The position numbers and the translations under genes are program-made. 64,000 nucleotides of DNA from Haloarcula sp. H-GB4. GTDB lineage: Archaea; Halobacteriota; Halobacteria; Halobacteriales; Haloarculaceae. This document shows positions 1-64,000 of this stretch, in pieces. The DNA is taken from contig NZ_JAVDDX010000004.1 in NCBI RefSeq assembly GCF_030848575.1, positions 1-64,000 of the forward strand, given 5' to 3'. Numbering within the stretch: the first letter of the stretch is position 1; every line of letters begins with the position of its first letter. The notes under the pieces were generated by a model. It did not search any database. It was not told where the DNA came from and saw nothing but the letters and a program-made list of their open reading frames with translations.

Positions 1-322
1 TGGAACTGAATCACTCAAGACCGGCTGGTTCTCGTAATCTGTGAGCGACGATTGTTCCGATCTCTGCTACTCTTCTGATGCATCATATAACAGATCAAAT
101 GCTGGGTTTCGATACAGTACCAGTTTTCACGACAAGGACTGGGTCATCAGTGAGCGTTCTGGTCTTGGCCATTGCTGGCAATGCGTTCCAGCGCTGACAG
201 AGTCCCGGGGCGTAATCCTCACCGTTCATTCACTGATACCATTTCGGGGTAATATCGGGACTGTGTTGGTTAGCTTATCCGTCGGTGTCATTATATACTC
301 CGACCTAATCTACGTCGAAAAA
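1..322. other. Intergenic region upstream of parA
   Basis: No convincing gene is seen on either strand. The reading frame that stays open over 41-340 has no recognisable protein character. A TATA-like stretch (cattatatactcc, about 289-301) lies about 25 bp before the palindromes that start at 323, so it probably belongs to the parA promoter. The window starts inside this stretch, so a replication origin or rep gene to the left cannot be excluded. Confidence 0.5.
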
Positions 323-393
323 CTCAGGTACCTGAGGTAACTCAGGTAAATAAGGCAAAATAGCTAAGTCACCTAAGGTGGTTCAGTTAGCTA
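323..393 (+). promoter_or_regulatory. Palindrome cluster in front of parA (likely operator or centromere-like site)
   Basis: A perfect 14-bp palindrome, CTCAGGTACCTGAG, occupies 323-336. A further direct copy of its half-site (CTCAGGTA) follows at 341-348. Next comes a nested inverted repeat: TAGCTAA at 361-367 pairs with TTAGCTA at 387-393 around a near-palindrome CACCTAAGGTG at 370-380. The cluster sits between a TATA-like box and the ParA start. ParA-type partition operons are commonly autoregulated at such sites, and some centromeres are arrays of short repeats. Which of the two roles applies here is inference. Confidence 0.6.
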
Positions 394-1274
394 TGAGTGG
401 TGATGCAATGACGCCACGTGCAGTCAGCGTCGGCGTCCTCAAAGGCGGTTTCGGCAAGACTACGACAGCAATCAACCTAGCGCGCGAACTTGCACACCGG
501 AACAAGCGCGCGCTGCTGGTCGACCTTGATGATAACGGCCATATGACGCTCATCCTCGGTCACGACGACGCGTATCGGGGTGAACGCTGGAACACAAACC
601 ACGCCGCTGATGTACTACTCGACGGCGCGGACCCACACGATTACATTACGCAGGTGAGCGATGGTCTCGATTTGTTCCCTGCGCACGTCGACCTGGAGGA
701 TGTCCAGTCCGGGCTCAAGGAGGCAACAATGGGGACGACACGCCTGAAAGAAGAACTCGTCAGCGAATTGCTTGGCGAAACCTACGACTACATAATCATC
801 GACTGTCCAGCGAACCGCGGGAAACTCAACGACAACGCGATGTACGCAACGGGGAACATCATCATTCCATTGCGGCCGGAGAACGGCTACGAGACCGGCC
901 TTACGAATACGGTCCAGCGCCTAGTCATCGAGGCTCGTGAGTACTTCGACCTCGACATCCTCGCCGTCACGCCGACAGACCTCAGCGGCCGCATCGACCA
1001 AGAGACACGTGACCGCCAACTTCTGCGAGAGATGACGACCCGTGAAGCCGTCGCAAAGCACGTTCCCAACTACGCGTACATTCCACCGGAGGACTGGGAC
1101 GCCATCGACAACGGCTCATATGATGGCGATTTGCCGGGTATCCGCCACCGCGCGGCCATCGACAATGCAAACGACGAGGGCGTGCCATTGCGTGACTACG
1201 ATGCCGAGTGTGATCAACTCCAGTGCTACGACGAACTCGCACAAATCGTCGAAACCGGGGAGGTGCGTCGCTGA
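393..1274 (+). CDS. parA: ParA-family partition ATPase
   Basis: This is a MinD/ParA-type P-loop ATPase of about 293 residues that should segregate the replicon by ATP-dependent binding to DNA. The deviant Walker A motif KGGFGKTTT lies near residues 17-25, followed by VDLDDNGHMT (Walker A') and DYIIIDCPAN (Walker B) near residue 135. I chose the ATG at 393 because it follows the inverted repeat directly; GTG 378 and ATG 408 are also open and in frame. The stop overlaps the start of the next gene (TGATG), so the two are translationally coupled. No Rep protein is visible, so this marks an accessory replicon or an integrated plasmid rather than defining the origin. Confidence 0.9.
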   Translation: MSGDAMTPRAVSVGVLKGGFGKTTTAINLARELAHRNKRALLVDLDDNGHMTLILGHDDAYRGERWNTNHAADVLLDGADPHDYITQVSDGLDLFPAHVDLEDVQSGLKEATMGTTRLKEELVSELLGETYDYIIIDCPANRGKLNDNAMYATGNIIIPLRPENGYETGLTNTVQRLVIEAREYFDLDILAVTPTDLSGRIDQETRDRQLLREMTTREAVAKHVPNYAYIPPEDWDAIDNGSYDGDLPGIRHRAAIDNANDEGVPLRDYDAECDQLQCYDELAQIVETGEVRR

Positions 1275-1663
1275 TGGGCTTCGACGATCTCGAAGATGCC
1301 GCGGCCGAGCAGGACGGTGACAATGCTGACACTGCTGACGATGCGGTTGAGGCGGAATCAAGAGCGATGCCAGATACGACTCAGACCGACCGCCGACAGT
1401 CCGAACAGTCTACAGACAACAGTGACGATTGGAAACGTCGACCGGCGTTTCCCTATGACGACGCTTCTCAGGAGGCTATTTACCCACGCTCAGATACGTG
1501 GGACGAGTTCGAGGATATGCTTGACTTCGAAGTGAAGCGCGAACTCCGCGACGCTGGCCTGCGGGATATCCCGAAGCGGGAGTATCATGAGGCACTCCTC
1601 AAACTCGCTATGGAACACCCACAACGGCTCGCTGAACTGGTCAAAAACGGACGGAAAAAGTGA
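1274..1663 (+). CDS. Small acidic partner of ParA (ParB-like role)
   Basis: This protein of about 129 residues starts at the ATG that overlaps the parA stop. Its first 55 residues are a disordered Asp/Glu/Ala/Ser-rich stretch. The rest is folded and more basic (motifs YPRSDTWDEFEDMLDFEVKR and IPKREYHEALLKLA). No classical ParB motif is visible. Haloarchaeal parA genes are often followed by such a short protein, so the position suggests the DNA-binding adaptor that stimulates ParA and binds the partition site. That role is inferred from context only. A longer frame opens 51 bases upstream inside parA but does not look translated. Confidence 0.75.
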   Translation: MGFDDLEDAAAEQDGDNADTADDAVEAESRAMPDTTQTDRRQSEQSTDNSDDWKRRPAFPYDDASQEAIYPRSDTWDEFEDMLDFEVKRELRDAGLRDIPKREYHEALLKLAMEHPQRLAELVKNGRKK

Positions 1664-1860
1664 GCCTCACCTCGATATGCCGCTCAACTACTTCCTCCGA
1701 CACCACACTCGCTGTTCCACGTAGTACCCGACTTTCCTGAACCCGCTGCGCCAGAAATATGACTCCCGAATCTCAGGATACCGCTCCAGTAAGTACCCGC
1801 CTGGATGCGATTTGAATTGATGAAGCCAGCCAAAACAGAGTGCCAGTACTAGCAACCATG
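1651..1860 (-). pseudogene. IS200-type TnpA remnant (C-terminal part)
   Basis: Read on the minus strand, this piece carries a TnpA-like tail: QFKSHP, LLERYPEIRESYFWRSGF, then VGYYV. After VGYYV the frame breaks; restoring one G gives GTASVVSEEVVERHIE, as in the C-terminal part of IS200/IS605 Y1 transposases. The N-terminal half with the HUH motif is absent. In the open frame the fragment runs straight on from the decayed TumA-like gene upstream, so an insertion followed by deletion probably removed the true end of that gene. Assignment rests on motif resemblance by eye. Confidence 0.5.
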
Positions 1861-2251
1861 CCGTCGCTTCGTCCGACCCGACATCCGGTGTCACGAGCGG
1901 CAAATCGATATCAATTGCCTCGTACCAAACTGACGGTCGCTTCGATTGGCCGTCGTCGACGAGCTCGACTAAGTGAAGCTCCTCAAGTTCGGTCAGGTTT
2001 CGGTGAACCTGACTCACATCTCGCTCAACGAGGCGAACTGTCTCGCGGATACTGTCAGGGTCGTGCTGAACGATCGCCCGCAAGAGTTCGAGCGACTTTG
2101 GTCGAGTGACTCGATGGACATCAGCTGGGTCGTGATACACGACTTCGAGATGTGGGTCAGGCGTTCCGCATCGATCGAGTGCAGCGAGGGTATCTTCAAG
2201 ACCATCGTCACTACTCTCTTGGAATCGGATACGGTGCGTGCGGCCGGTCGT
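1861..2251 (-). pseudogene. HVO_A0114/TumA-type HTH antitoxin, start codon lost
   Basis: The protein has a MarR-like winged-helix core typical of the haloarchaeal HVO_A0114 family: VTRPKSLELLRAIVQHDP, IRETVRLVERDVSQVHRNL and KRPSVWYEAIDIDLPL. This family is usually encoded directly after a DUF6516 protein as its antitoxin, and that is the case here, with a 10-base gap. The expected first codon (before TGRTHRIRFQES) reads ACG, not ATG, and no GTG or TTG lies in frame between it and the upstream stop. The 3' end runs into a transposase remnant. The gene is therefore probably not made as a normal protein. Use of an unusual start cannot be excluded. Confidence 0.6.
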
Positions 2252-2261
2252 GCTTGAATTA

Positions 2262-2568
2262 CTAGGTGTGGCCCTGATCAACCCCCTCTGATTTGAACGG
2301 CTGGAAGAGTGGTTGGTGGCAATCAAACTTGACGTCGACAACCGTGCTATCAGCACGATGCTTGTGATGGTGTGCTGCATCGGGATGGTTGGGAAGGTTA
2401 TTATACAGGATGATGGTCTCGCCGGCTGCGTTCCCGTACTGCATCGAGTACTTGATGCCCTCTGGATAGCAGTCGGATATGTGGACCTGATAGGCAGTGA
2501 TCTCAACGGAGCGGTCGCCGAAGTCCCGTGTGACGTTGATAAGTTGCTGTGCATCGTCTCCCTGTCAC
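2262..2568 (-). pseudogene. DUF6516 (TumE-like) toxin, frameshifted at its start
   Basis: The conserved body of a DUF6516 protein can be read: EITAYQVHISDCYPEGIKYS, QYGNAAGETIILYNN, PNHPDAAHHHKH, and a tail ending PLFQPFKSEGVDQGHT. The natural start would be GTG at 2568 (GTG ACA GGG...), but one extra A near 2560 shifts the frame; without it the N-terminus reads MTGDDAQQL and continues into the body. In the frame of the body a TGA stands at 2565-2567. DUF6516 proteins are toxins of small TA pairs, so a disabled toxin next to an antitoxin without a start codon suggests joint decay after loss of selection. Confidence 0.65.
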
Positions 2569-2697
2569 AGGTGTTGGTACGCACCACAATACCACTGATC
2601 GTTAACTACTCGTGACACTTTCGCAGTCTCCGATGCCAGGTTTAACCCAAGCGAGAGTGCGGTCATCACAGTGCTGAGCACGGGGGAGACACCAGCG

Positions 2698-2883
2698 CTA
2701 CAGTTGGGGCTGGTCAATGACGACAGTGCTACAGCGGGGACAGAGCAGGCGGTCGGAGTGGACTGAATCGTCCATGATCCAGTCTCCGTCAATCGGGCTG
2801 GCGTGCTCGCAGGTTGGACAAAACAGCGCTGTTTTTGAAAACTGCTGGTTAGAGTCGCTGGTGCGGGGTATCGAGAAGGTCAT
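2698..2883 (-). CDS. Small zinc-binding protein with two CxxC knuckles
   Basis: This 61-residue protein has paired cysteine knuckles CPTC (about residues 22-25) and CPRC (about 48-51), separated by a short acidic loop (HASPIDGDW). It should fold around one zinc ion. Haloarchaea carry many such mini zinc proteins; where studied they affect motility, biofilm or stress phenotypes, but the role of this one is unknown. Its ATG overlaps the stop of the upstream membrane gene by ATGA (2880-2883), so the two form a translationally coupled pair. Confidence 0.75.
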   Translation of the reverse strand: MTFSIPRTSDSNQQFSKTALFCPTCEHASPIDGDWIMDDSVHSDRLLCPRCSTVVIDQPQL

Positions 2884-3137
2884 GCGGTCGGGGAGTAGGT
2901 ATGGCCGAGGACGGCACAGACGATATTCAATACAGTCAGTGCACCGGTCAGTAGAGGCTGTGCTGTAACAATGTCCGTCGCAAGTATACCCACAATAACA
3001 AATGGGAGTGGGATACTCGCCCAGAAGGCGATTCCCTGGAAGACGGAGACGATTGTTTCGACGAGCATCGCCAACGGTGGTCGGAAGCTCGATTCGATAG
3101 CAGGTGGGCGTGGGAGAGAGGAATCGGAGGTCGACAT
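2880..3137 (-). CDS. Small two-helix membrane protein
   Basis: The 85-residue product starts MSTSDSSLPRPPA and has two hydrophobic stretches: LVETIVSVFQGIAFWASIPL through VIVGILA, and LLTGALTVLNIVCAVLG. I prefer the ATG at 3137 to the longer open frame (to 3239) because the extension is rich in unlikely residues and the hydrophilic Ser/Pro leader is typical. It is coupled to the zinc-knuckle gene downstream by a 4-base overlap, suggesting joint function at the membrane. No known family is recognised. Confidence 0.65.
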   Translation of the reverse strand: MSTSDSSLPRPPAIESSFRPPLAMLVETIVSVFQGIAFWASIPLPFVIVGILATDIVTAQPLLTGALTVLNIVCAVLGHTYSPTA

Positions 3138-3964
3138 TGGAGTTTCGCGTACTACTCTAATGCACTGGCATCCCCATATAAAGCGCAGACCATCAGCGTA
3201 TATTTGATTCACTTCACTGTCTACCGGATAGTTTAGCACTTTTTACGACGGTGAGAAACCGTCTCAAAATTCTTTAGAGGTTTTACAATTGGCTATAAAC
3301 AGATCAATCTTGTTGGATGGTATCCCGATATCCTGATCGGTCAGCCCCTGCTTGTAGATGGAACTGACCCGTCCCCGAACAGAACAAGCAGCAAATGAAA
3401 GCTGCCTCGCACGGGTTCACTGAAAGCTAACCACCAGACCAGAGCAGTCACCGGAGCGTTGGTTCGCATAACAGCAGCAGTTCTGTAGAGATGATCATTT
3501 CGCGAAACAAGTGACTTACTCGAGACGAGAGGGAGGCAAATTATCCAATCCACACTCCCCCGTTTCGAGTGCCGTCTTGGCATGGGAGCAGTCAGACATA
3601 CGTTAACCAACATACGCCCGGTGGTCGGTTGTGTTGGCTAGCCACGTGGGCCGCGATCAAGGCCGGTCACAAACCAGCGCCTTTTCTTCTCAAGCGGCTG
3701 GTCAGAATTCTCGCAGACAGTACACCCGGCGTCCGAAGGGGACGTGCCTTTCAGGTACTTCATCCGGATGGCTGTTGCCCGCTATTTCGCTTGTCGTCGT
3801 TGGCTCTGTTGAACTTCTCAGCGGGTAGCAAGTCCTAGCCCGATTATGGCCAATACAGAGAGTGTGTTCAGCCAACCGTCCCCGTCTATGCGCTGTAGTC
3901 TTTGAACGAGGGCTGTATTCTTCAATCGAGGGAGACCGATCTCCCCTAAGAAGTAGCAGTAGAT
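3138..3964. other. Gene-poor stretch
   Basis: About 830 bases without a convincing gene. Several frames stay open, but their translations are rich in Arg/Ser/Cys and lack the acidic haloarchaeal composition. The text around 3600-3840 looks like decayed IS or gene debris that I cannot assign. Confidence 0.4.
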
Positions 3965-4465
3965 ATGAGTCAAGAAGGACAACCATCAACTATGGGAAAC
4001 TTGGTTGGTTCAGTCAAGCATATCCATACAGCCCCGAAAACGGGTGGAGGCCCGAAATCACGAGATTCCGTCGAAGCTGTCGCAGGCCGGGGTCTCAAAG
4101 GGGATCGATATTTCAAAGGCGATGGAATCTACAACGAACGAGAGGAGCTTGAACCGAGTGACATCACCCTTATCGAGGCTGAAGCACTGGACGCTGCGGC
4201 TGAAGATTACAACGTAGACTTCGAACCCGGCGCACACCGTCGGAATATCACGACGCGAGGGGTCCCACTCAACCACCTCGTTGGGGAACGCTTCCAAGTC
4301 GGCGAGGCAGTGCTTGAGGGAACTGGTCTGTGTGAGCCCTGCGGCTACATGGAGTCCCTCGCGGACCAACCCAACGCTGCGGAGGCACTCACACACCGTG
4401 GGGGTCTCGATGCATGGATCATCGAATCTGGGGAGATTAGTGTCGGTGACGACGTCATTTGGTAG
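3965..4465 (+). CDS. MOSC-domain protein
   Basis: This 166-residue protein consists of a single MOSC domain, the C-terminal sulfur-carrier fold of Moco sulfurases and of YiiM/YuaD-type proteins that handle N-hydroxylated compounds or molybdenum-cofactor sulfur. Visible signatures are GRGLKGDRYF near residue 42, GAHRRNITTRGVPLNHLVG near residue 89, and the conserved cysteine region GTGLCEPCGYMESL near residue 120. The length matches stand-alone MOSC proteins. No partner redox enzyme lies nearby. It appears monocistronic. Confidence 0.85.
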   Translation: MSQEGQPSTMGNLVGSVKHIHTAPKTGGGPKSRDSVEAVAGRGLKGDRYFKGDGIYNEREELEPSDITLIEAEALDAAAEDYNVDFEPGAHRRNITTRGVPLNHLVGERFQVGEAVLEGTGLCEPCGYMESLADQPNAAEALTHRGGLDAWIIESGEISVGDDVIW

Positions 4466-4610
4466 AAAGCGGAACTGTCCATAGTTGGCTGATATTCTGA
4501 CCGATCTCTGACGACGCGGTTTTTTCGATGGTACTCAATCAGAATCGAGGCACGCATCAAAACCAGTCTCCGAGGTTATGTAGCAGGCCTATCTGACCGA
4601 GACGTGGCGT

Positions 4611-4663
4611 CACACCTGTTGTGACCGAGCACATCGCTGTCGTCGCTCCGTTCGTGTTATGAT
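4611..4663 (+). repeat. 53-bp direct repeat, copy 1 (downstream of the amidase)
   Basis: This segment starts CACACCTGTTGTGACC and ends with GTCGCTCCGTTCGTGTTATGAT. It is repeated with about eight mismatches at 5750-5802, so the two copies bracket the acetamidase gene at a spacing of about 1.1 kb. The repeat may mark a duplication or excision boundary, or be a shared 3'-end element. Confidence 0.7.
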
Positions 4664-4679
4664 GAAACCAACACGTGAA

Positions 4680-5588
4680 TCAGAACGGGAGTGACAAGTG
4701 CTCTGCGGGGATGGAGTTCCGCACGGTTACGAGCGGATCGACGACTTGGCTTATTTCGAGTCCGCCAACGAGACTCGAAAAGAGGTACGCCTCGGTCTTT
4801 GATATGTCGTGATCGGCTTGCAAGAGGTCGAGGACATCACTGTTAGCCAATTTGACTGCTTCTTCCATCGTGTCGGCGCTGGCGATTGATTTGATGTTCT
4901 CACCCGTATCCACAATGGGACGGTCAAGTCCGATATCGGGGTCCGAAATCACTGAAACCGTGACATCGATTTCGGTCCCAATTTCGGCACCTGTTCCACA
5001 CATTTCTCCATCGGCCATAGCGGCCTTGGAGTCGCCCATCGCCAACATTGCCCCATCTTGAAATACGGGGAAATAAGCAGTGGTACCGCCGGTCATATCG
5101 GTGGTATCGAGGTTCCCACCGTGGTTGTGGGGGGTCAATGTTGTGATGCTCTCTTCTGCGGTAGCTACACCGATTGTCCCGATTACAGGCTCGATCAGAA
5201 TCTCATGACCGTCGAATTCAATTGTGTCGCCGTCGACTTCAGTGATTCGGGTAGCGGGGTGTTCAATCTCCTCGTCGTCCTGTAGCAATCCGAAGTCCGG
5301 CGTCGTGACGACCCGACCCTGACCCTCGTTGACCCGAACCGCTTCTATTTCGACCTCCAAGAGGTCACCCGGTTCAGCACCCTCTACCGCGATTGGGCCG
5401 GTCGCTGCGTTTACTTCTTCGGGAATCGAATCAAGGAGGTCGTCGTCAGTCTGAATCGTTTTATTGAGACTATCGATAGTCTCGATTGTGAGCGACTCCC
5501 CGTCAGTAGCCGTATAGACGGGATCCATCTCCGGAGAAAACTCGTAGATGTGACCGTCCTCATCGTATGAGATGCTTCGACGTGCCAT
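4680..5588 (-). CDS. Acetamidase/formamidase family amidohydrolase
   Basis: The 302-residue protein matches the acetamidase/formamidase (FmdA/AmdA) family in length and in motifs: GPIAVEGAEPGDLLEVEIEA near residue 64, PHNHGGNLDTTDM near 158 and AMADGEMCGTGAEIG near 190. Members release ammonia from short amides. In many relatives the segment before GDGE reads GDxHA; here it is GDSKAAMADGE, a variant that may change the active site. I chose ATG 5588 (MARRSISYDEDG), where conservation begins, over the longer frame to 5693. It could act with the amide-cleaving enzymes at 36-39 kb in nitrogen scavenging, though it is far from them. The gene is bracketed by a direct repeat. Confidence 0.85.
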   Translation of the reverse strand: MARRSISYDEDGHIYEFSPEMDPVYTATDGESLTIETIDSLNKTIQTDDDLLDSIPEEVNAATGPIAVEGAEPGDLLEVEIEAVRVNEGQGRVVTTPDFGLLQDDEEIEHPATRITEVDGDTIEFDGHEILIEPVIGTIGVATAEESITTLTPHNHGGNLDTTDMTGGTTAYFPVFQDGAMLAMGDSKAAMADGEMCGTGAEIGTEIDVTVSVISDPDIGLDRPIVDTGENIKSIASADTMEEAVKLANSDVLDLLQADHDISKTEAYLFSSLVGGLEISQVVDPLVTVRNSIPAEHLSLPF

Positions 5589-5749
5589 ATGGGATCTCTT
5601 CGGACAAATGCCACAAAAAGCCTCCCCGATGTGCTGGTACGCGCTGTCAAAAAGCCAAACCATCCCTAAACTGGAGCGGACCGGGCTATCCATCCAGCCG
5701 ACGCCTACCCGGGCTCGACAGGTCTAATTCAGTGGTGAGACGGATCTGT

Positions 5750-5802
5750 CACACCTGTTGTGACCACTGGAATCGCTGTGGTCGCTCCGTTCGTCTTATG
5801 AT
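5750..5802 (+). repeat. 53-bp direct repeat, copy 2 (upstream of the amidase)
   Basis: This copy of the repeat at 4611-4663 has the same 16-base head (CACACCTGTTGTGACC) and an almost identical tail. It lies about 160 bases before the amidase start, so the amidase and its promoter form a cassette between the copies. Confidence 0.7.
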
Positions 5803-6465
5803 TACGCACTCACTGCTAAAAAGATAGGTCGCTCCCGGTTCCTGCAACTAGTAGACAGCGGCGTCGGCGGCGGCAGGGCACGTGCCACCACGTCCAACGG
5901 CGTCGATTCAGATTCTAGTCGTGCGTGGCACAGGGTTAGGGTGACGACTCCACCACAACGGGTGTGACGCCGCTCGTCGTGGCTGGACGGCTGCGGGCCT
6001 GAATGAATGAGTGCCTTCGGAAACCACTCCACAGCGGTCGAATAAGGTCCGGCACAGGCACCGAAGTGCCATACATACTCTCCATTTCTCCCATCTCTCT
6101 CCCACAGCCCAGAGCCTGATTTTCAAGCTGTCGAGAGGCGTATTCCGTTCAAAACGCGAGGCAAAAGTTATAATTGTACTGACTAACTATACCCGTAGTA
6201 CCAGAACAAAGCTTTTCACTTTGTCCTGGGGAATTGTCAGAGGCACGCAATACAGTCTCTCGCCGGTTTTGGCGGGTGGCTGTACTGTGAACGATACCGA
6301 CTTGAACTCCCCGACAACAACAATTATGAAAGAGTGCTGCATATATTCTGGCAGGGTACCAGTCGGTAATCACCTGCCCAGTAATCACGTGCCTCTGACA
6401 ACATCAACCGACTGGGTTCCCACTTTGAGGTACTGTTTGACGGCGCTCTGTAGATTGTTGGGGCA
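5803..6465. other. No gene recognised
   Basis: About 660 bases. The longest open frame (6011-6604, plus) has a basic, Ser/Cys/Arg-rich translation unlike halophilic proteins and overlaps the PadR pseudogene, so I do not call it. A GC-rich part (5830-6000) contains an inverted near-copy of the CACACC-GTTGTG motif of the flanking repeat. Confidence 0.4.
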
Positions 6466-6770
6466 TTATTTCTCACCCCCAGTAGCGACAGGGTGGGGCC
6501 ACTCATGCAGGCCTGCGAGTGTGTCTGCCTGCCGTTGGAGTAGTTGTGTGCCAGCGTCAGTCAACGTATACCGCTCGTGCGAGCGTCAAGTTCGTCGCGA
6601 TTGATGATGTTCCGTTCGAGCTTCTAGTAGGGACGACTGTGATTAATCGGGCCGGCGTAGCGCTCGTCGAGGTAGTGCTTGGGCGCGAAACCGTAGGGAT
6701 CCTCGTTGACCGCGGCGCTGGCTTCCAGCATATCGCGCCGGAAGCCCGTCAGTGCGTAGTGGGTCGTCAT
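6466..6770 (-). pseudogene. PadR-family transcription regulator, frameshifted
   Basis: The start MTTHYALTGFRRDMLEASAA and the following INHSRPY fit the N-terminal half of a haloarchaeal PadR-like winged-helix regulator. A stop then appears at 6624, but reading on gives KLERNIINRDELDART; a frame change near 6570 then gives YTLTDAGTQLLQRQADTLAG, the typical PadR wing and C-terminal helix, up to TAA at 6466. At least one stop and one frameshift therefore break a gene of about 100 codons that is otherwise full length. PadR proteins repress nearby genes; no target is evident. Confidence 0.65.
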
Positions 6771-6938
6771 TGGTGGCCTCCGGCGGGATGCCTCTGGCCC
6801 AGACTGGGACAAGACATGGAGAAAAGTCGGAGGCGCGCGTGACCGGAAGTCGATTACTTGGTTTAACTTATTTTGTGTGGTTATCACTGCTGATACTTAG
6901 GACGATATTTTCATGTACGCATGTATCCAAGTACAGGT

Positions 6939-7232
6939 ATGTCAGAGAGTGCTGCTACTCCATCGCTTCCTCAGAACTGGGAAACGCTTGCAGTTCATCA
7001 CTGGGATGGCGACACCGAGCTCATCGTAGAGCTTGCAGAGGTTCTGGAGAAGTTATCTACTGATGACGTACCAGTACTGGACGAGTATGTTGACGCGGAG
7101 TCGCTCTGCAACGGGCTTCAGGCAGTAGCGGGGCGACAGTTTACCGAGGTTCGTTTTTCTGTTGAGACGCATGAAGTCCGGATTCGTCAAAATGGAGCAA
7201 TAGAAGCTCAACGGCAGCTACATCCCGAATAG
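6939..7232 (+). CDS. HalOD1 domain protein
   Basis: This protein of about 97 residues looks like the halobacterial output domain 1 (HalOD1): a helix TELIVELAEVLEKLSTDDVPVL, then LDEYVDAESLCNGL, then the beta pair FTEVRFSVETHEVRIRQNG. HalOD1 occurs alone or as an output module of haloarchaeal response regulators; its binding partner is not known. ATG 6939 (MSESAATPS) is preferred over 6921. It stands alone, with a TATA-poor upstream region. Confidence 0.75.
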   Translation: MSESAATPSLPQNWETLAVHHWDGDTELIVELAEVLEKLSTDDVPVLDEYVDAESLCNGLQAVAGRQFTEVRFSVETHEVRIRQNGAIEAQRQLHPE

Positions 7233-7805
7233 ACAGGAGCTGTGGGTGTCCGGTTTAAGTATTTGCTCTCATCCGTCTTTAGCTAAGAAAGGACCGATGT
7301 GATTGCGACGGCTTATTGTGGGTACTTTTGAGAGGAACGAGGAGGCGGTGTGCAACAAGACATCTCGAACTTCTTCACGGTGGTCTTGGTTAGCCACAAC
7401 CCAGCGACCCACTCACTCCCTAACAATCTGATTCCCTTGTCGACACCATACGATGAAACGGTGGTTACACCTGCTTAGAGAACTCAAAAGAAGCGGTCAG
7501 CGACGAGGCGGTATTCTGCTACTATCTCGATCAAATCCAATTGTTGAAACCACTGCGTGTTTATCTGTCAGGGGCATTGTCCGCGGCCCCGTTTGCGGCC
7601 GAAGTCGCATTTGCTGCGACCCCGGCCTCACTGCTGCCAGGGGCCATATCACTGATTGACTCGCCGAGACCACCAGACTCTCCCCCGGCCGTGGAACTGA
7701 CCTCGCCTGAATTATCCACACCCTCTGCAGGTGTAGCCATCGCAAGGGTCACGACAGAAATCGACATATGGCATGATTTCGTGAGGAATACTTCTATAGC
7801 TTGAG
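7233..7805. other. Intergenic debris including a half-copy of an inverted-repeat element
   Basis: No gene is called. Positions 7270-7345 start with CATCCGTCTTTAGCTAAG and are about 70 percent similar by eye to 16907-16985; the head also matches both ends of the element at 19771-19993. A frame of about 70 residues on the minus strand (7561-7764) is Ala/Gly/Ser-rich and unconvincing. Confidence 0.45.
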
Positions 7806-8014
7806 ACAGTTCCACTCAGATTTTCCCAACGCATGATCCAACGGTAGCGAAAGTCTCGTCTGTTGCGTTGATCGCTGTTCTCACTGGCTGTATCGTCTTC
7901 CCGCTCTTCACGGTGATACTGACACTACTGGTAGCCAGTACTGGTGATAGCTTTGGAGTTCAGCGTGTCTCACTACTGCTAACAGTGCCGGCACTCGCGG
8001 CTGTTGTCCTCTAG
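7806..8014 (+). pseudogene. Fragment of a membrane protein
   Basis: A plus-strand frame without a start codon reads VAKVSSVALIAVLTGCIVF, then FTVILTLLVASTGDSFG, then VSLLLTVPALAAVVL and a stop. This is a clear pair or triplet of membrane helices of haloarchaeal composition. The upstream part in the same frame is closed by TGA at about 7803. I read it as the surviving C-terminus of a lost membrane protein. Confidence 0.4.
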
Positions 8015-8403
8015 GTCTGTATGCTTTCGCCCAAGAGACGCATCTTTCATCGTGGACGACGTATCGATGGTCGTACCCTATGCCTTGGTAAGCTGGCAGA
8101 CCGTCAGTCTAGACTACTCCCAGCGGCTGGGGAAGGCCGTCACCCCTTATTACCGGCTTAGGGTCATCTTCGTAGTTACTTCGCTCTTGAGCCGACACCA
8201 CGAAATAATGTCATAACTAAAGAATAGTTGAGTAGATGATGAACGGCTGCTACATACAGAGCGCGTATCGGTCACCGGTTCGGCACACGATTTCAGCGAC
8301 TTGAATTGCTCAGTACGGAGTGTAACAAACGGTCGACAGAATTAGAATCAACAAATGTCTCCGATGGATTCTCACCGAGGACAGACCGCTCTATTCGCTG
8401 ATC
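8015..8403. other. No gene recognised
   Basis: About 390 bases with only short, uncharacteristic frames. Nothing can be supported. Confidence 0.4.
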
Positions 8404-8655
8404 TCACTCAGTGATTGCAATCGGGGTCGAACCGGCAACGATGGCGCCCGTAGCGAGTATCGCAGCCGAAAGCGCGACGAAATCCCCACCGGGTGAATAG
8501 CCGGCTAACCCTGCACCCACCTGAACGATGAACACAGTGATGAAGTAACTAATGATGCCGAACACCAGCAAAACCATTGATGCGATAACACTACTGACTA
8601 ACATGCCGAACGAGTCTAGCAAGCCCATTTCACCTGATAGACTCTTGACTGCCAT
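8404..8655 (-). CDS. Small membrane protein
   Basis: This product of up to 83 residues has two or three hydrophobic helices: LVSSVIASMVLLVFGIISYF, VFIVQVGAGLAG and FVALSAAILATGAIVAGS. The likely start is the internal Met of MGLLDSFGMLVSS (8628) or the first ATG (8655). No family is recognised. It stands alone between decayed sequences. Confidence 0.6.
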   Translation of the reverse strand: MAVKSLSGEMGLLDSFGMLVSSVIASMVLLVFGIISYFITVFIVQVGAGLAGYSPGGDFVALSAAILATGAIVAGSTPIAITE

Positions 8656-8827
8656 TTACCAGTTGGGACATATCCACAGGAAGTCAGACCGATTCGCAGC
8701 TCAGTCATTATTGACAGCTCGAGCGTCTGGACACCCACAATACCCGAATAATTCCCATCCATACCGAGCCGGATTTTCAACAGCGTGTAGCCGAACGAAA
8801 TACCGGAAGCGATAGGACGCATTGCTG

Positions 8828-8974
8828 CTACTGACAACAACCGAACTGGTCGTCGAGAGCGTCGTCGTACACCCACTGCGGGATGGGTCGCTTGCCGGTC
8901 GCGAAGGCGACTCGCTTCCCGTGTTTGCATTCCTTGTCGGGATTGTACTGACTCCACGGGCACTTGCAACTCCC
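8828..8974 (-). pseudogene. C-terminal piece of a SWIM zinc-finger protein
   Basis: A minus-strand frame reads GSCKCPWSQYNPDKECKH, then GKRVAFATGKRPIPQWV and DDALDDQFGCCQ before a stop. The CxC...CxH spacing is that of a SWIM zinc finger, common in haloarchaea as short proteins or next to transposases. No start codon or N-terminal part is present. The last 30 bases resemble 17960-18000, where an even shorter piece remains. Confidence 0.5.
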
Positions 8975-9113
8975 TAGGGTTTTTACTCACTGTGTTGGCT
9001 GAAATACCTGCTCAATAAGACTGTGAAGCGGACAGTGAGTTCAGCTAAAAGTGAGTTGAACGATTTGTAGCCAATCGGGAACAGTGTGGCGTGGAACCGC
9101 CGGTCAAAGAGTA

Positions 9114-9464
9114 TCAGATCATCTGATAGAATATCGGATACTTCCATGCTTGGCCTTGATACGCTTTCATGCTCGCGATAAGCGCAAAGCAAATCGTTGC
9201 TACCGCTATGAGTATTGCCAATGCTACACCAATAAGCTCACTCACTACGATGCCGGTTATAGCAACGAACACAGCGACCAAAGACATGGGAACGTGCCAA
9301 TTTAATGCATTAGCTGCATTCGCTTTTATAAAGTTCTCATCCGATACTAAATACACAAAGGCGATGGGAAAAAAGCCAAACAGCAGTCCGGCGATGTGAA
9401 CCAGTGCTGCAATAGCAGTATTTTGATTACGATTACTCTCCTTTCCAGTGGCGCTCGCGGTCAT
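9114..9464 (-). CDS. DUF4870-family membrane protein
   Basis: The 116-residue protein has the DUF4870 pattern. An N-terminal helix LVHIAGLLFGFFPIAFVYLV is followed by the hallmark FIKANAANALNWH, then two helices and a terminal WKYPIFYQMI. These proteins sit in the cytoplasmic membrane; their role is not known. ATG 9464 (MTASATGKES) is preferred to the longer frame because the DUF begins just after it. The two genes to its right run in the opposite direction. A second, longer DUF4870 gene lies at 18923. Confidence 0.8.
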   Translation of the reverse strand: MTASATGKESNRNQNTAIAALVHIAGLLFGFFPIAFVYLVSDENFIKANAANALNWHVPMSLVAVFVAITGIVVSELIGVALAILIAVATICFALIASMKAYQGQAWKYPIFYQMI

Positions 9465-9612
9465 AAGTACACCATATCTATTCACAGAGGCAATAAGAAA
9501 GATCAGACACAATTCCAAGTTGTGGAACTGTGAGTTACAAGTTATGTTCCGTTCCAACATGGATCTGAATAGCAATGGCAGGTAGAGTGCGTCTCAGAGA
9601 TATATAGACACG

Positions 9613-9960
9613 ATGACCGACGAAGAGTTGAGTGGCATCTTGAACATCCTAAGCGATGAATATGCGAGAACAATTCTCCAAGAAACAATGAAACGGCCAA
9701 TGTCAGCTGATGAATTGAGTGAGATATGTAATATATCGACACAGACAGTCTATCGTCGGACAGACAAACTCTCGTCATATGGTCTGTTAGATACAGAAAT
9801 GGAATACGATGAAGACGGCCACCATTTTCAGATTTATAGCGCCGATCCAACTCAGATTGTGATTGGCATTTCTGAAGAGGATGCTAATGTGACTATCAGT
9901 AAGCGGGAACGAATGGCTGACCGTTTCAGCGAGTTTATAAACCAAGTGAGGGATCAATGA
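9613..9960 (+). CDS. Winged-helix (ArsR-like) regulator
   Basis: This 115-residue protein has an HTH core: ILNILSDEYARTILQETMKR, then MSADELSEICNISTQTVYRR as the recognition helix, then a wing LLDTEMEYDEDGHHFQIYSA. The C-terminal helix (SKRERMADRFSEFINQVRDQ) may dimerise. The stop overlaps the next ATG (ATGA, 9957-9960), so it is coupled to a small membrane protein, a pairing that recurs in haloarchaea. It probably controls its own operon or transduces a signal from the membrane partner; that is inference. Confidence 0.8.
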   Translation: MTDEELSGILNILSDEYARTILQETMKRPMSADELSEICNISTQTVYRRTDKLSSYGLLDTEMEYDEDGHHFQIYSADPTQIVIGISEEDANVTISKRERMADRFSEFINQVRDQ

Positions 9961-10277
9961 TAGAAACGGGTTCGTGGCACCCGCTTGCAATCGTTGGCTT
10001 AGTCTTTTCACTCATAGCCCTTGCACTCGGGGTTGGTACTACATACATTGCTATGCGCGGCTATCTTCGGAATGGTCAGCGGCCAATGTTATTCGTTACT
10101 GTCGGGTTTATTTTTGTACTCTTGACGCCCACTCTGTTGTTATTCGTGTTCATATTCCCAGTAGCAGAGGAAACTATTTTCTATGCGATTAGTGCTATCA
10201 ACCAGACTATTGGGCTATGTTTGATACTATATGGCCTCTGGACACCACGAACCTCAACTGTTTCAAAAAATGCTTAG
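9957..10277 (+). CDS. DUF7521-like small membrane protein
   Basis: The 106-residue product has three membrane helices: LAIVGLVFSLIALALGVGTT, MLFVTVGFIFVLLTPTLLLF and a helix ending LCLILYGLWTP. This is the layout of the membrane partner (I recall it as DUF7521) coupled to HTH regulators in haloarchaea. It overlaps the HTH gene by four bases. The two may form a membrane sensor plus transcription factor; nothing in the sequence identifies the signal. Confidence 0.75.
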   Translation: MIETGSWHPLAIVGLVFSLIALALGVGTTYIAMRGYLRNGQRPMLFVTVGFIFVLLTPTLLLFVFIFPVAEETIFYAISAINQTIGLCLILYGLWTPRTSTVSKNA

Positions 10278-10395
10278 AGGAATCTACTGAGACACTTCCT
10301 CGTCGTATGTCCGGTCAAGCGTTTCACGCAGTCGATCGGCATGATGGGACCGCACTCAGTGCAAGAGGTCGCTGTTCCGTCGAAGCCGTTGATAT

Positions 10396-10734
10396 TCACT
10401 GACCAAGGGATGACGCTTGCGAGCCGATACGTCTCTGCTGCTGGATGGCGAGTACTAGCCGACGCGCAACAACGGCCCCACAGACGTCGCAGGTGAGGAG
10501 ATGGTCTCGATCTGCTTCGTGGAAGAGCGACGCCGCCTGCTCGAAGTTGTCGCGGTCCTGAAGCGCACAATCCCGGCAAATCGTAAACTCGAACACGCCA
10601 TCGTCTCGGTCCACTTCGTCGGGCCACCGGACGTAGGTGAACGCCTCACCGGAGATATCAGCTCTGTCCCCACAGAACCGATAGACTCGGACGTTGCCTC
10701 GGGCTGGACGCCGCTCATCGAGACCACCGTGCAA
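10396..10734 (-). CDS. Zinc-knuckle protein, start uncertain
   Basis: This frame of up to 112 residues carries FEFTICRDCALQ and HLLTCDVCGAVVARRLVLA, that is, two CxxC knuckles likely to bind zinc, plus an earlier FCGDRADISG. The only start in frame is TTG at 10734. A neighbouring frame (to 10898) has an ATG and an acidic N-terminus (MSGVQPEATSES), so the true gene may begin there with a frameshift. Function unknown. Confidence 0.5.
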   Translation of the reverse strand: MHGGLDERRPARGNVRVYRFCGDRADISGEAFTYVRWPDEVDRDDGVFEFTICRDCALQDRDNFEQAASLFHEADRDHLLTCDVCGAVVARRLVLAIQQQRRIGSQASSLGQ

Positions 10735-10742
10735 CTGACCTG

Positions 10743-11117
10743 AGTGAGGATATACAGGTAGATTATCGTGGTAAAGTTGTCGGGACAGGCACTGAAAAGC
10801 GGTTTCCCAATCAGATTTGGTCTACACTCCCGTTTGAACACGGTGTGGGGGTTGTTCTTGACCCGCATTCGGATGGTGTTTCTGACTCGACGTACCAATA
10901 TGAGCGGGGTAAAAACTTGGTCGCAATCGATTCAGGAGGTCATATTGTCTGGCGTGGTGCCTCCGTCAGCGATGCCGACGATACCCTATTTTCTCACCGA
11001 CACATCTAGCGGGTGAATAGCCGACTGCTTGCACAGATGACTGCCATCAATACTACCGGTAGTCTGTTTGTTGAATTGGATTCTAATTCCGGTTCGGTCG
11101 TCGCCACGGATTTGTGA
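10743..11117 (+). pseudogene. Haloarchaeal hypothetical protein with one internal TAG
   Basis: One plus-strand frame reads SEDIQVDYRGKVVGTGTEKR, GVGVVLDPHSDGVSDSTY, ERGKNLVAIDSGGHIVWRGA and DDTLFSHRHI, then TAG at 11007-11009. It continues in the same frame with VNSRLLAQMTAINTTG, LFVELDSNSGSVVATDL and TGA at 11117. Both halves have one clear protein character (beta-rich, PQQ/WD-like), so a single nonsense change, probably from TGG, splits the gene. The first codon is CTG (10740) or further left, so the 5' end is also doubtful. Family not recognised. Confidence 0.55.
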
Positions 11118-11468
11118 TGGCGGCCGGCCTCCCACCGACTCGGAGGTAGTTCTCTCACGTAATGCTTCGGTCTTTCCCCTGTTTTAGAGCCAGAATAGAC
11201 CGAGTTGCGTCAGAGAGAACAATACAATAGCGATGATGGCAAGAGACGGAAAGAGGAGGAATAGAGCAAATGTTCTCGATGAGTCGACCCAGAGAAAGGA
11301 CTCGACTGGGGGGACCTATATGATTCCGACGAGGAGCCAAGGTGGAGCACTATCAGGGGGACAGACGATCGGCTTTCATGCGCCCTTCGCACCTCCTTTC
11401 GCGTCACCGGCTGCCCAGTCTGGTCGGCATGCAATAAATCAGCCCACAGGCTGGAACAACGGTTAATT
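11118..11468 (-). other. Intergenic; possible membrane-protein tail
   Basis: A minus-strand frame of about 43 codons without a start (about 11170-11305) reads FLWVDSSRTFALFLLFPSLA and IIAIVLFSLTQLGLFWL before its stop. This looks like the last two membrane helices of a lost protein. Nothing else in the interval is convincing. Confidence 0.35.
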
Positions 11469-12023
11469 ATGTCGAGAATCAAAGACTTGCATACATTGGC
11501 CACCGACGAGGTGAACGCATCGTGGCGGTGGGCCACTGTGCTTGCCGTCCATCCAGTTCTGACAACCGGAGCTCTAGCCGCCGTGCTCTTATTTGCACTC
11601 ATCAGCACCGCAACGACAGCCTTCGGCCTACCGAAGTTTATTCCGTTGTTCCCCGGAGGGCTGATGCTTTTGTTCCTCGGGCTGGGCCACCTCTATACAC
11701 CGGTTTACGTTGCGGGACTGGTGCTGGACCGACGACGTGTGAGAGCGACCGACGCGACCTGGGTTCCATCAAGATTGATTCTACTGGGTGGTGGTTCCCA
11801 GATCGTATACTTCGCTGTCCCAATAGTACAGGCTTACGGCGGCGAGACCTTCGAGGAACTGGTCTTCGGATCAGTTGAACTCGCGGCGCTCCTGTGTACC
11901 GGGGTCGTGACGGTCAAGTATCTTGCAGTCCGCGACAGCAACCTACCCGGGGCTCCAGCGCTGGTCTCACTGTGGTCCGGTGTGTGGTTCCGTGTCGCTC
12001 AGGGGTGGCGGTTTTTCACTTGA
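11469..12023 (+). CDS. Four-helix membrane protein, family unknown
   Basis: This 184-residue protein begins MSRIKDLHTLATDEVNASWR (cytoplasmic leader). About four membrane helices follow: VHPVLTTGALAAVLLFALIS, FIPLFPGGLMLLFLGLGHLY, LILLGGGSQIVYFAVPIV and LVFGSVELAALLCTGVVTV. The C-terminal stretch WSGVWFRVAQGWRFFT is less typical and may follow a small frameshift near 11960. The overall layout resembles other uncharacterised haloarchaeal membrane proteins. No operon partner. Confidence 0.65.
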   Translation: MSRIKDLHTLATDEVNASWRWATVLAVHPVLTTGALAAVLLFALISTATTAFGLPKFIPLFPGGLMLLFLGLGHLYTPVYVAGLVLDRRRVRATDATWVPSRLILLGGGSQIVYFAVPIVQAYGGETFEELVFGSVELAALLCTGVVTVKYLAVRDSNLPGAPALVSLWSGVWFRVAQGWRFFT

Positions 12024-12158
12024 ATTCGCCGATACTTGCTAACCATACTGTGTGGAGTACAGCACAGATCAACAGCATCGAGACTGTGTTACGTTCTTCA
12101 CGAATATGTCTGCATCACCCGATTGAATACGGCTGCTCCCTGTCTCGGTATCAATCCA

Positions 12159-12389
12159 TTATCGGTACAACGAGACAAGTGACCCTCCCAGCAAGACCGT
12201 CCCAACAATAATTAGTGCCCCACCTGCCTTCGGTGACTCGTTAATCACTGTAATACCGATAGCCGCCGTTACGATGCCGACCACAACAAGCAGGAACCTC
12301 CATATGACATTGGCAATGGGCTCTATTATGATCTCAAAGACAACCTCAAAAGCCACCTCAACAATCACCTCAATAATTGGTCCAATCAT
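12159..12389 (-). CDS. Small membrane protein with repeated acidic helix start
   Basis: The 76-residue product starts with an odd amphipathic run in which Glu recurs every few residues among Ile, Val and Phe (MIGPIIEVIVEVAFEVVFEI). Two hydrophobic helices follow: FLLVVVGIVTAAIGITVI and GGALIIVGTVLLGGSLVS. The DNA of the N-terminal part is a set of near-direct repeats (tcaa-aacctca units at 12330-12375). Function unknown. Confidence 0.55.
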   Translation of the reverse strand: MIGPIIEVIVEVAFEVVFEIIIEPIANVIWRFLLVVVGIVTAAIGITVINESPKAGGALIIVGTVLLGGSLVSLYR

Positions 12390-12571
12390 ATCGATAGATT
12401 ATACTAACATAAATCTATTTATTAAATAAATATTGTGTGCCTGAATATATCATAGACCGACCGTTTCTGGCGTATCCGTGAACAGTCTCGGTCAAGCATT
12501 GATACTGGGCCACACGAGTCGGTCACTCGCAACTCGTTATGGTTTTCTGACTCGATCATCATGACGGATGT

Positions 12572-13198
12572 ATGTCCAATACGGCCCTCCAGGACACCCC
12601 AAAGCGCGATTCAGCTGATACAGCTGACCTCGATCTTGAGTGGCTCACACTCGAAGATGGGGAATCGATTCAGTGGGCGAGTACGCCCCACAAGTACAGT
12701 CTCGTGCCCGCATTCATTATCGGGATCCCGCTTTCGCTGGTCCTCATCGGGATTCCGATCCTCGTTACCTCGTACCTCCAGTACACGAACACGAACTATG
12801 TCGTCACGAACCGCGGGCTCTACAGCAAGCGCGGAATTTTGTCTCGCGATGTCCAACAAATCGGATTCGAGAAGATACAGAATATCTCCTACTCGCAGTC
12901 GGCGCTGGGGTCGTCGTTCGGATACGGTTCCGTCGACGTCAGCACGGCTGGCGGATCGGGCGTCGAACTCAAGTTCCGCAGTATCCCGGATCCGGCGTCG
13001 GTGCAGGAACTGATCGCACGAGAGGTCGATAACCGGGAGCAGAGCAACGGGACAGAGGAAGCCGACACCAGCGACGTGCTAGACGAGATCCTCCACGAGC
13101 TCCAGGCGATCCGTCAGGAACTGGCCGACAACGATGGCAACGATCCGGTCGGCGGGGAACAGCACTCCAGTGACAGAACAGCCTCTGAGGAGCGATGA
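12572..13198 (+). CDS. PH-domain (bPH2/DUF304) membrane protein, first of a tandem pair
   Basis: This 208-residue protein carries a bacterial-type PH domain attached to membrane helices. An acidic leader is followed by LVPAFIIGIPLSLVLIGIPI, then the PH core NYVVTNRGLYSKRGILSRDV, FEKIQNISYSQSALGSSFGYG and a tail with a probable coiled coil (EILHELQAIRQELADN). Such proteins lie at the inner face of the membrane; their ligands are unknown. It overlaps the next gene by ATGA (13195-13198), and the two proteins share the same core, so they probably form a hetero-oligomer. Confidence 0.8.
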   Translation: MSNTALQDTPKRDSADTADLDLEWLTLEDGESIQWASTPHKYSLVPAFIIGIPLSLVLIGIPILVTSYLQYTNTNYVVTNRGLYSKRGILSRDVQQIGFEKIQNISYSQSALGSSFGYGSVDVSTAGGSGVELKFRSIPDPASVQELIAREVDNREQSNGTEEADTSDVLDEILHELQAIRQELADNDGNDPVGGEQHSSDRTASEER

Positions 13199-13725
13199 GC
13201 GACGATTGGTGGTTCCGGCACACCGACGAGCGCGTCGCTTGGGAGGGGCAGCCGCGGCTCTCGGCGGCGCTCCCCGGCGTCGGTGTCGGGATCGCAGTGT
13301 GTACCCTCGCAGCCGCAGCGGCGGTGCTCGCGGACCCACGAGCGGCCATTGGTGTCGCTCCTGGCGTCGGGGTGATGGCGTGGGCCATCCTACGGGTACG
13401 ACGGACGAAGTACCTGCTCACGACGCGGGCGGTCTGGCTGAAACACGGCATAGCCGGTCGCACCGTCCATCGCGTCGGACTAAACAAGGTCCAAAACACC
13501 GGTTACAGCCGGTCCCTCACGGGCTCAGCCTTCGGCTACGGAACCGTCACCATCGAAGTCGCGGGCGGCGATGATCTGCAGTTCCGGCGGATCGACGATC
13601 CCGAGACAGTTCAGGCAGCGATTACGGACCGCGCTGGAAGTGACGAGGACGGTATCCCCGGCTCGGCGACACAGTGGCAGTCGGTGTTGTCCGTCGTTCG
13701 TGAGATACGCGCCGAGATCGAGTGA
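13195..13725 (+). CDS. PH-domain membrane protein, second of a tandem pair
   Basis: A 176-residue paralogue of the preceding gene. It starts WFRHTDERVAWEGQPRLSAA, has two helices (VGVGIAVCTLAAAAAVLA and VGVMAWAILRV) and the PH core KYLLTTRAVWLKHGIAGR, HRVGLNKVQNTGYSRSLTGS, FGYGTVTIEVAGGDD. It ends with a helix like that of its partner (VLSVVREIRAEIE). Four-base overlap with the upstream gene shows translational coupling. The pair probably arose by duplication. Confidence 0.8.
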   Translation: MSDDWWFRHTDERVAWEGQPRLSAALPGVGVGIAVCTLAAAAAVLADPRAAIGVAPGVGVMAWAILRVRRTKYLLTTRAVWLKHGIAGRTVHRVGLNKVQNTGYSRSLTGSAFGYGTVTIEVAGGDDLQFRRIDDPETVQAAITDRAGSDEDGIPGSATQWQSVLSVVREIRAEIE

Positions 13726-13728
13726 CAT

Positions 13729-14268
13729 CTCGCTAGCGACGCATTAGACTATTTCCGTGTTCACACGACGTCGGTACACGGCTTTGACGATTCGATACTG
13801 GCCATCGCATTCCCTGAGCGGTGGCAACCACGCTGAAGCCTTACTGCTCGTCACGGGATCGGAGCAGATGGCGGAAATCAAATCTGAACTACGCTCGATG
13901 GTGGATTTGGTAGATTAAGAGTCTTCTCGACAATATGCTCACTTCAAGATAGTTTTCGGGGACTTAGGATAGTGGTCGACTAGAAACGAGTAGAACGCAC
14001 AAAACGCTTCAGACGAATCCTCACGAGTACCACAATTGGAACCGCTTGAGAAATCAGCCGTCCATAGTGACAGGCTCCCAGTGCAAGAAGTCCGTACTAT
14101 CGTTCGCGACGACAGTCGCTGACATCAGCGATAGGCATCCGCCCGATAGTGGGTGGTCCACGCACTCAGTAATTAATCACTGGATGATGTTGTATTGATA
14201 TTATATATATACTCATTTCAGGCTACATTTGAAGCAACATTCTAGTAGCCTGCGGTCAATCTAATTTC
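13729..14268. other. Intergenic with promoter of the sensor kinase
   Basis: No gene over about 540 bases. An AT-rich stretch (attatatatatac, about 14199-14211) lies about 60 bases before the kinase start and is its likely TATA box, implying a 5' leader. Confidence 0.5.
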
Positions 14269-16653
14269 ATGACCGTTCAGGTGTTATACGTTGAGCGAGA
14301 CTTGGAGTTCGCACGTAGAACAGCTGAACAAGTTGAACAGGTGAACGCTCAAGTACAGGTTACGACTGTTATTGGGTTGGGGTCTGCATTGCAGGCTCTG
14401 AGCAACGATAGATACGACTGCATCGTCTCAGAGTACAAGCTCCCAGACGGTACTGGGCTCGAACTGTTCGAACACATCCAGAGTAACCACCCTACCCTCC
14501 CATTTATTTTGTTCACCGAGTACGGGAACGAGTCGGTCGCCGGTGACGCCGTTACTGCGGGTATCTCTGACTACCTCCAGAAGACGGAGAGCGACGAGCC
14601 ATACGAATTGCTAGCAGATAGTATCAGTACTGTTGTCACAACCGACGAAACTGTGACAGAGGCAACTCGAGAGCGCCGCCGGTTCGAACAGGTGCTGAAG
14701 ACTGTCCCGAGTTGTGTCGTTCAGCTCAACAGAGACGGTCAGTTTATTTTCGCGAACAACAGGGCTGAGACAGTGCTCGGATTGGAACAAGGAAAACTCG
14801 AAGAGCGTGCGTATAACGATCCTGCGTGGGATATCAGAGACCCCGACGGGAATCCAATTCCTGATACCGAATTACCGTTCAGGCGTGTCTTGCATGATGG
14901 TGAACAGGTACGAGACCAGCATACAATCAGATGGCCCGATGGGACGAAGCGTTCACTCGCTGTGAGCGGCGCACCAATTATGAATGCAGGCTCAGTCGAG
15001 AGTGTCGTTTTCTCTCTCACTGATATCACTGATCGTCATCGACGCGAACGTCGTCTTGAGAAGCTTCACAAAGCGACGCGTGACCTGTATGATGCTAAAA
15101 CTAAACAAGAAGTTGCACAGATCACTAGCGACACAGCAGACGCGATTCTTAATTTCGAACTGAACGGCGTCCACTTCTACGATGAACAAGCAGGCGGGCT
15201 AAAACCCGTCGCTGTGTCAGACCGAACACAGCGGTTCGTCGACAAACTAGTGACTTTTGATCATGGAATCGCCTGGGAAACATTTCAGTCTGGAGAGGCC
15301 AGACAGTACGACGACATCCACAACGCTGAAGAGATATACAACCCTGAAACAGTGTTCCGGAGTGGGTTGTACTTCCCACTTGGGGAGCATGGTCTCTTGC
15401 TCGCAAACTCAACCAAGCCTGGTGATTTCGACGATACTGACGTCTCGTTAGGGCGACTCCTTGCAGAGAATACAAAGAGTGCGCTTGATCGTCTCGACCG
15501 AGAGCAACGGCTTGCGCTGCTTCAAGAGCGAACGAGTGCTCTAATGCAAACCACGACTCTGACAAACACGATTGAGCTTACTGTTGATGCCGCAGCAGAC
15601 ATCCTTGGAACGACTCTCGCCGGGTTCCTCGAAGAAGATGAGCGTGAAGAAGTCTTGGAACCACTCTTTACGACTGATACGTTCGCAGCGGAATTCAGTA
15701 CATACCATGGTTTCGAACATGGCGCAGATGCCGACCCCATCAGTACGTTCCTTTGGGAAGTGTACGATTCAGGGACGCCAGAATATGTGGATGACGCGAG
15801 CGACCACCCAGCGCTCCCATCAGATACCCCAGGCCGTAGCGCGCTGCTATATCCACTGGTAGGGCACGGACTCCTTGTGTTCGCAGCCAATACGCCAGAC
15901 GCGTTTGACAGGACAGACAAGCGGTTCGGCTGGATTCTCGCTTCGACACTTGAGACTGCGCTGGAGCGTGTCGATCGGGAGGCACTTCTCCGCGAACAAA
16001 CACAGAAACTTACGAAACAGAACCAGCAGCTTGAGGAGTTTGCTCAGACTGTCACTCATGACCTGCGGAATCCACTGCAGGTCTTACGAGGGACACTCGA
16101 TGGTGTTCGCCAGACGACTGATGTCGATCATCTTGACCGAGGTTACAGGGCACTTGACCGGATGGAAACGCTCATTCAGGATGTGCTCACACTCGCACAA
16201 CGGGGACAATTAATCGATACCACTGAGATAGTTTCGCTTGCATCACTCGCCGATGATTGCTGGGACGTTCTAGAAACCGCTAACGCTGAACTTGTCATCA
16301 ATGATGATGTTGAATTTGAGGCCGACCCAGGACGTGTCCGCCAACTGCTTGAGAATCTTTTTGCAAATGCAGTGACCCATGGTGGTACCGACGTGACGGT
16401 TACAGTTGATACACTTACAAATGGATTCTTTATCAGTGACGATGGGCCCGGAATTGATCCAGTAGAGCGTGACCAGATTTTCACTGACGGTTATACAAGT
16501 ACAGGCGGTGGGACTGGATTTGGACTCTCAATTGTCAAACAAATCGCTGACGCTCATAACTGGAGTGCAACCGTAACCGAAAGTCCTAGTGGTGGAGCAC
16601 AGATTGAGTTTACAGGCATCGGCGCAGCATCCCCGCTCCGGACAGACAGCTAG
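14269..16653 (+). CDS. Hybrid sensor histidine kinase: receiver-PAS-GAF-GAF-HisKA-HATPase
   Basis: This 794-residue soluble kinase has no membrane segments. Domain order: receiver (about 1-120), PAS (about 140-255, QLNRDGQFIFANNRAETVLG), two GAF domains (about 275-405 and 420-565), HisKA with the H-box FAQTVTHDLRNPLQVLRG (His about 597), and HATPase (N box LLENLFANAVTHG, G boxes DDGPGID and GGGTGFGLSIVKQI). In the receiver the usual phospho-acceptor Asp is replaced: CIVSEYKLPDG has Glu at residue 55, so the domain may be locked or purely structural. The conserved Lys (YLQK) remains. Such kinases sense light, redox or metabolites through PAS/GAF. No cognate regulator lies beside it. Confidence 0.9.
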   Translation: MTVQVLYVERDLEFARRTAEQVEQVNAQVQVTTVIGLGSALQALSNDRYDCIVSEYKLPDGTGLELFEHIQSNHPTLPFILFTEYGNESVAGDAVTAGISDYLQKTESDEPYELLADSISTVVTTDETVTEATRERRRFEQVLKTVPSCVVQLNRDGQFIFANNRAETVLGLEQGKLEERAYNDPAWDIRDPDGNPIPDTELPFRRVLHDGEQVRDQHTIRWPDGTKRSLAVSGAPIMNAGSVESVVFSLTDITDRHRRERRLEKLHKATRDLYDAKTKQEVAQITSDTADAILNFELNGVHFYDEQAGGLKPVAVSDRTQRFVDKLVTFDHGIAWETFQSGEARQYDDIHNAEEIYNPETVFRSGLYFPLGEHGLLLANSTKPGDFDDTDVSLGRLLAENTKSALDRLDREQRLALLQERTSALMQTTTLTNTIELTVDAAADILGTTLAGFLEEDEREEVLEPLFTTDTFAAEFSTYHGFEHGADADPISTFLWEVYDSGTPEYVDDASDHPALPSDTPGRSALLYPLVGHGLLVFAANTPDAFDRTDKRFGWILASTLETALERVDREALLREQTQKLTKQNQQLEEFAQTVTHDLRNPLQVLRGTLDGVRQTTDVDHLDRGYRALDRMETLIQDVLTLAQRGQLIDTTEIVSLASLADDCWDVLETANAELVINDDVEFEADPGRVRQLLENLFANAVTHGGTDVTVTVDTLTNGFFISDDGPGIDPVERDQIFTDGYTSTGGGTGFGLSIVKQIADAHNWSATVTESPSGGAQIEFTGIGAASPLRTDS

Positions 16654-16695
16654 AAGCGTTTCTCTCAACTCTGGCAAGTTCCGTGTATTCTACTC

Positions 16696-16842
16696 AGGGT
16701 GTCATAGAACGATTCACACACTTCAGTAGCTTCCAGAAAACCGCTGTCTGAGAGATAGAAATTATTGCCGCTATTCAAAAGTAACAACAGCAGTTCTCTC
16801 GACCGGTATCAGAAAACCAAGCCAACCGTTCTATGACACCCT
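16696..16842 (+). mobile_element. MITE-like element (copy 3 of the GTGTCATA family)
   Basis: A 147-bp element bounded by perfect 16-bp terminal inverted repeats AGGGTGTCATAGAACG / CGTTCTATGACACCCT. The flanking bases CTC on both sides (16693-16695 and 16843-16845) could be a short target duplication. It has no coding capacity. The ends share GTGTCATAGAA with the elements at 30619 and 31260. It lies 42 bases after the kinase stop. Confidence 0.7.
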
Positions 16843-17402
16843 CTCCGAGTGAACGACAACATTTGGTCCATGCCGACTCCCGTCTGAATAGAACCTGAAA
16901 ACAGTGCATCCGTCCTTAGCTAAGAAAGAAACCGCATGACAGTAGTCGCTTATCGAGGCTACTTTTCGAGAGGGACGAGGAGGCAAGAGCTATGTCCAAC
17001 AGCGACTCCTCATCGAGAATCATGCGTCGGCTCACTACACTGTTCCTCTCCGAAACAGTAACCTGGACGCCGATATTGGCAGACCCAACAGGGTAGCGAA
17101 TCCGACACCACCCAAGATGACGATGGCAAAGCCAAAGTCACCAAGTAGGGGGCGTGAGACGTATTCTATGACACGCTGATATGTATGTTTTAGTGGCCAG
17201 CGACTATGATGGTCTCTTGTGTATTCCGCCCTCCAGGAGTACCACCGAGCACTCCTACGACACGACGCCGGGCCTGTGGCCCCAAGCTGCTTGCCCCGAC
17301 GTTTCCGTCCGAATAAGCGAGCCAGTCCTCAATTACTTCGAGGCCTCAGAGACAGCTGTTGGCTGTTACCAGAAATTCAGCAGCACGAGGGGGTCTGGTA
17401 GT
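16843..17402. other. Repeat debris between MITE copies
   Basis: Positions 16907-16985 repeat 7270-7345 and begin CATCCGTCCTTAGCTAAG. A short frame follows (16994-17096, MSNSDSSSRIMRRL...). On the minus strand 17044-17160 reads LLGDFGFAIVILGGVG and FATLLGLPISASRLLF, possibly the tail of a lost membrane protein. Positions 17140-17177 on the minus strand match one end of the GTGTCATA MITE (AGCGTGTCATAGAAT). No intact gene is seen before 17403. Confidence 0.45.
17140..17177 (-). repeat. Single end of a GTGTCATA-family MITE
   Basis: Read on the minus strand this begins AGCGTGTCATAGAATACGTC and stays similar for about 35 bases to the left ends of the elements at 30619 and 31260. No matching second end is found nearby, so it is a solo or truncated end. 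Confidence 0.5.
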
Positions 17403-17897
17403 ATGGCCAAAGATTCAGGCTTCAGTGTTACTGGCCCTGATACCTTGGGGAGAGCAGTATTATACATCCTTATCGGTGTCGCTATCGCTAGCTATGGAGG
17501 ATACGATTACGTCCAGCAGACCGAAGCAGTTCGAAATTCGGTTGCGGTGGACGCGACTGTCACAGAACTCAGTATCGAGACAGATAGTGGCACATCGTCA
17601 AACCCAGGTGTGGAGTACGAACCGATAGTCGAATTTGAATACGCGTACAATGGGACAAGATACACCGGGACACAACTCTATCCAGCGAATATTGAGCGTA
17701 ATTATGAGACACGATCAGCAGCCGAATCGGAAATCGAAGATTACGAGCAGGGGACACAAACAACTGCATACGTGTCGCCAGATGAACCAGGAGATGCGTT
17801 TCTGAAGAACGAAACATCAAACGCCCCGATCATCGCTATCGGAATTGGGGGGCTTTTCGCTCTCTTTACAGCTTTTTCCGCTGTAAAGAAGATCTGA
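17403..17897 (+). CDS. DUF3592-family membrane protein
   Basis: The 164-residue protein has an N-terminal helix (AVLYILIGVAIASYGGYDYV). An exposed DUF3592 domain follows, with the typical VDATVTELSIE, YEPIVEFEYAYNGTRYTGTQ and YVSPDEPGDAFLKN segments, and a C-terminal helix IIAIGIGGLFALFTAFSAV closes the protein. ATG 17403 (MAKDSGFSVTG) is preferred over the long upstream extension, which has foreign composition. The role of DUF3592 proteins is not established. It is monocistronic. Confidence 0.8.
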   Translation: MAKDSGFSVTGPDTLGRAVLYILIGVAIASYGGYDYVQQTEAVRNSVAVDATVTELSIETDSGTSSNPGVEYEPIVEFEYAYNGTRYTGTQLYPANIERNYETRSAAESEIEDYEQGTQTTAYVSPDEPGDAFLKNETSNAPIIAIGIGGLFALFTAFSAVKKI

Positions 17898-18222
17898 GCC
17901 ATCCGATAGAACCACTACCCGTGTCAGTACGTACGTTTGCGGGTCACCTACCGAAGTGATAGCACGCGTTGCTGCTGCTGACAACGACCAAGCCGGTTGA
18001 GAGCTTTAGTATCAAATAGTTCTCGAACAGGTCAATGGTGCGCTTGTTAGTCTGTATAGGCGACCGTCGGTCAGTGTCAACGCTAAAAAATAGCTAGTGC
18101 ATGGCACCGAACTCCTCTCAGTTTGTGTTTTCAAAAGCTGTATCAAAAACGGTCGCAGTACGGTGGGTTCTCAGTTCTTAAAGATGGACTAACTCCGTTT
18201 CACGGCAATCAAATCGCAGTTC
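17898..18222. other. Intergenic with a short decayed repeat
   Basis: Positions 17960-18000 resemble 8815-8860 (the tail of the SWIM-protein fragment). Otherwise nothing is recognised; the last 80 bases should hold the promoter of the next gene. Confidence 0.35.
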
Positions 18223-18870
18223 ATGGGGTTGAAATCCTCGTCCGATTTTAATTATCCCCGTCAATTATCCACTGATACCGTGTCCGCGATTCCAACCTGG
18301 ATTGACGAACGGATTGATCGGAACCTCGACAACACGCTCACGCAAGAACACGTTGTCGAGACGATGCTTGAGTCCGATCGACCGTTCTTTTCGATCCGTC
18401 AACTGCATGCGCGCATTAAGCCTGACGTCAGTCGGGCCACGGTTCGGAACCGGCTTCAGGAGCTACAGGAGATCGATGTCGTCGCAACTGAAACGTATCC
18501 TGACTCGATCAGCCTGTACTACATCAATCATCCGGAGTCGGACTGGCCGATATCACCCGAGGGCAAACGCGCGCTGAACGCAAGCTCCCCGCTGGATCGG
18601 CTCTCCACTCGCGGATTCCTTACCCTCTCGGACACGGCCGGAATCCGCACCCTTGTGCTCGCTGGATTCCAGTTGAGCCTCGTCCTGCTTGCACTTGGTG
18701 GCGTCCTCACAGTCATTGGTGCTGACGTAAGCGGTGCCCAGAGCGACATTGTACTCTGGGATACCGCGTTCAACCTGGTATTCGTGAGTATACTGTTGCT
18801 CGTCACCGAACGGACCGCTCGGTGGGTTCGTGACAAATATGGCCCACTGAACCTCCTGCCGTCGACGTAA
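18223..18870 (+). CDS. HTH protein with C-terminal membrane helices
   Basis: This 215-residue protein has a winged-helix N-terminal domain (TLTQEHVVETMLESDRPFFS, LHARIKPDVSRATVRNRLQE, a wing ISLYYIN). Two membrane helices close it: LVLAGFQLSLVLLALGGVLT and FNLVFVSILLLVTERTARWV. A DNA-binding domain tethered to the membrane suggests a one-component sensor. The next gene, a DUF4870 membrane protein, follows in the same direction after 52 bases and may be its partner. Confidence 0.75.
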   Translation: MGLKSSSDFNYPRQLSTDTVSAIPTWIDERIDRNLDNTLTQEHVVETMLESDRPFFSIRQLHARIKPDVSRATVRNRLQELQEIDVVATETYPDSISLYYINHPESDWPISPEGKRALNASSPLDRLSTRGFLTLSDTAGIRTLVLAGFQLSLVLLALGGVLTVIGADVSGAQSDIVLWDTAFNLVFVSILLLVTERTARWVRDKYGPLNLLPST

Positions 18871-18922
18871 GCAAAGCGAATCAGAAATCAACAATACGAC
18901 TTCGAAACCTTCCACGCAACCC

Positions 18923-19759
18923 ATGTCCACCACACCACCTACGCCCGGACCCAAACTGCTTGATGAACGCTCTCTCAGTGGAATCTTCGTCCATTTCCTC
19001 GCGATTCCAACCGGTATCGTCGGAGCTGGACTCCTGTACCTCCTCGCCACTGATGAGTTCACAAAGCGAAACGCCCGCAATGCCCTTGACTGGCACCTTA
19101 CTGTGTTGCTGCTAACAGCTATCTCGTTTGGCTCTCTGTTCACGTATGCCGAACTTACTGGACAGGGCATTACCGATGTTTCCGTTCTTCCGTCGTCCGT
19201 GTCGACGGTCGCCGGTATTGCTATCTCCGGACTTTTTACACTCTGGTTCGCTGTCACGGTTTGGACGTTCGCTGTTGGACTCATCGCGATGGTGAAAGCC
19301 ATTTTTGGGACGGCATGGCGGTACCCATTTTCGTTAGCCCTTGTCGAGCGATTTGAATCCCATGTTACTCTCCCCGGTGGATGGCCGCTCATTATATTCG
19401 GGTACGTTGTCCTGTCTCCCCTCGTCATCTGGGCCGTTTTCTTTGCTTCAACAACTGATATCGTGTCGATTCTTTCTGCTTTCGGACTGGTCGGCCTAAT
19501 ACTGGTTTTGACCCCCCTGACAGTGGTTGGAATGTATCTTCATAGCAAGGGAGATTGGTTGCAGGGCGACGCCCAACAGCCATCCGTTCTTGTGCACGTC
19601 GGTGTCCCTATTCTTGTCGCTGCTATCGGCTATGCAGTTTCGTTGGGGTTCACGCAGTCGATATACCCCCAAGGCGACGCGATGTATGTCTTCCTTGCTA
19701 CATTCTGGATATCGACAATCGTGTACTTGATTCGGTGGAGGATGAGCGCCTCGAAATAG
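18923..19759 (+). CDS. Long DUF4870-containing membrane protein
   Basis: This 278-residue protein begins with a DUF4870 domain: LSGIFVHFLAIPTGIVGAGL, then the signature FTKRNARNALDWHL, then LIAMVKAIFGTAWRYPFSLA. The family is normally about 110-120 residues; here a second membrane block of about 120 residues follows (LVIWAVFFASTTD, VGLILVLTPLTVVG, VGVPILVAAIGYAVSLGF). It is thus a fusion or extended form with about seven to eight helices. It probably forms an operon with the HTH-membrane gene upstream. Confidence 0.75.
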   Translation: MSTTPPTPGPKLLDERSLSGIFVHFLAIPTGIVGAGLLYLLATDEFTKRNARNALDWHLTVLLLTAISFGSLFTYAELTGQGITDVSVLPSSVSTVAGIAISGLFTLWFAVTVWTFAVGLIAMVKAIFGTAWRYPFSLALVERFESHVTLPGGWPLIIFGYVVLSPLVIWAVFFASTTDIVSILSAFGLVGLILVLTPLTVVGMYLHSKGDWLQGDAQQPSVLVHVGVPILVAAIGYAVSLGFTQSIYPQGDAMYVFLATFWISTIVYLIRWRMSASK

Positions 19760-19770
19760 TCTACTCTGGT

Positions 19771-19993
19771 CATCCGTCTTTAGCTAACACCGATAGTAAC
19801 CTTCAGTCAAATAATTATAACTGTGAGTGTTAGGGGTGACAATTCCGTCAGTCGAGGCGCTGTTCCTTGTCAAATCCCGCGATGACCAACGCTAAAATCG
19901 GTGGATTTGGGCGTGCTGGTGTGGTATGAAGCCAAAATTCGACCGAAATCACGGTCTAATAGTATTACTGTGAGTATTAGCTAAAGACGAATG
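19771..19993 (+). mobile_element. MITE-like element with about 30-bp terminal inverted repeats
   Basis: The left end (19771-19800) begins CATCCGTCTTTAGCTAACAC and the right end (19964-19993), read in reverse complement, begins CATTCGTCTTTAGCTAATAC. The two match at about 24 of 30 positions. The 223-bp interior has no coding capacity. The same head (CATCCGTCnTTAGCTAAG) occurs singly at 7270 and 16907, so several related ends exist in the window. Confidence 0.65.
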
Positions 19994-20110
19994 GTTTGTG
20001 GTCCTAAACCACTGTATCGGCCGTACTGGTACTGACAGCGTTGGGTGGATGTTATGAGTGTTGTTGGCTACACAGTACAGGTCTCCCCGTAGAGGATCAG
20101 GTGCAGCGGG

Positions 20111-20314
20111 TTACTCTGAAAGATCAGCGTAGAGCCGAGTCAACCCACACTCCGGGCAGAGAAATGTATGGAGTGGCGTTTGCTGACCGACACCGAGGTG
20201 GTCAAGTATCCCACCGTCTCTCTCAGTTTCAACATAGAGATTGCCTACACCTTCTGCGGTTATGTTTGTCTGCTCCATTTGTACGTCACAGTCTGGGCAC
20301 TGACGGTCACTCAT
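20111..20314 (-). CDS. Zinc-ribbon protein
   Basis: This 67-residue protein opens MSDRQCPDCDVQMEQTNIT and ends TFLCPECGLTRLYADLSE, giving two CxxC knuckles about 45 residues apart around a beta-rich centre. This is a small zinc ribbon of the kind common in haloarchaea; it could bind nucleic acid or act as an adaptor. Its coding strand is opposite to the longer open frames in the same place, which lack protein character. Confidence 0.75.
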   Translation of the reverse strand: MSDRQCPDCDVQMEQTNITAEGVGNLYVETERDGGILDHLGVGQQTPLHTFLCPECGLTRLYADLSE

Positions 20315-20699
20315 TGGCCTTACCTCTGTGTTACTGTCACTGCAGAAAAACTCAGTTCACTGTTTCAACCTCAGACGACCGGCACCGATGGGCTTCTTTA
20401 CTGGATCCGCCCCTTGACTGTGTTCTGTCGTAATTTTCATTTTACGTTTGCTACGCCGAATTACACCGCAATACACACTCTCTTGAGAGAAATCGAACTG
20501 CCGATATTTTATGATTCTAACGGCCGGTTCCGGTGGCGAGATCCACAATTGCTTGAGGACCACATAGGCGTGCATCATACGCCCGGTGAAACTGTCTGGT
20601 ACCCGAACCGCGGACTCCAATTGAATTCTCTTCGACTACTCCATGTCAATTCATCCGACATTGGAAACAGTTGACCGATGGCTCGGCGAGGAGTTCCAC
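20315..20699. other. No gene recognised
   Basis: About 385 bases with only short frames of atypical composition on both strands. Confidence 0.4.
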
Positions 20700-22088
20700 T
20701 TAGATCCGAGACAACGCGACGTACAACAAGATACCCGCGTGAATTACTGCGAAGGGTCCGATAACAACCAGTGAAGCGTAGGCTGTCCCAGAGTCGACTC
20801 CCGGGGCCAGAAGCAGCCCAGCTGGAACTGCGAGAAAAAAGAGCAACAAGCCGCCGGCAGCCGCGATGATCGTCGGATCTCGGTCTGGGCGATCCGTTTG
20901 GTACACTGGTAGATTCAACGTCTCGATAGCTCCGTCGAGATCAGATAGCGGGCCAAACTGCACGGTACCTTGGTTGACCGAATCAACCCCGGCGATCCGT
21001 AGCCGCCCCGTGCCGCGAAGCCGGTCGACGATAGCATTAATCACGGAGAAATCGGTTCCCGGACCGACCGTAGCGATCCACTGCGGGGACTCCAACAATC
21101 GGTCGTAGGCGACCAGAAACTCACCTCGGCGCTGATACTCAATTGTTCCGTACCGTAGGTAAAAACTCAGTATATGAGCTCCGACGATACAGAGAACTAC
21201 GACCGAAACCAGTCCGATCCAGACTGGGTTCCCGATCTGTAACGCGATGACAAACGCCGCGACAGTGAGAACTGTGAACCGCGAGATCAGTGCGAACCCG
21301 ACGGCGCTGAGACTTCCCAAGAGAACCGATTTCTTATCGACAATAACACTAGCCTCTACCGGTTCTTCCGGTACCGTGAGTTCTGGTGGCGGTTCGCTTT
21401 TGGGCAACTCATCTGCCAGGTCCAGATCGACGCTGAGAGATGACTCTCCGATATGATCCACGTAGAACCGGTAGAGTGAGCTGAGAGTTTTCCCGATGAC
21501 GAGTCCGGTTAGCAACGTCATTCGACCGGCTCGGGACCCACCTAACGTGAGAAACCCGACAAAGAGGAGCACTAAAGTCAACTGTGCTGGAGTCCGGATC
21601 AGTTCCTGTGCGGACACATCGCGGTACTCGTCGGTGCCAATGTACTCGACCACAAACTCCTCCACCTGTGAGAGAATCAACGCCACGATACTCACTGTGA
21701 GGCCCACTGAGAGCTGAATTGTAGGTCCGACCGTCAAAAGATAGACGAGGCTGATTGGCCCGATGAACCCGAACCAAACCCCTAGCACCATTAGCGCGAA
21801 GTGGATGTTTCGCGGGTATATTGGCGACCAGTCCGAATAAATCTGGAAACCACCGCGTTTCTCCCGAAGTTCATGTAACGGCTCGTTCTGCCCGGGACGC
21901 CCCGGAGATCCTTGCTTAGCGAACAACGCCTTCGTAGCTGCAATAAGGACTGAACAGGCGGCCTCAGTTGTGTAGACGATGAGTAATAGCCAGAGGTCCC
22001 AGCCCCAGACAGTGACTCCGACCAGCGGAATACAGTTCGCAACGATTAGGCCCAGACCGCGGACGGAGGTCGGGAATCGTTGGGTCAT
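20700..22088 (-). CDS. DUF6498-like polytopic membrane protein
   Basis: A 462-residue membrane protein. The first half has about six helices (for example GLGLIVANCIPLVGVTVWGW and LALMVLGVWFGFIGPISLVY-type segments) in the pattern of DUF6498 proteins. An acidic Pro-rich linker (ELPKSEPPPELTVPEEPVE) leads to a second half with about five helices and a soluble insert. I chose ATG 22088 (MTQRFPTSV); TTG 22100 is in frame upstream. Function unknown. It is monocistronic, with about 280 bases of AT-rich sequence upstream. Confidence 0.7.
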   Translation of the reverse strand: MTQRFPTSVRGLGLIVANCIPLVGVTVWGWDLWLLLIVYTTEAACSVLIAATKALFAKQGSPGRPGQNEPLHELREKRGGFQIYSDWSPIYPRNIHFALMVLGVWFGFIGPISLVYLLTVGPTIQLSVGLTVSIVALILSQVEEFVVEYIGTDEYRDVSAQELIRTPAQLTLVLLFVGFLTLGGSRAGRMTLLTGLVIGKTLSSLYRFYVDHIGESSLSVDLDLADELPKSEPPPELTVPEEPVEASVIVDKKSVLLGSLSAVGFALISRFTVLTVAAFVIALQIGNPVWIGLVSVVVLCIVGAHILSFYLRYGTIEYQRRGEFLVAYDRLLESPQWIATVGPGTDFSVINAIVDRLRGTGRLRIAGVDSVNQGTVQFGPLSDLDGAIETLNLPVYQTDRPDRDPTIIAAAGGLLLFFLAVPAGLLLAPGVDSGTAYASLVVIGPFAVIHAGILLYVALSRI

Positions 22089-22367
22089 GAGTGAGGACAA
22101 TCAATTCATTATACTTGAATAAGAAACATACTTCGAATTCGATAGCACCGCTGAACCGAAGCCCGGTCATTCTGAAGATGAAAAAAGCGGACACTGGACC
22201 GGTCAGTGGTGATTCAATTAGAGTTGGTCACTGACCTTCCACGTTTGTGGGCAATCACCGCTACAGGACCACCGAAATGAATTAGTGGAGATCTCCCACA
22301 GCAACCACACTCTGAGGATACCGAGTTTCAGCCCCACACGGGTCGTCTGAAGTCTGGACTTCCACTG

Positions 22368-22724
22368 TTACTCTTGGCCCTGAGCGGTTGACACCAAGAG
22401 AAGGTATGCAATGACACCAGTGGTCCACACAAGCACTCCGGCGACCTCGGCTGTTTGTAATTCAACGTATTCGATGAGTGCTAATGGGCTTATAGTCAGC
22501 CCGAACATCCCAATTGCATGGCCAAGTCTGTATGGTTGTTTCCGAAACGTGATATGTTCTCCAAGCAGCGGGATATCGAACGAGACATAGAAGTACACAC
22601 TACCGGCGTACACTGCTGCAATGCCGAGCGCGAAGAACCAATCCGGAAGCAAGAATCGGTAGACGAGGCTGCCGACAGCAAGGCCACACACTAGAGCGAA
22701 TAGGAGGGACTTGTTTGGAGACAT
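22368..22724 (-). CDS. Four-helix membrane protein
   Basis: A 118-residue protein with four hydrophobic helices: LLFALVCGLAVGSLVYRFLL, FFALGIAAVYAGSVYFYVSF, LGHAIGMFGLTISPLALIEY and VAGVLVWTTGVIAYLLLVST. A positively charged loop (HITFRKQPYRLGH) lies between the second and third helices. No known family. It stands alone. Confidence 0.65.
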   Translation of the reverse strand: MSPNKSLLFALVCGLAVGSLVYRFLLPDWFFALGIAAVYAGSVYFYVSFDIPLLGEHITFRKQPYRLGHAIGMFGLTISPLALIEYVELQTAEVAGVLVWTTGVIAYLLLVSTAQGQE

Positions 22725-22933
22725 GGGTTACGCTTTGATCAACGTATGCGTAGCCTTGGTGTACAGCTACTTTAGAGCGCATCATTCTGCACAATAGCCA
22801 TGCCCGGCCAGACACGTCGTCTCAGCAAAGATAGGTACGAGGACGTGACGCAGAGTTCCTTCGAAACTCGTTCAATACCAAGATATAGAAAGACAAAAGC
22901 AATTCACGAGTGGAATCTGAAACTCGGGCTGTG

Positions 22934-23242
22934 ATGGTTCCCGAGATTTTCAGCCTCGCCCTCGGAAGTGGTTACTTGCTTCTCCTCGGATTCGCCGTAG
23001 TACAATATCGTCGCGGCAAAATTCCATCCCCCCGGCTCGCGATGTTGCTTGGGGTGTGTGCGACGTGGCTTTCGTATAGTCTGCTTCAGGTAACACAGGA
23101 TGGACCAGTTCCAACTGGAACGCCCCTTAATTACGTACTTGATGGAGTTGCTATCGTGTTGCTTGTTGCAGGCACTGGTGGTCTCTACTGGTGGTGGCGT
23201 CACCGTGATGACAAGGATACCGATCCACCAGTGACCGACTAA
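22934..23242 (+). CDS. Three-helix membrane protein
   Basis: A 102-residue protein from ATG 22934 (MVPEIFSLALGSG). Helices: LGSGYLLLLGFAVVQYRRG, LAMLLGVCATWLSYSLLQV and VLDGVAIVLLVAGTGGLYWW, followed by a charged tail RHRDDKDTDPPVTD. No known family; no operon partner. Confidence 0.65.
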   Translation: MVPEIFSLALGSGYLLLLGFAVVQYRRGKIPSPRLAMLLGVCATWLSYSLLQVTQDGPVPTGTPLNYVLDGVAIVLLVAGTGGLYWWWRHRDDKDTDPPVTD

Positions 23243-23330
23243 GATTCGCTCCGTCCATCTACGAAGCACTCTCGCTGAACCCCACTGGTACTAACCCCTC
23301 GTTTGCGAGATACGCACGCTTATCGGGCAG

Positions 23331-23510
23331 TTGTTTCAGGAAAGTACCCGTGAAATAACCGATTGCCAGAAAACGGAGTGACAGCTGGCTAACCAACAGC
23401 TGTGTGCCTTGCTCACTTCTTGTTGGTTAGCGTTCTACTTACCTACACCGTCGCTGCTACGTGCTCGTATCCCGCCTGCGACGGCGTCGGGTGCAACGCC
23501 AACCCAGCCT
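23331..23510. repeat. Repeat pair, copy A (matches 26150-26320)
   Basis: This segment and 26150-26320 share a long imperfect match centred on ctggctaaccaacagctg and tgttggttagcgttct. Read on the minus strand both contain a hydrophobic coding remnant (LLVSQLSLRFLAIGYFTGTF here), so they look like decayed copies of one membrane-protein gene end. No open reading frame with a start remains. It fills most of the gap between the flanking genes (23243-23587). Confidence 0.5.
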
Positions 23511-23587
23511 AACTCCCGGAGCATCCCGTACTACCGAATCTATTCGAGGTGGCTATTTATTTAATCCAAGAGCAGTTTGGATAGCCT

Positions 23588-24094
23588 ATGCCCTCCCTGA
23601 ATAGACGTGCGTTTCTGGCCACGCTCGGAGCGAGCACTGTTGGCAAGCTTGCCGGTTGCTCCACAATCGGGACCGATGATCCCCCGGCTGGAAGCCTCCA
23701 GTTCATTAACCAAGATTCTCTTCCTCATGCAATGCAACTGGCTGTGACGGACGTTGGTAGTGAACTCAACAATGAAACCGGAACAGTTGCGGGCGACGTA
23801 CCGGTTCCAGCACCACAACGCAATCTGACCGCCACAGAGCAGTTGTCGTCAGAGGAGTCAACAACGTACACTGATGTGTTCACTGAACCTGTGTGGTACG
23901 CGGTCGAATGTACTGTCGACGGGCAGCAGACTACCCAAGAAGAGTTTCAAACTGAAGCTATGTTTCACCCCGCTCCACCTGGGCGAGAATACGTGAACTA
24001 TCTCCAAGCCGTTCTCAGAGATTCGGGCCAGATCGAGCTCGCAGTCGTTACCACAGACAACAGTGGCAGGTACACACCAAGTATCTCAAAGTAA
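23588..24094 (+). CDS. Tat-exported lipoprotein, family unknown
   Basis: The 168-residue protein starts MPSLNRRAFLATLGASTVGK with a twin-arginine motif and reaches a lipobox LAGC at about residue 23, so it should be exported folded and lipid-anchored. The mature part is beta-rich (GSLQFINQDSLPHAMQLAVT, STTYTDVFTEPVWYAVECTV). A TATA-like ttatttaat lies about 30 bases before the start, suggesting a short or absent leader. No substrate-binding family is recognised. Confidence 0.75.
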   Translation: MPSLNRRAFLATLGASTVGKLAGCSTIGTDDPPAGSLQFINQDSLPHAMQLAVTDVGSELNNETGTVAGDVPVPAPQRNLTATEQLSSEESTTYTDVFTEPVWYAVECTVDGQQTTQEEFQTEAMFHPAPPGREYVNYLQAVLRDSGQIELAVVTTDNSGRYTPSISK

Positions 24095-24341
24095 TTGCCG
24101 ACGGTGCGCTCCTGTACCGATCAATAGCTACTTCCCTGTTATACGACTCTGCTGTATAGCGCGTACCCAGCCATACTACCTCCTCGTAACAGCGTTCCCG
24201 GTCCAGAGAGTACGCAACAGGAGGCTATTCGAGTGAAATAGATTGCAGGAAAGCAGGTGGGGAGTAACACTGCGAATTGACCCTCCAATACCCAATACGC
24301 TCGCCGGCGAAGATCGGTATAGAGAGCAACAACACGGACGG

Positions 24342-24644
24342 TTATCCTCCAATAATGAATCTAAAACCAATGAACGGAGCAGCGACTAAAATTCCTAAGA
24401 CGAGAATTGCCACAAAGCGGAGTACACCCGCCGCCTGTCGCCGGTTCTTGGGGAGAGACTCTGCGAGTCCGGACAGCGCGAGTCCGACGACGAGAAACAA
24501 GACCCATCTAGCATCGTCTCCGCCGCCGATACTCGCGGTATACGTGAACATACACAAGAAGGTGAGCGACACGCCAAACTGAAAGAGTGCAAGTGGACGG
24601 CCTTGTGGCTCATTGAACAGCATTTCGCTGATATAGGGGACCAT
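24342..24644 (-). CDS. Small three-helix membrane protein
   Basis: This product of about 100 residues starts MVPYISEMLFNEPQGRPLAL. Helices: LFQFGVSLTFLCMFTYTASI, WVLFLVVGLALSGLAE and FVAILVLGILVAAPFIGFRF. An upstream ATG seven codons earlier is also possible. Function unknown. Confidence 0.55.
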   Translation of the reverse strand: MVPYISEMLFNEPQGRPLALFQFGVSLTFLCMFTYTASIGGGDDARWVLFLVVGLALSGLAESLPKNRRQAAGVLRFVAILVLGILVAAPFIGFRFIIGG

Positions 24645-24879
24645 ACGATACCCGTTCCTGCTCACGATACAAAGGGATGTTTCAATGTGATACCAGTAAA
24701 ACGACCTCTCCTATACTACGCGATTGTACTGCAGGAGGCGGGAGGCGACAGACTACGAGGTTCACGCTCTGTATGCAGCAGCATCTTCGACAACTATCTG
24801 ACATTTGTCAGTAACGGTGTGGTCCACACAGACGTTGTCTGCAGCACTGAATGCCAACACGTCCCAATTGAGGCTCTTG

Positions 24880-25056
24880 TTATCTAGTCTGCCACCCGAT
24901 GAACTTCTCAAACCCAAACGTAAAGCCGAGAAAACCGACAGCGAACACGAACCAACGGAACACATCGAAGGTACCAGTGAACGCAAGCACGTTGAAAATG
25001 TACGATAATGATGCACCAACGAATGCCGCGACGTAGAGGTTCCGTCGGATGTCCAT
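24880..25056 (-). CDS. Very small membrane protein (58 residues)
   Basis: A complete frame on the minus strand from ATG 25056 to TAA 24880 reads MDIRRNLYVAAFVGASLSYI, then FNVLAFTGTFDVFRWFVFA and VGFLGFTFGFEKFIGWQTR. It has two membrane helices and a basic start. The composition is convincingly haloarchaeal, and the alternative frame on this strand is Cys/Ser-rich noise. Function unknown. Confidence 0.6.
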   Translation of the reverse strand: MDIRRNLYVAAFVGASLSYIFNVLAFTGTFDVFRWFVFAVGFLGFTFGFEKFIGWQTR

Positions 25057-25088
25057 ACAGGCGCTTCTAACGGCAGTGTGTTAATTCT

Positions 25089-25211
25089 TCATCGGTTACA
25101 CGAATGTGTATCTTGTTTGCCGAATACATCAACCGACTCAGCCGCTACTTTATCGCGAATCGCCCGCGCTGCACGCCGCACTCGCTTGCGCTCTTCGACG
25201 GTGCCGCTCAT
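25089..25211 (-). CDS. Short helical ORF coupled to a decayed gene
   Basis: A 40-residue frame MSGTVEERKRVRRAARAIRD ... VFGKQDTHSCNR is predicted to be one charged helix. Its ATG overlaps the TGA of the decayed gene upstream (GCATGA). A broken version of the same start (SRTVEERKRFGEPD) lies after the copy at 28994, so it was the second gene of a two-gene unit. It may itself be truncated. Confidence 0.4.
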   Translation of the reverse strand: MSGTVEERKRVRRAARAIRDKVAAESVDVFGKQDTHSCNR

Positions 25212-25480
25212 GCCTCAGCATCTCGGGTAAGATCGCTGACCAGCGACCCACCAACGTGTGGCCCAACGTCCCAGCCACGCTCGCCACGTGTATGCATACA
25301 ACAGTGTGCGAGTGTGTTATAAGACATCTTGGGGAGTTCGACTTTTCGGCGTCACCGTTAGCCGAAACAACAGCGACGGCGAATTCATAACTGTCCCAGT
25401 AATACGCTGCACCCTCGCCGTCAACGCTGAGGAATAATAGGTGTCCTAAGTGAATAGGTAGCAGAGATTTAGTCAGTACA
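25209..25480 (-). pseudogene. Decayed copy 3 of the HYWDSYEF gene
   Basis: The frame LFLSVDGEGAAYYWDSYEFA, then VAVVSANGDAEK, is the core of the same small protein found at 28994-29272 and 27265-27490. Here a one-base deletion lies before the core. An internal segment after AEK is replaced or deleted, and the tail GERGWDVGPHVGGSLVSDLT survives in another frame before the TGA. Not translatable as one protein. Confidence 0.6.
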
Positions 25481-25534
25481 GCGGACTCACGTCTAAGCTA
25501 ACTATGGTTTCACGCCGAACCAGTAGCCGTGTCT

Positions 25535-25996
25535 TCACGATCTGTGCTTCGTGAGCGTCTGTACGCCCTGTGTCAGAAGGCCCAATGCTGCACAGAGTAA
25601 CATAATTGCTGCTGCTAGCATGGCAATGCCGAAGAAGACGCCACCAATGGGCGGAAGCAATTGCTCAAGAGCCGATGTTGCAGGAATCTGGCTGGCACCA
25701 CTCCACAAAATCACCACCACCGAAGCCAGAACACCAGCAACAGCGCCGGTGTATAGAAGGCGCCTGGGCCACGTTCCAGACTGCCCCCACCGTGTATGTG
25801 CGGCTAACAATCCGCCGCTTCCAGCACTCAGAAGCCCGACAACTAGTAGCACCACAAAAAAGAGACCAGCTAAGCTCGTCCCATCGGGATCGGGTTGTGT
25901 ATACGTTACAATTGCAATGATAGTCGCCAGTACTGAACAAAGCGATGTTGCAATCGTCACGGCAGCTAATTGGCGCGGAGTCACCAACCGTTTCAC
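25535..25996 (-). CDS. Four-helix membrane protein
   Basis: This 153-residue protein starts MKRLVTPRQLAAVTIATSLC. Helices: LAAVTIATSLCSVLATIIAI, LAGLFFVVLLVVGLLSAGSG, LLYTGAVAGVLASVVVILWS and IGGVFFGIAMLAAAIMLLCA. Loops are short and the tail is basic (LTKHRS). Many haloarchaeal genomes encode such proteins; function unknown. Confidence 0.7.
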   Translation of the reverse strand: MKRLVTPRQLAAVTIATSLCSVLATIIAIVTYTQPDPDGTSLAGLFFVVLLVVGLLSAGSGGLLAAHTRWGQSGTWPRRLLYTGAVAGVLASVVVILWSGASQIPATSALEQLLPPIGGVFFGIAMLAAAIMLLCAALGLLTQGVQTLTKHRS

Positions 25997-26149
25997 AAGA
26001 ATAGCTGGCTTCTCGGAAAATGATAAAATTTCTGAACGAGAGAAAGATCAGTAAGTACCTCACTTGAGATGTTCATCATCGCTGGGGCACCCGTACAAAC
26101 CACTATTCATTTGTTCTGACCGACGACCTCCCCTGCTGACTATACACGG

Positions 26150-26320
26150 TTACCGAGCAGTTGGTTCAGATGACCAACCGAGTAATAGATGGCGGTCAGA
26201 AAATGGAGCGGGAGCTGGTTAACCAACAGCTGGGACAGTGCTCATTCTTTGTTGGCTAGTGTTCTGCTGATTTATGCTGTTGCGCGGCGTGCTGATACCC
26301 CGCCTGAAACGGTGTCGGCT
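26150..26320. repeat. Repeat pair, copy B (matches 23331-23510)
   Basis: Shares gagcagttggttcag, ctggttaaccaacagctg and tgttggctagtgttctgctg-type blocks with copy A. On the minus strand it encodes LLVNQLPLHFLTAIYYSVGH followed by LNQLLGNRV, matching the remnant in copy A. This supports two decayed copies of one coding segment about 2.8 kb apart. Confidence 0.5.
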
Positions 26321-26549
26321 GGCCGCTAAATAAGATGCTCGACGGACTCGCCGTCCTGTGCTAACTCCGACTGCTCAGGCGAAGCGTCCGTCTCGCGCTC
26401 GGGGAATGCTTCCGTGACACAGCCTGCTGCATCGCCTTGAGCTTTGACCAAAGTTGGCCGCTCGTCGAGCGCACCAGCTCATCATCAGGCCAAGAATGCA
26501 CTTCGAGCCCGTCGAAGGGCGTCGAAAGTATCACGTTTGAAAATGCTGC

Positions 26550-26588
26550 AGGAAACATTATATATCGGTTCTATTTGTTTGATATTAT
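26550..26588 (+). promoter_or_regulatory. Archaellin promoter (BRE and TATA)
   Basis: AGGAAAC followed by ATTATATAT (26557-26565), centred about 27 bases before ATG 26589. This is the spacing expected for a leaderless or near-leaderless haloarchaeal transcript. Confidence 0.6.
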
Positions 26589-27236
26589 ATGGAAGGCGCT
26601 TACGACACGGGCCCGGACGGTTCTCGTGGACAGGTTGGTATCGGCACGCTCATTGTTTTCATTGCGATGGTACTTGTTGCAGCAATCGCGGCCGGCGTTC
26701 TGATCAATACGGCCGGATTTCTTCAATCAAGCGCCGAACAGACGGGGCAACAGAGCTCTGACCAAGTCACCAATCGGCTACAGGAAGCCTCTACAACCGG
26801 ACAGATAGGTACTGTGAGCGGCGAAGACCGTGTTGGCGTCGTGAACATCAGCGTGAGTCGAGCGCCGGGCGCCGGTAACATCGATCTGTCTGAGACGACT
26901 ATCCAATGGGTCGATTCGTCAGGCTCGTACAGTCTGGTCCATCAGAGCCAATCGGGTGGTGCCACCGACGGAACGTTCGGAACGACGATAATCCAAGACG
27001 ACGACGGCTCGCGGCCAGTCTTGAACGACCGCGCCGACCGACTCAAAATAACACTTGACGTCGGAGCTGCCCCGTTCGATGTTAGCGTCGGTGGAACTAA
27101 CATAGACAGCTTCGGTAACTCGCTCGCAGAGGGTGACTCGGCGACGATACGAATTACCACACCGACTGGTGGAACCACCGAGATTCAATTAACTGTCCCA
27201 GAGACCCTCAGTGGGTCAAGTTCAGTCTCGCTGTGA
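26589..27236 (+). CDS. Archaellin (flagellin), orphan copy
   Basis: This 215-residue archaellin has a type-III signal peptide. [14 protein letters not shown] ends with the prearchaellin-peptidase (ArlK) site before QVGIGTL, and the hydrophobic assembly helix [19 protein letters not shown] follows. The conserved start of the filament domain ([20 protein letters not shown]) and a beta-rich outer domain ([36 protein letters not shown]) complete it. It should assemble into the archaellum filament with motor and peptidase encoded elsewhere, since no other arl gene is in the window. Haloarcula marismortui is known to carry a plasmid-borne archaellin that serves as an alternative filament protein; this gene fits that situation. 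Confidence 0.9.
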
Positions 27237-27264
27237 AGTAACAGTTTGCCGGCACAATTGTAGA

Positions 27265-27490
27265 CTGATATCCCAGCCGCGCTCGCTACGAGTGTATTCG
27301 CACTACTCAGCACGCGGCTCGAAGGGCGTCTCCGTCAATTCCACTTTTTAACGTCGCTATCGGTCGCCACAACGGCCACGGCGAACTCGTAGCTGTCCCA
27401 GTAGTGGGCCCTGCATTCGCCGTCGACGCCGAGAAAGAGCGGTCAGTCCTGGGTGAGTAGTTCGTGGCCGGAACAGTCAGTACAGTCCAT
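27265..27490 (-). pseudogene. Decayed copy 2 of the HYWDSYEF gene
   Basis: It starts with ATG 27490: MDCTDCSGHELLTQD, then TGA, then PLFLGVDGECRAHYWDSYEF, then a stop and a frame change before TETPFEP...CEYTRSERGWD. It is the same gene as at 28994 and 25209, and the only copy with its start codon. At least two stops and one frameshift make it nonfunctional. Confidence 0.65.
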
Positions 27491-27553
27491 ACGGTTGCCA
27501 AGGCCTGACTCCTATCCCGAGCCAACTGCCGGTTTAGTTACGCAGGAACTGAC

Positions 27554-28030
27554 TCATCGACTTTGATCCGTGTTCAATTCCGCTGTGGATGGAGCATCAG
27601 CGCTAGCTGGACGGTTTACTACATCCTCAAATGCTGGGGACTCTGCCTGTTCACGCTGATCAGTGTCCTCGGATTGGAGCAGCGTATTCAACCGGTGTTT
27701 GAATTCTTCGTCAGTAATTGCCCCCGCTGCGTACTGCTTGCGGAGTATATCAACCGCTGAATCGGTATCTTCGTCTTCTGCGCCTTGGTCAGTCGTGATT
27801 GAGTGTTCGATCATCGCGTAGACCAGACTTAGCGAACTCAGAATGCATCCGGCTCCAAGGAAGAACAAGACAAGCACACCCGCTGACACATAACTGGGAT
27901 GGAGAAGATGCTTTCCGGCTGCAGTGAGCCAGCTACCTAGAAATATCACGCCGAGCACGAAGCTAGATACAGCCAGAGTTGCTTGGGGGCGCAGCTTTTT
28001 AGGGATGAGCTGAGCTATCCGATTACGCAT
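27554..28030 (-). CDS. SHOCT-domain membrane protein
   Basis: A 158-residue protein with two membrane helices (LAVSSFVLGVIFLGSWLTAA and AGVLVLFFLGAGCILSSLSL). A SHOCT (short C-terminal) motif follows, DILRKQYAAGAITDEEFKHR, near residue 95, then an acidic tail. SHOCT modules are small oligomerisation or regulatory helices at the C-terminus of many membrane proteins. It is transcribed away from a second SHOCT protein (28256, plus). Confidence 0.8.
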   Translation of the reverse strand: MRNRIAQLIPKKLRPQATLAVSSFVLGVIFLGSWLTAAGKHLLHPSYVSAGVLVLFFLGAGCILSSLSLVYAMIEHSITTDQGAEDEDTDSAVDILRKQYAAGAITDEEFKHRLNTLLQSEDTDQREQAESPAFEDVVNRPASADAPSTAELNTDQSR

Positions 28031-28255
28031 GATTGTCTCCTGTTCGGATATCTTTGGAGGACATTCACATTTAGAGACACGTTGTTGATATAAAACATTT
28101 ATTACAGCAGCTGAACGGCTGGATTAGTATCTGTGATGATTCTATGGGAGATACGCAGCACGGCCGATGCAAAAGTGTAAATTATTGATAGCCGCCCAGA
28201 GAAATCATGTTCCGCTTCCGGGGTTATTAAGTTGTAAAATAGTAATAACGTAGGT

Positions 28256-28660
28256 GTGTTCGAATTGGTCCACCGATATGCCCCCCAAAGCCCCACTGGT
28301 CGAACTGCGATTGCCATCGTCGCCTGTTTGATTGGTGTCCCAGCACTCGTGTTTGGGCTCTTTGCGCTGACTGGAAGCGTCGTGTCAGGGATATTGTTCC
28401 TATTGCTCAGCACCGTCACACTCAGTGTCGCCGGACAATTGATATGGGGGGTCATTCGACAAGCGAATGCAGCCCCTGCGGATAGTCTACAAGACGGACA
28501 GCAGCGACACGAGTCAAGCGAAACGCCAATTGAAACGCTTCGGCGACGGTATGCAGAAGGTGAACTTGATCAAGAAGAATTTGAGCGGCGTCTTGACCAC
28601 CTCATAGAGACAGAGGAACCAGAACAGCAGACAACCGAGCGCGAACGTGTCTTAGAGTGA
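28256..28660 (+). CDS. SHOCT-domain membrane protein
   Basis: This 134-residue protein has two helices (TAIAIVACLIGVPALVFGLF and GILFLLLSTVTLSVAGQLIW) and the SHOCT motif ETLRRRYAEGELDQEEFERR near residue 95. The start is GTG 28256 (a second GTG overlaps at 28254). It is divergent from the SHOCT gene at 27554-28030 across a 225-base AT-rich gap and resembles it in layout, so the two may be partners or old paralogues. Confidence 0.75.
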   Translation: MFELVHRYAPQSPTGRTAIAIVACLIGVPALVFGLFALTGSVVSGILFLLLSTVTLSVAGQLIWGVIRQANAAPADSLQDGQQRHESSETPIETLRRRYAEGELDQEEFERRLDHLIETEEPEQQTTERERVLE

Positions 28661-28993
28661 TTCTCCGTACTGATCGCAAAGTCCTGATCTGGGCTGCTAT
28701 TCCAGTATCCTGACCGAGCGGAGTCCGCACCGTGCAAGCAATACCGTAATTCGTCGTTCTGTGCCTCCACCATGGTTGAGGAGTGGCTATCTCCGAACTT
28801 AGGCAGCTCTCCTTTTGTCCTGTGTTAACTGTTATACCCCTCTAAGTGTACCAGTTGTTCCAAAGTCACCGGTGAGTGTTGCATGGATTCCAGCCGCGAC
28901 TACGCCTCCCGACTGTCCACCTAATCATCCGCTTTGGCAGGGTGTCGCCTCAGTCTGGCTCGCCGAAGCGCTTGCGCTCTTCCACGGTACGGC
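28661..28993. other. Intergenic; decayed second gene of the HYWDSYEF unit
   Basis: On the minus strand just after the copy at 28994, a frame SRTVEERKRFGEPD runs from an ACG in the place of the start codon (ATG in the unit at 25211) to a stop after 15 codons. Nothing else is recognised. Confidence 0.4.
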
Positions 28994-29272
28994 TCACGTC
29001 TTAACACCCCGGACAAGATCGCCCACCAGTGACCCACCGACGTGTGGCCCAACGTCCCAGCCAGGCTCGCCACGAGTATATTCGCACCACTCCGAGAGCG
29101 ACTCAAACGGCGTTTCGGCTAACACAATCTTCTCGGCATCACCGTTAGCCGCCACAAGGACCACAGCGAATTCGTAGCTGTCCCAGTAGTGGGCCGCGCC
29201 TTCACTGTTGACGCCGAGAAAGAGCGGACGGCCCTGGGTGAGTAGTTCGCGTGCGGTACGGTCAGTGCAGAG
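28994..29272 (-). pseudogene. HYWDSYEF gene, copy 1: frame intact but start codon missing
   Basis: A 92-residue frame is unbroken: TARELLTQGRPLFLGVNSEG, AAHYWDSYEFAVVLVAANGD, ETPFESLSEWCEYTRGEPGW and DVGPHVGGSLVGDLVRGVKT. At the place where copy 2 has ATG, this copy has TAA (the stop of the lipoprotein gene upstream), and no other start lies before the core. It may be a fusion-point truncation or depend on read-through from the lipoprotein gene. The family is unknown to me; it is acidic and soluble, and is followed by a coupled short helical ORF. Confidence 0.55.
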
Positions 29273-29770
29273 TTAGCAGATACCACCGTAGTGGGGGCCA
29301 TCGAACATCCCATCGGATCTGACCGGCACGTGAATATCACCATAACACGCATCGTTGGTAAAGGTGTCACGTGCCGTTGTATTTCGGGCTGTGACGATTA
29401 CCTCGAAGGACTCGATGCCATCGGTGTCAGCGCTACTGATATTATAGGCGGTCCGGCGTGACTCAGGTGACAGAGTGTAGCTCTCGTTGTGGACAGTCTC
29501 GTTCGTTGCAAGTCGAATGATACGGAGCTGTACGTCGGCGCTCTGGTTCCAGTCATTAATCAGTCGCACCTCTTTGTTCTCAGCTGCGACCACACCGGTG
29601 GCAGTACCGGCAGATTTGGAAGTGGACGCTGGTGTTGAGGTGGCAGTACCGGGAGATTGGGACGTGGTCGTTGGTGTTGAGATATCACCACCGACTTCCG
29701 GGGCAGTACAACCGGCCAAGAGTATCATGGCTACCAGTCCCATGACTTGCCAGTTTATTGGAGGGCGCAT
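29273..29770 (-). CDS. Lipoprotein, family unknown
   Basis: This 165-residue protein has a hydrophobic signal (WQVMGLVAMI) and lipobox LLAGC at about residues 17-21. A Thr/Ser-rich linker (STPTTTSQSPGTATSTPAST) leads to a compact domain: KEVRLINDWNQSADVQLRII, YTLSPESRRTAYNISSADTD. No RR pair precedes the helix, so export may be by Sec. Two cysteines near the C-terminus (NDACYGD, GGIC) may form a disulfide. The stop abuts the HYWDSYEF pseudogene, so the true C-terminus may have been altered by the rearrangement. Confidence 0.7.
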   Translation of the reverse strand: MRPPINWQVMGLVAMILLAGCTAPEVGGDISTPTTTSQSPGTATSTPASTSKSAGTATGVVAAENKEVRLINDWNQSADVQLRIIRLATNETVHNESYTLSPESRRTAYNISSADTDGIESFEVIVTARNTTARDTFTNDACYGDIHVPVRSDGMFDGPHYGGIC

Positions 29771-30618
29771 CGTCTACGATTGGCCAAGCAACACTTGAAA
29801 ACTTTGGGCACGCCTTTCGGCCACTCTCTCGCTGTAGAAACATTCTGTCGATGAAATAGTCGACCTCACGCAAACGGATGAAAACACCGTGACAGTCGCG
29901 GAGGAACTCGGCTTCTCGGCCGGAAAAGCTACCGCACGGCACAGATGACGACGCCGCTCTAGCGGGGGTCAGGCCGACTTTGACCTCGCACTAAACAGCT
30001 GATTCAGCAGGAGAGACGGAAGCAACGACGGCAATGTAATAGTGCCTCAGAGTCTTGCACGTCGCTTGTGACAGAAATTGAATAGAACAACGGTTTGTTC
30101 GATACAGAGCGTGTATCCGTCAATCCAATCTGATTGACTCAGGTGAAAAATCTGTGCAAGATATGCAAACCTACTGAGTAGCTGATCCGGTCAACATCTC
30201 GCTGAACGAAATTGCGGGAAAATTAGCCTGTATGCATTGAGAGCGCCAGTCTCAAGTACTGTGAACCCCAGTTATTCACAGGTTCGGCATCTGGTTCATA
30301 TTAATCAGCAATTGAGGACGATTACCGTTCAACTTCAAAATATTTCGCATCTACTCGATTGAAAATATTTTCGCATACGCAATATACATACATATTCTGA
30401 CTATTGCTAGAGGTGCAGCGGAATCTAAATACATCTCCTTATTCTACATCCTATGCAATTCGATCACTACCACCCTATCTGGGAAATACGAGACTCACCA
30501 AGATACTCAGTAGATATGATTATCAAACTCTGGTGAAAACCGCTGTCGAAGATAGATTTCAGTTGGCCCGCCATACAGAGCGTATCTCATACTGAAGAAT
30601 ACAATAATACCACACGGT
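29771..30618. other. Gene-poor stretch with a partial dispersed repeat
   Basis: About 850 bases. Positions 30233-30270 (gcattgagagcgccagtctcaagtactg) match the left part of the dispersed repeats at 35170 and 63030. Palindromic aaacagctgattcag occurs at 29993-30007. Only a short frame (30404-30595) is open, without protein character. Confidence 0.45.
30233..30272 (+). repeat. Dispersed GTTGAGACTA repeat, left part only
   Basis: Contains CATTGAGAGCGCCAGTCTCA and GTACTGTGAACCC, matching the left part of the copy at 35165. The right part (GTTGAGACTACnGCGGGTTTAGCGG) is absent here. Confidence 0.5.
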
Positions 30619-30770
30619 AGAGCGTGTCATAGAATGCGTCTTATACCCTCTACGCAGTAATTTTGCCTACTTTGTTTTATCGCTGATTCAGAGAAATACG
30701 AGATTTCAGATTCTATCCAGAGAAAACTGAGCGAAACATTCCAGCTGAGAACTATTGTATGACACGCTCT
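30619..30770 (+). mobile_element. MITE, copy 1 of the GTGTCATA family (152 bp)
   Basis: It has perfect 13-bp terminal inverted repeats AGAGCGTGTCATA / TATGACACGCTCT and the pentamer ACGGT directly on both sides (30614-30618 and 30771-30775), a likely 5-bp target duplication. It has no coding capacity. Length and ends match the element at 31260-31410. A 5-bp duplication would fit mobilisation by an ISH3/IS4-type transposase, but no such parent is proven here. Confidence 0.8.
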
Positions 30771-30791
30771 ACGGTTGGCAGAATCTGGTCC

Positions 30792-31025
30792 TTACTGGAT
30801 CACGAACAGCACAGCGAACAGAAGAATGGCGATTCCCAAAAGGCCAAGCAGAATACTGATGGCTGTCGAAAGGAGTCGCAGGGAGTCCGTGAGTTCCGTC
30901 GTGGGCGAATCATAGTGGATACTTTTATCCAGAGCATCTTCGGGTCGACGCAGAAAGAGTATCCCGGAGTAGATCACCGTCACTCCAATAGCGAGCATTG
31001 CCATCGATACTAGGCTAAGTGACAT
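30792..31025 (-). CDS. Small two-helix membrane protein
   Basis: The 77-residue product starts MSLSLVSMAMLAIGVTVIYS. A charged loop LRRPEDALDKSIHYDSPTTE separates this helix from a second, ISILLGLLGIAILLFAVLFV. The gene lies between two MITE copies and its stop is only 21 bases from the end of the first. Function unknown. Confidence 0.6.
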   Translation of the reverse strand: MSLSLVSMAMLAIGVTVIYSGILFLRRPEDALDKSIHYDSPTTELTDSLRLLSTAISILLGLLGIAILLFAVLFVIQ

Positions 31026-31074
31026 TATTACGGCGTCTTTCGTGTAGTTCAATCAGGGGCCATAATAATTGATC

Positions 31075-31259
31075 GCGTCGCAAAGTCCTCCAGAGTTCTC
31101 GCCCTCGCCCTGACCAGACGAGAAACGATCGTCGATGGCATAGTTGGGTGTAGATATAACGCTTCTATCCGCCGTTTTCTACCATTTCACCAGCCCATTC
31201 AGTATTACGGTGATTCTACCGTAGATTGCGGTAGCAGAGATTAAACGGCTTTGCGACGC
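31075..31259 (+). mobile_element. Second MITE-like element, abutting MITE copy 2
   Basis: A perfect 11-bp inverted repeat, GCGTCGCAAAG (31075-31085) and CTTTGCGACGC (31249-31259), bounds 185 noncoding bases. A small hairpin CTACCG...CGGTAG lies inside (about 31215-31234). The right end touches base 31260, where the GTGTCATA element begins, so one probably inserted at the end of the other. Confidence 0.5.
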
Positions 31260-31410
31260 ACAGCGTGTCATATAATGCGTCTCATGCCCTCTACATAGCG
31301 ATTATACAGGCGTAAATTCGTTCTTAAACCCGTGGTTTCGCTATCTGCCGGTTCTATTCAATTTATATCCTCTGAATTATATTGCTGAGAACTATTGTAT
31401 GACAGGCTCC
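31260..31410 (+). mobile_element. MITE, copy 2 of the GTGTCATA family (151 bp)
   Basis: The left end ACAGCGTGTCATATAATGCG and the right end AACTATTGTATGACAGGCTC match copy 1 at 30619-30770 in order and length. The terminal repeats are less perfect than in copy 1. The right flank is also ACGGT, but the left flank is not, so the target duplication is not conserved or has been lost. Confidence 0.7.
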
Positions 31411-31670
31411 ACGGTAAGTATTCACATCGAATTATCCTCGTGTCTTGCGTCTTGGTTGGAGTTGGAATACAAGGACTCCGTCGCGAGCGGTTTGCCCTTC
31501 CACTCTCCGTGCTTATTGGTGTGTGTTTTCTCTGTGGAACTTTCGTCGTTGACCTGTATTCGATTTCTTCGGATAGCCAGTTCGTCGTCTCCCTTGGGCT
31601 CGCGGTATCACTTTTTCCGGCGGCTACTATGTATGGTCTGTTCCGCTATCTCGAACACCGGGGTGATTGA
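31395..31670 (+). pseudogene. Membrane-protein fragment whose 5' end lies in a MITE
   Basis: The frame can only start at TTG 31395 inside the right end of the MITE. It then reads IILVSCVLVGVGIQGLRRER, FALPLSVLIGVCFLCGTFVV and FVVSLGLAVSLFPAATMYGL, that is, three membrane helices. The natural N-terminus was probably cut off by the element. It could still be translated from the MITE-borne TTG. Family unknown. Confidence 0.5.
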
Positions 31671-31906
31671 TACGTAAGCGCGATCTTACGGTTGATTCAG
31701 CCGAACAAATCCGGAAGCACCGACCGTAGATCGCTCAGTACAGGTGACCCACATACCGACACACAGTACGGATCTCCCTACATTGTGTCAGAAATTGCGT
31801 GCGAGATACAGAGGGCGGAGTCAGCACAGCGGCCTCATTTGTTCCAGATAGAGTATGTTTTGTGAGCGGCACAGTGGGCGTGCCACCACGAATCAGTTGG
31901 ACCACA

Positions 31907-32902
31907 CTACGGGGAGTGCCCCGCCCTTGTCGTCACCTGGTAGCGTTCTCCCCGGAACCCGTAGATGCGGGAATCGTCGAGTTTGAACGGTGGGGTGGCG
32001 CTGGTGAACTCTTCTATCCGGACCCGGTCGGCGTCGTATTCCCGGCTCAGTGCGATGGCATCGCGCAACTGGTCGTCACGTACTACCTGCTCAATGATGA
32101 CTTGGTCTGCATCGGGCTCGGAGTCGTCGATTCGTTCGAGAATGTATGCATCGTGTTCGTCGCCGTCGTTGCCGACCTCACCTCGGGTTGACCGTGCGAC
32201 CAGCGTCTCGCCGTCCCATTCTGTCTCCGCGATCGCATCGGTCGGCGTCAACTGGAGCGGATCGGCGTTCAGATCGAACCCCGCCGCGAGCGCGATAGAG
32301 TCCTGGGGAGAGCCAGCCGCGAACCATCCGTCGGCCGCGAACGCGTAGTGGCCGCCGCCGAGGGCGGTGACCGCGAGCGATTCCGTCCCCTCGACGCCTT
32401 TGACAGACGCGCCGTCACTGACGCGACCGCGGATTACAGTCAGGGTCCACGTGTGTTCCTCGCCGGATTCCAGAGACATCAGTGGTTCCGGCACGAGCTG
32501 CGGCATGACGTGGTACCAGTCGCCATCGACTCGTTTGTACAGTTGCCAGTTGTAGAAGTTCATCTTGAACTGCTGTCCACTCCGATTTCGAAGCGTGAAA
32601 TCGGTTGGCTGGTCCAGTTGGACTGTCTGGGTTTCTGGAACGAGGACGACTGGCATTGCCTCAGGATCGACTGCCTCGTAGCAGACGACTTGGGCGGTGT
32701 AATCGAACGTTGGGCACGCGTCCGAGGTAGTGTTACCGGGGAACTCCGGCACCGATTGGGTCGGTTCGGTGGGGGAGTTGCCACCGGCGGTTGCCGTCGA
32801 TGCCGCATTCGACTCGTCTGGGGCGGCCGTACAGCCGGCAAGCAGTGTGGCAAAACCTGTAGAGAGGGCAGATAGAATCTGTCTTCGGGAGGGCTTGGGC
32901 AT
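31907..32902 (-). CDS. Large Tat lipoprotein, family unknown
   Basis: The 331-residue protein starts MPKPSRRQILSALSTGFATL with a twin-arginine motif and lipobox LLAGC at about residues 20-24, followed by a Ser/Thr/Asn-rich linker. The globular part has an immunoglobulin-like stretch (TVQLDQPTDFTLRNRSGQQF, HTWTLTVIRGRVSDGASV) and a conserved-looking block GGGHYAFAADGWFAAGS. Many haloarchaea encode such surface proteins of unknown function. It is monocistronic; the plus-strand frames inside it are shadows. Confidence 0.8.
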   Translation of the reverse strand: MPKPSRRQILSALSTGFATLLAGCTAAPDESNAASTATAGGNSPTEPTQSVPEFPGNTTSDACPTFDYTAQVVCYEAVDPEAMPVVLVPETQTVQLDQPTDFTLRNRSGQQFKMNFYNWQLYKRVDGDWYHVMPQLVPEPLMSLESGEEHTWTLTVIRGRVSDGASVKGVEGTESLAVTALGGGHYAFAADGWFAAGSPQDSIALAAGFDLNADPLQLTPTDAIAETEWDGETLVARSTRGEVGNDGDEHDAYILERIDDSEPDADQVIIEQVVRDDQLRDAIALSREYDADRVRIEEFTSATPPFKLDDSRIYGFRGERYQVTTRAGHSP

Positions 32903-33216
32903 GTTAGTTCGTTCCCGATGGGGCTCGTATATGTTTTTGTCCGGTCAGAAGGAATCAGTCGCACACGGACAAGACGAACGGGCTAATCACTCATCAATTT
33001 TGACTGGCCGATTCATGATCTTCTCTTCTGGTGATCGTCTCCTGTGATATACGCACTCCTACTGAACAGCTGTTTCACTCTCGAATCCGCTGGTGAGAAC
33101 TTGCCTCAATGTGATGAGTCGCTTCGCTCAGTACAGCTGATCTACATAGCTCTCGTAATCTGACTGAATTACTGTCACCTCACAAAGCATTTACACATTC
33201 ATTTCCACGCAACAGT
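32903..33216. other. Intergenic with a 20-bp direct repeat
   Basis: Positions 33061-33080 read actgaacagctgtttcactc, and the same sequence recurs at 33841-33860, so two copies flank the lipoprotein gene at 33217-33789. The core AACAGCTGTT is a perfect palindrome. No gene is present in the interval. Confidence 0.5.
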
Positions 33217-33789
33217 ATGAATCGCCGACAATTTCTTTCAACCTCAGCACTTTCCATGCCTCTCTCCGGTTGTATGGAAGTGAGTTTTGGTAACGACACT
33301 GAAAATGACCCTCCACCCTCGAACGAAACTGAAACCGAAACGGGGACATCGACCGTCGAACCCGAGGCAGACTCCCCAACACCGTCACAGACGCCGGAGC
33401 AGCCGCATGACCTGTATGTCGTAAACTACACCACCACGCCAGAAATCGCAACCGTTCGTGTCCTCGATGAAGGCGGGGACGCCCTCGTCGAGGGCCAGTA
33501 CGAACTCCCATCTGAACGCGGTATTGAGTTCGAAGACATCGGTGCACGGGAGGTGGAGTACACGGTCGAACTAAGAATAGACGGCACTAAACTGATGCCA
33601 CTGACTTGGTTTACAGCCAGTTGCGCCTCGGTCGAAGAAGCCCCACGGGGCTCTCGGGACAGTTATGTTCAACTCCGTCGAGACGGTTCTGACAGGCTCC
33701 AAGCGACTCTCGCTGTGGACGACTGCGACGCAATCATCGGCCCGGAATATCCCACCGGGCCCGCACAGGGGTTTCGCGTCGAAGAATGA
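33217..33789 (+). CDS. Tat lipoprotein, family unknown
   Basis: A 190-residue protein starting MNRRQFLSTSALSMPLSGCM. The twin-arginine motif is at residues 3-4 and the lipobox LSGC ends at Cys 19, followed by a long Thr/Glu/Pro linker. The domain DLYVVNYTTTPEIATVRVLD, RGIEFEDIGAREVEYTVELR looks like a small beta sandwich. It is flanked by identical 20-bp repeats (33061 and 33841), so it may have moved as a cassette. Confidence 0.75.
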   Translation: MNRRQFLSTSALSMPLSGCMEVSFGNDTENDPPPSNETETETGTSTVEPEADSPTPSQTPEQPHDLYVVNYTTTPEIATVRVLDEGGDALVEGQYELPSERGIEFEDIGAREVEYTVELRIDGTKLMPLTWFTASCASVEEAPRGSRDSYVQLRRDGSDRLQATLAVDDCDAIIGPEYPTGPAQGFRVEE

Positions 33790-33995
33790 GACCAGCAACG
33801 ACATGTTCGGTTAGTCCCTGCCGTGGTCAATCCGCACGCTCACTGAACAGCTGTTTCACTCCAAATCGCTAATAATCTCTGTTTCCTGAATACGGGATTT
33901 CTTCTCGATAGGGCGTCGAATACTGGAACAGAAATAGTTCAGCATACAGTAGATATATCTGCCAAAGTGTTAGATTAGGTACGGAGGCGTCACGA

Positions 33996-34565
33996 ATGGA
34001 TATCACCGACATTCCCGACGATGCGTACGCTGGCGACGAGTCACCGCCGGATCTCGATGATTTAGAATCGTCCGATTCGCTGCTCAAGAGTGGTCCGATC
34101 CGCGAGCGACTCCTCGATATCGTCACCGGGCTTCGAACCCCTACGAAGGTTTCCGACATCGCCGATTTCGCTGACTGCGACACTGAGACTGCCCGCGACT
34201 ACTTGGAGTGGTTCGACAGGATGGGATTGGTTCACTGTCACGACGGCCGCCCCGTCCGGTACGAGCGCAACGACGCGTACTTCCAGTGGCGACGTATCGA
34301 CCGCATCCGCGACGAATACTCCGACCAAGAGATCGTTGAGGTGCTTTCAGACGTCATCGAACAGATCGAGGAGTACAGAGAACAGTTCGACGCAGACGAT
34401 CCTGATTCCGTCTCTCTCGTCGAAGCCAGCCGCGAAATGGCAACTGAAGACGTGTGGGAAGCACTCTCTAAGTGGAAAACGCTCGAACGCAAAGCTACCC
34501 TCCTTGATGCGGCGCGTCGTGATCACTCAACTTCTGGTAGTTCCCCCGGTCATATCGATGCCTGA
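33996..34565 (+). CDS. Haloarchaeal winged-helix regulator (DUF7342-like)
   Basis: The 189-residue acidic protein begins MDITDIPDDAYAGDESPPDL. It has a winged helix (IRERLLDIVTGLRTPTKVSD, IADFADCDTETARDYLEWFD, MGLVHCHDGRPVRYERNDAY) and a long C-terminal helical part (IVEVLSDVIEQIEEYREQFD, MATEDVWEALSKWKTLERKA). I recall this architecture as DUF7342 in haloarchaea. It overlaps the next gene by 8 bases (ATG 34558 inside the last codons), a strong sign of a two-gene unit. Confidence 0.75.
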   Translation: MDITDIPDDAYAGDESPPDLDDLESSDSLLKSGPIRERLLDIVTGLRTPTKVSDIADFADCDTETARDYLEWFDRMGLVHCHDGRPVRYERNDAYFQWRRIDRIRDEYSDQEIVEVLSDVIEQIEEYREQFDADDPDSVSLVEASREMATEDVWEALSKWKTLERKATLLDAARRDHSTSGSSPGHIDA

Positions 34566-34995
34566 CAATCGGGGCGGGCCGTCCAGTACCGGCCCGATCG
34601 ATGCTGAAATTCTCGACCGGATTCCCCCGCGTCTCTCCAGAAGCGCCCGCTTTGCCGATGTCCAAGCACGCCCTGAGTATGCACCCAACGCCGTCGTTGC
34701 TGACTACGACCTCGGGTACCTCCCAAGCGGGGTCACGCGGGCGTATCTTCGTATCCGATGGTTCGAAACCAATGACTTCAGAATCCACTACACCGAGCAA
34801 TACCGGACGGGGAACTCTTGGGAGTGCCGCTGGGACCGCCACCCTAATGACCACAACTCCCGCGACCACTTCCACCCGCCCCCGGAAGCGCCGACGCCAG
34901 GCAAGGATGAAAACTATCCAGATGAGTGGCAGGACGTGCTCGCCACCGTACTTACTCGTCTTGACGAACGAATCGAGGCATTCTGGAGCGAGTGA
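34558..34995 (+). CDS. Partner protein of the DUF7342-like regulator
   Basis: This 145-residue protein starts at ATG 34558 (MPDNRGGPSSTGPIDAEILD), inside the end of the regulator gene. It then reads IPPRLSRSARFADVQARPEY, TRAYLRIRWFETNDFRIHYT, a His/Pro/Asp-rich centre and EWQDVLATVLTRLDERIEAF. The longer open frame reaching back to 34090 is a shadow of the regulator gene. The tight overlap and the co-occurrence of such pairs in haloarchaea suggest a functional module, possibly toxin-antitoxin-like or a regulator with its effector. Function unknown. Confidence 0.7.
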   Translation: MPDNRGGPSSTGPIDAEILDRIPPRLSRSARFADVQARPEYAPNAVVADYDLGYLPSGVTRAYLRIRWFETNDFRIHYTEQYRTGNSWECRWDRHPNDHNSRDHFHPPPEAPTPGKDENYPDEWQDVLATVLTRLDERIEAFWSE

Positions 34996-35556
34996 CAAGC
35001 CAGGGTCGAAACGAGGTGTGCGGTTCTATGGAACGCTGTCGGGCCGAATACGACTCGGGTCAAGGAAACGGATTATTGGCGTCCCGGTGTATCGCTGCAT
35101 CGATACCCCAAGTATTCGAGTTCTACGATACGAACCCTGGCTGGGCCTTGTGGTATTCGGACCGTATCCATTGAGAGCGCCAGTCTCGACTACTGGGAAC
35201 CCATGGAAGTTGAGACTACAGCGGGTTTAGCGGACCTGTAATGCGCGTATTTGGACGAATCGTCGAGTGGAAACCGCTCCAGACTAGCTCTCAATAACTC
35301 GTTTAACTGAGAGTAGTATTATTTGTAATTTCTACGATGTTATTACGGAGTCTTATACCCGGGGTTTCAGACGTCTCAGCGGTTGCGGTAGGTCAATAAT
35401 AACGTGACAACTGGCGTCGACGACTGTCGGAAATCCACTTAGGCGGGCCAGCGCTGCCGTTGGCCGTCAGGAACCACCTCGTGAATCAGGTAATTTTTTG
35501 ATGACCCGAGTCCTTCAGTGCCCTCACTAGAGTCGGGCTCAGCCGAACGGTCTCCA
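34996..35556. other. Intergenic with dispersed repeat copy
   Basis: No gene is called over about 560 bases. The dispersed GTTGAGACTA repeat lies at 35165-35310. The rest, up to the IS6 remnant, carries no recognisable signal. Confidence 0.45.
35165..35310 (+). repeat. Dispersed GTTGAGACTA repeat, copy at 35 kb
   Basis: Contains CATTGAGAGCGCCAGTCTCG and then GAAGTTGAGACTACAGCGGG followed by TTTAGCGG. Similar text recurs at 44150 and 63032, and a left part alone at 30233. The motifs AGTCTCnACTA and GTTGAGACTA are inverted, giving a possible hairpin of about 35 bases. No coding capacity. Confidence 0.6.
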
Positions 35557-35557
35557 T

Positions 35558-35922
35558 CCGTCGCGAGTCGCGACCGACGAGAAACAAATCGAGGTTGACG
35601 GCGAAAAGAAGTGACTGTACGCCGCCGTCGACTCACTCAGAAACACGATGTCGCCGAAACAGAGTTTCTCGTCAATGCTGGTGGCTATCTGACTGCCCTC
35701 TCACGTCACGACTTGAGCGGTCGGCTTGACTATCGAATCCGGAACTACATCGAAAAGTGGTTCCAGACTGTCACCATACGAATCGACCGCTTTCATTCCT
35801 TCTGGGCGGGCAGTCAATCCAGCGCGAAACAGTGGTTACGACGCTTCAGACGCCACTACAACCACGAACGACCGAACCAAGCACTTAATAGCAAAACGCC
35901 AGCTGTGGCAATCAAGAACTAA
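35558..35922 (+). pseudogene. IS6-family transposase remnant (C-terminal half)
   Basis: The remnant first reads ATDEKQIEVDGEKK, stop, LYAAVDS, the region of the first catalytic Asp in haloarchaeal IS6 transposases. After a deletion and frame change it continues RLTQKHDVAETEFLVNAGGY, LTALSRHDLSGRLDYRIRNY, IEKWFQTVTIRIDRFHSFWA and RRFRRHYNHERPNQALN. The DDE fold is thus largely recognisable but broken by a stop and a deletion; the N-terminal HTH is missing. It cannot transpose. Confidence 0.8.
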
Positions 35923-36001
35923 ACAGTGCCCTTCCACACAAACTATCAATTGAAATATGTTTTCAGACAATACTTTAAGTTAAGTTACACTATTTACTTG
36001 C

Positions 36002-36823
36002 ATGTCAGTCTCACGAAGACTTGACGAGTTACGGCACCCAGAGGTCGAAGCATATATTGAGGATGCAGAGACCCCAACGGCTCTGATCCCTGTTGGGACA
36101 ACTGAGCAGCATGGTGACCATCTCGCCATGGGAACAGATGCGTTTATTCCGACAGAAATCTGCGAACGGATCGCCGAAGACACTGAGGCACTCGTTGGCC
36201 CGCCGATCAACTACGGTGCCTCGGATATGCACGCTGGCTACGAGGGGATCACATACCTCACGTATCGTACCTTAGCAACGGTTGTGAACGATATCGCGTA
36301 TTCCCTCGCGGAGAGTGGCTTCCAAGACATCGTGTTTATTTCCGGGCACTTAACCAACGATTGGGCAGCAAAAGTCGGCGCCAACCAAGCATCACATGCC
36401 CTGCCTGAGGAGCACTATGTGTACGCATTCCCGTACTGGGACGCCCTCAGTAGTGAAGATATGGAAGAGTATCTTTCCTTTGACGCCGGTTGGCACGCTA
36501 ACATCGGTGAGACAGCAGCAGTTATGGCTATTGATGAGGGACTGGTTGATCTTGAGAACACATCTTTCGACGACCCTGACCTTCCAGACGATATCGAGAA
36601 CCCCGGTGCATTGCTAGATCATTTGCTTATCGGCAAGGGAGCATTCTACCGGGTCAGTGAGACCGGCGTCTGGGGCGATCCGAGTGAGGCGACAGCGGAC
36701 CTCGGCGAGGAATACTTCGAGAACATCACCCACGCCGTCGCCGAACTCATCAATACGTTTCAAGACGTTCGGGAAGAGGTCTATCAGCGCCAACGTCCAA
36801 ACCGCGCTCAGAAAGACTGGTAG
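36002..36823 (+). CDS. Creatininase-family amidohydrolase
   Basis: A 273-residue member of the creatinine amidohydrolase family. The metal-binding signature is present: GTTEQHGDHLAMGTD (Glu35, His37, Asp46), FISGHLTND (His116, where relatives usually have NGHGGN) and WHANIGETA (His165, Glu170). Enzymes of this family hydrolyse cyclic or linear amides such as creatinine or formamides; the substrate here cannot be told. An amidase of the signature family lies convergently at 37473-39032, and an acetamidase at 4680, so a role in amide nitrogen use is plausible. The promoter region is AT-rich (35950-36000). Confidence 0.85.
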   Translation: MSVSRRLDELRHPEVEAYIEDAETPTALIPVGTTEQHGDHLAMGTDAFIPTEICERIAEDTEALVGPPINYGASDMHAGYEGITYLTYRTLATVVNDIAYSLAESGFQDIVFISGHLTNDWAAKVGANQASHALPEEHYVYAFPYWDALSSEDMEEYLSFDAGWHANIGETAAVMAIDEGLVDLENTSFDDPDLPDDIENPGALLDHLLIGKGAFYRVSETGVWGDPSEATADLGEEYFENITHAVAELINTFQDVREEVYQRQRPNRAQKDW

Positions 36824-37101
36824 CCGTCAAATATCTCCTGAATAACTGAACCAGCCAGTAGCAGCGAAAGTGAGTCGTCAACGCTTGTGGGGTCGTCTGC
36901 CACCGGTGTGACGGCGAGTACCAGCAGTTTGCCTACTGGTCGCGGAGCAAGCGCTGTTCGTATCGTTGCGTGAGTAATAGTCCGGACCCGTCTGTGTTGA
37001 CTTGGCGGGTCATCGTGTCCGATTTATTTCGCCGACACATGCGTTAGCGGGCAAGTCGGACACACGTTCCTCTCGATCCCGATTACGACGTTCCACACCG
37101 C

Positions 37102-37410
37102 TTATGAGAGTTGCGGTAGGCCAGCGTAGACGTACCGATCGTCATGTCGTTCGCTGTACTCGTATGCTGTCTGCGGCTCAATGCCCCACGACAGAAGCCG
37201 GTCGTCGATATTGACGACGATTGTCTCGACAAACGAATCGTACACCCGCAGCGTGGGTTCACGCCGCGTATGCTTGATCTTGTACCGACCAACCGTCTGT
37301 TCGGCTTTGATGTCCGCAGCCGTACAAGGGATTCTGACCCGAAGGTCAGTCCGTAACCGTTCTCGGACGCGGGCCCTCGCCGATGAGAAGCCCCTCACCG
37401 AGTCGGTCAA
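37102..37410 (-). CDS. Uncharacterised ORF, possibly a fragment
   Basis: A frame of up to 102 residues has protein-like character from about residue 30: IKAEQTVGRYKIKHTRREPT, LRVYDSFVETIVVNIDDRLL and TAYEYSERHDDRYVYAGLPQ. I do not recognise the family. The first 25 residues are Arg-rich and unlike the rest, so the start is doubtful. It lies between the creatininase and amidase genes. Confidence 0.35.
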   Translation of the reverse strand: MTDSVRGFSSARARVRERLRTDLRVRIPCTAADIKAEQTVGRYKIKHTRREPTLRVYDSFVETIVVNIDDRLLSWGIEPQTAYEYSERHDDRYVYAGLPQLS

Positions 37411-37472
37411 CGGCGTTCAGTGCCTCATCTGGGACATGGTTCATCGGCACTGCATTTTGGACCTGACGCGAC

Positions 37473-39032
37473 TTATCGCTGCTCCCAGTCGACTTCGGCT
37501 TCGAACGAGCTGGCGATGTTGAACAGGGCCGTCTCGTCGAGATGGCTCCCAACGAGCATCATCCCCACAGGAAGTCCGTCCGGCTTCGCACACGGAACGG
37601 TTAGAGCCGGGTGGTTTGTCAGGTCAAACATCCCCGTATTCGCCAGGTTGCCAAGCGTACGGCCAACCCGGTCAACCCGGTTCAGACTGTCGTCCCGCTC
37701 GTACGGGAGCATCGGGGTTGTCGGGAGGACCAGCGCGTCATGTTCCTCCAGATGGACGTTGTACTTTCGCTCGGCATCTAATGCGAGATTCTTCGCCTTT
37801 GCGTACAGTTCGATGCTGTACTCATCACGTAAGTGAGCGTCAGCTAGTAATGACGTCTTGACTGTTGGCGGGAACTCGTGGGCACGTGCTTCGCGGAACT
37901 TACTGAACGCCTCAAGCAGATCATCCCAGTACCACCCCTTGTAATTCGTGCCAACGCCCTCATCTTTTAGCAAGCTGATACCGCCTTGGGTCGCAGCGAC
38001 CGTCCAGATCGGGACGGTGAGACGATGTGTCTCAACTGACACTGACTCGGTCTCCGCACCGAGTCCTTCGAGAACCTCGATAGCGTCTCGGACAGCGGTA
38101 TCGACTTCCTCATCTGAACTCTCCCAACCGAATCCTTCCTCGAGGACGCCAATGGACACGCCATCGAGGTCTCCCTCGAGTGCCCCAGTGTAATCGTCTG
38201 CCTCGACACCGCGTGGCTGCCGAGGGTCCATTTTCAGTCCATCCTGAAGATCTTCGCCGGCAATGACCTCCATAATAGCTGCAGCATCTTCGACAGTCTT
38301 GGCCTGTGGTCCCGTGTGATCGTATCCACGGTCAATCGGGAAAATACCGGTATACGGAACAAGGCCTGTCGTTGGCTTCAGCCCGACAAGGCCAGACCAA
38401 GCGCTCGGAACCCGAATCGAACCACCCTGGTCGCCGCCGAGGGCAGCGTCGCAGTCACCTGCGGCCGGCGCGGCGCCGCTGCCACTGGATGACCCGCCTG
38501 TAAGGTGCCCTTCAGCATGTGGTGTCTCAACGGTTCCGAAATCACTCGTGTCGCTGGATCCAGACCACGCAAAGCTCTCCATGTTGAGCTTGCCTGTGAG
38601 AGTCGCCCCAGCATCTAACAAACGGGTCGCCACAGTGGCGTCAATCTGCGGCACGTATCCTTCAAGTACGGACGAGCCACATGTCATTTCGTATCCCGCA
38701 AGCGCAATGTTGTCTTTAAGCCCGATTTCCATCCCCGAAAGCGGACCGCTTTCGGCCCCTTCAACAGTGAATTTCGTAATCCACGCGTTGTAGGGGTCCT
38801 CAGTAGCATCCGGTCGATAGCCGGGTGACCTATCAGTGTACTTGATGTCGTGAACGCCAAATTGAGGATTGTCAGCCTCGGCAACGCGTTCAGCGTCTTC
38901 GAGCGTCGCGTTGACTAACTCTTGATAATCTTCAATTTCGTCCTCATTTAGCCGCAGTCCGGCAGCAGCAGCGAGTTCTGCGAGCCGTTCCTGTGAAGGC
39001 TGGTGAATCGTTTGCTCGTCGCTACTTGGCAT
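37473..39032 (-). CDS. Amidase (amidase signature family)
   Basis: This 519-residue serine hydrolase of the amidase-signature family hydrolyses carboxamides to acid and ammonia. The catalytic triad can be placed: Lys106 (GLKDNIA), cis-Ser in TGGSSSGSGAAPAAG (about Ser181) and the nucleophile Ser205 in GDQGGSIRVPSAWSG. Length and order fit a full enzyme. It is not gatA: no gatB lies nearby and the motif context is that of catabolic amidases. It converges with the creatininase-family gene, suggesting a nitrogen-scavenging set. ATG 39032 is the natural start (acidic leader MPSSDEQTIHQPSQERLAEL). Confidence 0.9.
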   Translation of the reverse strand: MPSSDEQTIHQPSQERLAELAAAAGLRLNEDEIEDYQELVNATLEDAERVAEADNPQFGVHDIKYTDRSPGYRPDATEDPYNAWITKFTVEGAESGPLSGMEIGLKDNIALAGYEMTCGSSVLEGYVPQIDATVATRLLDAGATLTGKLNMESFAWSGSSDTSDFGTVETPHAEGHLTGGSSSGSGAAPAAGDCDAALGGDQGGSIRVPSAWSGLVGLKPTTGLVPYTGIFPIDRGYDHTGPQAKTVEDAAAIMEVIAGEDLQDGLKMDPRQPRGVEADDYTGALEGDLDGVSIGVLEEGFGWESSDEEVDTAVRDAIEVLEGLGAETESVSVETHRLTVPIWTVAATQGGISLLKDEGVGTNYKGWYWDDLLEAFSKFREARAHEFPPTVKTSLLADAHLRDEYSIELYAKAKNLALDAERKYNVHLEEHDALVLPTTPMLPYERDDSLNRVDRVGRTLGNLANTGMFDLTNHPALTVPCAKPDGLPVGMMLVGSHLDETALFNIASSFEAEVDWEQR

Positions 39033-39818
39033 ATATCTCTCCCGAATCCATCATCGAAGCAGATATCGTATCTGACACTATGACCACGTTTCCGGGTTCA
39101 CTATACGACATTAAATATTTTCTCTTGTTGGCATTATTTTCGTCATCTAGATTGTTTTTTGCTATATAAAAATACAATACGAACATATTCTTTCCGCAAG
39201 CCTGAATTTCTATTTTTCTACTAAGCCGTAATGGCGTTCCGCTCGAGGTGCTATCGGATAGGATAGCTGGATTGTCCCTGAACCCATCCTCGCCAACGAC
39301 GGTCGGCATGCTCTCTTGCAGCGCTCGGGCCACGCACTCGACGCCCTTCGGTTCAATCGACCCCAAAATCATATCGTATTCGCCCCCTGTTCGGTCTAGC
39401 AGGGGCCAGTTCCGAACCCAAATTCAAGCACTCGACCTGTATCGTCCGGCGCGAATCGATTCAGTAGACCGACTTATGTGTCCCGGCCGAGGACCCGTGA
39501 GTAGAAGAAACTGTAGAGTTTCGCGACTCGTCGAAGCTTCGCCGACGGTGGGCGTTATTGATGTCCTCGACGACCGTGGAGAGGTCCTTACGATTTTGTA
39601 CTGGTATTCGACAAAAAGTACCGACTGCGTGTGAACAAATATCGATGCATCCCTACAGAATCTCGTGGCCTCTCATGCCCGAGGACGTGTGTGTGTGTGT
39701 GTGGTCGACACGACTAGAAAACCCTCCACGAGTGCTGTCAGAAGCGTGTGACCGAGACAGAGGGTATATTTTTCACGGAGCCAAAGTATCTAAGTGTCGC
39801 ATCTCGAACTTATGTCCG
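39033..39818. other. Gene-poor stretch with a short GT run
   Basis: About 790 bases. An AT-rich part (39100-39210) probably contains the amidase promoter. A (GT)n run covers 39687-39703. Frames in 39248-39634 are basic and not convincing. Confidence 0.4.
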
Positions 39819-40133
39819 ATGAGTCGAATCGGGAGAACGCAACTTCTGAAAATGGGTGGGTTCTCCGTGCTGGTGATGCTGGTGCTCGCGGGGCTCCCGT
39901 TCCTCAGACGAAACGGGTACATCAGTGGGTCTATGATGCTTGCAACATTTAGCACGCTGAGCATCCTTGCGGGTGGCTGGATGATTCGCTCACCAGAGAA
40001 ACACGACCGCGTCGTGGCGAACAAGGAGGACTATTCGGCGTCGAAAGTTCGGTGGCGACGAGTTGAGGAGCGCCTTGGTGGGGTCGTCGCAGCCGGCGTC
40101 GGGCTCGTATTCATTTATATTGAGCGTACGTAG
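39819..40133 (+). CDS. Small membrane protein
   Basis: The 104-residue protein from ATG 39819 (MSRIGRTQLLKMGGFSVLVM) has helices GGFSVLVMLVLAGLPFL and MMLATFSTLSILAGGWMI. A charged segment (RSPEKHDRVVANKEDYSASK) and a third helix GGVVAAGVGLVFIYI follow. A TATA-like gtatattttt lies at 39764-39773. Function unknown. Confidence 0.55.
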   Translation: MSRIGRTQLLKMGGFSVLVMLVLAGLPFLRRNGYISGSMMLATFSTLSILAGGWMIRSPEKHDRVVANKEDYSASKVRWRRVEERLGGVVAAGVGLVFIYIERT

Positions 40134-40235
40134 GGTATTCGTTCTACACTGGTTGGGCCTCAAGCGCTTGTGCTTGACTCGCGCTCTGCATTCAGCAGGA
40201 CTGCTGAAACCTATCGCCGATTGAGGACTGCCTCA

Positions 40236-41667
40236 CTATCCGATTCCGGTTTCTTTCTTCAATAGCGTCCGTGTGTTACCAGCTGTCACAATTGGCGAGT
40301 GTTCGTATTCCCCGGTCAACTCTACCTGCACAAGTAGGTCCACCGCTCGCCAGATTGAGTACAACAGACCGAACGCGAAGTAGAAGAATCGCAACCCGAA
40401 ATCCTTCGACGTCGTTGCGGCCATGAACCGCTTGATCGATTTGTAGCCGCTTTCAATCTCCCAGCGATACCCATACTCGGTAAGGAATCCACTGCCGCAG
40501 TTCGTTATAAACACTGAGTACTGCCGGTGGTCGTCATGCTCGGAGTTTTCTTTTAGCCGATAGATCAGTGTCGTCTCGTGCCACTCGTTCTTCCCGAGAT
40601 GGAGTTTCCTGTCGGTTTCGTACCGATCCTAGCCACGCTGAAGCAAACGCTTAGCTTGGGCTTTCTCGCTGGTCTGCATCCGTTTCGAGACGACATACGA
40701 CAGTCCACGCTGGCTGAGCATCTCTAGAATGTGCTGGCTGTCGAACTCACGATCCATCAGGACGTTATCGACGCGAACGGCGTCTTGGGCTGAATCTAGC
40801 AGAGCCTCCACTATCTCTTTCCGTGATTCACCTCTTCGCACAGGACGGGCATCCAGCACAATCGGAACCGCATTGCCGACCAGTTGAACAGTGGCCCACT
40901 GATAAGCGTACTCGTCGGTCTTTTCTTTCGTGCCGATGATTTCGTCTTCGTGCCCAGTCCTGTCACCTGTGAACGGGTCCGCTTCCGTAATATCGATAGC
41001 GACGATCCCAGCCCGGAAGAACTCCTCCGTCTTCGCTACTTCATCCAGTAGTCGGTTCACAGCCTGCCGGTACATCTCTCGAACCTGTTCAATCGACAAG
41101 CCGCGGATGTGCTCGCGATGGGCGTGACCTAGCGGTGTCCGGTCACGGGTTGACTCATAGACGAAGCTGCGGGCCCCTTCGTTTGCAGCCAGCCGTTCTC
41201 GAAGTCCGAGATGCGTCTGTAAGTCCCAGTAAGCGTTCTCGTGGATTTCACAACTATCACCACGATCTAACGAGAAGGCTGGGAAGACGATATGGCTGAC
41301 GTGGTTCGTAATCGATACCGTTTCGTCGAGGACGGCTTGATCGTCTGGGTCTGAGTTGTCCGCCCCGTCATCCTGTGATAGAAAGCTCCATTCTGGTTCG
41401 AGCGGAACGGCAACACCTGCATTCTGGGCTTTGATTAGAATCGTCCTCGCAGCTGCCTCAATTGTCTCACGAAACTCGGCGGTGAACCGTTCGTGCCAAC
41501 TGCGCCACAATGTGGACTGGTCTGGGACCGTCTCTATGTCTAGTCGCTCACAAAGTTCTGGACTGTGAGTGAGGTACGTGAGGGCCCTCGGCCTGCTCGC
41601 AGAAACGGACGGGGGAGTCGAGTCAGGTCCTGTATACTCGATTCGGTCGACATCGAAGCCGACGACC
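40236..41667 (-). pseudogene. IS4-family transposase with one internal TAG
   Basis: Reading one frame from about 41667 gives YTGPDSTPPSVSASRPRALT, TLWRSWHERFTAEFRETIEA, VAIDITEADPFTGDRTGHED, RVDNVLMDREFDSQHILEML, then TAG at 40629-40631. In the same frame follow KLHLGKNEWHETTLIYRL and YRWEIESGYKSIKRFMAATT. The DDE residues and the IS4 signature Y-R-E-K (YRWEIESGYKSIK) are all present, so a single nonsense codon inactivates an almost complete transposase. The extreme N-terminus is closed by a TGA and is missing or altered. Confidence 0.75.
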
Positions 41668-41669
41668 CG

Positions 41670-41900
41670 CCGTCATTTCTGTCCGAGCGAGTGCAGTTCT
41701 GTCTGGGGCGAGTGACCGACGAGGATTCCGAACCGTCCCCGGACGGAGTCGCCACGACCGAGCCGATTCGAGATGGAACCGATGACGTGGTCGAAGCGAT
41801 GAAAGCACCTGACGACACCTAGTGTCCCCACTGCGGGCTCGATCTCCCCGAAAGCACCACCGATGTGTCTGCGCTCCGGTTCGCCTCACTAAGGGATTAG
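41670..41900 (+). pseudogene. Possible zinc-finger protein remnant with internal TAG
   Basis: A plus-strand frame reads DPPSFLSERVQFCLGRVTDE, PIRDGTDDVVEAMKAPDDT, TAG at 41820, then CPHCGLDLPESTTDVSALRF to a stop at 41898. A CPHCG knuckle and an acidic composition on this strand argue for a former gene that overlapped the left end of the IS4 element. Only one knuckle remains. Weakly supported. Confidence 0.3.
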
Positions 41901-41930
41901 GTCAGCCAAAAGTTCGGAACGCTTTTCAAT

Positions 41931-41948
41931 ATTTAGGTTTGCCTAAAT
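41931..41948 (+). promoter_or_regulatory. Iron-box-like palindrome before the siderophore-binding lipoprotein
   Basis: ATTTAGG TTTG CCTAAAT is an 18-base site with perfect 7-bp arms. It resembles the TTAGG...CCTAA boxes bound by DtxR/SirR/Idr-type metal repressors of haloarchaea. It ends 3 bases before ATG 41952, so repressor binding would block initiation of a leaderless transcript. Confidence 0.65.
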
Positions 41949-41951
41949 CGT

Positions 41952-43196
41952 ATGGCAGACGATTCCAGCGACTACGAGGCACCGACGCGGCGTGAGTACA
42001 TGAAGTACGGCGGGGCGGTCGTCGGAGGTGGACTGCTCGCGGGCTGTACCGGCAGTGGTAGCTCTGAACCGCCAGAAACGACGACGGACGGCGCTTCGGA
42101 CGAGACCGAGGCGACCGACTCGAAGTCGACCGAAACGACCGCCGACACGGACACGCCAACCGAAGCCGGGGCCTACTCGGTGACGATGGAACCAATGGGA
42201 GCCGTCGAGTTCGATGAGTCGCCCGAGAACTGGGTGAGCTACCTCAGTACATACGGCGACATGGGCATCGCCTTAGGCAAGGCCGACAGCCTCCAGGGCC
42301 TGTGGGACCCCGAAGGCATGCCAAACGTGTTCTATGACGCGCTGCCGAACGTCGACGTTTCCTTCGAGGATGTCTCGCCGGTCTCCGGTAACGGCGAGTT
42401 CGACAAGGAAATATTCTACGAGTTGGATGCTGATGTCCACCTGTTCGATCCTAACTGGATCGGTGTTCTGGCCGACGACTGGGGAGACGAGGACATCGAT
42501 GAAATCGCCACCCGGGTCGGTCCATTCCTCGGTAACTACATCCGAAGACGTGGCGCCGACTGGCATGACTACCAGTACTACTCGCTGTACGAGGCCTTTG
42601 AGATCGTCGCAGACGCCTTCGACGAGCGAAAGCGGTACGAAACGCTCGCGTCCATCCACGACGGCATGCAGACGACAATCGGGGAGACGCTGCCGCCGTC
42701 AGAAGACCGACCGTCTGTCGGACTCGTGTCAGTCAATTCTAACTTCGAGGGGGCCACGTTCTACGTGTATCCCGTCCAAGAGGGGAATAATCACAAGCAG
42801 TACCGCGACCTTGAGATGCGCGGAGCCTTCGACGACCACATCGAGGGGAGCTACGGCGAGTTCGACTACGAGCAACTGCTTGAGATCGACCCTGATGCTA
42901 TCGTGTTCCAGTACGGCTTCTCGCACGTCTCGACCGAGGAGTTTGAGTCCCGAATGGAGGCGATTCGTGAGGATTCGGTCGGCAGTCAGTTGTCAGCGGT
43001 TCAGAACGACCGGCTCTACCGCGGTGGCACATCGTACCAGGGGCCGGTTATAAATCTCTTCCAGACGGAGGCGGCGGCAAGGCAGTTCTACCCCGAGGCC
43101 TTCGGCGAGTGGAACGGGATAGAGACGCTTCGGGAAGACTCACTCACACTGTTCGACCGCCAACGGGTTGCGGACATTATCAATGGGAGCCTCTGA
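41952..43196 (+). CDS. Iron-siderophore ABC transporter substrate-binding lipoprotein
   Basis: This 414-residue protein of the FepB/BtuF type has a twin-arginine motif at residues 13-14 (TRREYMKYGG) and lipobox LLAGC at 28-32, then a Thr/Glu/Asp linker. The mature lobes show typical segments: NWVSYLSTYGDMGIALGKAD, DIDEIATRVGPFLGNYIR, FDYEQLLEIDPDAIVFQYGF and VQNDRLYRGGTSYQGPVINL. It should deliver Fe3+-siderophore to a FecCD-type permease; no permease or ATPase gene is in the window. An iron-box palindrome covers its start. The next gene begins inside its last codons. Confidence 0.85.
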   Translation: MADDSSDYEAPTRREYMKYGGAVVGGGLLAGCTGSGSSEPPETTTDGASDETEATDSKSTETTADTDTPTEAGAYSVTMEPMGAVEFDESPENWVSYLSTYGDMGIALGKADSLQGLWDPEGMPNVFYDALPNVDVSFEDVSPVSGNGEFDKEIFYELDADVHLFDPNWIGVLADDWGDEDIDEIATRVGPFLGNYIRRRGADWHDYQYYSLYEAFEIVADAFDERKRYETLASIHDGMQTTIGETLPPSEDRPSVGLVSVNSNFEGATFYVYPVQEGNNHKQYRDLEMRGAFDDHIEGSYGEFDYEQLLEIDPDAIVFQYGFSHVSTEEFESRMEAIREDSVGSQLSAVQNDRLYRGGTSYQGPVINLFQTEAAARQFYPEAFGEWNGIETLREDSLTLFDRQRVADIINGSL

Positions 43197-44049
43197 GAAC
43201 ACAGCGTACGACGTCGTTGTCATCGGTGGCGGCCCGGCGGGCTGTTCGACGGCCGTCTTCACCGCCTGGTACGGGCCCGACACGCTCGTGCTTGACCGCG
43301 GGAATCTTCTATCCAGCAGTGTGCGCCCATCGAGAACTGCCTAGGCTTCCCCGGCGGCATCGACGTCGAGACGTTCTACGCGATGAGTCAGGCCCACGCC
43401 CTGCGCATCGCCGCGACGGTCGTCGACGACATGGCGACCGGTCTTACCGAGACGGACGACGGCTTCTGTGTCGAAACCCAGGAGGGAGCCCATACGGCTG
43501 AACGTGTGGTGGCCGCATCGGCCTACGACATGAGCTATCTCGAAGCCGTCCTCGGCGACCACTTTAGATCCGACGGTGGCGAGAATGGCTCGACCCCGAT
43601 CTCGCTGGTGAACGCGGCGAGACGCCTGTCGACGGACTCTGGCTCGCCGGGCCAACCGCGGGCGTCGAGAGCTAAATTGTCGCTGCCGTCGGCCACGGTG
43701 CCCGCGTCGGCGTTGCATTCATCGAGTCGTACCGCCGTACCGAGGAGAATATCTGGGAAGCGTCAGTGTCCTACACCGACTGGGTCGTCCAGCAGGGTCG
43801 GTACGCCGGCGACGAGTGGCTCAATAAAGCGACCGGCTGGCACCTCGACGCCGCACCGACGACCTCGACGAGGAGACTGCTCGCGAACGGGCCCAGGAGC
43901 TCGCAAAGCGACAGCAGAACTAGCAGATCGACGAGACGGAAGTCGAACGCCGAACGGAGCGGGCACACCGACGGCTCCTCGAGCACGTCGACGACGATCT
44001 GATCCGCGACTACCCAGCCGATCTCGACGCCACAGAAGTGAGTAAATAG
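43183..44049 (+). pseudogene. FAD/NAD(P)-dependent oxidoreductase, frameshifted
   Basis: It starts MGASENTAYDVVVIGGGPAG with an intact FAD-binding GxGxxG-type motif, overlapping the lipoprotein gene by 14 bases. One inserted base near 43295 shifts the frame; the protein then continues CAPIENCLGFPGGIDVETFY, VVDDMATGLTETDDGFCVET and VVAASAYDMSYLEAVLGD. A second shift leads to TPVDGLWLAGPTAGVES, stop, VAAVGHGARVGVAFIESYRR, and a further one to the helical tail ETEVERRTERAHRRLLEHVD. Thioredoxin-reductase-like proteins of this kind often accompany siderophore-binding proteins and may reduce the ferric complex. At least three frameshifts and two stops make it inactive. Confidence 0.75.
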
Positions 44050-44373
44050 ATAGCGTCTTCGACTAGTCCTGTGCTTCGAAGGATTCTGTTGGAGCAGCAA
44101 TAACAGAAGGCACACATCACTTCCATCCTCCGAGGTTGTGGGAAGTTGAGACTACAGAGGGGTTAGCCGGGCTGTGATGTGTGGTTTCGGCCGATCCAGT
44201 GAACGGAAACTGACTCAGATTGCTCTCCAAACGGCCAATCTTGTTGAACGAATAATCATATATATGAATTGTCGCAAAGAATACAGGCACTTGTGCGAGA
44301 GATGAAATCGTTAATTCGCTAAACGTGTTAAGATACCATTGAGGTGAACAAATCCGCTGCTAAGTAGTAGATC
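44050..44373. other. Intergenic with dispersed repeat copy
   Basis: Contains the dispersed repeat at 44150-44245 and the AT-rich end region of the TrkH operon. No gene. Confidence 0.45.
44150..44245 (+). repeat. Dispersed GTTGAGACTA repeat, copy at 44 kb (right part)
   Basis: GGGAAGTTGAGACTACAGAG followed by gggttagccgggctgtgatg aligns with the right parts of the copies at 35205 and 63070. The left part (CATTGAG...AGTCTC) is missing. Confidence 0.55.
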
Positions 44374-44595
44374 CTAAGTGCTACTCTCCGTAGTTTCAGC
44401 AACTCCTTTATATGCGATATAGCTGAGAAACCCACCCGTATAGGCGACTGCAAGAAGGACTGAAGGTAACGTGCGGCCAAGGAAAGTGATGATAATGATC
44501 ACGATCGGCCCTAAAATAAGAAGCGCGTCGAATACGGAGTCATCTGCGCCAGCCGCGAGGAGCGGGCCAATGAACGGAATTTGTTTGAGTCGCAT
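44374..44595 (-). CDS. Small membrane protein coupled to TrkH
   Basis: This 73-residue protein has two helices (VFDALLILGPIVIIIITFLG and SVLLAVAYTGGFLSYIAY). Its ATG overlaps the TAA of the upstream trkH by one base (TAATG), so it is translated with TrkH and may be an accessory subunit of that transporter. I know no named family. This is a good candidate for a Trk-associated micropeptide, by context only. Confidence 0.65.
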   Translation of the reverse strand: MRLKQIPFIGPLLAAGADDSVFDALLILGPIVIIIITFLGRTLPSVLLAVAYTGGFLSYIAYKGVAETTESST

Positions 44596-46208
44596 TAGTC
44601 ATAGCCCTCCATAGAGACGAATAAACTCCGCAGGAGCACTAGAACCGGGATTATCTCAAGTCGTCCGATCCACATGTTGAATAAGAACATGACCTTCGTG
44701 ACCGTCGGCATCCCCGGGCCGGTGATGCCCGACGAGAGCCCAACGTTACCTTGCGCGGAGGCAACCTCAAACAGAACGTTTTCTAGAGTGTAGCCTTCTG
44801 GACCCATCGGAAGGGCGATCATAAAGACGAATGCAGCGACGCCGAGGAAAAGGATCCAGAGGAACGTGATGATAGCGGCCTCTTCAAACTCCTGCGCTGC
44901 TTCGTCATCTGATAATGTTCGATCATCCAGTCGGAATGTACGAACAGCAGTTGAAGGGTAGAATACGTCACGGATACGAAACAGAATCCCTTTTCCGAGA
45001 GTGAGCAACCGGATGAGCTTGATACCCCCGACAGTTGATCCGGCAGCTGCCCCGACGATCATCCCGAACGCGACCGTCAATTGTGCAGGCGCCGACCATC
45101 CCGGCCCGAGCGAGCCTGCAGTCTGGAACCCGGTGCAGGACGCCGCCGAGACGAACTGGAATATGGCAAATCGGAACGTCTGAAAGAGCGTTGCTGCCCG
45201 GCCATGAAGGACGATTCCAGCAACGGTCATCGTCTCTGTCTGGTAGAATCCCTGATCAAACAGTAAGGCAGTCAAAATCAACGTCCCAAGGCCGAAGAAA
45301 ATGAAGACCCACCGCGTCTGGAGGTCTCTGTAGAGGTTCCGGAGGTCTCCGCGTAGAATTAAATAATGAATCGGGAACGCAATACTCCCAAGAATCATGA
45401 TGGGGATGAGTGCGAAGTCGATGGCGACGCTGTTGTACGTGCCTATCGAATTATCCGTAATCGAAAACCCTCCGGTTGCGAGCCCCGTCATTGCATGGTT
45501 GATTGCATCCCACATCGGCATGCCAGCCAGCCACAGGAGGAGGATCGAGAAGAACGTGAACAGGAGGAAGATCCACCAGATTGTCCTGACGGTGGACACG
45601 ATACTCGGATGAATCTTCTCCGAACGCGCTTCACTTTCATAGAGCGTAAGTGACCCACTCCCCGGGCGTGCGAGAATAGCGGTCGTGAGCACGATGACTC
45701 CGACGCCACCAACCCATTCGATGAATGAACGCCACCACTGGAGCGTGTGTGGAAGCGCCGCCTCGTTATCGGTCATCGTCAGTCCCGTGCCGGTAAACCC
45801 GCTCATGCTCTCGAAGAACCCGTTGAGGGGATTCTGGAACGCAGCGAGTGTACTGAACGTCCTAGTTCCTCCGGTCGTGAACCGGGCCGGAATTTCGAGA
45901 ACTGAGGGATCAAGTCGTGCCGTCCAGGCAATAAGCAGGAATGGGACAGAGCCGAAGACTGCGACGAAGAACCACCCAGAGGCGGCGATCATCATCCCAT
46001 GCAATCGACCAGGATCATCTGCGTCCTGAAAGGCCCGCGAAAGTCCGAATCCGACTAGCAAAGGGAGCAGTCCTGAAAGGATCATTCCAGGAACAACCCA
46101 CCACTCTCGCCAGACGAGCGGAATAAGAACGGAGACGAGAATAAGACCTGCTAGCGCCTCGAGCATCCGCCCGAGGTCGCGAGCAATTGTCCCAAGACGA
46201 TTAGCCAT
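44595..46208 (-). CDS. trkH: TrkH-type K+ transporter, first copy
   Basis: A 537-residue pore subunit with the fourfold M1-P-M2 architecture. The four P-loop glycines are visible: FESMSGFTGTGLTM, HAMTGLATGGFSITD, SCTGFQTAG and ASAQGNVGLSSGITGPG. It should mediate K+ (or Na+/K+) uptake gated by a TrkA-type RCK protein. A TrkA-like gene lies 1.2 kb away (47440-48150) on the same strand, separated by a UspA pseudogene. TrkH is followed by a coupled small membrane protein. Its start is ATG 46208. Confidence 0.93.
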   Translation of the reverse strand: MANRLGTIARDLGRMLEALAGLILVSVLIPLVWREWWVVPGMILSGLLPLLVGFGLSRAFQDADDPGRLHGMMIAASGWFFVAVFGSVPFLLIAWTARLDPSVLEIPARFTTGGTRTFSTLAAFQNPLNGFFESMSGFTGTGLTMTDNEAALPHTLQWWRSFIEWVGGVGVIVLTTAILARPGSGSLTLYESEARSEKIHPSIVSTVRTIWWIFLLFTFFSILLLWLAGMPMWDAINHAMTGLATGGFSITDNSIGTYNSVAIDFALIPIMILGSIAFPIHYLILRGDLRNLYRDLQTRWVFIFFGLGTLILTALLFDQGFYQTETMTVAGIVLHGRAATLFQTFRFAIFQFVSAASCTGFQTAGSLGPGWSAPAQLTVAFGMIVGAAAGSTVGGIKLIRLLTLGKGILFRIRDVFYPSTAVRTFRLDDRTLSDDEAAQEFEEAAIITFLWILFLGVAAFVFMIALPMGPEGYTLENVLFEVASAQGNVGLSSGITGPGMPTVTKVMFLFNMWIGRLEIIPVLVLLRSLFVSMEGYD

Positions 46209-46261
46209 ACAATTTCGGTATGCTGAACGAGAACTTAAATTGGCTGATTCACGCCAAAGAG

Positions 46262-47114
46262 GTGAGCCGTTAGATTGCGCTATGGGAAATAGTTACCTGC
46301 GGGCACCGCTTTCTGGAAAAGTCTTGATGTCGAGCATATGTTATTTTCGATTTGGCCACCAAGACGGCGAGGTTCTGCTTACAAGTGTCGCCACAGTTCC
46401 CGAGCAAACGCCACTGTCGGAAGGCCGTCGGTTAATGAACAGCGAGAACTACTCGGCGAGGCAATGCAGTACGCTCCTGATGATATCCTAGTACATCAGA
46501 CTGTGACAATCGGCCATGACATCGCGAAGAGAATCAACAACGTCGCCTATCAACGCGACAGTGTCCTCGTGTTACTCGGCTGGCGAGGGCAGCGGAAACG
46601 TGTGTCCGATTATGCGCTGGGCTCAAATATCGACACCGTCGTCGAGAACGCCGAGTGTGATGTTGCTGTCGTAAAAACCGACGGGACGACAGACACCAAG
46701 CGCGTTCTCGTACCGACTGCGGGCGGTGCAAATTCGGACCTCGCAGAAATGTTTGCCGCCGCGTATACGGTTGCAGGTGCCGAAGTGACCCTGTTTCACG
46801 TCGCAACCGACGGTGATTTCGAGGCAGCTCGCTCGTTCTCGTCTACCTACTCGGAGGATATGCTCTCATCGAACTGGGGCTCTGGTCTCCTAGCTATGAA
46901 TTTTTCTCCCCACAGAGGATGTCTATTTTGCCTGGATGGGATTCCTAATTGGCCTGGTTATTTGTTCTGGCACCGGCTCACCCATCGGGCTTGCCTTCCT
47001 CAACAGGAGTGAAGGCCGAATCCACAATGAGGTTTCCTCGCCTCGTTCATTGGTTTCGGATTCGGTGCCGGAGCGATCAGATTGACTTACGCGACTGCTC
47101 TTGCAGGGATAGTG
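46262..47114 (+). pseudogene. UspA-type protein fused to membrane remnant, frameshifted
   Basis: Up to about 46430 one frame gives EVLLTSVATVPEQTPLSEG; a shift then leads to NEQRELLGEAMQYAPDDILV, VLLGWRGQRKRVSDYALGSN, ENAECDVAVVKTDGTTDTKR and VLVPTAGGANSDLAEMFAAA. This is a tandem UspA domain like that fused to the APC permease at 55420. After about 46870 the domain breaks off and other frames carry YFAWMGFLIGLVICSGTGSP and FIGFGFGAGAIRLTYATALA, pieces of membrane helices. It is a decayed, rearranged transporter-UspA gene. Exact ends are uncertain. Confidence 0.6.
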
Positions 47115-47439
47115 TAGCCACTTACAGACAGTTACCGGTGACAAAGGATATGACTGGGACGGTTTGCATGACTTCGGGACGTCAATGTTTGATCACTGAT
47201 CGAATACCGCAGGTGACATTGGTTTGATATCGCGAACAACGCTCGCCATAGTAAGAATATCTGTTACTAAGAATCAGTAGTTGAAGTCGTTCTCTTTGCG
47301 CCTAAGCAGCAGTACGGTGAGACGCTCCGCGCTCGGACAAGGTTTGGACAGTTCCAAGAATTGTGCTACAAACAGCTGTGGGGATTTTTGAACTCGCTTC
47401 CTGGTTCTACGACTACCCCCTGAGCGACTCGCACACATC
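47115..47439. other. No gene recognised
   Basis: About 325 bases between the decayed UspA-membrane gene and the end of the TrkA gene; short frames only. Confidence 0.4.
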
Positions 47440-48150
47440 TCATAAACTGAACCCGCTCGAATTGTTCGTTTCGTGGTCCTCGTAATGTCCAAAGATATCT
47501 GTCACCGCTGGTGTTGCGCCACTGCCAGAATACACCGTGAGCAAGTCACCGGCTTCGATGCGGGTCTGTCCCCGAGGGGTAATAGGAGAATCCGAATCGG
47601 GCCGTTCAATTGCTACGACAAGTGTGTCCTCATCAAGCAGTCCTTCGTTGTCCGCTTCAACGAGGTTTAGACCGGCGATCGGTGCGTCCTCGGCGACCGT
47701 AATCTCGAACACTTCGGCAACATCGCCGACACGCATGTAATCAACAATCGATGGCCGATCCACAGACCGGAACAGTGATTCCGCGATGAGGCGCTGTGGA
47801 TTCTCCATTGTGTTGACGCCGATCTGCCTGAATAGGTTCATGTGCTCAGGGTTGTGGACGACTGAGACGATGCTAGGGATTTCAAGTTCCTGTGCGAGCA
47901 ATGAGATCATGACATTGGTCGCGTCCTGATCCGTCGTTGAGATGAGCGCATCAGCCCGGTCAGCTCCGGCATCCTCCAGCGTCTCCTTGATCGTCGCGTC
48001 CGCGTTGATGACCAGGCAGTCGAACTCAGTAGCGACTTCGTCCGCTCTCGCCGCGTCTTTTTCGATGACGACAACTTCGTTTCCAGTTCCGGTTGCGATT
48101 TCAATGAGCGGCGTTCCGATATCGCCAGCTCCGACAGTGATTATGTACAT
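47440..48150 (-). CDS. trkA: TrkA/KtrA-type RCK subunit
   Basis: The 236-residue protein has one RCK_N Rossmann domain (IITVGAGDIGTPLIEIATG, GxGxxG at residues 7-12; acidic strand end VVVIEKD) and one RCK_C domain (VFEITVAEDAPIAGLNLVEA, RIEAGDLLTVYSGSGATP). It should bind NAD(H)/ATP/ADP and gate a TrkH pore as a ring. Its closest relative in the window is 50915-51601 (nearly identical blocks such as TIKETLEDAGADRADA). Partner TrkH is probably 44595-46208. Confidence 0.92.
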   Translation of the reverse strand: MYIITVGAGDIGTPLIEIATGTGNEVVVIEKDAARADEVATEFDCLVINADATIKETLEDAGADRADALISTTDQDATNVMISLLAQELEIPSIVSVVHNPEHMNLFRQIGVNTMENPQRLIAESLFRSVDRPSIVDYMRVGDVAEVFEITVAEDAPIAGLNLVEADNEGLLDEDTLVVAIERPDSDSPITPRGQTRIEAGDLLTVYSGSGATPAVTDIFGHYEDHETNNSSGFSL

Positions 48151-48401
48151 GTGTTATATCTTCTACTGGTGCCGCTTTGGGCTGAGTCCCTCATAATCAG
48201 TGTCCCGCGCGAATCGCTCGTCTCGCTGTCTGCCGACATACCGCGGACGTAATTGAGGGTTCACTTGGGTTAGAATTACAGTCCTGAAATAAAAACCTCG
48301 CTATCTTGCGTAATCCACATGCTGTCGAGGATTAGACCAGCAATCCGAAGAAATGTAGAGTGTCGTACTGGTCTAGAAGTAACGGAGAATCGCGGGGGTT
48401 T

Positions 48402-49166
48402 TCACGATGGTGTCATCGGTTGGTTCGTATTGCCAAACGATTCTAGTGTCGACTCTGGCACGCCGTCCCGGGCGAACACGGAGATGAGATCACCAGCACG
48501 AATCTCCGTGTCACCCTTGGGCGTGATCATTTCATCTCCACGCTCAATAGCGATAACAAGCACTTCACTGCCAAGCAGCGATTGCTCGTTAGCTTCTCGT
48601 AGTGTCGTGTTGACAATAGGGGCGTCCTTGCTGACGGTCACATCAACTACTTCGGCTCCACCGGAGAGAGACACCATATCTGTCATTGCACCCTGCTTGG
48701 TTGCGCCGTCCGGCCCGAACGGCTCGTAGGGGGTGAAATATTCCTCCTGAATCAGATCCTCGTCCTCGATTTCTAGGCCGAGTTTACTGAGCTGGTGGGC
48801 TATTCGTGTGAGGTCACTCATCTCCTCGCCCACAGCCTTGATTTGCAGGTTCCCACGGCCCGTCCTGAGTTCGCGAACGTTCACGACTCCGGGAACCGTG
48901 AGTGCCTTTCTGGCGAGATTTTCCCGCTCACTCGCCGAAGTGTTACAAACGAATAGATTAGTCATGCGACTTTCACAGCGTTCGTAGTCGATGTCAGCGT
49001 GATACCCTTTGATTATGCCCACCTCTTCAAGCTGGTTGATTCGATTGCGAATGGTCCCCGGAGAGACATCCATCTCCTCGGCGACCATCGGAGCCGAGAT
49101 ATTCCGTGCATCCTCCTGCATCGCATATATAATGCGCTTGTCAATTTCGTCGAGACGACGACTCAT
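48402..49166 (-). CDS. Lrp/AsnC regulator fused to an RCK_C (TrkA-C) domain
   Basis: A 254-residue fusion. Residues 1-60 form an AsnC-type HTH (LDEIDKRIIYAMQEDARNIS, DVSPGTIRNRINQLEEVGII). Residues 65-145 resemble the Lrp/AsnC ligand-binding fold (LFVCNTSASERENLARKALT, VVNVRELRTGRGNLQIKAVG). Residues 170-245 form an RCK_C domain (EVVDVTVSKDAPIVNTTLRE, TEIRAGDLISVFARDG). RCK_C binds small ligands such as Ca2+ or c-di-AMP in other systems, so this could be a transcription factor that senses the same signal as the K+ channels. It lies upstream of, and codirectional with, trkA at 47440; a role in controlling the trk genes is inferred. Confidence 0.88.
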   Translation of the reverse strand: MSRRLDEIDKRIIYAMQEDARNISAPMVAEEMDVSPGTIRNRINQLEEVGIIKGYHADIDYERCESRMTNLFVCNTSASERENLARKALTVPGVVNVRELRTGRGNLQIKAVGEEMSDLTRIAHQLSKLGLEIEDEDLIQEEYFTPYEPFGPDGATKQGAMTDMVSLSGGAEVVDVTVSKDAPIVNTTLREANEQSLLGSEVLVIAIERGDEMITPKGDTEIRAGDLISVFARDGVPESTLESFGNTNQPMTPS

Positions 49167-49224
49167 ACTAGATGTACAGGATGCGTCCCAATCCCTTTTT
49201 CCCTGTTACCTGTACGCGGACTTT

Positions 49225-49318
49225 CGACAATTTCAGGCGTCGGACGATGGTCTGACGGACTGACAACGTGGGTTCTTCCGGATTGTGCGGCGTGAGAAGC
49301 TTTGGTCCGTCTGTTCAC
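49225..49318 (-). pseudogene. Tail of an APC-UspA permease (remnant)
   Basis: On the minus strand the last codons read EEPTLSVRQTIVRRL, matching EESAMSIRQAIVRRL at the end of the intact permease (55420-57693). The preceding GEQTDQ is also kept. About 90 bases remain, with frameshifts. Confidence 0.6.
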
Positions 49319-49454
49319 CTGCGGTTGCAGATAGCGAAGGTAGATCGGTCTGTGTCACCGCGGAAACGGGTCGCGAGTACGCAACTTACTGTCCCGACCC
49401 GTTGCCAGCGCATCGAGTTTGATAGCCGCCGGTAGTTGTGTTCCGACCTACAGT

Positions 49455-49692
49455 CTGCGGGGCTGGTTTGGCGGCGACTTCCGGAATCTGTCGAATTGGA
49501 TACATGGCATCTTGAAGCGCCCGACGTTGCGGAAGCACTCATCAACGAGTCCGCACATTACGATGTGACTATGATGGGGAAACCGACGCAACGCAGCCTT
49601 CTAGAGTTCGTCACGGGTTCCCTCACTGCGAGCGTCACCGAAGAATCAGAGAATGCAGTCCTCAAGTACAGCGGAATGGTGGAGAGGGATTC
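49455..49692 (+). pseudogene. Tail of a tandem UspA protein (remnant)
   Basis: The frame LPESVELDTWHLEAPDVAEA, LINESAHYDVTMMGKPTQRS, LLEFVTGSLTASVTEESENA is nearly the same as the C-terminal 75 residues of the intact protein at 58334-59206. The first two-thirds of the gene are missing. With the remnant at 49225 it mirrors the arrangement of the intact locus at 55.4-59.2 kb. Confidence 0.65.
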
Positions 49693-50062
49693 AGTCTCGA
49701 AGCGAAGTAATCTGGTAACAATCCTGGTATCAACGAGCCCACGGTAGTGGACTGTTGCAATAGACTCGGTATGTGCGATATTCCTACAATGGCCCGATCA
49801 GGTGATCCCATTCGACGGTATATATAAGTGTTAGACTCACCGAACCATTGAATGACAGAATACCAAAATAATTCTCGAATGCTAAATATTGACCTATCTT
49901 CTTACTGTATAAGGAAATAAGGCGGTATTTTTTTAAGCAAGCGATATTTCTAGAGTCGAGAGGACAGGTCCCGTGAGAGTAGCCGAATCGTTCGAATGGC
50001 TGACTCGCCGGCCTATATCGACTGCTCAACGGAGTCAGAGACAGAGCAGCACCCGATAAAAT
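49693..50062. other. Intergenic upstream of the second K+ operon
   Basis: About 370 bases, AT-rich. A TATA-like cggtatatataagtg lies at 49815-49829 and further AT-rich blocks near 49920. It should carry the promoter of the operon starting at 50063. No gene; the long minus-strand frame across it (49784-50800) has the wrong composition. Confidence 0.45.
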
Positions 50063-50413
50063 ATGACACAATCTGAAACCAACCCGCCCAAAGATATCCC
50101 GGAGAAAATCACGACTGCACTGGAAGCCAGTAGTGACGCACGTCTCAGGGAGATTATCCATTACGCACAGCAACTCCTGCGGGAGCATCCATCGCTCACA
50201 GATGCGATCGAATCTCGCCCCGGTGAAGAGTTCGTTCGAATCGAGGACCATGGAGCGTACACGATTGTCGTCGTGGAACGACCGGAGGAAACGGGCGAAG
50301 CACGAGGCCCGTTCGCCTACAGGGTCAGGTGGGAACACGGTATCGGCGACGAAGATGGACAGTACCGGTGGCACTATCTCGGAAAAGTCTACGAAGAAAA
50401 CGAGGGTGACTGA
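50063..50413 (+). CDS. Uncharacterised protein heading a UspA-TrkA-TrkH operon
   Basis: This 116-residue acidic soluble protein starts with a helix-rich half (IPEKITTALEASSDARLREI, AQQLLREHPSLTDAIES) and ends with a beta half (VRIEDHGAYTIVVVERPEET, YRVRWEHGIGDEDGQYRWHY). The UspA gene begins one base after its stop. The operon continues with TrkA and TrkH, so it may regulate or assist K+ uptake. Family not recognised; the tail pattern YRVRW...YRWHYLGKVYEE is the most distinctive part. Confidence 0.7.
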   Translation: MTQSETNPPKDIPEKITTALEASSDARLREIIHYAQQLLREHPSLTDAIESRPGEEFVRIEDHGAYTIVVVERPEETGEARGPFAYRVRWEHGIGDEDGQYRWHYLGKVYEENEGD

Positions 50414-50414
50414 G

Positions 50415-50858
50415 ATGTCTGCGGAATTCTTCCAGCGAGTCATTGTTCCAGTCGCTAACGAAGACGACGCGAGGGCGACAACTTCTGCACTCCGCCCGTA
50501 CGTAGCAGGGTCGGACTGCACTGTTATCGCCGTCCATGTCATCGAGAAAGCCGGTGGCACGCCGGACAAAGCGTCAGTCGAACAGCGCAAATTGGCTGCG
50601 AGAGAGATATTCGCTGCCGTCACGGAGAGATTCGTTGACACGGGTGTCACACTGGAAACAGAGCTTCGGTACGGGACCGATATCGCATCGACACTCCTCG
50701 AGGCAGCACACGAACTTGACGCCAGTGCCATCGTCTTCACTCCCCGTGGGGGGAGCCGCTGGCAAAAACTGTTAGCTGGCGATGTGACGCACAATCTCAT
50801 TAACGAGAGTGACGTCCCGATTCTGGCACTCCCTGACCGAGAGGTGAGTGACGCGTGA
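50415..50858 (+). CDS. UspA-type universal stress protein
   Basis: The 147-residue single UspA domain starts MSAEFFQRVIVPVANEDDAR and shows the nucleotide-binding loop TPRGGSRWQKLLAGDVTHNL, close to the ATP-binding G-2x-G-9x-G(S/T) pattern. It is a near paralogue of 57686-58123 (shared IEKAGGxPDKASVEQR and RYGTD). UspA proteins can bind ATP and modulate transporters. It lies between the hypothetical gene and TrkA in one operon. The start is ATG 50415; the open frame extends further upstream but overlaps the previous gene. Confidence 0.85.
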   Translation: MSAEFFQRVIVPVANEDDARATTSALRPYVAGSDCTVIAVHVIEKAGGTPDKASVEQRKLAAREIFAAVTERFVDTGVTLETELRYGTDIASTLLEAAHELDASAIVFTPRGGSRWQKLLAGDVTHNLINESDVPILALPDREVSDA

Positions 50859-50914
50859 GTGTAACCAGGAGACGGACGTCCGGGTCGACAACAAACACCT
50901 AACTGAAACCATAT

Positions 50915-51601
50915 ATGTACATCATCATCGTCGGAGCAGGCGATATCGGCTCACCGCTGATCAATATCGCCACTCGAACTGGAAACGAGGTTGTCGTTAT
51001 CGAGAAAGATACAGGAAAAGCCGAGGAGATAGCAAGCGAGTTCGACTGCCTGGTCATCAACGCGGACGTGACGATCAAGGAGACGTTGGAGGATGCCGGA
51101 GCGGATCGAGCCGACGCGATCATCTCGACAACTGATCAGGACGCGACGAACGTGATGGTCTGTCTGCTTTCCAAAGAGTTCGAGATTCCGGCAATCACGT
51201 CAGTCGTTCACGATGCAGCGCATATGAACCTCTTTCGTCAGATCGAGGTGAACACGGTCGAGAATCCACAGCAACTCATCGCCGAGCATCTCTACCGTGC
51301 GGTCGCCAGACCGGCTATCGTCGATTACATGCGTATCGGCGAGGACGCAGAAGTGTTCGAAATCACGGTCAGGGACGATGCGCCAATCGCTGGCAAAACA
51401 CTTACCGAAGCCGGTGAGGAGGGCATCCTTCCGAACGATGTCTTGATCGTCGCCATCGGTCGTGAGGGCGAGGACAGGCCACTGACACCGCGTGGGAACA
51501 CCCGAATCCAAACGAACGACCTGTTAACCGTCTACTCCGCAGCTGGTGCGAACCCAGATCTCACCGACATCTTCGGCCATTACGAGGACCAAACAGCGTG
51601 A
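50915..51601 (+). CDS. trkA: TrkA/KtrA-type RCK subunit
   Basis: This 228-residue protein has RCK_N with VGAGDIGSPLINIATRTGNE and RCK_C with VFEITVRDDAPIAGKTLTEA and RIQTNDLLTVYSAAGANP. It is about three-quarters identical by eye to the TrkA at 47440, so the two are recent duplicates. Its stop overlaps the GTG start of the following trkH (GTGA, 51598-51601), a strict partner arrangement: this subunit should gate that TrkH. Confidence 0.92.
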   Translation: MYIIIVGAGDIGSPLINIATRTGNEVVVIEKDTGKAEEIASEFDCLVINADVTIKETLEDAGADRADAIISTTDQDATNVMVCLLSKEFEIPAITSVVHDAAHMNLFRQIEVNTVENPQQLIAEHLYRAVARPAIVDYMRIGEDAEVFEITVRDDAPIAGKTLTEAGEEGILPNDVLIVAIGREGEDRPLTPRGNTRIQTNDLLTVYSAAGANPDLTDIFGHYEDQTA

Positions 51602-53247
51602 TCACGGGAGAATCCAAATCAATGTCCAATTCATCTGTCGGTCGCCTTGACTTCCTGACAGCCTCGAAAACGGTCTGTAGAGACGTTGGTGCCTTGCAGG
51701 TACTCATCGGCGGGCTGATGTTAGTCCCCATGCTTGTCTCGCTGGTCTATCAGGAGTGGTACAGCGGACTGTCGTTTCTAATCGGTGCAGGGATCACTTC
51801 GCTTGCTGGCGGGGCAGCGTACAAACTGTGCGAAGATGCCCCTGAACCGAAGCGTCACCACGCGATGATCGTCGCGGCCCTCGGGTGGCTCGCTACGGCG
51901 GCGTTCGGTGCCCTCCCGTTCGTAATCGCGGCCTACATCACGCCACCGGCAGTACTCGAATCCTTCGTGCCAGCGAGTGCGAGCTATCAGTCAAGCCTGC
52001 TCAACTTCCAGAACCCGCTCCATGCCTTCTTCGAGAGCATGAGTGGGTACACAACGACAGGGCTGACGATGAGTGTTCACGAACCGTCGGTGGGCCACGG
52101 CTTCCTCTGGTACCGCTCACAGATGCAGTGGATCGGTGGCGCGGGGATGATCGTCCTCTCGCTGGCAATTTTGCGTCAGCCACACGGGACTGCGGGACTC
52201 TCGCTGTATCAATCAGAAGCACGAAACGAGAAACTTCGGCCGAGCATCGTGGGTACGGCGCGTGCAATCTGGAAGATTTACGTCGGCGTCACCGCACTAG
52301 TTGCCCTCTATCTGGCAGCAGCCACGTTCCTCGTTACCCCGAGTTACGGTATCGAGCCGACGATTTTCGACGCGATAAACCACGCGATGACTGGCCAGTC
52401 CACCGGCGGGTTCAGCACACTCGACAATTCTATCGCCGGCTACGACTCATACGCGATGGAGCTCGTTCACATCCCCGCGATGATTACCGGGGCAATTTCG
52501 ATTCCAGTCTACTATGGGATGCTCTCCGAGCGAGATATCCGAGAATTCACACGCGACCCACAGGTCAGAGTGTTGTTTGGCTCCTTCGTTATCGGTGTAG
52601 TCGGCCTGACGGCGTTTCTCGCTCGATGGGTCGGGGTGCCTTACAATGGTGAGCCGCTCGCATACATCGGGCGTGTAGCGACGAGTCAGGCATTCCGTGA
52701 TGGTCTTTTCCAGTTTATTAGCGCACAGACGACGACGGGGTGGCAGACGTCTGCAATCGGTGACTGGAACAACGGCGCGGTCATGTTCATCGTCTTCGGT
52801 GCGATGTTACTCGGCGGTTGTGCCGGAGCAACGGTCGGCGGGATCAAACTGCTGCGTGGCTACATTATCGCTCGTGGCATCAGTTGGGAGGTCACTCGCG
52901 TGTTCCTCCCCGACCACGCTATCGACGACCTCCGGATTGGGCAGCGGATACTCAAAACCGACGAAGCAAACACCGAGATCAGCGCTGCAACGACGTTCGC
53001 GTTCACGTACCTCGTCTTGCTCGTCCTCTCGCTGTTCGTCCTGTTGGCAGTGCTTCCGACGGATTTCACGCTCGCCGATGGGATTTTCGAAGTAGCGACG
53101 GCACAGGGAACTGTCGGCCTATCGTCGGGGATCACTGGTCCAGGCATGCCGGTCATCGCTGAGGTCCTGTTGATCCTCCAGATGTGGATGGGACGGCTCG
53201 AAATTATCCCCGTCCTCGTCCTGATTAACGCGATCTTCAGGCGGTGA
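51598..53247 (+). CDS. trkH: TrkH-type K+ transporter, second copy
   Basis: A pore subunit of up to 549 residues. GTG 51598 overlaps the trkA stop; ATG 51622 (MSNSSVGRLDFLTASK) is an alternative start. The filter loops are FESMSGYTTTGLTM, HAMTGQSTGGFSTLD, SAQTTTGWQTSA and TAQGTVGLSSGITGPG, each with its glycine. It is clearly related to the copy at 44595 (shared SEARNEKLRPSIV-like block and tail WMGRLEIIPVLVL). It is co-transcribed with TrkA, UspA and the hypothetical gene at 50063. Confidence 0.93.
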   Translation: MITGESKSMSNSSVGRLDFLTASKTVCRDVGALQVLIGGLMLVPMLVSLVYQEWYSGLSFLIGAGITSLAGGAAYKLCEDAPEPKRHHAMIVAALGWLATAAFGALPFVIAAYITPPAVLESFVPASASYQSSLLNFQNPLHAFFESMSGYTTTGLTMSVHEPSVGHGFLWYRSQMQWIGGAGMIVLSLAILRQPHGTAGLSLYQSEARNEKLRPSIVGTARAIWKIYVGVTALVALYLAAATFLVTPSYGIEPTIFDAINHAMTGQSTGGFSTLDNSIAGYDSYAMELVHIPAMITGAISIPVYYGMLSERDIREFTRDPQVRVLFGSFVIGVVGLTAFLARWVGVPYNGEPLAYIGRVATSQAFRDGLFQFISAQTTTGWQTSAIGDWNNGAVMFIVFGAMLLGGCAGATVGGIKLLRGYIIARGISWEVTRVFLPDHAIDDLRIGQRILKTDEANTEISAATTFAFTYLVLLVLSLFVLLAVLPTDFTLADGIFEVATAQGTVGLSSGITGPGMPVIAEVLLILQMWMGRLEIIPVLVLINAIFRR

Positions 53248-53365
53248 CTTGGATGGATAGTCAGTATCGATTCCGCCCGCCTGTGCTCGATGTACCCGGC
53301 CCACCCTGCACAGTAGAAGCGCTTGCTCGTATCGCTACGCAACCAATACCATCACACTACCACCA

Positions 53366-54031
53366 ATGTACGTAATCATCATCGGCGCAGGCCGCACCGG
53401 AAGCACCGTTATCAACCTCGCAACGCAGGACGACCATGAGGTGGTCGTCATCGAACGCGATACAGAATTGGCCGAAGAGGTGAGTGCAACCTACGACTGT
53501 ATGGTTATCAACGCTGACGCAGCATCGAAAGATATCCTGCTCGAAGCTGGCATCGAGGAGGCCGACGCACTTATTTCGACCACGGAGACTGACTCGGTAA
53601 ACCTCATGGTGACCATGTTTGGGAAGCAGTATGGGGTCGAGACGCTCGTAAGTTCGATCAACGACCCCGCCCACATGGAACTATTCGAGGACCTCGGCGT
53701 GAATATCGTCGAAAGTCCGCACCGTCTCAACGGTCAATATCTCTACCGGGCCGTCCAGCACCCGGGGATTCAGGATTTCCTGCCCATTGCTGGTCAAGCT
53801 GAAATCTTCGAGATGGCAGTCAGTTCGGGCGCTCCGATTGATGGCCTCGATTTAATCGAAGCTGATAACAACGATCTGTTGCCCGAAGAGACGATAATCG
53901 TCGCCATCGTCCGAGATAGCGAATTGCTCATTCCGCAGGGGGAAAGCGAGATTCGTGCTGGTGACACCGTCACCGTTTTCGCTAAAAATGGGGCGACGAG
54001 TCGGGTTACGGATGTGTTCAGGGGTTCATAA
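53366..54031 (+). CDS. TrkA-type RCK protein
   Basis: The 221-residue protein has RCK_N (IIGAGRTGSTVINLATQDDH; GxGxxG with Arg in the loop) and RCK_C (IFEMAVSSGAPIDGLDLIEA, EIRAGDTVTVFAKNG). It is more distant from the two short TrkA copies and could serve the TrkH before it (118-base gap) as a second gating subunit or another channel. A tandem UspA gene follows after 2 bases, so it is also linked to nucleotide-binding stress proteins. Confidence 0.9.
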   Translation: MYVIIIGAGRTGSTVINLATQDDHEVVVIERDTELAEEVSATYDCMVINADAASKDILLEAGIEEADALISTTETDSVNLMVTMFGKQYGVETLVSSINDPAHMELFEDLGVNIVESPHRLNGQYLYRAVQHPGIQDFLPIAGQAEIFEMAVSSGAPIDGLDLIEADNNDLLPEETIIVAIVRDSELLIPQGESEIRAGDTVTVFAKNGATSRVTDVFRGS

Positions 54032-54033
54032 AG

Positions 54034-55182
54034 ATGTCCGATAACTCCGAGCCAGCCAGCGTTCGAATCACCGTCGCAGAACGATCTTCGGGTTCGGATA
54101 ATGAACCGTATCTTCGTAGCGGGCCGCCTATTCGATCTCCAGGGTATAGAGTTATCGTTCCCATTACTGAGACGCTGCTTGATAGCTATACAGGGATCAA
54201 CGTCCGCCGGTTCCTACAGACAGCGGTGGCACTGGCTGCTGATAACGGCGGCCGGGTGCTCTTGCTTGGCATCGAGACGGTGACAGACGAAGCGGAACTG
54301 GGCCATGCTCGAGAGTATATCCGGACAGAAGAAGAGAGCCAGGCCGATATGAACCCCACCATCGAGACACTCGAGAACAGACGGACACAGTTGGCGGAGA
54401 TGAGTACTCTAGCGCAGGAACTCACGCCGAGTGTTCCGGTCAGTGCAGCCGTCAGAACTGTGACTGACCTGACTAGGGGTATTCTTGATGTCATAGCTGA
54501 TGAGAGTGAAACGGCTGTCCTGCTGCCACGCGGGACCGGCCTCAATCAGGGCTGGTTGCTAAAACGAAGTACAATTGACGCGGTCTTGACGGACGCTGAG
54601 TGCGATGTGTTCGTCGAAAAGATGGGGGCCAGAGGAGGAGAGAACGCACTGTACGTACCAAGCGTTGATGAGCATACTGTCGCACCGCTCGCCGAATCGG
54701 AAGCCGAAACGATAAACTCGATACTATTACCTGTCGGGGCAGGCCCACACTCAGCCCTCGCTGCGGAAGCAGCGCGCGCGGTGGCACGTGCCACAGGTGC
54801 ATCTGTGACCGTGTTCCATGTGGTACCACCTGAATCATCTGCTGAGGCGAGAAGCGACGGTGAAGATTTGCTAAAGTTCGCTGAATACGTGCTCGGTTCC
54901 GACGTAACGATTACAACAACGATCAGGGAGGCTGCTGATACCGCTGATGCAATTATAACGGAAGCGGAGTCTCATGATGCCGTATCAATAGGAGCGCCGG
55001 AACAGAAATCACAACTAGAAACGTTAGTCTATGGGTCTGTACAAGAGACGCTCTCTGAGCTCGATGAGCTGACTATTCTCATGTCTCGTGATTCTAACCA
55101 GACCATGCGGTCTCTCTACTACCGATGGAAACGAGGAATTGAGGCCGAAGGTGGCGAGAGCGAGAGCGAGTCCAGCAAGTGA
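54034..55182 (+). CDS. Tandem UspA-domain protein
   Basis: This 382-residue protein has an acidic leader, a first UspA domain (about 38-200: YRVIVPITETLLDSYTGINV; variant loop LLPRGTGLNQGWLLKRSTID) and a second (about 225-355: SILLPVGAGPHSALAAEAAR, GAPEQKSQLETLVYGSVQET). The tail is charged. It starts 2 bases after the RCK gene at 53366, so the pair is an operon, suggesting joint control of a transporter. Confidence 0.85.
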   Translation: MSDNSEPASVRITVAERSSGSDNEPYLRSGPPIRSPGYRVIVPITETLLDSYTGINVRRFLQTAVALAADNGGRVLLLGIETVTDEAELGHAREYIRTEEESQADMNPTIETLENRRTQLAEMSTLAQELTPSVPVSAAVRTVTDLTRGILDVIADESETAVLLPRGTGLNQGWLLKRSTIDAVLTDAECDVFVEKMGARGGENALYVPSVDEHTVAPLAESEAETINSILLPVGAGPHSALAAEAARAVARATGASVTVFHVVPPESSAEARSDGEDLLKFAEYVLGSDVTITTTIREAADTADAIITEAESHDAVSIGAPEQKSQLETLVYGSVQETLSELDELTILMSRDSNQTMRSLYYRWKRGIEAEGGESESESSK

Positions 55183-55419
55183 GACCATACGTCAGAACGT
55201 CGTGTCCTGACTTTATCAACACAACTTGGTGGCTACGGAACGAGCCGCGAAGCCAAGCGAGACAGTACTGTGGCCTGTACTGGCTCGGCCAGCATGGCGA
55301 CAGGATAGAACGAGCTGAAGCGCTTGTCGATTTCAGTGAGGTGCCGATTCATACAAGAAGACAGGTTGAGCATCAATGCGGTCTCCCCTGCGTGCAGTAG
55401 TGGGGACCGGACCCACTGC
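55183..55419. other. Short intergenic region between convergent operons
   Basis: 237 bases between the stop of the tandem UspA gene (plus) and the stop of the APC-UspA gene (minus). No gene is seen. Confidence 0.4.
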
Positions 55420-57693
55420 CTACGATTCGAGGCGTCGAACGATGGCTTGGCGGATCGACATCGCGGATTCTTCAGGCCCACGGGCCATGACGACAGTCTG
55501 ATCCGTCTGTTCACCAATCGTCTCGGGCAGCGAGCCGAAGACAGCCTGTGACACCGCTCCCGTGCGGGTCGCTCCCACACAGATTGTATCGTATCCTGTA
55601 GCTGCATCGAGAATCCCCCTTTCGATATCCTCGGCCACCTCGATACGGCTCTCGTACTGCGTCTCTTCGAGACCAGTCCGTTCAACGAACTCTTCGATGA
55701 GCGCCTCACCTCGCTCCCGTGGGGAAAGGCCTTCGTCGTCTTCGCCTGGCTCTTGAACGTTGAACAGCGTTAACGTGGCTTCCTCGTCGGCCGCCTTGAC
55801 AAACTCTTTGGCCCGACGAGCAGCCACTGGTGCGTGTGGCCCCTCACCGGCTAAGACCATGATTTCGCCCGTCGCGCGTCCACCCTCAGGACCGAGTTTC
55901 ACGAGCGTCGCATCACACGATGCACGACCGATGACAGGGTCGATCGTGGAGCCGAGAACGTGTTCTCGGCGGCTTCGCTTGCCTTTCCAGCCCAAGAGAA
56001 CGTGGTCAGCGTCTTCTTCCTCAATAACGTCCAGAATCGCAGAGCCAGCGTTGCGACCAACGATGGCGCGCGTTCGTAGCCCGACATCGAGGTCGTCAGC
56101 GATGTCCCGTGCAGAGTCCAGCAGTTCCTGCTGGCGTTCGACTCGTGTCTCCTCGAATGTGAGGTCCTGTTCCAGTGAAGTCTGCTGTGGGACTTCGATG
56201 ATGTTCACCGCGACAACCTCGGCCGTTTCGCTATCGTGTGCGTGTGCGCTCGCCGCTGCCATCCGGAGAAGGTCCCGTTCCGTTTCGGGATTTGCCACGG
56301 GAACAACAACCCGATACCGTCCCTGTCCGTCAGCTACTGTGGTCGGTTCTGGCGCGATGGCCTCCCCAACTAGACTCTGGCTGAGTGCTCGGTCGCGGGC
56401 GTACACAAAGTACCAGAGAATCCCAAAGGCGACGATGACACCGCCGATGGCCTGCACGATGAGGTTCATCTGGAGAAGAATGGCGATAGAGGCGACAAAA
56501 CCGAGAATCGGGACAATTGGGTACAGCACGCTCGGAATCTGGAACGCCGGGTCGTAGGCGTCAGGATCGGCACGACGGAGGACGATGACGGCGATATGGA
56601 CGAGCGCGTACGTGACGAGGTACATGAAGCTCGCCACTTCTGCGAGTGTCCCGATGCCGACCCCGATTGCGATGAGCACAAGCGTGATAATACCGGTCGC
56701 GGAGATGGCACGATATGGCGTCCGGAACCGGTCGTGGACCTCATTGAGCCAGTTGATGAGAATCTTGTCCCGACCCATGGCGAAGTTCACGCGGGCCGCC
56801 GAGAGGATACTCGCGTTCGCACTCGACACTGTCGCTAGAACGGCTCCCACGATCATCGCTAACGCTCCGATTGGCCCCATGATCTCCGTCGCTACGTCGG
56901 CGACGGGTATCTGAGAGTCTGCAAGCGCCTCGATTGAGAGCGTCCCGGTCGAGACGAACATCACCCCGACGTACATCAGCGTCGGCGTCACGACGGCCGC
57001 AATCATCGCCAGCGGAAGATTGCGACTCGGGTTCTTGATCTCCTCGGCGCTGGTCGCAATCACTTCGAAGCCGATGAAGGTCACGTAGACGGTCCCGATC
57101 GTCGCTGCAACGGCCGGCCAGCCCTCTGGTGGGAGGAACGTTCCGATAGTTGGCCCACTCGCGGCTCCCAGCCCAAGGAACGCCACGATGAGGCCGACCA
57201 GAGTGAGGACGATGACGTTCTGGAGTGCCCCGGTCTCTTTGACGCCGTAGTAATTAACACCGGTCAGCAGTGCTGCCATGACGAGTGCTGCCACAGTTAT
57301 TCCGATGTCACCCCATCCGGCTAGTAACCCGATGTACTGTCCAAGCCCGGGGAGCAGATATTGACCGAAACCGATCATGTAGAACGCACTGGCGAAAGTC
57401 AGCCCGGCCCACATCCCCCAGCCGACGATACTGCCGAAGAATGGACCGAGCGCGCGGTTAACGTAATAGTAGCTTCCACCGGCTTTGGGCATCCCCGTGG
57501 CTAATTCCGACAGTGAAACAGCAGCGAGCAGCGATACTAAGCCGCCAGCAAAGAAGGAAATCATGCTCGCGGGTCCTGCCTGCTCGGCAGCGATACTCGG
57601 GAGGACGAATATCCCGGCACCGATCATCGTCCCAAGGCCAATCGTGTACGCTTCGAGAAAGCCGAGGTCGCGTGCGAGTTCTTGATCAGTCAT
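55420..57693 (-). CDS. APC-family amino-acid permease fused to two UspA domains
   Basis: A 757-residue fusion. Residues 1-440 form an APC transporter with about 12 helices (FLEAYTIGLGTMIGAGIFVL, AGGLVSLLAAVSLSELATGM, PKAGGSYYYVNRALG). Residues about 470-610 and 615-745 are two UspA domains (VVVPVANPETERDLLRMAAA; GWKGKRSRREHVLGSTIDP; GATRTGAVSQAVFGSLPETI). ATG 57693 (MTDQELARDLG) overlaps the stop of an upstream UspA gene by 8 bases. The soluble half should sense ATP or another nucleotide and gate uptake. The substrate is unknown; a cation-amine role is possible since the neighbours are K+ transporters. Confidence 0.9.
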   Translation of the reverse strand: MTDQELARDLGFLEAYTIGLGTMIGAGIFVLPSIAAEQAGPASMISFFAGGLVSLLAAVSLSELATGMPKAGGSYYYVNRALGPFFGSIVGWGMWAGLTFASAFYMIGFGQYLLPGLGQYIGLLAGWGDIGITVAALVMAALLTGVNYYGVKETGALQNVIVLTLVGLIVAFLGLGAASGPTIGTFLPPEGWPAVAATIGTVYVTFIGFEVIATSAEEIKNPSRNLPLAMIAAVVTPTLMYVGVMFVSTGTLSIEALADSQIPVADVATEIMGPIGALAMIVGAVLATVSSANASILSAARVNFAMGRDKILINWLNEVHDRFRTPYRAISATGIITLVLIAIGVGIGTLAEVASFMYLVTYALVHIAVIVLRRADPDAYDPAFQIPSVLYPIVPILGFVASIAILLQMNLIVQAIGGVIVAFGILWYFVYARDRALSQSLVGEAIAPEPTTVADGQGRYRVVVPVANPETERDLLRMAAASAHAHDSETAEVVAVNIIEVPQQTSLEQDLTFEETRVERQQELLDSARDIADDLDVGLRTRAIVGRNAGSAILDVIEEEDADHVLLGWKGKRSRREHVLGSTIDPVIGRASCDATLVKLGPEGGRATGEIMVLAGEGPHAPVAARRAKEFVKAADEEATLTLFNVQEPGEDDEGLSPRERGEALIEEFVERTGLEETQYESRIEVAEDIERGILDAATGYDTICVGATRTGAVSQAVFGSLPETIGEQTDQTVVMARGPEESAMSIRQAIVRRLES

Positions 57694-58123
57694 TGTTAGA
57701 TTCAGGTAGTGTAATAACGGGTATATCGCTCTCAGAGACGAGTGACAGTCCCACGTCACCGGTCAGCAGGCGAACCCACCGGTTGCCACCTCGTGGAGTG
57801 AAAACAATCGCGCTCGCGTCGATTTCATCTGCGGTTTCAATAATCGTCTCTGCAACGTCAGTGCCATACCGGATTTCGGTCGTGAGCGTGCGGTCGGTAT
57901 CGGCCATCTCGTCACGAGCAACGCTGAAAATTTTGGATGCGTAATCCTCTCGCTGCTCGACTGACGCTTTGTCCGGGGCGCCACCCGCCTTCTCGATGAC
58001 GTTAATAACGGTTACATCTCCTCCCGCCGACTCTACATATGGTCGCAGCGCTCGCATGGTCGATTCTGCGTCTTCCGGTGACGCAACAGGTACCAGCGCG
58101 TGTCTGAACAGCGACTCCGGCAT
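57686..58123 (-). CDS. UspA-type universal stress protein
   Basis: The 145-residue single UspA domain starts MPESLFRHALVPVASPEDAE and has the loop TPRGGNRWVRLLTGDVGLSL. It is a near paralogue of 50415-50858. Its last codons overlap the start of the APC-UspA gene (ATG 57693), so the two are translated together and may bind each other. The region to 58334 is the divergent promoter. Confidence 0.85.
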   Translation of the reverse strand: MPESLFRHALVPVASPEDAESTMRALRPYVESAGGDVTVINVIEKAGGAPDKASVEQREDYASKIFSVARDEMADTDRTLTTEIRYGTDVAETIIETADEIDASAIVFTPRGGNRWVRLLTGDVGLSLVSESDIPVITLPESNND

Positions 58124-58333
58124 ACTATCCCCTCCGAAGCCGGCTGTCGGAGTATTGATGTCGCTGATATCCCGCGGTCGTAGTGAGAATCATAGTAACT
58201 AGTCTCACGGACTGTATATGAATTATTTGTCTTTGCCGCTATCCATTGGTCATCCAACTATTGCACGGTCGATTTGCTACGGAATGCGGAATCAGCACCT
58301 GCGTTTAATACTGATGGGCCACCACTCGCTTAC

Positions 58334-59206
58334 ATGAGTCATGATGAGGGTAGTCTCCGAGAGTTTCTAGAGCGGTCCGAGACTCCTGATTCGCCACCCC
58401 GTATTCTCTACCCGATATTCAGTTCCCACGACAACTTCACGTTCGAGACAGCGATGAATATCGCTGAGGGTGTCGAGGGCGAACTACTCGTCCTTGATTT
58501 ACTCACCGACAACAGCCTCCGTAGCGCTGAGGTGACATCAGTTGGCCGAAAATTACTGCAGGCACATCTAGACGAGGACCACACTGTCGACGCTCATTTA
58601 ATCGTCGAAGAGACAGACAGTCCACTCTCGACTGCGATTACCGTCGCACAGCAACGGAACGTCCAGCTCGTCGTGTTCGACGAACACACGCCCGAGTTGC
58701 TGGGCGAAGGGCTTCGCGGTGACGCGGCCGACCAGATGCGAAAAAAAGCAGCATGTGACGTAGTATCAGTCACGCATCCCCTGAGTGAGACAAGTATCTC
58801 TTCGGTGCTCGTCCCACTTGCTGGTGGAGAACATTCTGGTCTCGCAGTCGTCGTCGGCGGAGCGCTGGCAGCAGGCGCGAACGCTGTTGTCGAGCTCTTT
58901 CATGTAACACAGGACAAAGATGAGACCGAGGCCGCACAGGCCACGGAACTGTTCGACACGGCACGGGCACGGCTCCCCGAGTCGGTCGAACTGGATACGC
59001 ACCATCTTGAAGCGCCTGACGCAGCGGAGGCAATCATCGATGAGTCTGCCCACTACGACGTAACTGTAATAGGCAAACCAACTCAGAGCCGTCTCATAGA
59101 ATTTATTACTGGCTCGGTAACCAAATCCGTAACCGAAGCTTCAGAAAACGCGGTTCTTACAGTCCAGCGTGGCGATGACGATGGGTTCAGTTTTGAGGGA
59201 CGCTAA
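58334..59206 (+). CDS. Tandem UspA-domain protein
   Basis: A 290-residue protein starting MSHDEGSLREFLERSETPDS, with two UspA-like domains (about 20-145 with ILYPIFSSHDNFTFETAMNI; about 160-290 with SVLVPLAGGEHSGLAVVVGG and GKPTQSRLIEFITGSVTKSV). Transcribed divergently from the UspA/APC-UspA pair. Its tail is duplicated as a remnant at 49455. Its stop overlaps the end of the convergent gene at 59203 by four bases. Confidence 0.85.
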   Translation: MSHDEGSLREFLERSETPDSPPRILYPIFSSHDNFTFETAMNIAEGVEGELLVLDLLTDNSLRSAEVTSVGRKLLQAHLDEDHTVDAHLIVEETDSPLSTAITVAQQRNVQLVVFDEHTPELLGEGLRGDAADQMRKKAACDVVSVTHPLSETSISSVLVPLAGGEHSGLAVVVGGALAAGANAVVELFHVTQDKDETEAAQATELFDTARARLPESVELDTHHLEAPDAAEAIIDESAHYDVTVIGKPTQSRLIEFITGSVTKSVTEASENAVLTVQRGDDDGFSFEGR

Positions 59207-59466
59207 TCTTTGCGCGTGGGAGTCTCCTCGTGGTCTGGTTCGACGACCCACTTGGTACCGTTCTGTACCACCGTGCCGGTGTACGACTGTTCAATAGCAT
59301 CGCTGTCCTGTTCGACCACCTCGTACTCGTAATCCTGGTCGGTCACAGCCTCAAGTGACGAAATTCGGACGCCCCTGTCACCATTGGCCTGTGCATAGAC
59401 AAACAGCGCGGAGTAATAGTCACGAATAGCGTCTTCTATCTGCTCTTCAGTAGTATCATCGGTCAT
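59203..59466 (-). CDS. Uncharacterised small acidic protein
   Basis: The 87-residue product starts with a helix (TEEQIEDAIRDYYSALFVYA) and continues with beta strands (YEYEVVEQDSDAIEQSYTGT, WVVEPDHEETPTRKD). It lies 144 bases downstream of trkH (59611) on the same strand, so it may be the last gene of the trkA-trkH transcript. Function unknown; a small NTF2-like or stress accessory protein is possible. Confidence 0.6.
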   Translation of the reverse strand: MTDDTTEEQIEDAIRDYYSALFVYAQANGDRGVRISSLEAVTDQDYEYEVVEQDSDAIEQSYTGTVVQNGTKWVVEPDHEETPTRKD

Positions 59467-59610
59467 TGGTTATGGATACATAAGCGCAGATAAAAAGGCT
59501 ATGTTGAATGCGTATTCCCATCTATTTTAGGACAGGATTGCTGATTCCCTTGAGTCTACGGGCAGTCCAAGTCCAAAGCCGTGAGGTAGATTCGTCCCGG
59601 TGTATTGGCA

Positions 59611-61179
59611 CTACCACTCCCAGAACGACCGGGTGAAGAGCACCAGCATAGGGATCACTTCGAGTCGGCCAAGCCACATCAGAACTATCATCAGGAGTTT
59701 CGAGGTCGCTGGGAAGGAGAGATAACTCCCAAACGGACCGAGCAGACCGAACCCTGGACCGATGTTTCCGATGGTCGCGATGCTGGCGCTGAGTGCTTCG
59801 ATCGTCGTGAGGCTGAGGCCAACGCGACTGGCATCGAGTGCAATTACCACGGTTGACACCCCGAAAATAAATAGATAGAGAAACGTGAACGAGAAGACAC
59901 CTCTGACGACATCCTCGTCGACAATGCGCCCGCCGAGTTTGACTGGTTCGACGACGTCTGGGTAGACTGTTGTGGACAGTTGCCGCCGAGCGGCCTTGAG
60001 AAGGACGAGCCATCGGATGATCTTGATGCCGCCACCAGTCGATCCTGCTGACCCACCGATGAACATCACTCCCAATAACAGCACTTGCGCCCATTCGCTC
60101 CACTGTGCGAAATCGCTCGTCGCGTATCCCGTCGAGTTGAGCAGTGTGACTGTCTGAAACAACGCCTGCCGGAGCGAGTTCTCAGCGATACCTCGGGTGA
60201 CACCTCCCAGTTCTAGCGGCGGAGCCGCTCCAGTGAACAAGAGTCCCCAGAGGAGAAGCGTGACCCCACCGATGGCCCCAATATATCCCTGAAACTCTCG
60301 ATTCCGAAACACATCGAGATACTGCCCGTGGAGAATGAAATAAAAGAGCGCAAAGTTCGTCCCCGCAACGATGATGAAGGGAATCACGAGCCATTGGACT
60401 GCTGGTGAGAAGGCAGCGATACTCTCAGCTTGGGGAGAGAACCCGCCGGTTGGAAGCGTCGTGAAGCCGTGAGCGATCGCGTTGTACAGGTTCATGTTGG
60501 GCGCCCGCCCCAGCAGGTGGAGGCCGTACAGGAGACAGATCAACAGGACAGTGAATCCGGTGTAGACAAGCCACAGGATGCGGGCGGTTTCGGCAATCTT
60601 GGGCGTCAGCTTCTGTAGTTCTGGGCCAGGTGCTTCGGCGCTGATGAGTTGCGCACCGTTGACCGCTAGCTCGGGGAGAATGGCCACCATGAGCACGATT
60701 ATCCCCATCCCACCGAGCCATTGCGTCAGCTGGCGGTACATCAACAGGGCATGAGAATGCCGTTCGAACGAGATTTCGCCCAAAACGGTTGCCCCCGTCG
60801 TAGTGAATCCCGAAGTGGATTCGAACAACGCGTTGACGAACGAGTTGAATAGGGTACTCGGCGAGCCGAGTGCGAGCCCGACCGTCGATTGAGTGCCCAT
60901 ACCAGCGAGCAGGTACGGTATCGTCCCGCCCACAGAGACACCGACCCAAGCCAGAGTGACAAACAACAGCGCTTCCTCAAGTCCGAGGTCAGAATCATCC
61001 TCAAGACGTTCGAGTGCAAGTCCGAGGGCGGCTGTCATGGCGATCGACACGAGAAAGACCAAGCGATCACTCCCGTAGATAATCGCGACGGACAACGGGA
61101 GCGCCATCGTCACGGCGAGGTACTTCAGAACTGTCCCGACGAGCGCGACGCTCTGTCGCCAATTGATGCTTACCTGCAT
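59611..61179 (-). CDS. trkH: TrkH-type K+ transporter, third copy
   Basis: A 522-residue pore subunit, more distant from the other two. Loops: FESTSGFTTTGATV, HGFTTLPTGGFSPQ, LNSTGYATSD and SIATIGNIGPGFG, each with the filter glycine. It follows the long TrkA (61262-62596) on the same strand after 82 bases, the classical trkA-trkH order. Different gating from the KtrA-type pairs is likely because its TrkA is the double-length form. Confidence 0.93.
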   Translation of the reverse strand: MQVSINWRQSVALVGTVLKYLAVTMALPLSVAIIYGSDRLVFLVSIAMTAALGLALERLEDDSDLGLEEALLFVTLAWVGVSVGGTIPYLLAGMGTQSTVGLALGSPSTLFNSFVNALFESTSGFTTTGATVLGEISFERHSHALLMYRQLTQWLGGMGIIVLMVAILPELAVNGAQLISAEAPGPELQKLTPKIAETARILWLVYTGFTVLLICLLYGLHLLGRAPNMNLYNAIAHGFTTLPTGGFSPQAESIAAFSPAVQWLVIPFIIVAGTNFALFYFILHGQYLDVFRNREFQGYIGAIGGVTLLLWGLLFTGAAPPLELGGVTRGIAENSLRQALFQTVTLLNSTGYATSDFAQWSEWAQVLLLGVMFIGGSAGSTGGGIKIIRWLVLLKAARRQLSTTVYPDVVEPVKLGGRIVDEDVVRGVFSFTFLYLFIFGVSTVVIALDASRVGLSLTTIEALSASIATIGNIGPGFGLLGPFGSYLSFPATSKLLMIVLMWLGRLEVIPMLVLFTRSFWEW

Positions 61180-61261
61180 TCAGTAACACCAGCCTTGGAA
61201 ATCGAGGTGTGCCCCGCCGCGTTGCTGACTTGGGCAGTGGAATGGCGATTCCTGTGCATCA

Positions 61262-62596
61262 TTACAGCTGTTCGATCGTGTCCTCGACGACGTCGCTATC
61301 AGCGAGTATCACAGCATGATCGCCCGGTTCGATGACGGTATCGCCACGGGGCATACGGTAGCTCCCGTTGCGCGTGAGCGCTCCAATGACGACATCCTCC
61401 GGAAGGTCACCGATCGCCTCGCTAATCGGTCGTCCTGCGAGTACGCTGTCTGTGTCAATACGGATCTCGATCACCTCGGCTTGATTGTCTTCCAGCAGAG
61501 CGACGTTCTGGGTGTCTTGGTCACGAACGAACTCGATGATCTCTCGAGCCGTCGCTCGACGCGGGTTCACAGCGATATCGACCCCTGCATCTTCGAACAG
61601 ATCGACGTACTCGCCGTGGTCTACAATAGCGACCGACTGGTCTGCGCCCTCTCGCTTGGCCCGCAGGGCAGCCAGCAGATTCTCTTCGCTGTCGTGTGCG
61701 AGCGCTGCCACCACGACATCGACATCAGCCATCCGTTCATCTTCGAGGAAGTCCCGGTCGGTCGGGTCCTTGTTTCGAACCCTGGTGGCGGATAACCGTT
61801 CGGAGAGTTCCCTGGCACGGTCAGCGTCTGTCTCGATGAGATGAGGACGGAGACCACGCTCTTCAAGCAGCTGGGCCGTATGGTAGCCGGTGTCGCTCCC
61901 GCCGATGATCAGCACGTTCTGGGGACCTGTCTCTCGTGGGGCCAGTTCGGTGCCGAACGAGTGGACCGAATCGGGTCGGCCCGTGACGACCACGTTATCT
62001 CCCGGTTGGATACGTGTCTTCCCGGTCGGAAAGATTGTCGCTCCGTTCCGGAAGATGACAGCGAACGTGAGCGCGTCGTACGCATCGGCTTCACTGATCG
62101 TTTGGCCGAGAATTGGACTGTCCGGCTTGATTTCGAACTCGGCCATCTGAACCGTCCCGCCTGCGAAAACATCGAAGTTCTGTGCAGCTGGTAGGCCAAT
62201 CCCTCCGGCTGCTGCGGCGACTGTCAGCAGGTTACTCCCGACCATGAAATCGACATCGAAGACGTTCTCAGCCTGATCCCAGGTGTCGATATATTTCAGA
62301 TCCTTGACGCGTGCAACCGTCGTAACGTCAGTGAGTGCCCTCGCTGTGCCACAGGTGATGATGTTGATCTCGTCGCTGTCGGTAATAGCGATTAGAATAT
62401 CGGCATCCTTGATGCCGGCCTCTCGGAGGGTTTCAATGGCCGAACTGTCACCAGGTACCGTGAGCACATCGAGGTCATATCTGAGCCTGTCAATCCGGTC
62501 GGTGTTCACGTCGATCATTACGACGTCGTGATTTGCATCGAGTGCTGCTGCGACCCTCGTTCCCACCTGACCAGCGCCAGCTATTATGACCCGCAT
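61262..62596 (-). CDS. trkA: Long TrkA with two RCK_N-RCK_C units
   Basis: A 444-residue protein of the E. coli TrkA type: RCK_N (RVIIAGAGQVGTRVAAALDA), RCK_C (EFEIKPDSPILGQTISEADA), a second RCK_N (NVLIIGGSDTGYHTAQLLEE; glycine pattern partly changed) and a second RCK_C (VIEIRIDTDSVLAGRPISEA, TVIEPGDHAVILADSD). It should gate the TrkH encoded directly downstream. ATG 62596 (MRVIIAGAG) is chosen as it starts the Rossmann strand; the extension to 62665 is not typical. Confidence 0.92.
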   Translation of the reverse strand: MRVIIAGAGQVGTRVAAALDANHDVVMIDVNTDRIDRLRYDLDVLTVPGDSSAIETLREAGIKDADILIAITDSDEINIITCGTARALTDVTTVARVKDLKYIDTWDQAENVFDVDFMVGSNLLTVAAAAGGIGLPAAQNFDVFAGGTVQMAEFEIKPDSPILGQTISEADAYDALTFAVIFRNGATIFPTGKTRIQPGDNVVVTGRPDSVHSFGTELAPRETGPQNVLIIGGSDTGYHTAQLLEERGLRPHLIETDADRARELSERLSATRVRNKDPTDRDFLEDERMADVDVVVAALAHDSEENLLAALRAKREGADQSVAIVDHGEYVDLFEDAGVDIAVNPRRATAREIIEFVRDQDTQNVALLEDNQAEVIEIRIDTDSVLAGRPISEAIGDLPEDVVIGALTRNGSYRMPRGDTVIEPGDHAVILADSDVVEDTIEQL

Positions 62597-63271
62597 TCGT
62601 GTATTTGATTCATATCCGGATACATTGATTTGACTCCTCCCTTCTGATTCCACCGATATCAACAAGCTGTCAGACTACATAGAAATTGGTGGTTTGACGT
62701 TGACTACGTAACATTTCAAGCATCGGCCTTAGGAATGATGTATGAGGAAACGTAACCTCTGGTTCATCGTATATCTCTTCGTTAACCTCCAAGTTCGTCG
62801 ATTTCACTCACACTTCCTGCGGTATCGGTCGATCATACAAGTTATGCACCTTTTGAAGCAGGCGTAGACTGAAGATCCGAATGGTGATCAACGTCATTCC
62901 CGAATCCTCGGGAACGACCGACACAGCACAGATTCCAGAGAGTCCGATAACCACCCGTAGCCGATCGATGTAGGCAAAAATTCGATATGGGAATTCTTCA
63001 TACTATTTATGAACTACGCTAGAATCCTGACATGCATTGAGCTGGCTAGTCTCAACTATTGTTCGTGTTTGGTAGTTGAGACTACGGCGGGTTTAGCGGG
63101 GCTACAATGCGTAATTCGGCCGAATTGTCAATCAAAAACCGCTCGTTGATAGCTCAAATCGTACAGCGGTGTCGATCGATATGCAGGCCAGTCGATATAT
63201 TGAACCTTTGTAATCGAGAAACACATCGCGACGTGACGTCTACGTTGCCGTCATCTGGCTATAGCATTGCT
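62597..63271. other. Intergenic with dispersed repeat copy
   Basis: About 675 bases. The trkA promoter should lie near 62600-62700. The dispersed repeat occupies 63030-63170. Frames in this interval have no protein character. Confidence 0.45.
63030..63170 (+). repeat. Dispersed GTTGAGACTA repeat, copy at 63 kb (most complete)
   Basis: Begins GCATTGAGCTGGCTAGTCTC and continues GTAGTTGAGACTACGGCGGG then TTTAGCGGGG. TAGTCTCAACTA (63047-63058) and TAGTTGAGACTA (63072-63083) form a perfect 12-bp inverted repeat with a 13-base loop, so the RNA or single strand could form a hairpin. Confidence 0.6.
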
Positions 63272-63800
63272 ATGAATCACATTACTTATGCAGAAGATTG
63301 GCTCACTACCAGCGACAGTGTGGGTGGTGCTGAATACATGGCATCTGTGATTCTCGTTCTCGGGATTGCGCCGCTCGCGGCGCTGTTCATGTCGTTCACA
63401 GTCGGGGCGAACAGTAACTCGGCTCCCGTTGCTCCCGCCGTCGGAGCAAACGCATCTCGGTTCTTCGAGCGGCCCTCTTGGTCGGAATCGTGGCTGGGCT
63501 CGGAGCAATCCTCCAAGGAGGCAGTATCTCCGAGACCATTGGGAAAGACCTCGTGACCGGTGTAACGATCACGCCGCTCGCCGCCGCAGCAGCCTTACTC
63601 ACCGCGGCAACGCTCATCACGATCGGGAACACCTACGGATATCCGATTCCATCGGCGTTTACCGCCGCGGGGGCAATGATCGGCGCGGGCATTGCACTCG
63701 GTGGGGATTCGCTGTCGACGAGTACGTCGTCATCCTCGGATTCTGGTTTGCGATTCCCGTCGTTGAGGGTGTCCTTGCCTACGGACTCGCGCGTGGCTAA
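63272..63800 (+). pseudogene. PiT-family phosphate permease, truncated and frameshifted
   Basis: The N-terminal half of a PiT permease can be read: GIAPLAALFMSFTVGANSNS, APVAPAVGANA. After a missing base come LVGIVAGLGAILQGGSISET and IGKDLVTGVTITPLAAAAAL, then YGYPIPSAFTAAGAMIGAGI, and after a second shift FAVDEYVVILGFWFAIPVVE, GVLAYGLARG and a stop. The second half of the permease (a repeat of the same fold) is absent. The gene cannot produce a transporter. The start may be ATG 63272 or 63338. Confidence 0.75.
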
Positions 63801-64000
63801 CCAACAATGTCTGTCAATAGCCGTTTTGGTTGGATAGCGCTGTAGATTGGTTTTCAACTTAGTCAGCACAATGATGGTAGCGACCGAAACCGGACAAAAA
63901 GCCATTTCAACACCCGTATAACCTTTTATCCACGGAATATAGGATTTAAAAATCCCCAAACAAATATATAGTCAATTATATAACATTTGGGTATGAGAAC
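63801..64000. other. AT-rich end of the window
   Basis: No gene. TATA-like stretches occur at 63963-63982 (caaatatatagtcaattata), close to the right border, so a gene may begin just outside; ATG at 63993 could be its start. Confidence 0.35.

Follow-up and report, generated by a model that had tools for sequence, protein, structure and literature searches.

Between 25.1 and 29.3 kb, the window (the whole 64-kb stretch analysed, positions 1-64000 of contig C4 of G000, a 4.19-Mb genome with relatives in Haloarcula) carries three damaged copies of a small gene, which raises the question of what the working unit was and how it was controlled. The reading preferred here, with a probability of about 0.7, is that the copies are decayed, leaderless remnants of a plasmid operon of two genes, A and B, the intact form of which would stand under a new translational switch RNA. 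The copies would be the dead, 5'-truncated leavings of this bicistronic Haloarcula operon, and A-B would be an accessory pair for plasmid maintenance or host interaction. Loss of the leader RNA would amount to loss of control, with many such copies decaying between other small genes.

The window was scanned with an nhmmer DNA profile of the intact A-B unit (model length 630). The three related minus-strand copies that an earlier note on this DNA had described are found where it placed them (Table 1), and chance is excluded for the matches. Each copy is damaged differently, as that note had also observed. Copy 1 lacks the first ~9 codons of gene A and has a frame that stays open through to the end of A, with B cut off after ~12 codons; in the protein search its E-value of 2.7e-59 is a self-match, and the next best relatives are 75-83% identical. 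In copy 2, gene A is frameshifted and interrupted by two TGA codons, and the copy is cut before B, so that it has no B at all. In copy 3 gene A is divided over two frames, and the first ~32 codons of B (E 1.3e-9) run into unrelated sequence as a fusion ORF (25089-25211). The short TVEERKR ORF reported to follow two of the copies proves to be the N-terminus of gene B, behind copies 1 and 3. Two further remnants of the B 3' end, at 23.5 and 26.3 kb, had been overlooked, and each adjoins a palindrome of 42-43 bp. Other copies in the same genome lie on contigs C5 and C7. Judged from the sequence, the damage to the three window copies is too great for a working A-B pair.

Table 1. Remnants of the A-B unit and associated elements in the window.
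Feature	Position	Strand	Match or model range
Copy 1, gene A and start of B	28958..29263	-	nhmmer E 3.4e-84, model 113-419 of 630
Copy 2, gene A only	27259..27475	-	nhmmer E 2.8e-51, model 116-333
Copy 3, gene A and start of B	25123..25460	-	nhmmer E 2.8e-77, model 128-467
B 3'-end remnant	23444..23524	-	nhmmer E 8.3e-13; as protein E 3.7e-5
B 3'-end remnant, weak	26273..26322	-	nhmmer E 1.5e-4
Junction motif TGCACTGACCG, upstream of copy 1, in place of leader and first codons	29259..29269	-	
Junction motif TGTACTGACTG, upstream of copy 2	27474..27484	-	
Junction motif TGTACTGACTA, upstream of copy 3	25470..25480	-	
Palindrome of post-B type, arms CTAACCAACA / TGTTGGTTAG	26219..26260	.	
Palindrome behind the 23.5-kb B remnant	23388..23431	.	

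The window copies have no leader and begin at about codon 10-15, directly after a junction motif; the leader described below has no match in the 64-kb window. A motif resembling CTGTACTGACCG stands directly before 25 of 35 truncated copies. For other truncations the figure is 1 of 48, and for random positions it is 1.4%, so the loss of the start is not random. Complete leaderless units end with a 42-43-bp palindrome after B, and the palindrome is also found without B. When flanks were compared, homology ended at motif or palindrome marks in 13.3% versus 2.7%, a difference to which A-B homology itself contributes, and this comparison for cassette mobility at the marks found no moved cargo. The junction motif and palindrome may be recombination sites.

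A search for intact homologues and their neighbours, proposed in the earlier note, found a two-gene operon in which A (~98-109 aa) overlaps B (83-87 aa) by 4 bp. Exactly one intact A-B is present on each of the Haloarcula marismortui plasmids pNG100, pNG200, pNG300, pNG400 and pNG500. Gene A occurs in 23 of 32 Haloarcula genomes, at up to 13 places per genome and in many cases with stops or truncations, which bears out the suggestion of a two-gene unit repeatedly gained and lost. Across plasmid loci compared at the DNA level, homology over A-B is common to nearly all, reaches upstream of A-B in subsets, and ends soon after B. By this comparison A-B marks the border between shared and variable DNA. 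The variable neighbours beyond it include CRISPR-Cas (pNG400), a SIR2-family gene (pHsi540) and, elsewhere, helicase genes; known toxin-antitoxin (TA) genes adjoin A-B on pNYT2 and pNG500. A-B was rejected as a CRISPR accessory gene, since CRISPR repeats adjoin it on pNG400 but other plasmids have other neighbours.

In leader-type copies pN/pS is 0.26 (A) and 0.29 (B), so both proteins are under purifying selection. Among 15 complete leaderless units, A is open in 11 and B in 10, so not all of them are dead. Certain leaderless copies with open A and B also have pN/pS values not above those of leader copies, and loss of the leader is thus not always followed by decay. In some genomes A is followed by an unrelated 60-aa gene, C, in place of B, and C is likewise found behind a gene D; the second gene therefore appears to be exchangeable.

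Neither protein has a significant match to a known family; the earlier note had likewise recognised none. A has no Pfam match above cutoff and none in NCBIfam or PADLOC, while B has sub-threshold Pfam matches only and none in PADLOC; no known toxin or antitoxin family was matched in these searches by either. No known defence family was found in PADLOC for A, B or six other leader-linked proteins, and PDB sequence searches returned chance-level matches only. Foldseek gave nothing significant for the structure predicted for A (pLDDT 77). Its weak resemblance to the colicin D tRNase domain (Foldseek E 0.09, TM 0.33; in a further comparison Z 3.5) has many equals, the Plk1 polo-box and a beta-propeller among them, and the structure model of B is poor (pLDDT 53) and unfit for structure search. 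The suggestion of a TA or phage-defence module is not upheld by these family and structure searches; a TA or defence role of A-B is possible. A viral origin of A-B is not supported, as no relative was found in the phage collection and one marginal fragment in IMG/VR.

When intact units were aligned, the sequence ahead of the A start codon proved to be strongly conserved; here a ~85-95-nt three-way-junction RNA (P1/P2/P3) precedes the A-B operon. In five examples its fold lies at about -38 to -49 kcal/mol, with z of -3.3 to -5.2. Leader model R1, built from 25 A-B leaders, detects the leader in 24 of 32 genomes of the genus and in 45 of 146 genomes of the family (12 of 22 genera), including places with no detectable A gene. 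Of 392 Halobacteriales genomes sampled, 174 (in 57 of 95 genera) contain it according to model R2, built from 46 matches. Across the phylum, 197 genomes were sampled, and the 12 positives among them are all from the order to which the window belongs. Rfam 15 has no match to the leader at the gathering threshold, nor up to E 5, and the open PMC set, which has no subscription papers, yielded no description of it. The best explanation is that this is a previously uncatalogued RNA, of the cis-regulatory leader kind.

The leader directly precedes the start codons of diverse, unrelated small genes, and some genomes have tandem leader-gene units. The proteins include SWIM zinc fingers, small CxxC proteins, A and D, and a further family behind which a conserved ~320-aa protein is encoded. 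At the N-terminus the downstream proteins resemble one another loosely, with Glu10 in 66 of 104 and Gln9 in 49 of 104, a pattern to which repeated A-type members contribute. The SWIM zinc-finger genes of haloarchaeal plasmids (PF04434) carry the same RNA leader as A-B in several genera, but have no sequence relation to A or B.

The predicted secondary structure of the leader is well supported. Changes on both sides of a pair are seen in 22 of 27 pairs among 45 distinct sequences and in 25 of 27 among 72, in alignments that were fitted to the model and hence lean towards it. Pairing cells amount to 95.8% and 93.0%, respectively, and drop below 53% when partners are shifted. None of 500 shuffles reached the observed covariation, in a type of test that related sequences inflate. 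The A-B leaders alone (alignment A3) covary only slightly, so the covariation case rests on the broad leader set. An unfitted RNAalifold of a second sequence type arrived at this shape too, and showed double changes in P3. In the broad alignments A6 and A5, both fitted to the model, G-U cells outnumber A-C cells by 153 to 28 and 83 to 16, an approximately fivefold excess suggesting that it is the sense RNA that is under selection, rather than double-stranded or opposite-strand DNA. A DNA-level hairpin was rejected on the same asymmetry. A TATA-like box is found at -31 to -27 from leader base 1, and in a wider window such a motif is present in 71% versus 13% of shuffled sequences. The usual spacing between the archaeal TATA box and the transcription start is -31 to -27; if the first bases of the leader are the transcription start, the box would lie at the expected distance. 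At the other end, three leaders on a Halococcus dombrowskii plasmid stop at annotated start codons.

Immediately ahead of the AUG lies a stretch complementary to the 3' strand of P1, the closing stem. A pre-AUG helix of at least 5 bp, ending at the AUG, can form in 86% of 114 leaders. When pre-AUG segments were permuted among leaders (200 permutations), the fraction averaged 45% and did not exceed 54%, in a test inflated by kinship among the sequences. This helix competes with the outer part of the closing stem: it shares the P1 3' strand in 91%, its median cost against the P1 fold is 4.4 kcal/mol, and the inner part of P1, P2 and P3 are retained beside it in most of the examples shown. The P1 strand and the pre-AUG arm vary together (GGUUC/GAACC, GGUUGU/ACAACC, GGUCUGU/ACAGACC, GGUUAU/AUAACC). 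We infer that the leader may be a translational switch working by strand exchange at the AUG. In one state the P1 3' strand would pair with the 5' end of the mRNA and the AUG would stay accessible; in the other it would pair with the bases ahead of the AUG, in a hairpin crowding the start codon. Which pairing prevails would be decided by a factor that binds the junction. Since the P1 state is the more stable of the two, switching would depend on a factor. Haloferax volcanii shows no Shine-Dalgarno pairing at its 5' UTRs (PMC3986360), and occlusion of the AUG, not of a ribosome-binding motif, is therefore the natural reading.

It is conceivable, with the balance of odds against it, that the leader has a fixed structure to which a protein binds, or that it simply sets mRNA stability or ribosome loading, and that the complement before the AUG is incidental. 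The energetic preference for P1 fits this, as does the 45% reached by permuted controls; the gap between the observed fraction and the best permutation argues the other way, and so does the change of the pre-AUG arm along with the P1 strand. Far less credible is an upstream element acting as DNA, for example a recombination or replication site that folds when single-stranded, placed before genes by a shared insertion site. It would suit an element that occurs on plasmids in variable gene neighbourhoods with sharp homology ends, and other palindromes mark the 3' side, but the G-U excess points to selection on the sense strand, and the TATA-like box keeps a fixed distance while a start codon, annotated ones included, lies at the end. 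For the array copies, a mobile or cassette-type element, in which motif, truncated A, B, palindrome and a ~100-nt tail are repeated between cargo genes, is doubtful. The common motif at the start of truncated copies, the palindrome after B and also without it, and homology ends that recur behind the tail all favour such an element, but no instance turned up of cargo that had moved from one context to another with its ends at the motifs, no recombinase was identified, and duplication from one truncated ancestor accounts for the shared junction equally well.

A-B might instead be a TA (addiction) module that keeps plasmids and leaves remnants after plasmid integration or loss, although this seems rather unlikely. 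Like the type II systems (RelBE, MazEF/PemIK, VapBC), A-B is a small, overlapping two-gene plasmid operon, multicopy and frequently decayed. The single intact copy on each H. marismortui plasmid, the known TA genes alongside on pNYT2 and pNG500 and the very weak colicin D resemblance of A fit as well. Unlike these systems, A-B has no toxin or antitoxin family match, its partners recombine (A with B or C, and C also after D), and its leader is common to non-TA genes such as those for zinc fingers; the colicin D match, moreover, is one among many equals. TA families, too, exchange partners. Type III systems such as ToxIN have an RNA antitoxin upstream of the toxin gene, in tandem RNA repeats. 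The leader resembles them in being an RNA element directly upstream of a protein gene, and differs in being a single three-way junction that reaches the start codon and in the many unrelated families of its downstream proteins.

Among known systems, riboswitches and other cis-regulatory leader RNAs are also close to the leader, which would share with them a structured 5' leader and two mutually exclusive pairings near the start codon. The leader differs from these in having no Rfam match, in being found only in Halobacteriales as sampled, and in preceding diverse small accessory genes and not one pathway. The fluoride riboswitch of Thermococcus kodakarensis was, as of 2021, the only experimentally determined natural archaeal riboswitch (PMC8241225). 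That the leader is a new natural archaeal class of riboswitch-like RNA, controlling a large and mobile collection of small accessory gene pairs by P1 strand exchange with a hairpin at the start codon in ~40% of sampled Halobacteriales, is put forward tentatively, as a possibility that may well prove wrong.

The leader RNA is the most valuable result of the analysis; it is absent from the broken units and had been missed on the intact ones. Haloarchaea are regarded as using mostly leaderless mRNAs. A genome-wide study of Haloferax volcanii concluded that structured leaders do not typically control translation there (PMC4983044). If true, the presence of a covarying, strand-exchanging leader in close to half of the Halobacteriales genomes sampled would overturn this picture, and archaeal RNA biology would gain a tractable model in hosts that are open to genetics. 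Many small plasmid genes with no known function would then become one co-regulated set.

The upstream edge of the leaderless A copies, which are truncated at the 5' end and lack the RNA leader, is marked by a CTGTACTGACCG-like motif, and the DNA before this motif is unrelated. A palindrome of 42-43 bp with the arms GCTAACCAACA / TGTTGGTTAGC lies after B and is also present without B; its centre of 20-21 bases is nearly constant. Between the A-B remnants of the window lie small ORFs of a predicted membrane type, two of which end in a short motif that by eye resembles a SHOCT domain. One segment of a pilin-like ORF has two relatives elsewhere in this genome, approximately 0.9 kb apart on contig C2.

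Features by position in the window and in compared loci
Feature	Window	Other loci
CTGTACTGACCG-like motif	29259-29269; 27474-27484; 25470-25480	L044, L058, L061, L112, L114
GCTAACCAACA / TGTTGGTTAGC palindrome	23388-23431; 26219-26260	many Haloarcula loci
Small membrane-type ORFs (predicted)	25535-25996; 27554-28030; 28256-28660	
Pilin-like ORF	26589-27236	
Segment with relatives on C2	26625-26783	
B, then CRISPR array and cas genes		L039:7634-9186 (pNG400)
Leader-headed genes		L133-L152, L171-L230, L231:5909-8349

The 60-aa gene C (VADAxGFVYEPVRGPKRKIEFEPRSDG...) is found behind A in place of B, or after gene D (loci L047, L113, L114, L133, L134), and has no Pfam match above threshold. On the H. 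marismortui plasmid pNG400, the B stop codon is approximately 120 bp from the start of a CRISPR array, which is followed by cas genes. Loci L046 and L053 have a similar leader-like sequence behind B or a B remnant.

Across many halobacterial genera, the same three-way-junction RNA heads small genes that are unrelated to each other, among them SWIM zinc-finger genes and genes for tiny CxxC proteins, at times in tandem arrays (L171-L175). In several genera a conserved protein of approximately 320 aa and then more genes are encoded downstream of the leader-headed gene (L140, L207, L209, L228); the ones tested gave no match with Pfam or PADLOC. Among unrelated leader-headed proteins the N-termini follow a loose common pattern, often MSTN....QE, which could be a signal at the RNA or protein level.

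Follow-up and report, generated by a model that had tools for sequence, protein, structure and literature searches.

A gene in a potassium island of Haloarcula sp. H-GB4 encodes an Lrp/AsnC protein with a C-terminal RCK_C domain, which is probably a regulator of the Trh2 type that controls the transport of cations and amino acids, acting as an Lrp-type oligomer on phased operator arrays and tuned by RCK_C. We computed the domains, genomic linkage, operator motif, phasing and site positions, and from these we infer binding by the fusion protein, DNA wrapping and the role of RCK_C. The window is the whole stretch of DNA analyzed, 64,000 nt of contig NZ_JAVDDX010000004.1 on the forward strand. 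Haloarchaea depend on potassium, yet titles and abstract openings in one open-access library revealed no transcription factor that controls their Trk uptake through defined operators. The arrays also supply exact DNA for testing in a tractable group.

A Trh2-type fusion within a potassium island

The fusion gene (48402–49166, minus strand) encodes 254 amino acids and was delineated by its open reading frame, Pfam matches, conservation and fold. Since the domain fusion is kept over 121 loci, the reading frame is not a chance one. A sequence-only reading had described an AsnC helix-turn-helix (HTH), an Lrp-type middle domain and a C-terminal RCK_C without RCK_N, and this description is borne out. 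Pfam and conservation place an AsnC-type HTH at amino acids 5–53 (49008–49154, minus strand), with matches to HTH_24 (amino acids 5–53, E 4e-10) and HTH_AsnC-type (PF13404, E 2e-8, 34.2 bits, cut-off 27); its TIRNRI recognition-helix motif is nearly invariant across the 121 loci. The RCK_C/TrkA_C domain at amino acids 164–246 (48429–48677, minus strand) was recognized by Pfam, PDB sequence search and fold. As the Pfam TrkA_C match (amino acids 173–233, E 5e-11) scores 42.7 bits, above the cut-off of 27, the RCK_C identity stands, and Pfam gave no match in the fusion to TrkA_N (RCK_N), the nucleotide-binding domain of TrkA gating proteins.

The middle domain (amino acids 67–147; 48726–48968, minus strand) is RAM-like by fold match only. 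PF01037, the Lrp RAM model, is absent from the Pfam matches of the protein. An AlphaFold2 model built from 17 sequences is of middling quality (mean pLDDT 65.7, pTM 0.35), but its RAM-like and RCK_C domains both match known folds. Amino acids 67–147 of the model match the stand-alone RAM structures 2djw (Z 12.3, rmsd 2.2) and 2e1a (Z 11.4, rmsd 1.3), identifying a diverged form of the RAM domain of Lrp/AsnC (FFRP) regulators, and amino acids 164–246 match the RCK_C of TrkA TM1088B (3jxo, Z 11.6, rmsd 1.6). A PDB sequence search matched the N-terminal part of the fusion to Lrp proteins of archaea, and its C-terminal part to the RCK_C domains of TrkA TM1088B, CpaA and MthK. The protein therefore has the make-up of a Trh2-type regulator: HTH, RAM-like domain and TrkA_C, without TrkA_N.

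Gene coordinates and Pfam likewise confirm that the fusion gene lies inside a K+ island, upstream of and codirectional with a trkA gene. This gene, trkA1 (47440–48150, minus strand; RCK_N plus RCK_C), is separated from the fusion gene by 251 bp, and trkH1 (44595–46208) lies beyond, all three on the minus strand. Two more trkH genes and several trkA genes lie to the right of the fusion gene. On the plus strand, orf116 (50063–50413), taken from the open reading frame list and without a Pfam match, is followed by genes that Pfam identifies as USP (50415–50858, its start chosen inside the longer frame 50133–50858), trkA2 (50915–51601), trkH2 (51598–53247), trkA3 (53366–54031) and a double-USP protein (54034–55182). 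An APC permease fused to USP domains (55420–57759, minus strand, start uncertain) was assigned by Pfam and PDB search, and to its right are more USP genes, the third trkH and a two-unit trkA. We considered whether the APC-USP gene might encode a KimA-type K+ permease and set this aside, as no KimA-named entry is among the 60 PDB matches listed; the best matches are amino-acid permeases, such as 6f34/5oqt.

Two frames in the island may be remnants. A small one that precedes the fusion gene (49436–49747) resembles by eye the C-terminal half of another frame, the USP gene at 58274–59206, and looks like a degenerate copy, and the USP-like frame 46338–47012 covers only profile positions 60–141, with the first part of the domain missing. 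DNA counterparts of orf116 follow arrays in other Haloarcula loci.

Distribution of the fusion and its linkage to transporter genes

Of the 242 genomes of the class, 151 have a match at E<=1e-48. In a draw of 294 genomes from the phylum, 35 match at E<=1e-40; reading these rows by hand gave 28 with the full fusion and 7 with the Lrp part only. The single fusion genome outside the class (G259) encodes a protein with 42% identity, and its locus (G259:C2:1-20000) holds divergent Usp and permease genes along with the fusion and a three-box array (scores 15.7, 9.9 and 8.0). The gene that comes next encodes a D12-class adenine methyltransferase, and lateral transfer is possible.

Haloarcula sp. H-GB4 itself carries an 89% identical paralog of the fusion (G000:C3:8264-9025), which lies close to a different trkA. 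At that locus (G000:C3:3000-14500), a strong array (18.1, 6.7 and 7.1) lies just downstream of the fusion gene and precedes an orf116-like stretch, a placement that differs from that of the window copy. The same genome encodes two Lrp-only relatives, 47% (G000:C2:366926-367387) and 44% (G000:C3:390881-391324) identical; the matches of both stop where RCK_C would start, and such proteins may represent the stock that gained RCK_C. In a tree of RCK_C domains, for which 58 of 190 were kept after dereplication, the AU test did not reject a single origin for the RCK_C of the fusions (p 0.63), a weak result from few columns.

Trk, APC-permease and USP genes are strongly over-represented around the fusion. 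We examined 120 neighborhoods of approximately 10 kb, comprising the listed class matches in rank order down to E ~8e-76 and including the second fusion of this genome. As controls we took 40 shifted windows, among them one (L176) that itself holds Trk and USP genes. TrkA (at least 200 bits) was found at 46/120 fusion loci versus 0/40 controls, TrkH (at least 500) at 33/120 versus 0/40, APC (at least 300) at 54/120 versus 1/40 and USP (at least 60) at 53/120 versus 3/40. Of twenty further neighboring genes, mostly from loci without Trk, APC or USP neighbors, two encode Na+/H+ antiporters, two Na+/Ca2+ exchangers and four glycosyltransferases, and several are unrelated.

A palindromic motif in three-turn arrays

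De novo motif search upstream of fusion genes yielded a palindrome with the consensus tATTTTCGATTCGAAAATa. The fit, which allowed one site per region, used 104 of the 121 upstream regions after near-copies were removed, and its log-likelihood was 254 versus 88–117 in 8 shuffled sets. Sites scoring at least 12 occur in 53/121 upstream regions versus 2.8% when shuffled, which leaves over half of these loci without a site of this strength upstream of the fusion. No direct-repeat operators were found above shuffles.

Boxes recur at a fixed phase that was outside the motif fit. A second box scoring at least 4 lies at 30 bp in 62/236 flanks and at 31 bp in 29/236, against a background of ~0.9% averaged over offsets, and weaker extra boxes occur at 60–62 bp. 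With this 30–31 bp (three-turn) spacing, we counted 88 arrays in the 120 loci versus 4 in their shuffles, and 3 in the 40 control windows. The arrays precede the fusion gene itself or USP, APC, TrkA or TrkH genes, with 17 of the 91 counted arrays (the window's 3 included) having no named gene start nearby. When the data were divided into four train/test splits, which shared one seed drawn from all data, held-out arrays numbered 16, 5, 13 and 12 versus shuffle means of 0.3, 1, 5.3 and 1.7, with 6, 6, 12 and 2 arrays in the 40 control windows; the held-out signal is thus positive but uneven. Genome-wide, the best or joint-best consensus match fell at the fusion locus in 6/6 genomes, a result favored by their selection for strong sites, and 2/7 fusion-less genomes of the same family had a two-mismatch match and none a better one. 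Since most extra sites in the six genomes lack a phased partner and are in or near unrelated genes, we do not claim a genome-wide regulon from single sites; the best exception is a permease/TrkA locus, where a site of 20.7 has a partner of 4.5 at 31 bp (L248).

In the window, where single sites are degenerate (14 matches scoring at least 11 versus 5.9 expected from shuffles), 3 arrays were seen versus 0–2 in each of ten window shuffles (mean 0.4). At trkH1, the motif scan and comparison with relatives predict boxes at 46211–46229 (score 10.3) and 46273–46291 (13.3), 62 bp apart on either side of a putative TATA-like TTTAAG (46234–46239, minus strand) read 26–31 bp before the start codon; these boxes are conserved in Haloarcula relatives and the DNA further upstream is not. 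The motif scan also predicts a three-box array at 49870–49949 (boxes at 49870, 49900 and 49931, scoring 15.9, 6.5 and 9.3) upstream of orf116-USP-trkA2-trkH2-trkA3, of which orf116 is the first gene past the array. The sites before this operon are conserved among Haloarcula relatives and overlap a TATA-like stretch. Weaker two-box arrays lie at 58244–58293 (6.3 and 9.9), near divergent USP genes, and at 59468–59517 (9.5 and 7.5). The earlier suggestion that the fusion targets trk promoters is therefore upheld in part, as sites are predicted at two island trk promoters, but no site was found in the window at the promoter of trkA1 (best score 4.0) or of the fusion gene itself (about 2).

Which protein binds these sites? 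The residue at position 37, where the recognition helix begins, associates with a half-site base: A37 occurs with T in 40/46 half-sites and G37 with another base in 34/38 (p 7e-13 from uncorrected raw counts, in 45 of 50 array-bearing fusions with identical HTHs merged). We set this covariation aside as proof of binding, as it amounts to four independent contrasts on the tree and the sign test is not significant, and another Lrp could bind the sites instead. Known Lrp proteins bind at a spacing of two or three turns and are able to wrap DNA (PMC2995911), and the phased arrays fit oligomeric binding of this type. We envision that fusion dimers bind palindromes of ~17–19 bp through the AsnC HTH, with the consensus in part of the family and degenerate forms in Haloarcula, and that two or three dimers, 30–31 bp apart on one DNA face, would form an Lrp-type wrapped complex. 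Such complexes would lie over Trk, USP and APC promoters; in many species they would also cover the regulator gene's own promoter. RCK_C, TrkA-like and without RCK_N, may provide a second dimer interface whose state follows the ionic status of the cell, so that transporter transcription would track that status. The predicted sites lie on both sides of the trkH1 TATA-like element and overlap a TATA-like stretch before orf116, so we lean toward the fusion being a repressor of trkH1 and the orf116 operon. Counter to this, Trh2 was predicted to be a conditional activator (PMC4236453). Against the regulator model as a whole, trh2 deletion had no effect on growth curves under the conditions used in that study.

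The role of RCK_C and known regulators

If RCK_C tunes the regulator, what does it sense? The sequence-only reading put forward as a candidate the small ligand that gates K+ channels. Nucleotide (NAD or ATP) binding in RCK proteins belongs to RCK_N, and since the fusion lacks that part we set NAD/ATP sensing aside. Cyclic di-AMP is a plausible ligand, because this genome contains a diadenylate cyclase gene, of which there is one. That RCK_C is a c-di-AMP receptor, which would make the fusion an archaeal equivalent of bacterial BusR and link c-di-AMP to the uptake of K+, is nevertheless doubtful. Its fold is near those of c-di-AMP-bound KhtT (Z 10.5, rmsd 2.3) and CpaA (Z 9.4), Foldseek returned BusR (E 2e-5), the CpaA RCK_C was matched by sequence (E 0.003), and c-di-AMP is present in Haloferax volcanii, with a suggested osmotic role (PMC6741144). 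However, TrkA and MthK match the same fold, so that fold does not identify a ligand; a sequence search with the RCK_C profile missed BusR at E<=1, and the BusR pocket residues, as given in the published account (PMC8517857), could not be placed residue by residue on the fusion RCK_C.

It is also possible, although somewhat doubtful, that RCK_C senses no small molecule, functioning as a dimer module that heterodimerizes with TrkA gating proteins, which would tether the regulator to the transporter, or only stabilizes the oligomer. RCK_C domains dimerize, as in BusR (PMC8517857), that of the fusion is 38–43% identical to TrkA RCK_C domains of the same genome, and trkA genes tend to accompany fusions, but many fusion loci have no trkA nearby. 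An amino-acid-responsive Lrp that acts via RAM, with APC permeases as main targets and the K+ gene link secondary, would account for the APC genes near 54 of the 120 fusions and for the retained RAM fold; we consider it unlikely, given that RAM is too diverged to appear among Pfam matches, that the RAM of Trh2 was judged likely non-functional in 2014 (PMC4236453) and that the best island sites of the window are at trk genes. What RCK_C binds, whether c-di-AMP, K+ or a protein partner, also matters for the question of which targets c-di-AMP has in archaea.

Both the architecture and the proposed link to K+ have been published before. Trh2 (VNG1285G), an FFRP with TrkA-C from Halobacterium salinarum NRC-1, was described in 2014 with a proposal of K+/NAD+ sensing (PMC4236453), and HTH+TrkA_C Lrps occur in 5/6 haloarchaeal families, with the function of the domain unknown (PMC8229911). 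Judged from domain descriptions, haloarchaeal Trh2 shares the HTH, RAM-like and TrkA-C make-up of the fusion. Two Haloferax mediterranei Lrps have the same domain order and are only catalogued in PMC8229911. New by computation are the distribution, the transporter linkage, the phased motif arrays and the window sites; as far as literature searches show, the target and operator evidence is an addition. Neither trk/APC linkage nor phased arrays appear in the sections of PMC4236453 consulted, which call the Lrp-TrkA-C fusion restricted to halobacteriaceae, whereas here one genome of another class has it.

The predicted arrays resemble the sites of Ss-LrpB, for which three dimers bind phased palindromes on one DNA face and wrap ~100 bp, although the portions of that account consulted mention no RCK_C domain (PMC2995911). 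BusR of Streptococcus is, like the fusion, a winged HTH regulator with a C-terminal RCK_C, and its paired DNA sites three turns apart and osmolyte physiology resemble the predicted setting of the fusion (PMC8517857). BusR differs in having a GntR-type HTH and a coiled-coil ruler where the fusion has an AsnC HTH and RAM (no GntR-type winged HTH is among the Pfam matches listed), and c-di-AMP has been shown to act on BusR (PMC8517857), whereas for the fusion it is a candidate ligand. An improbable idea is that the fusion is an independently assembled archaeal counterpart of BusR, in which Lrp-RCK_C reads c-di-AMP and, by way of three-turn arrays, sets how haloarchaea transcribe their Trk, APC-USP and other cation transporter genes. 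If so, haloarchaeal c-di-AMP would have a direct transcriptional receptor.
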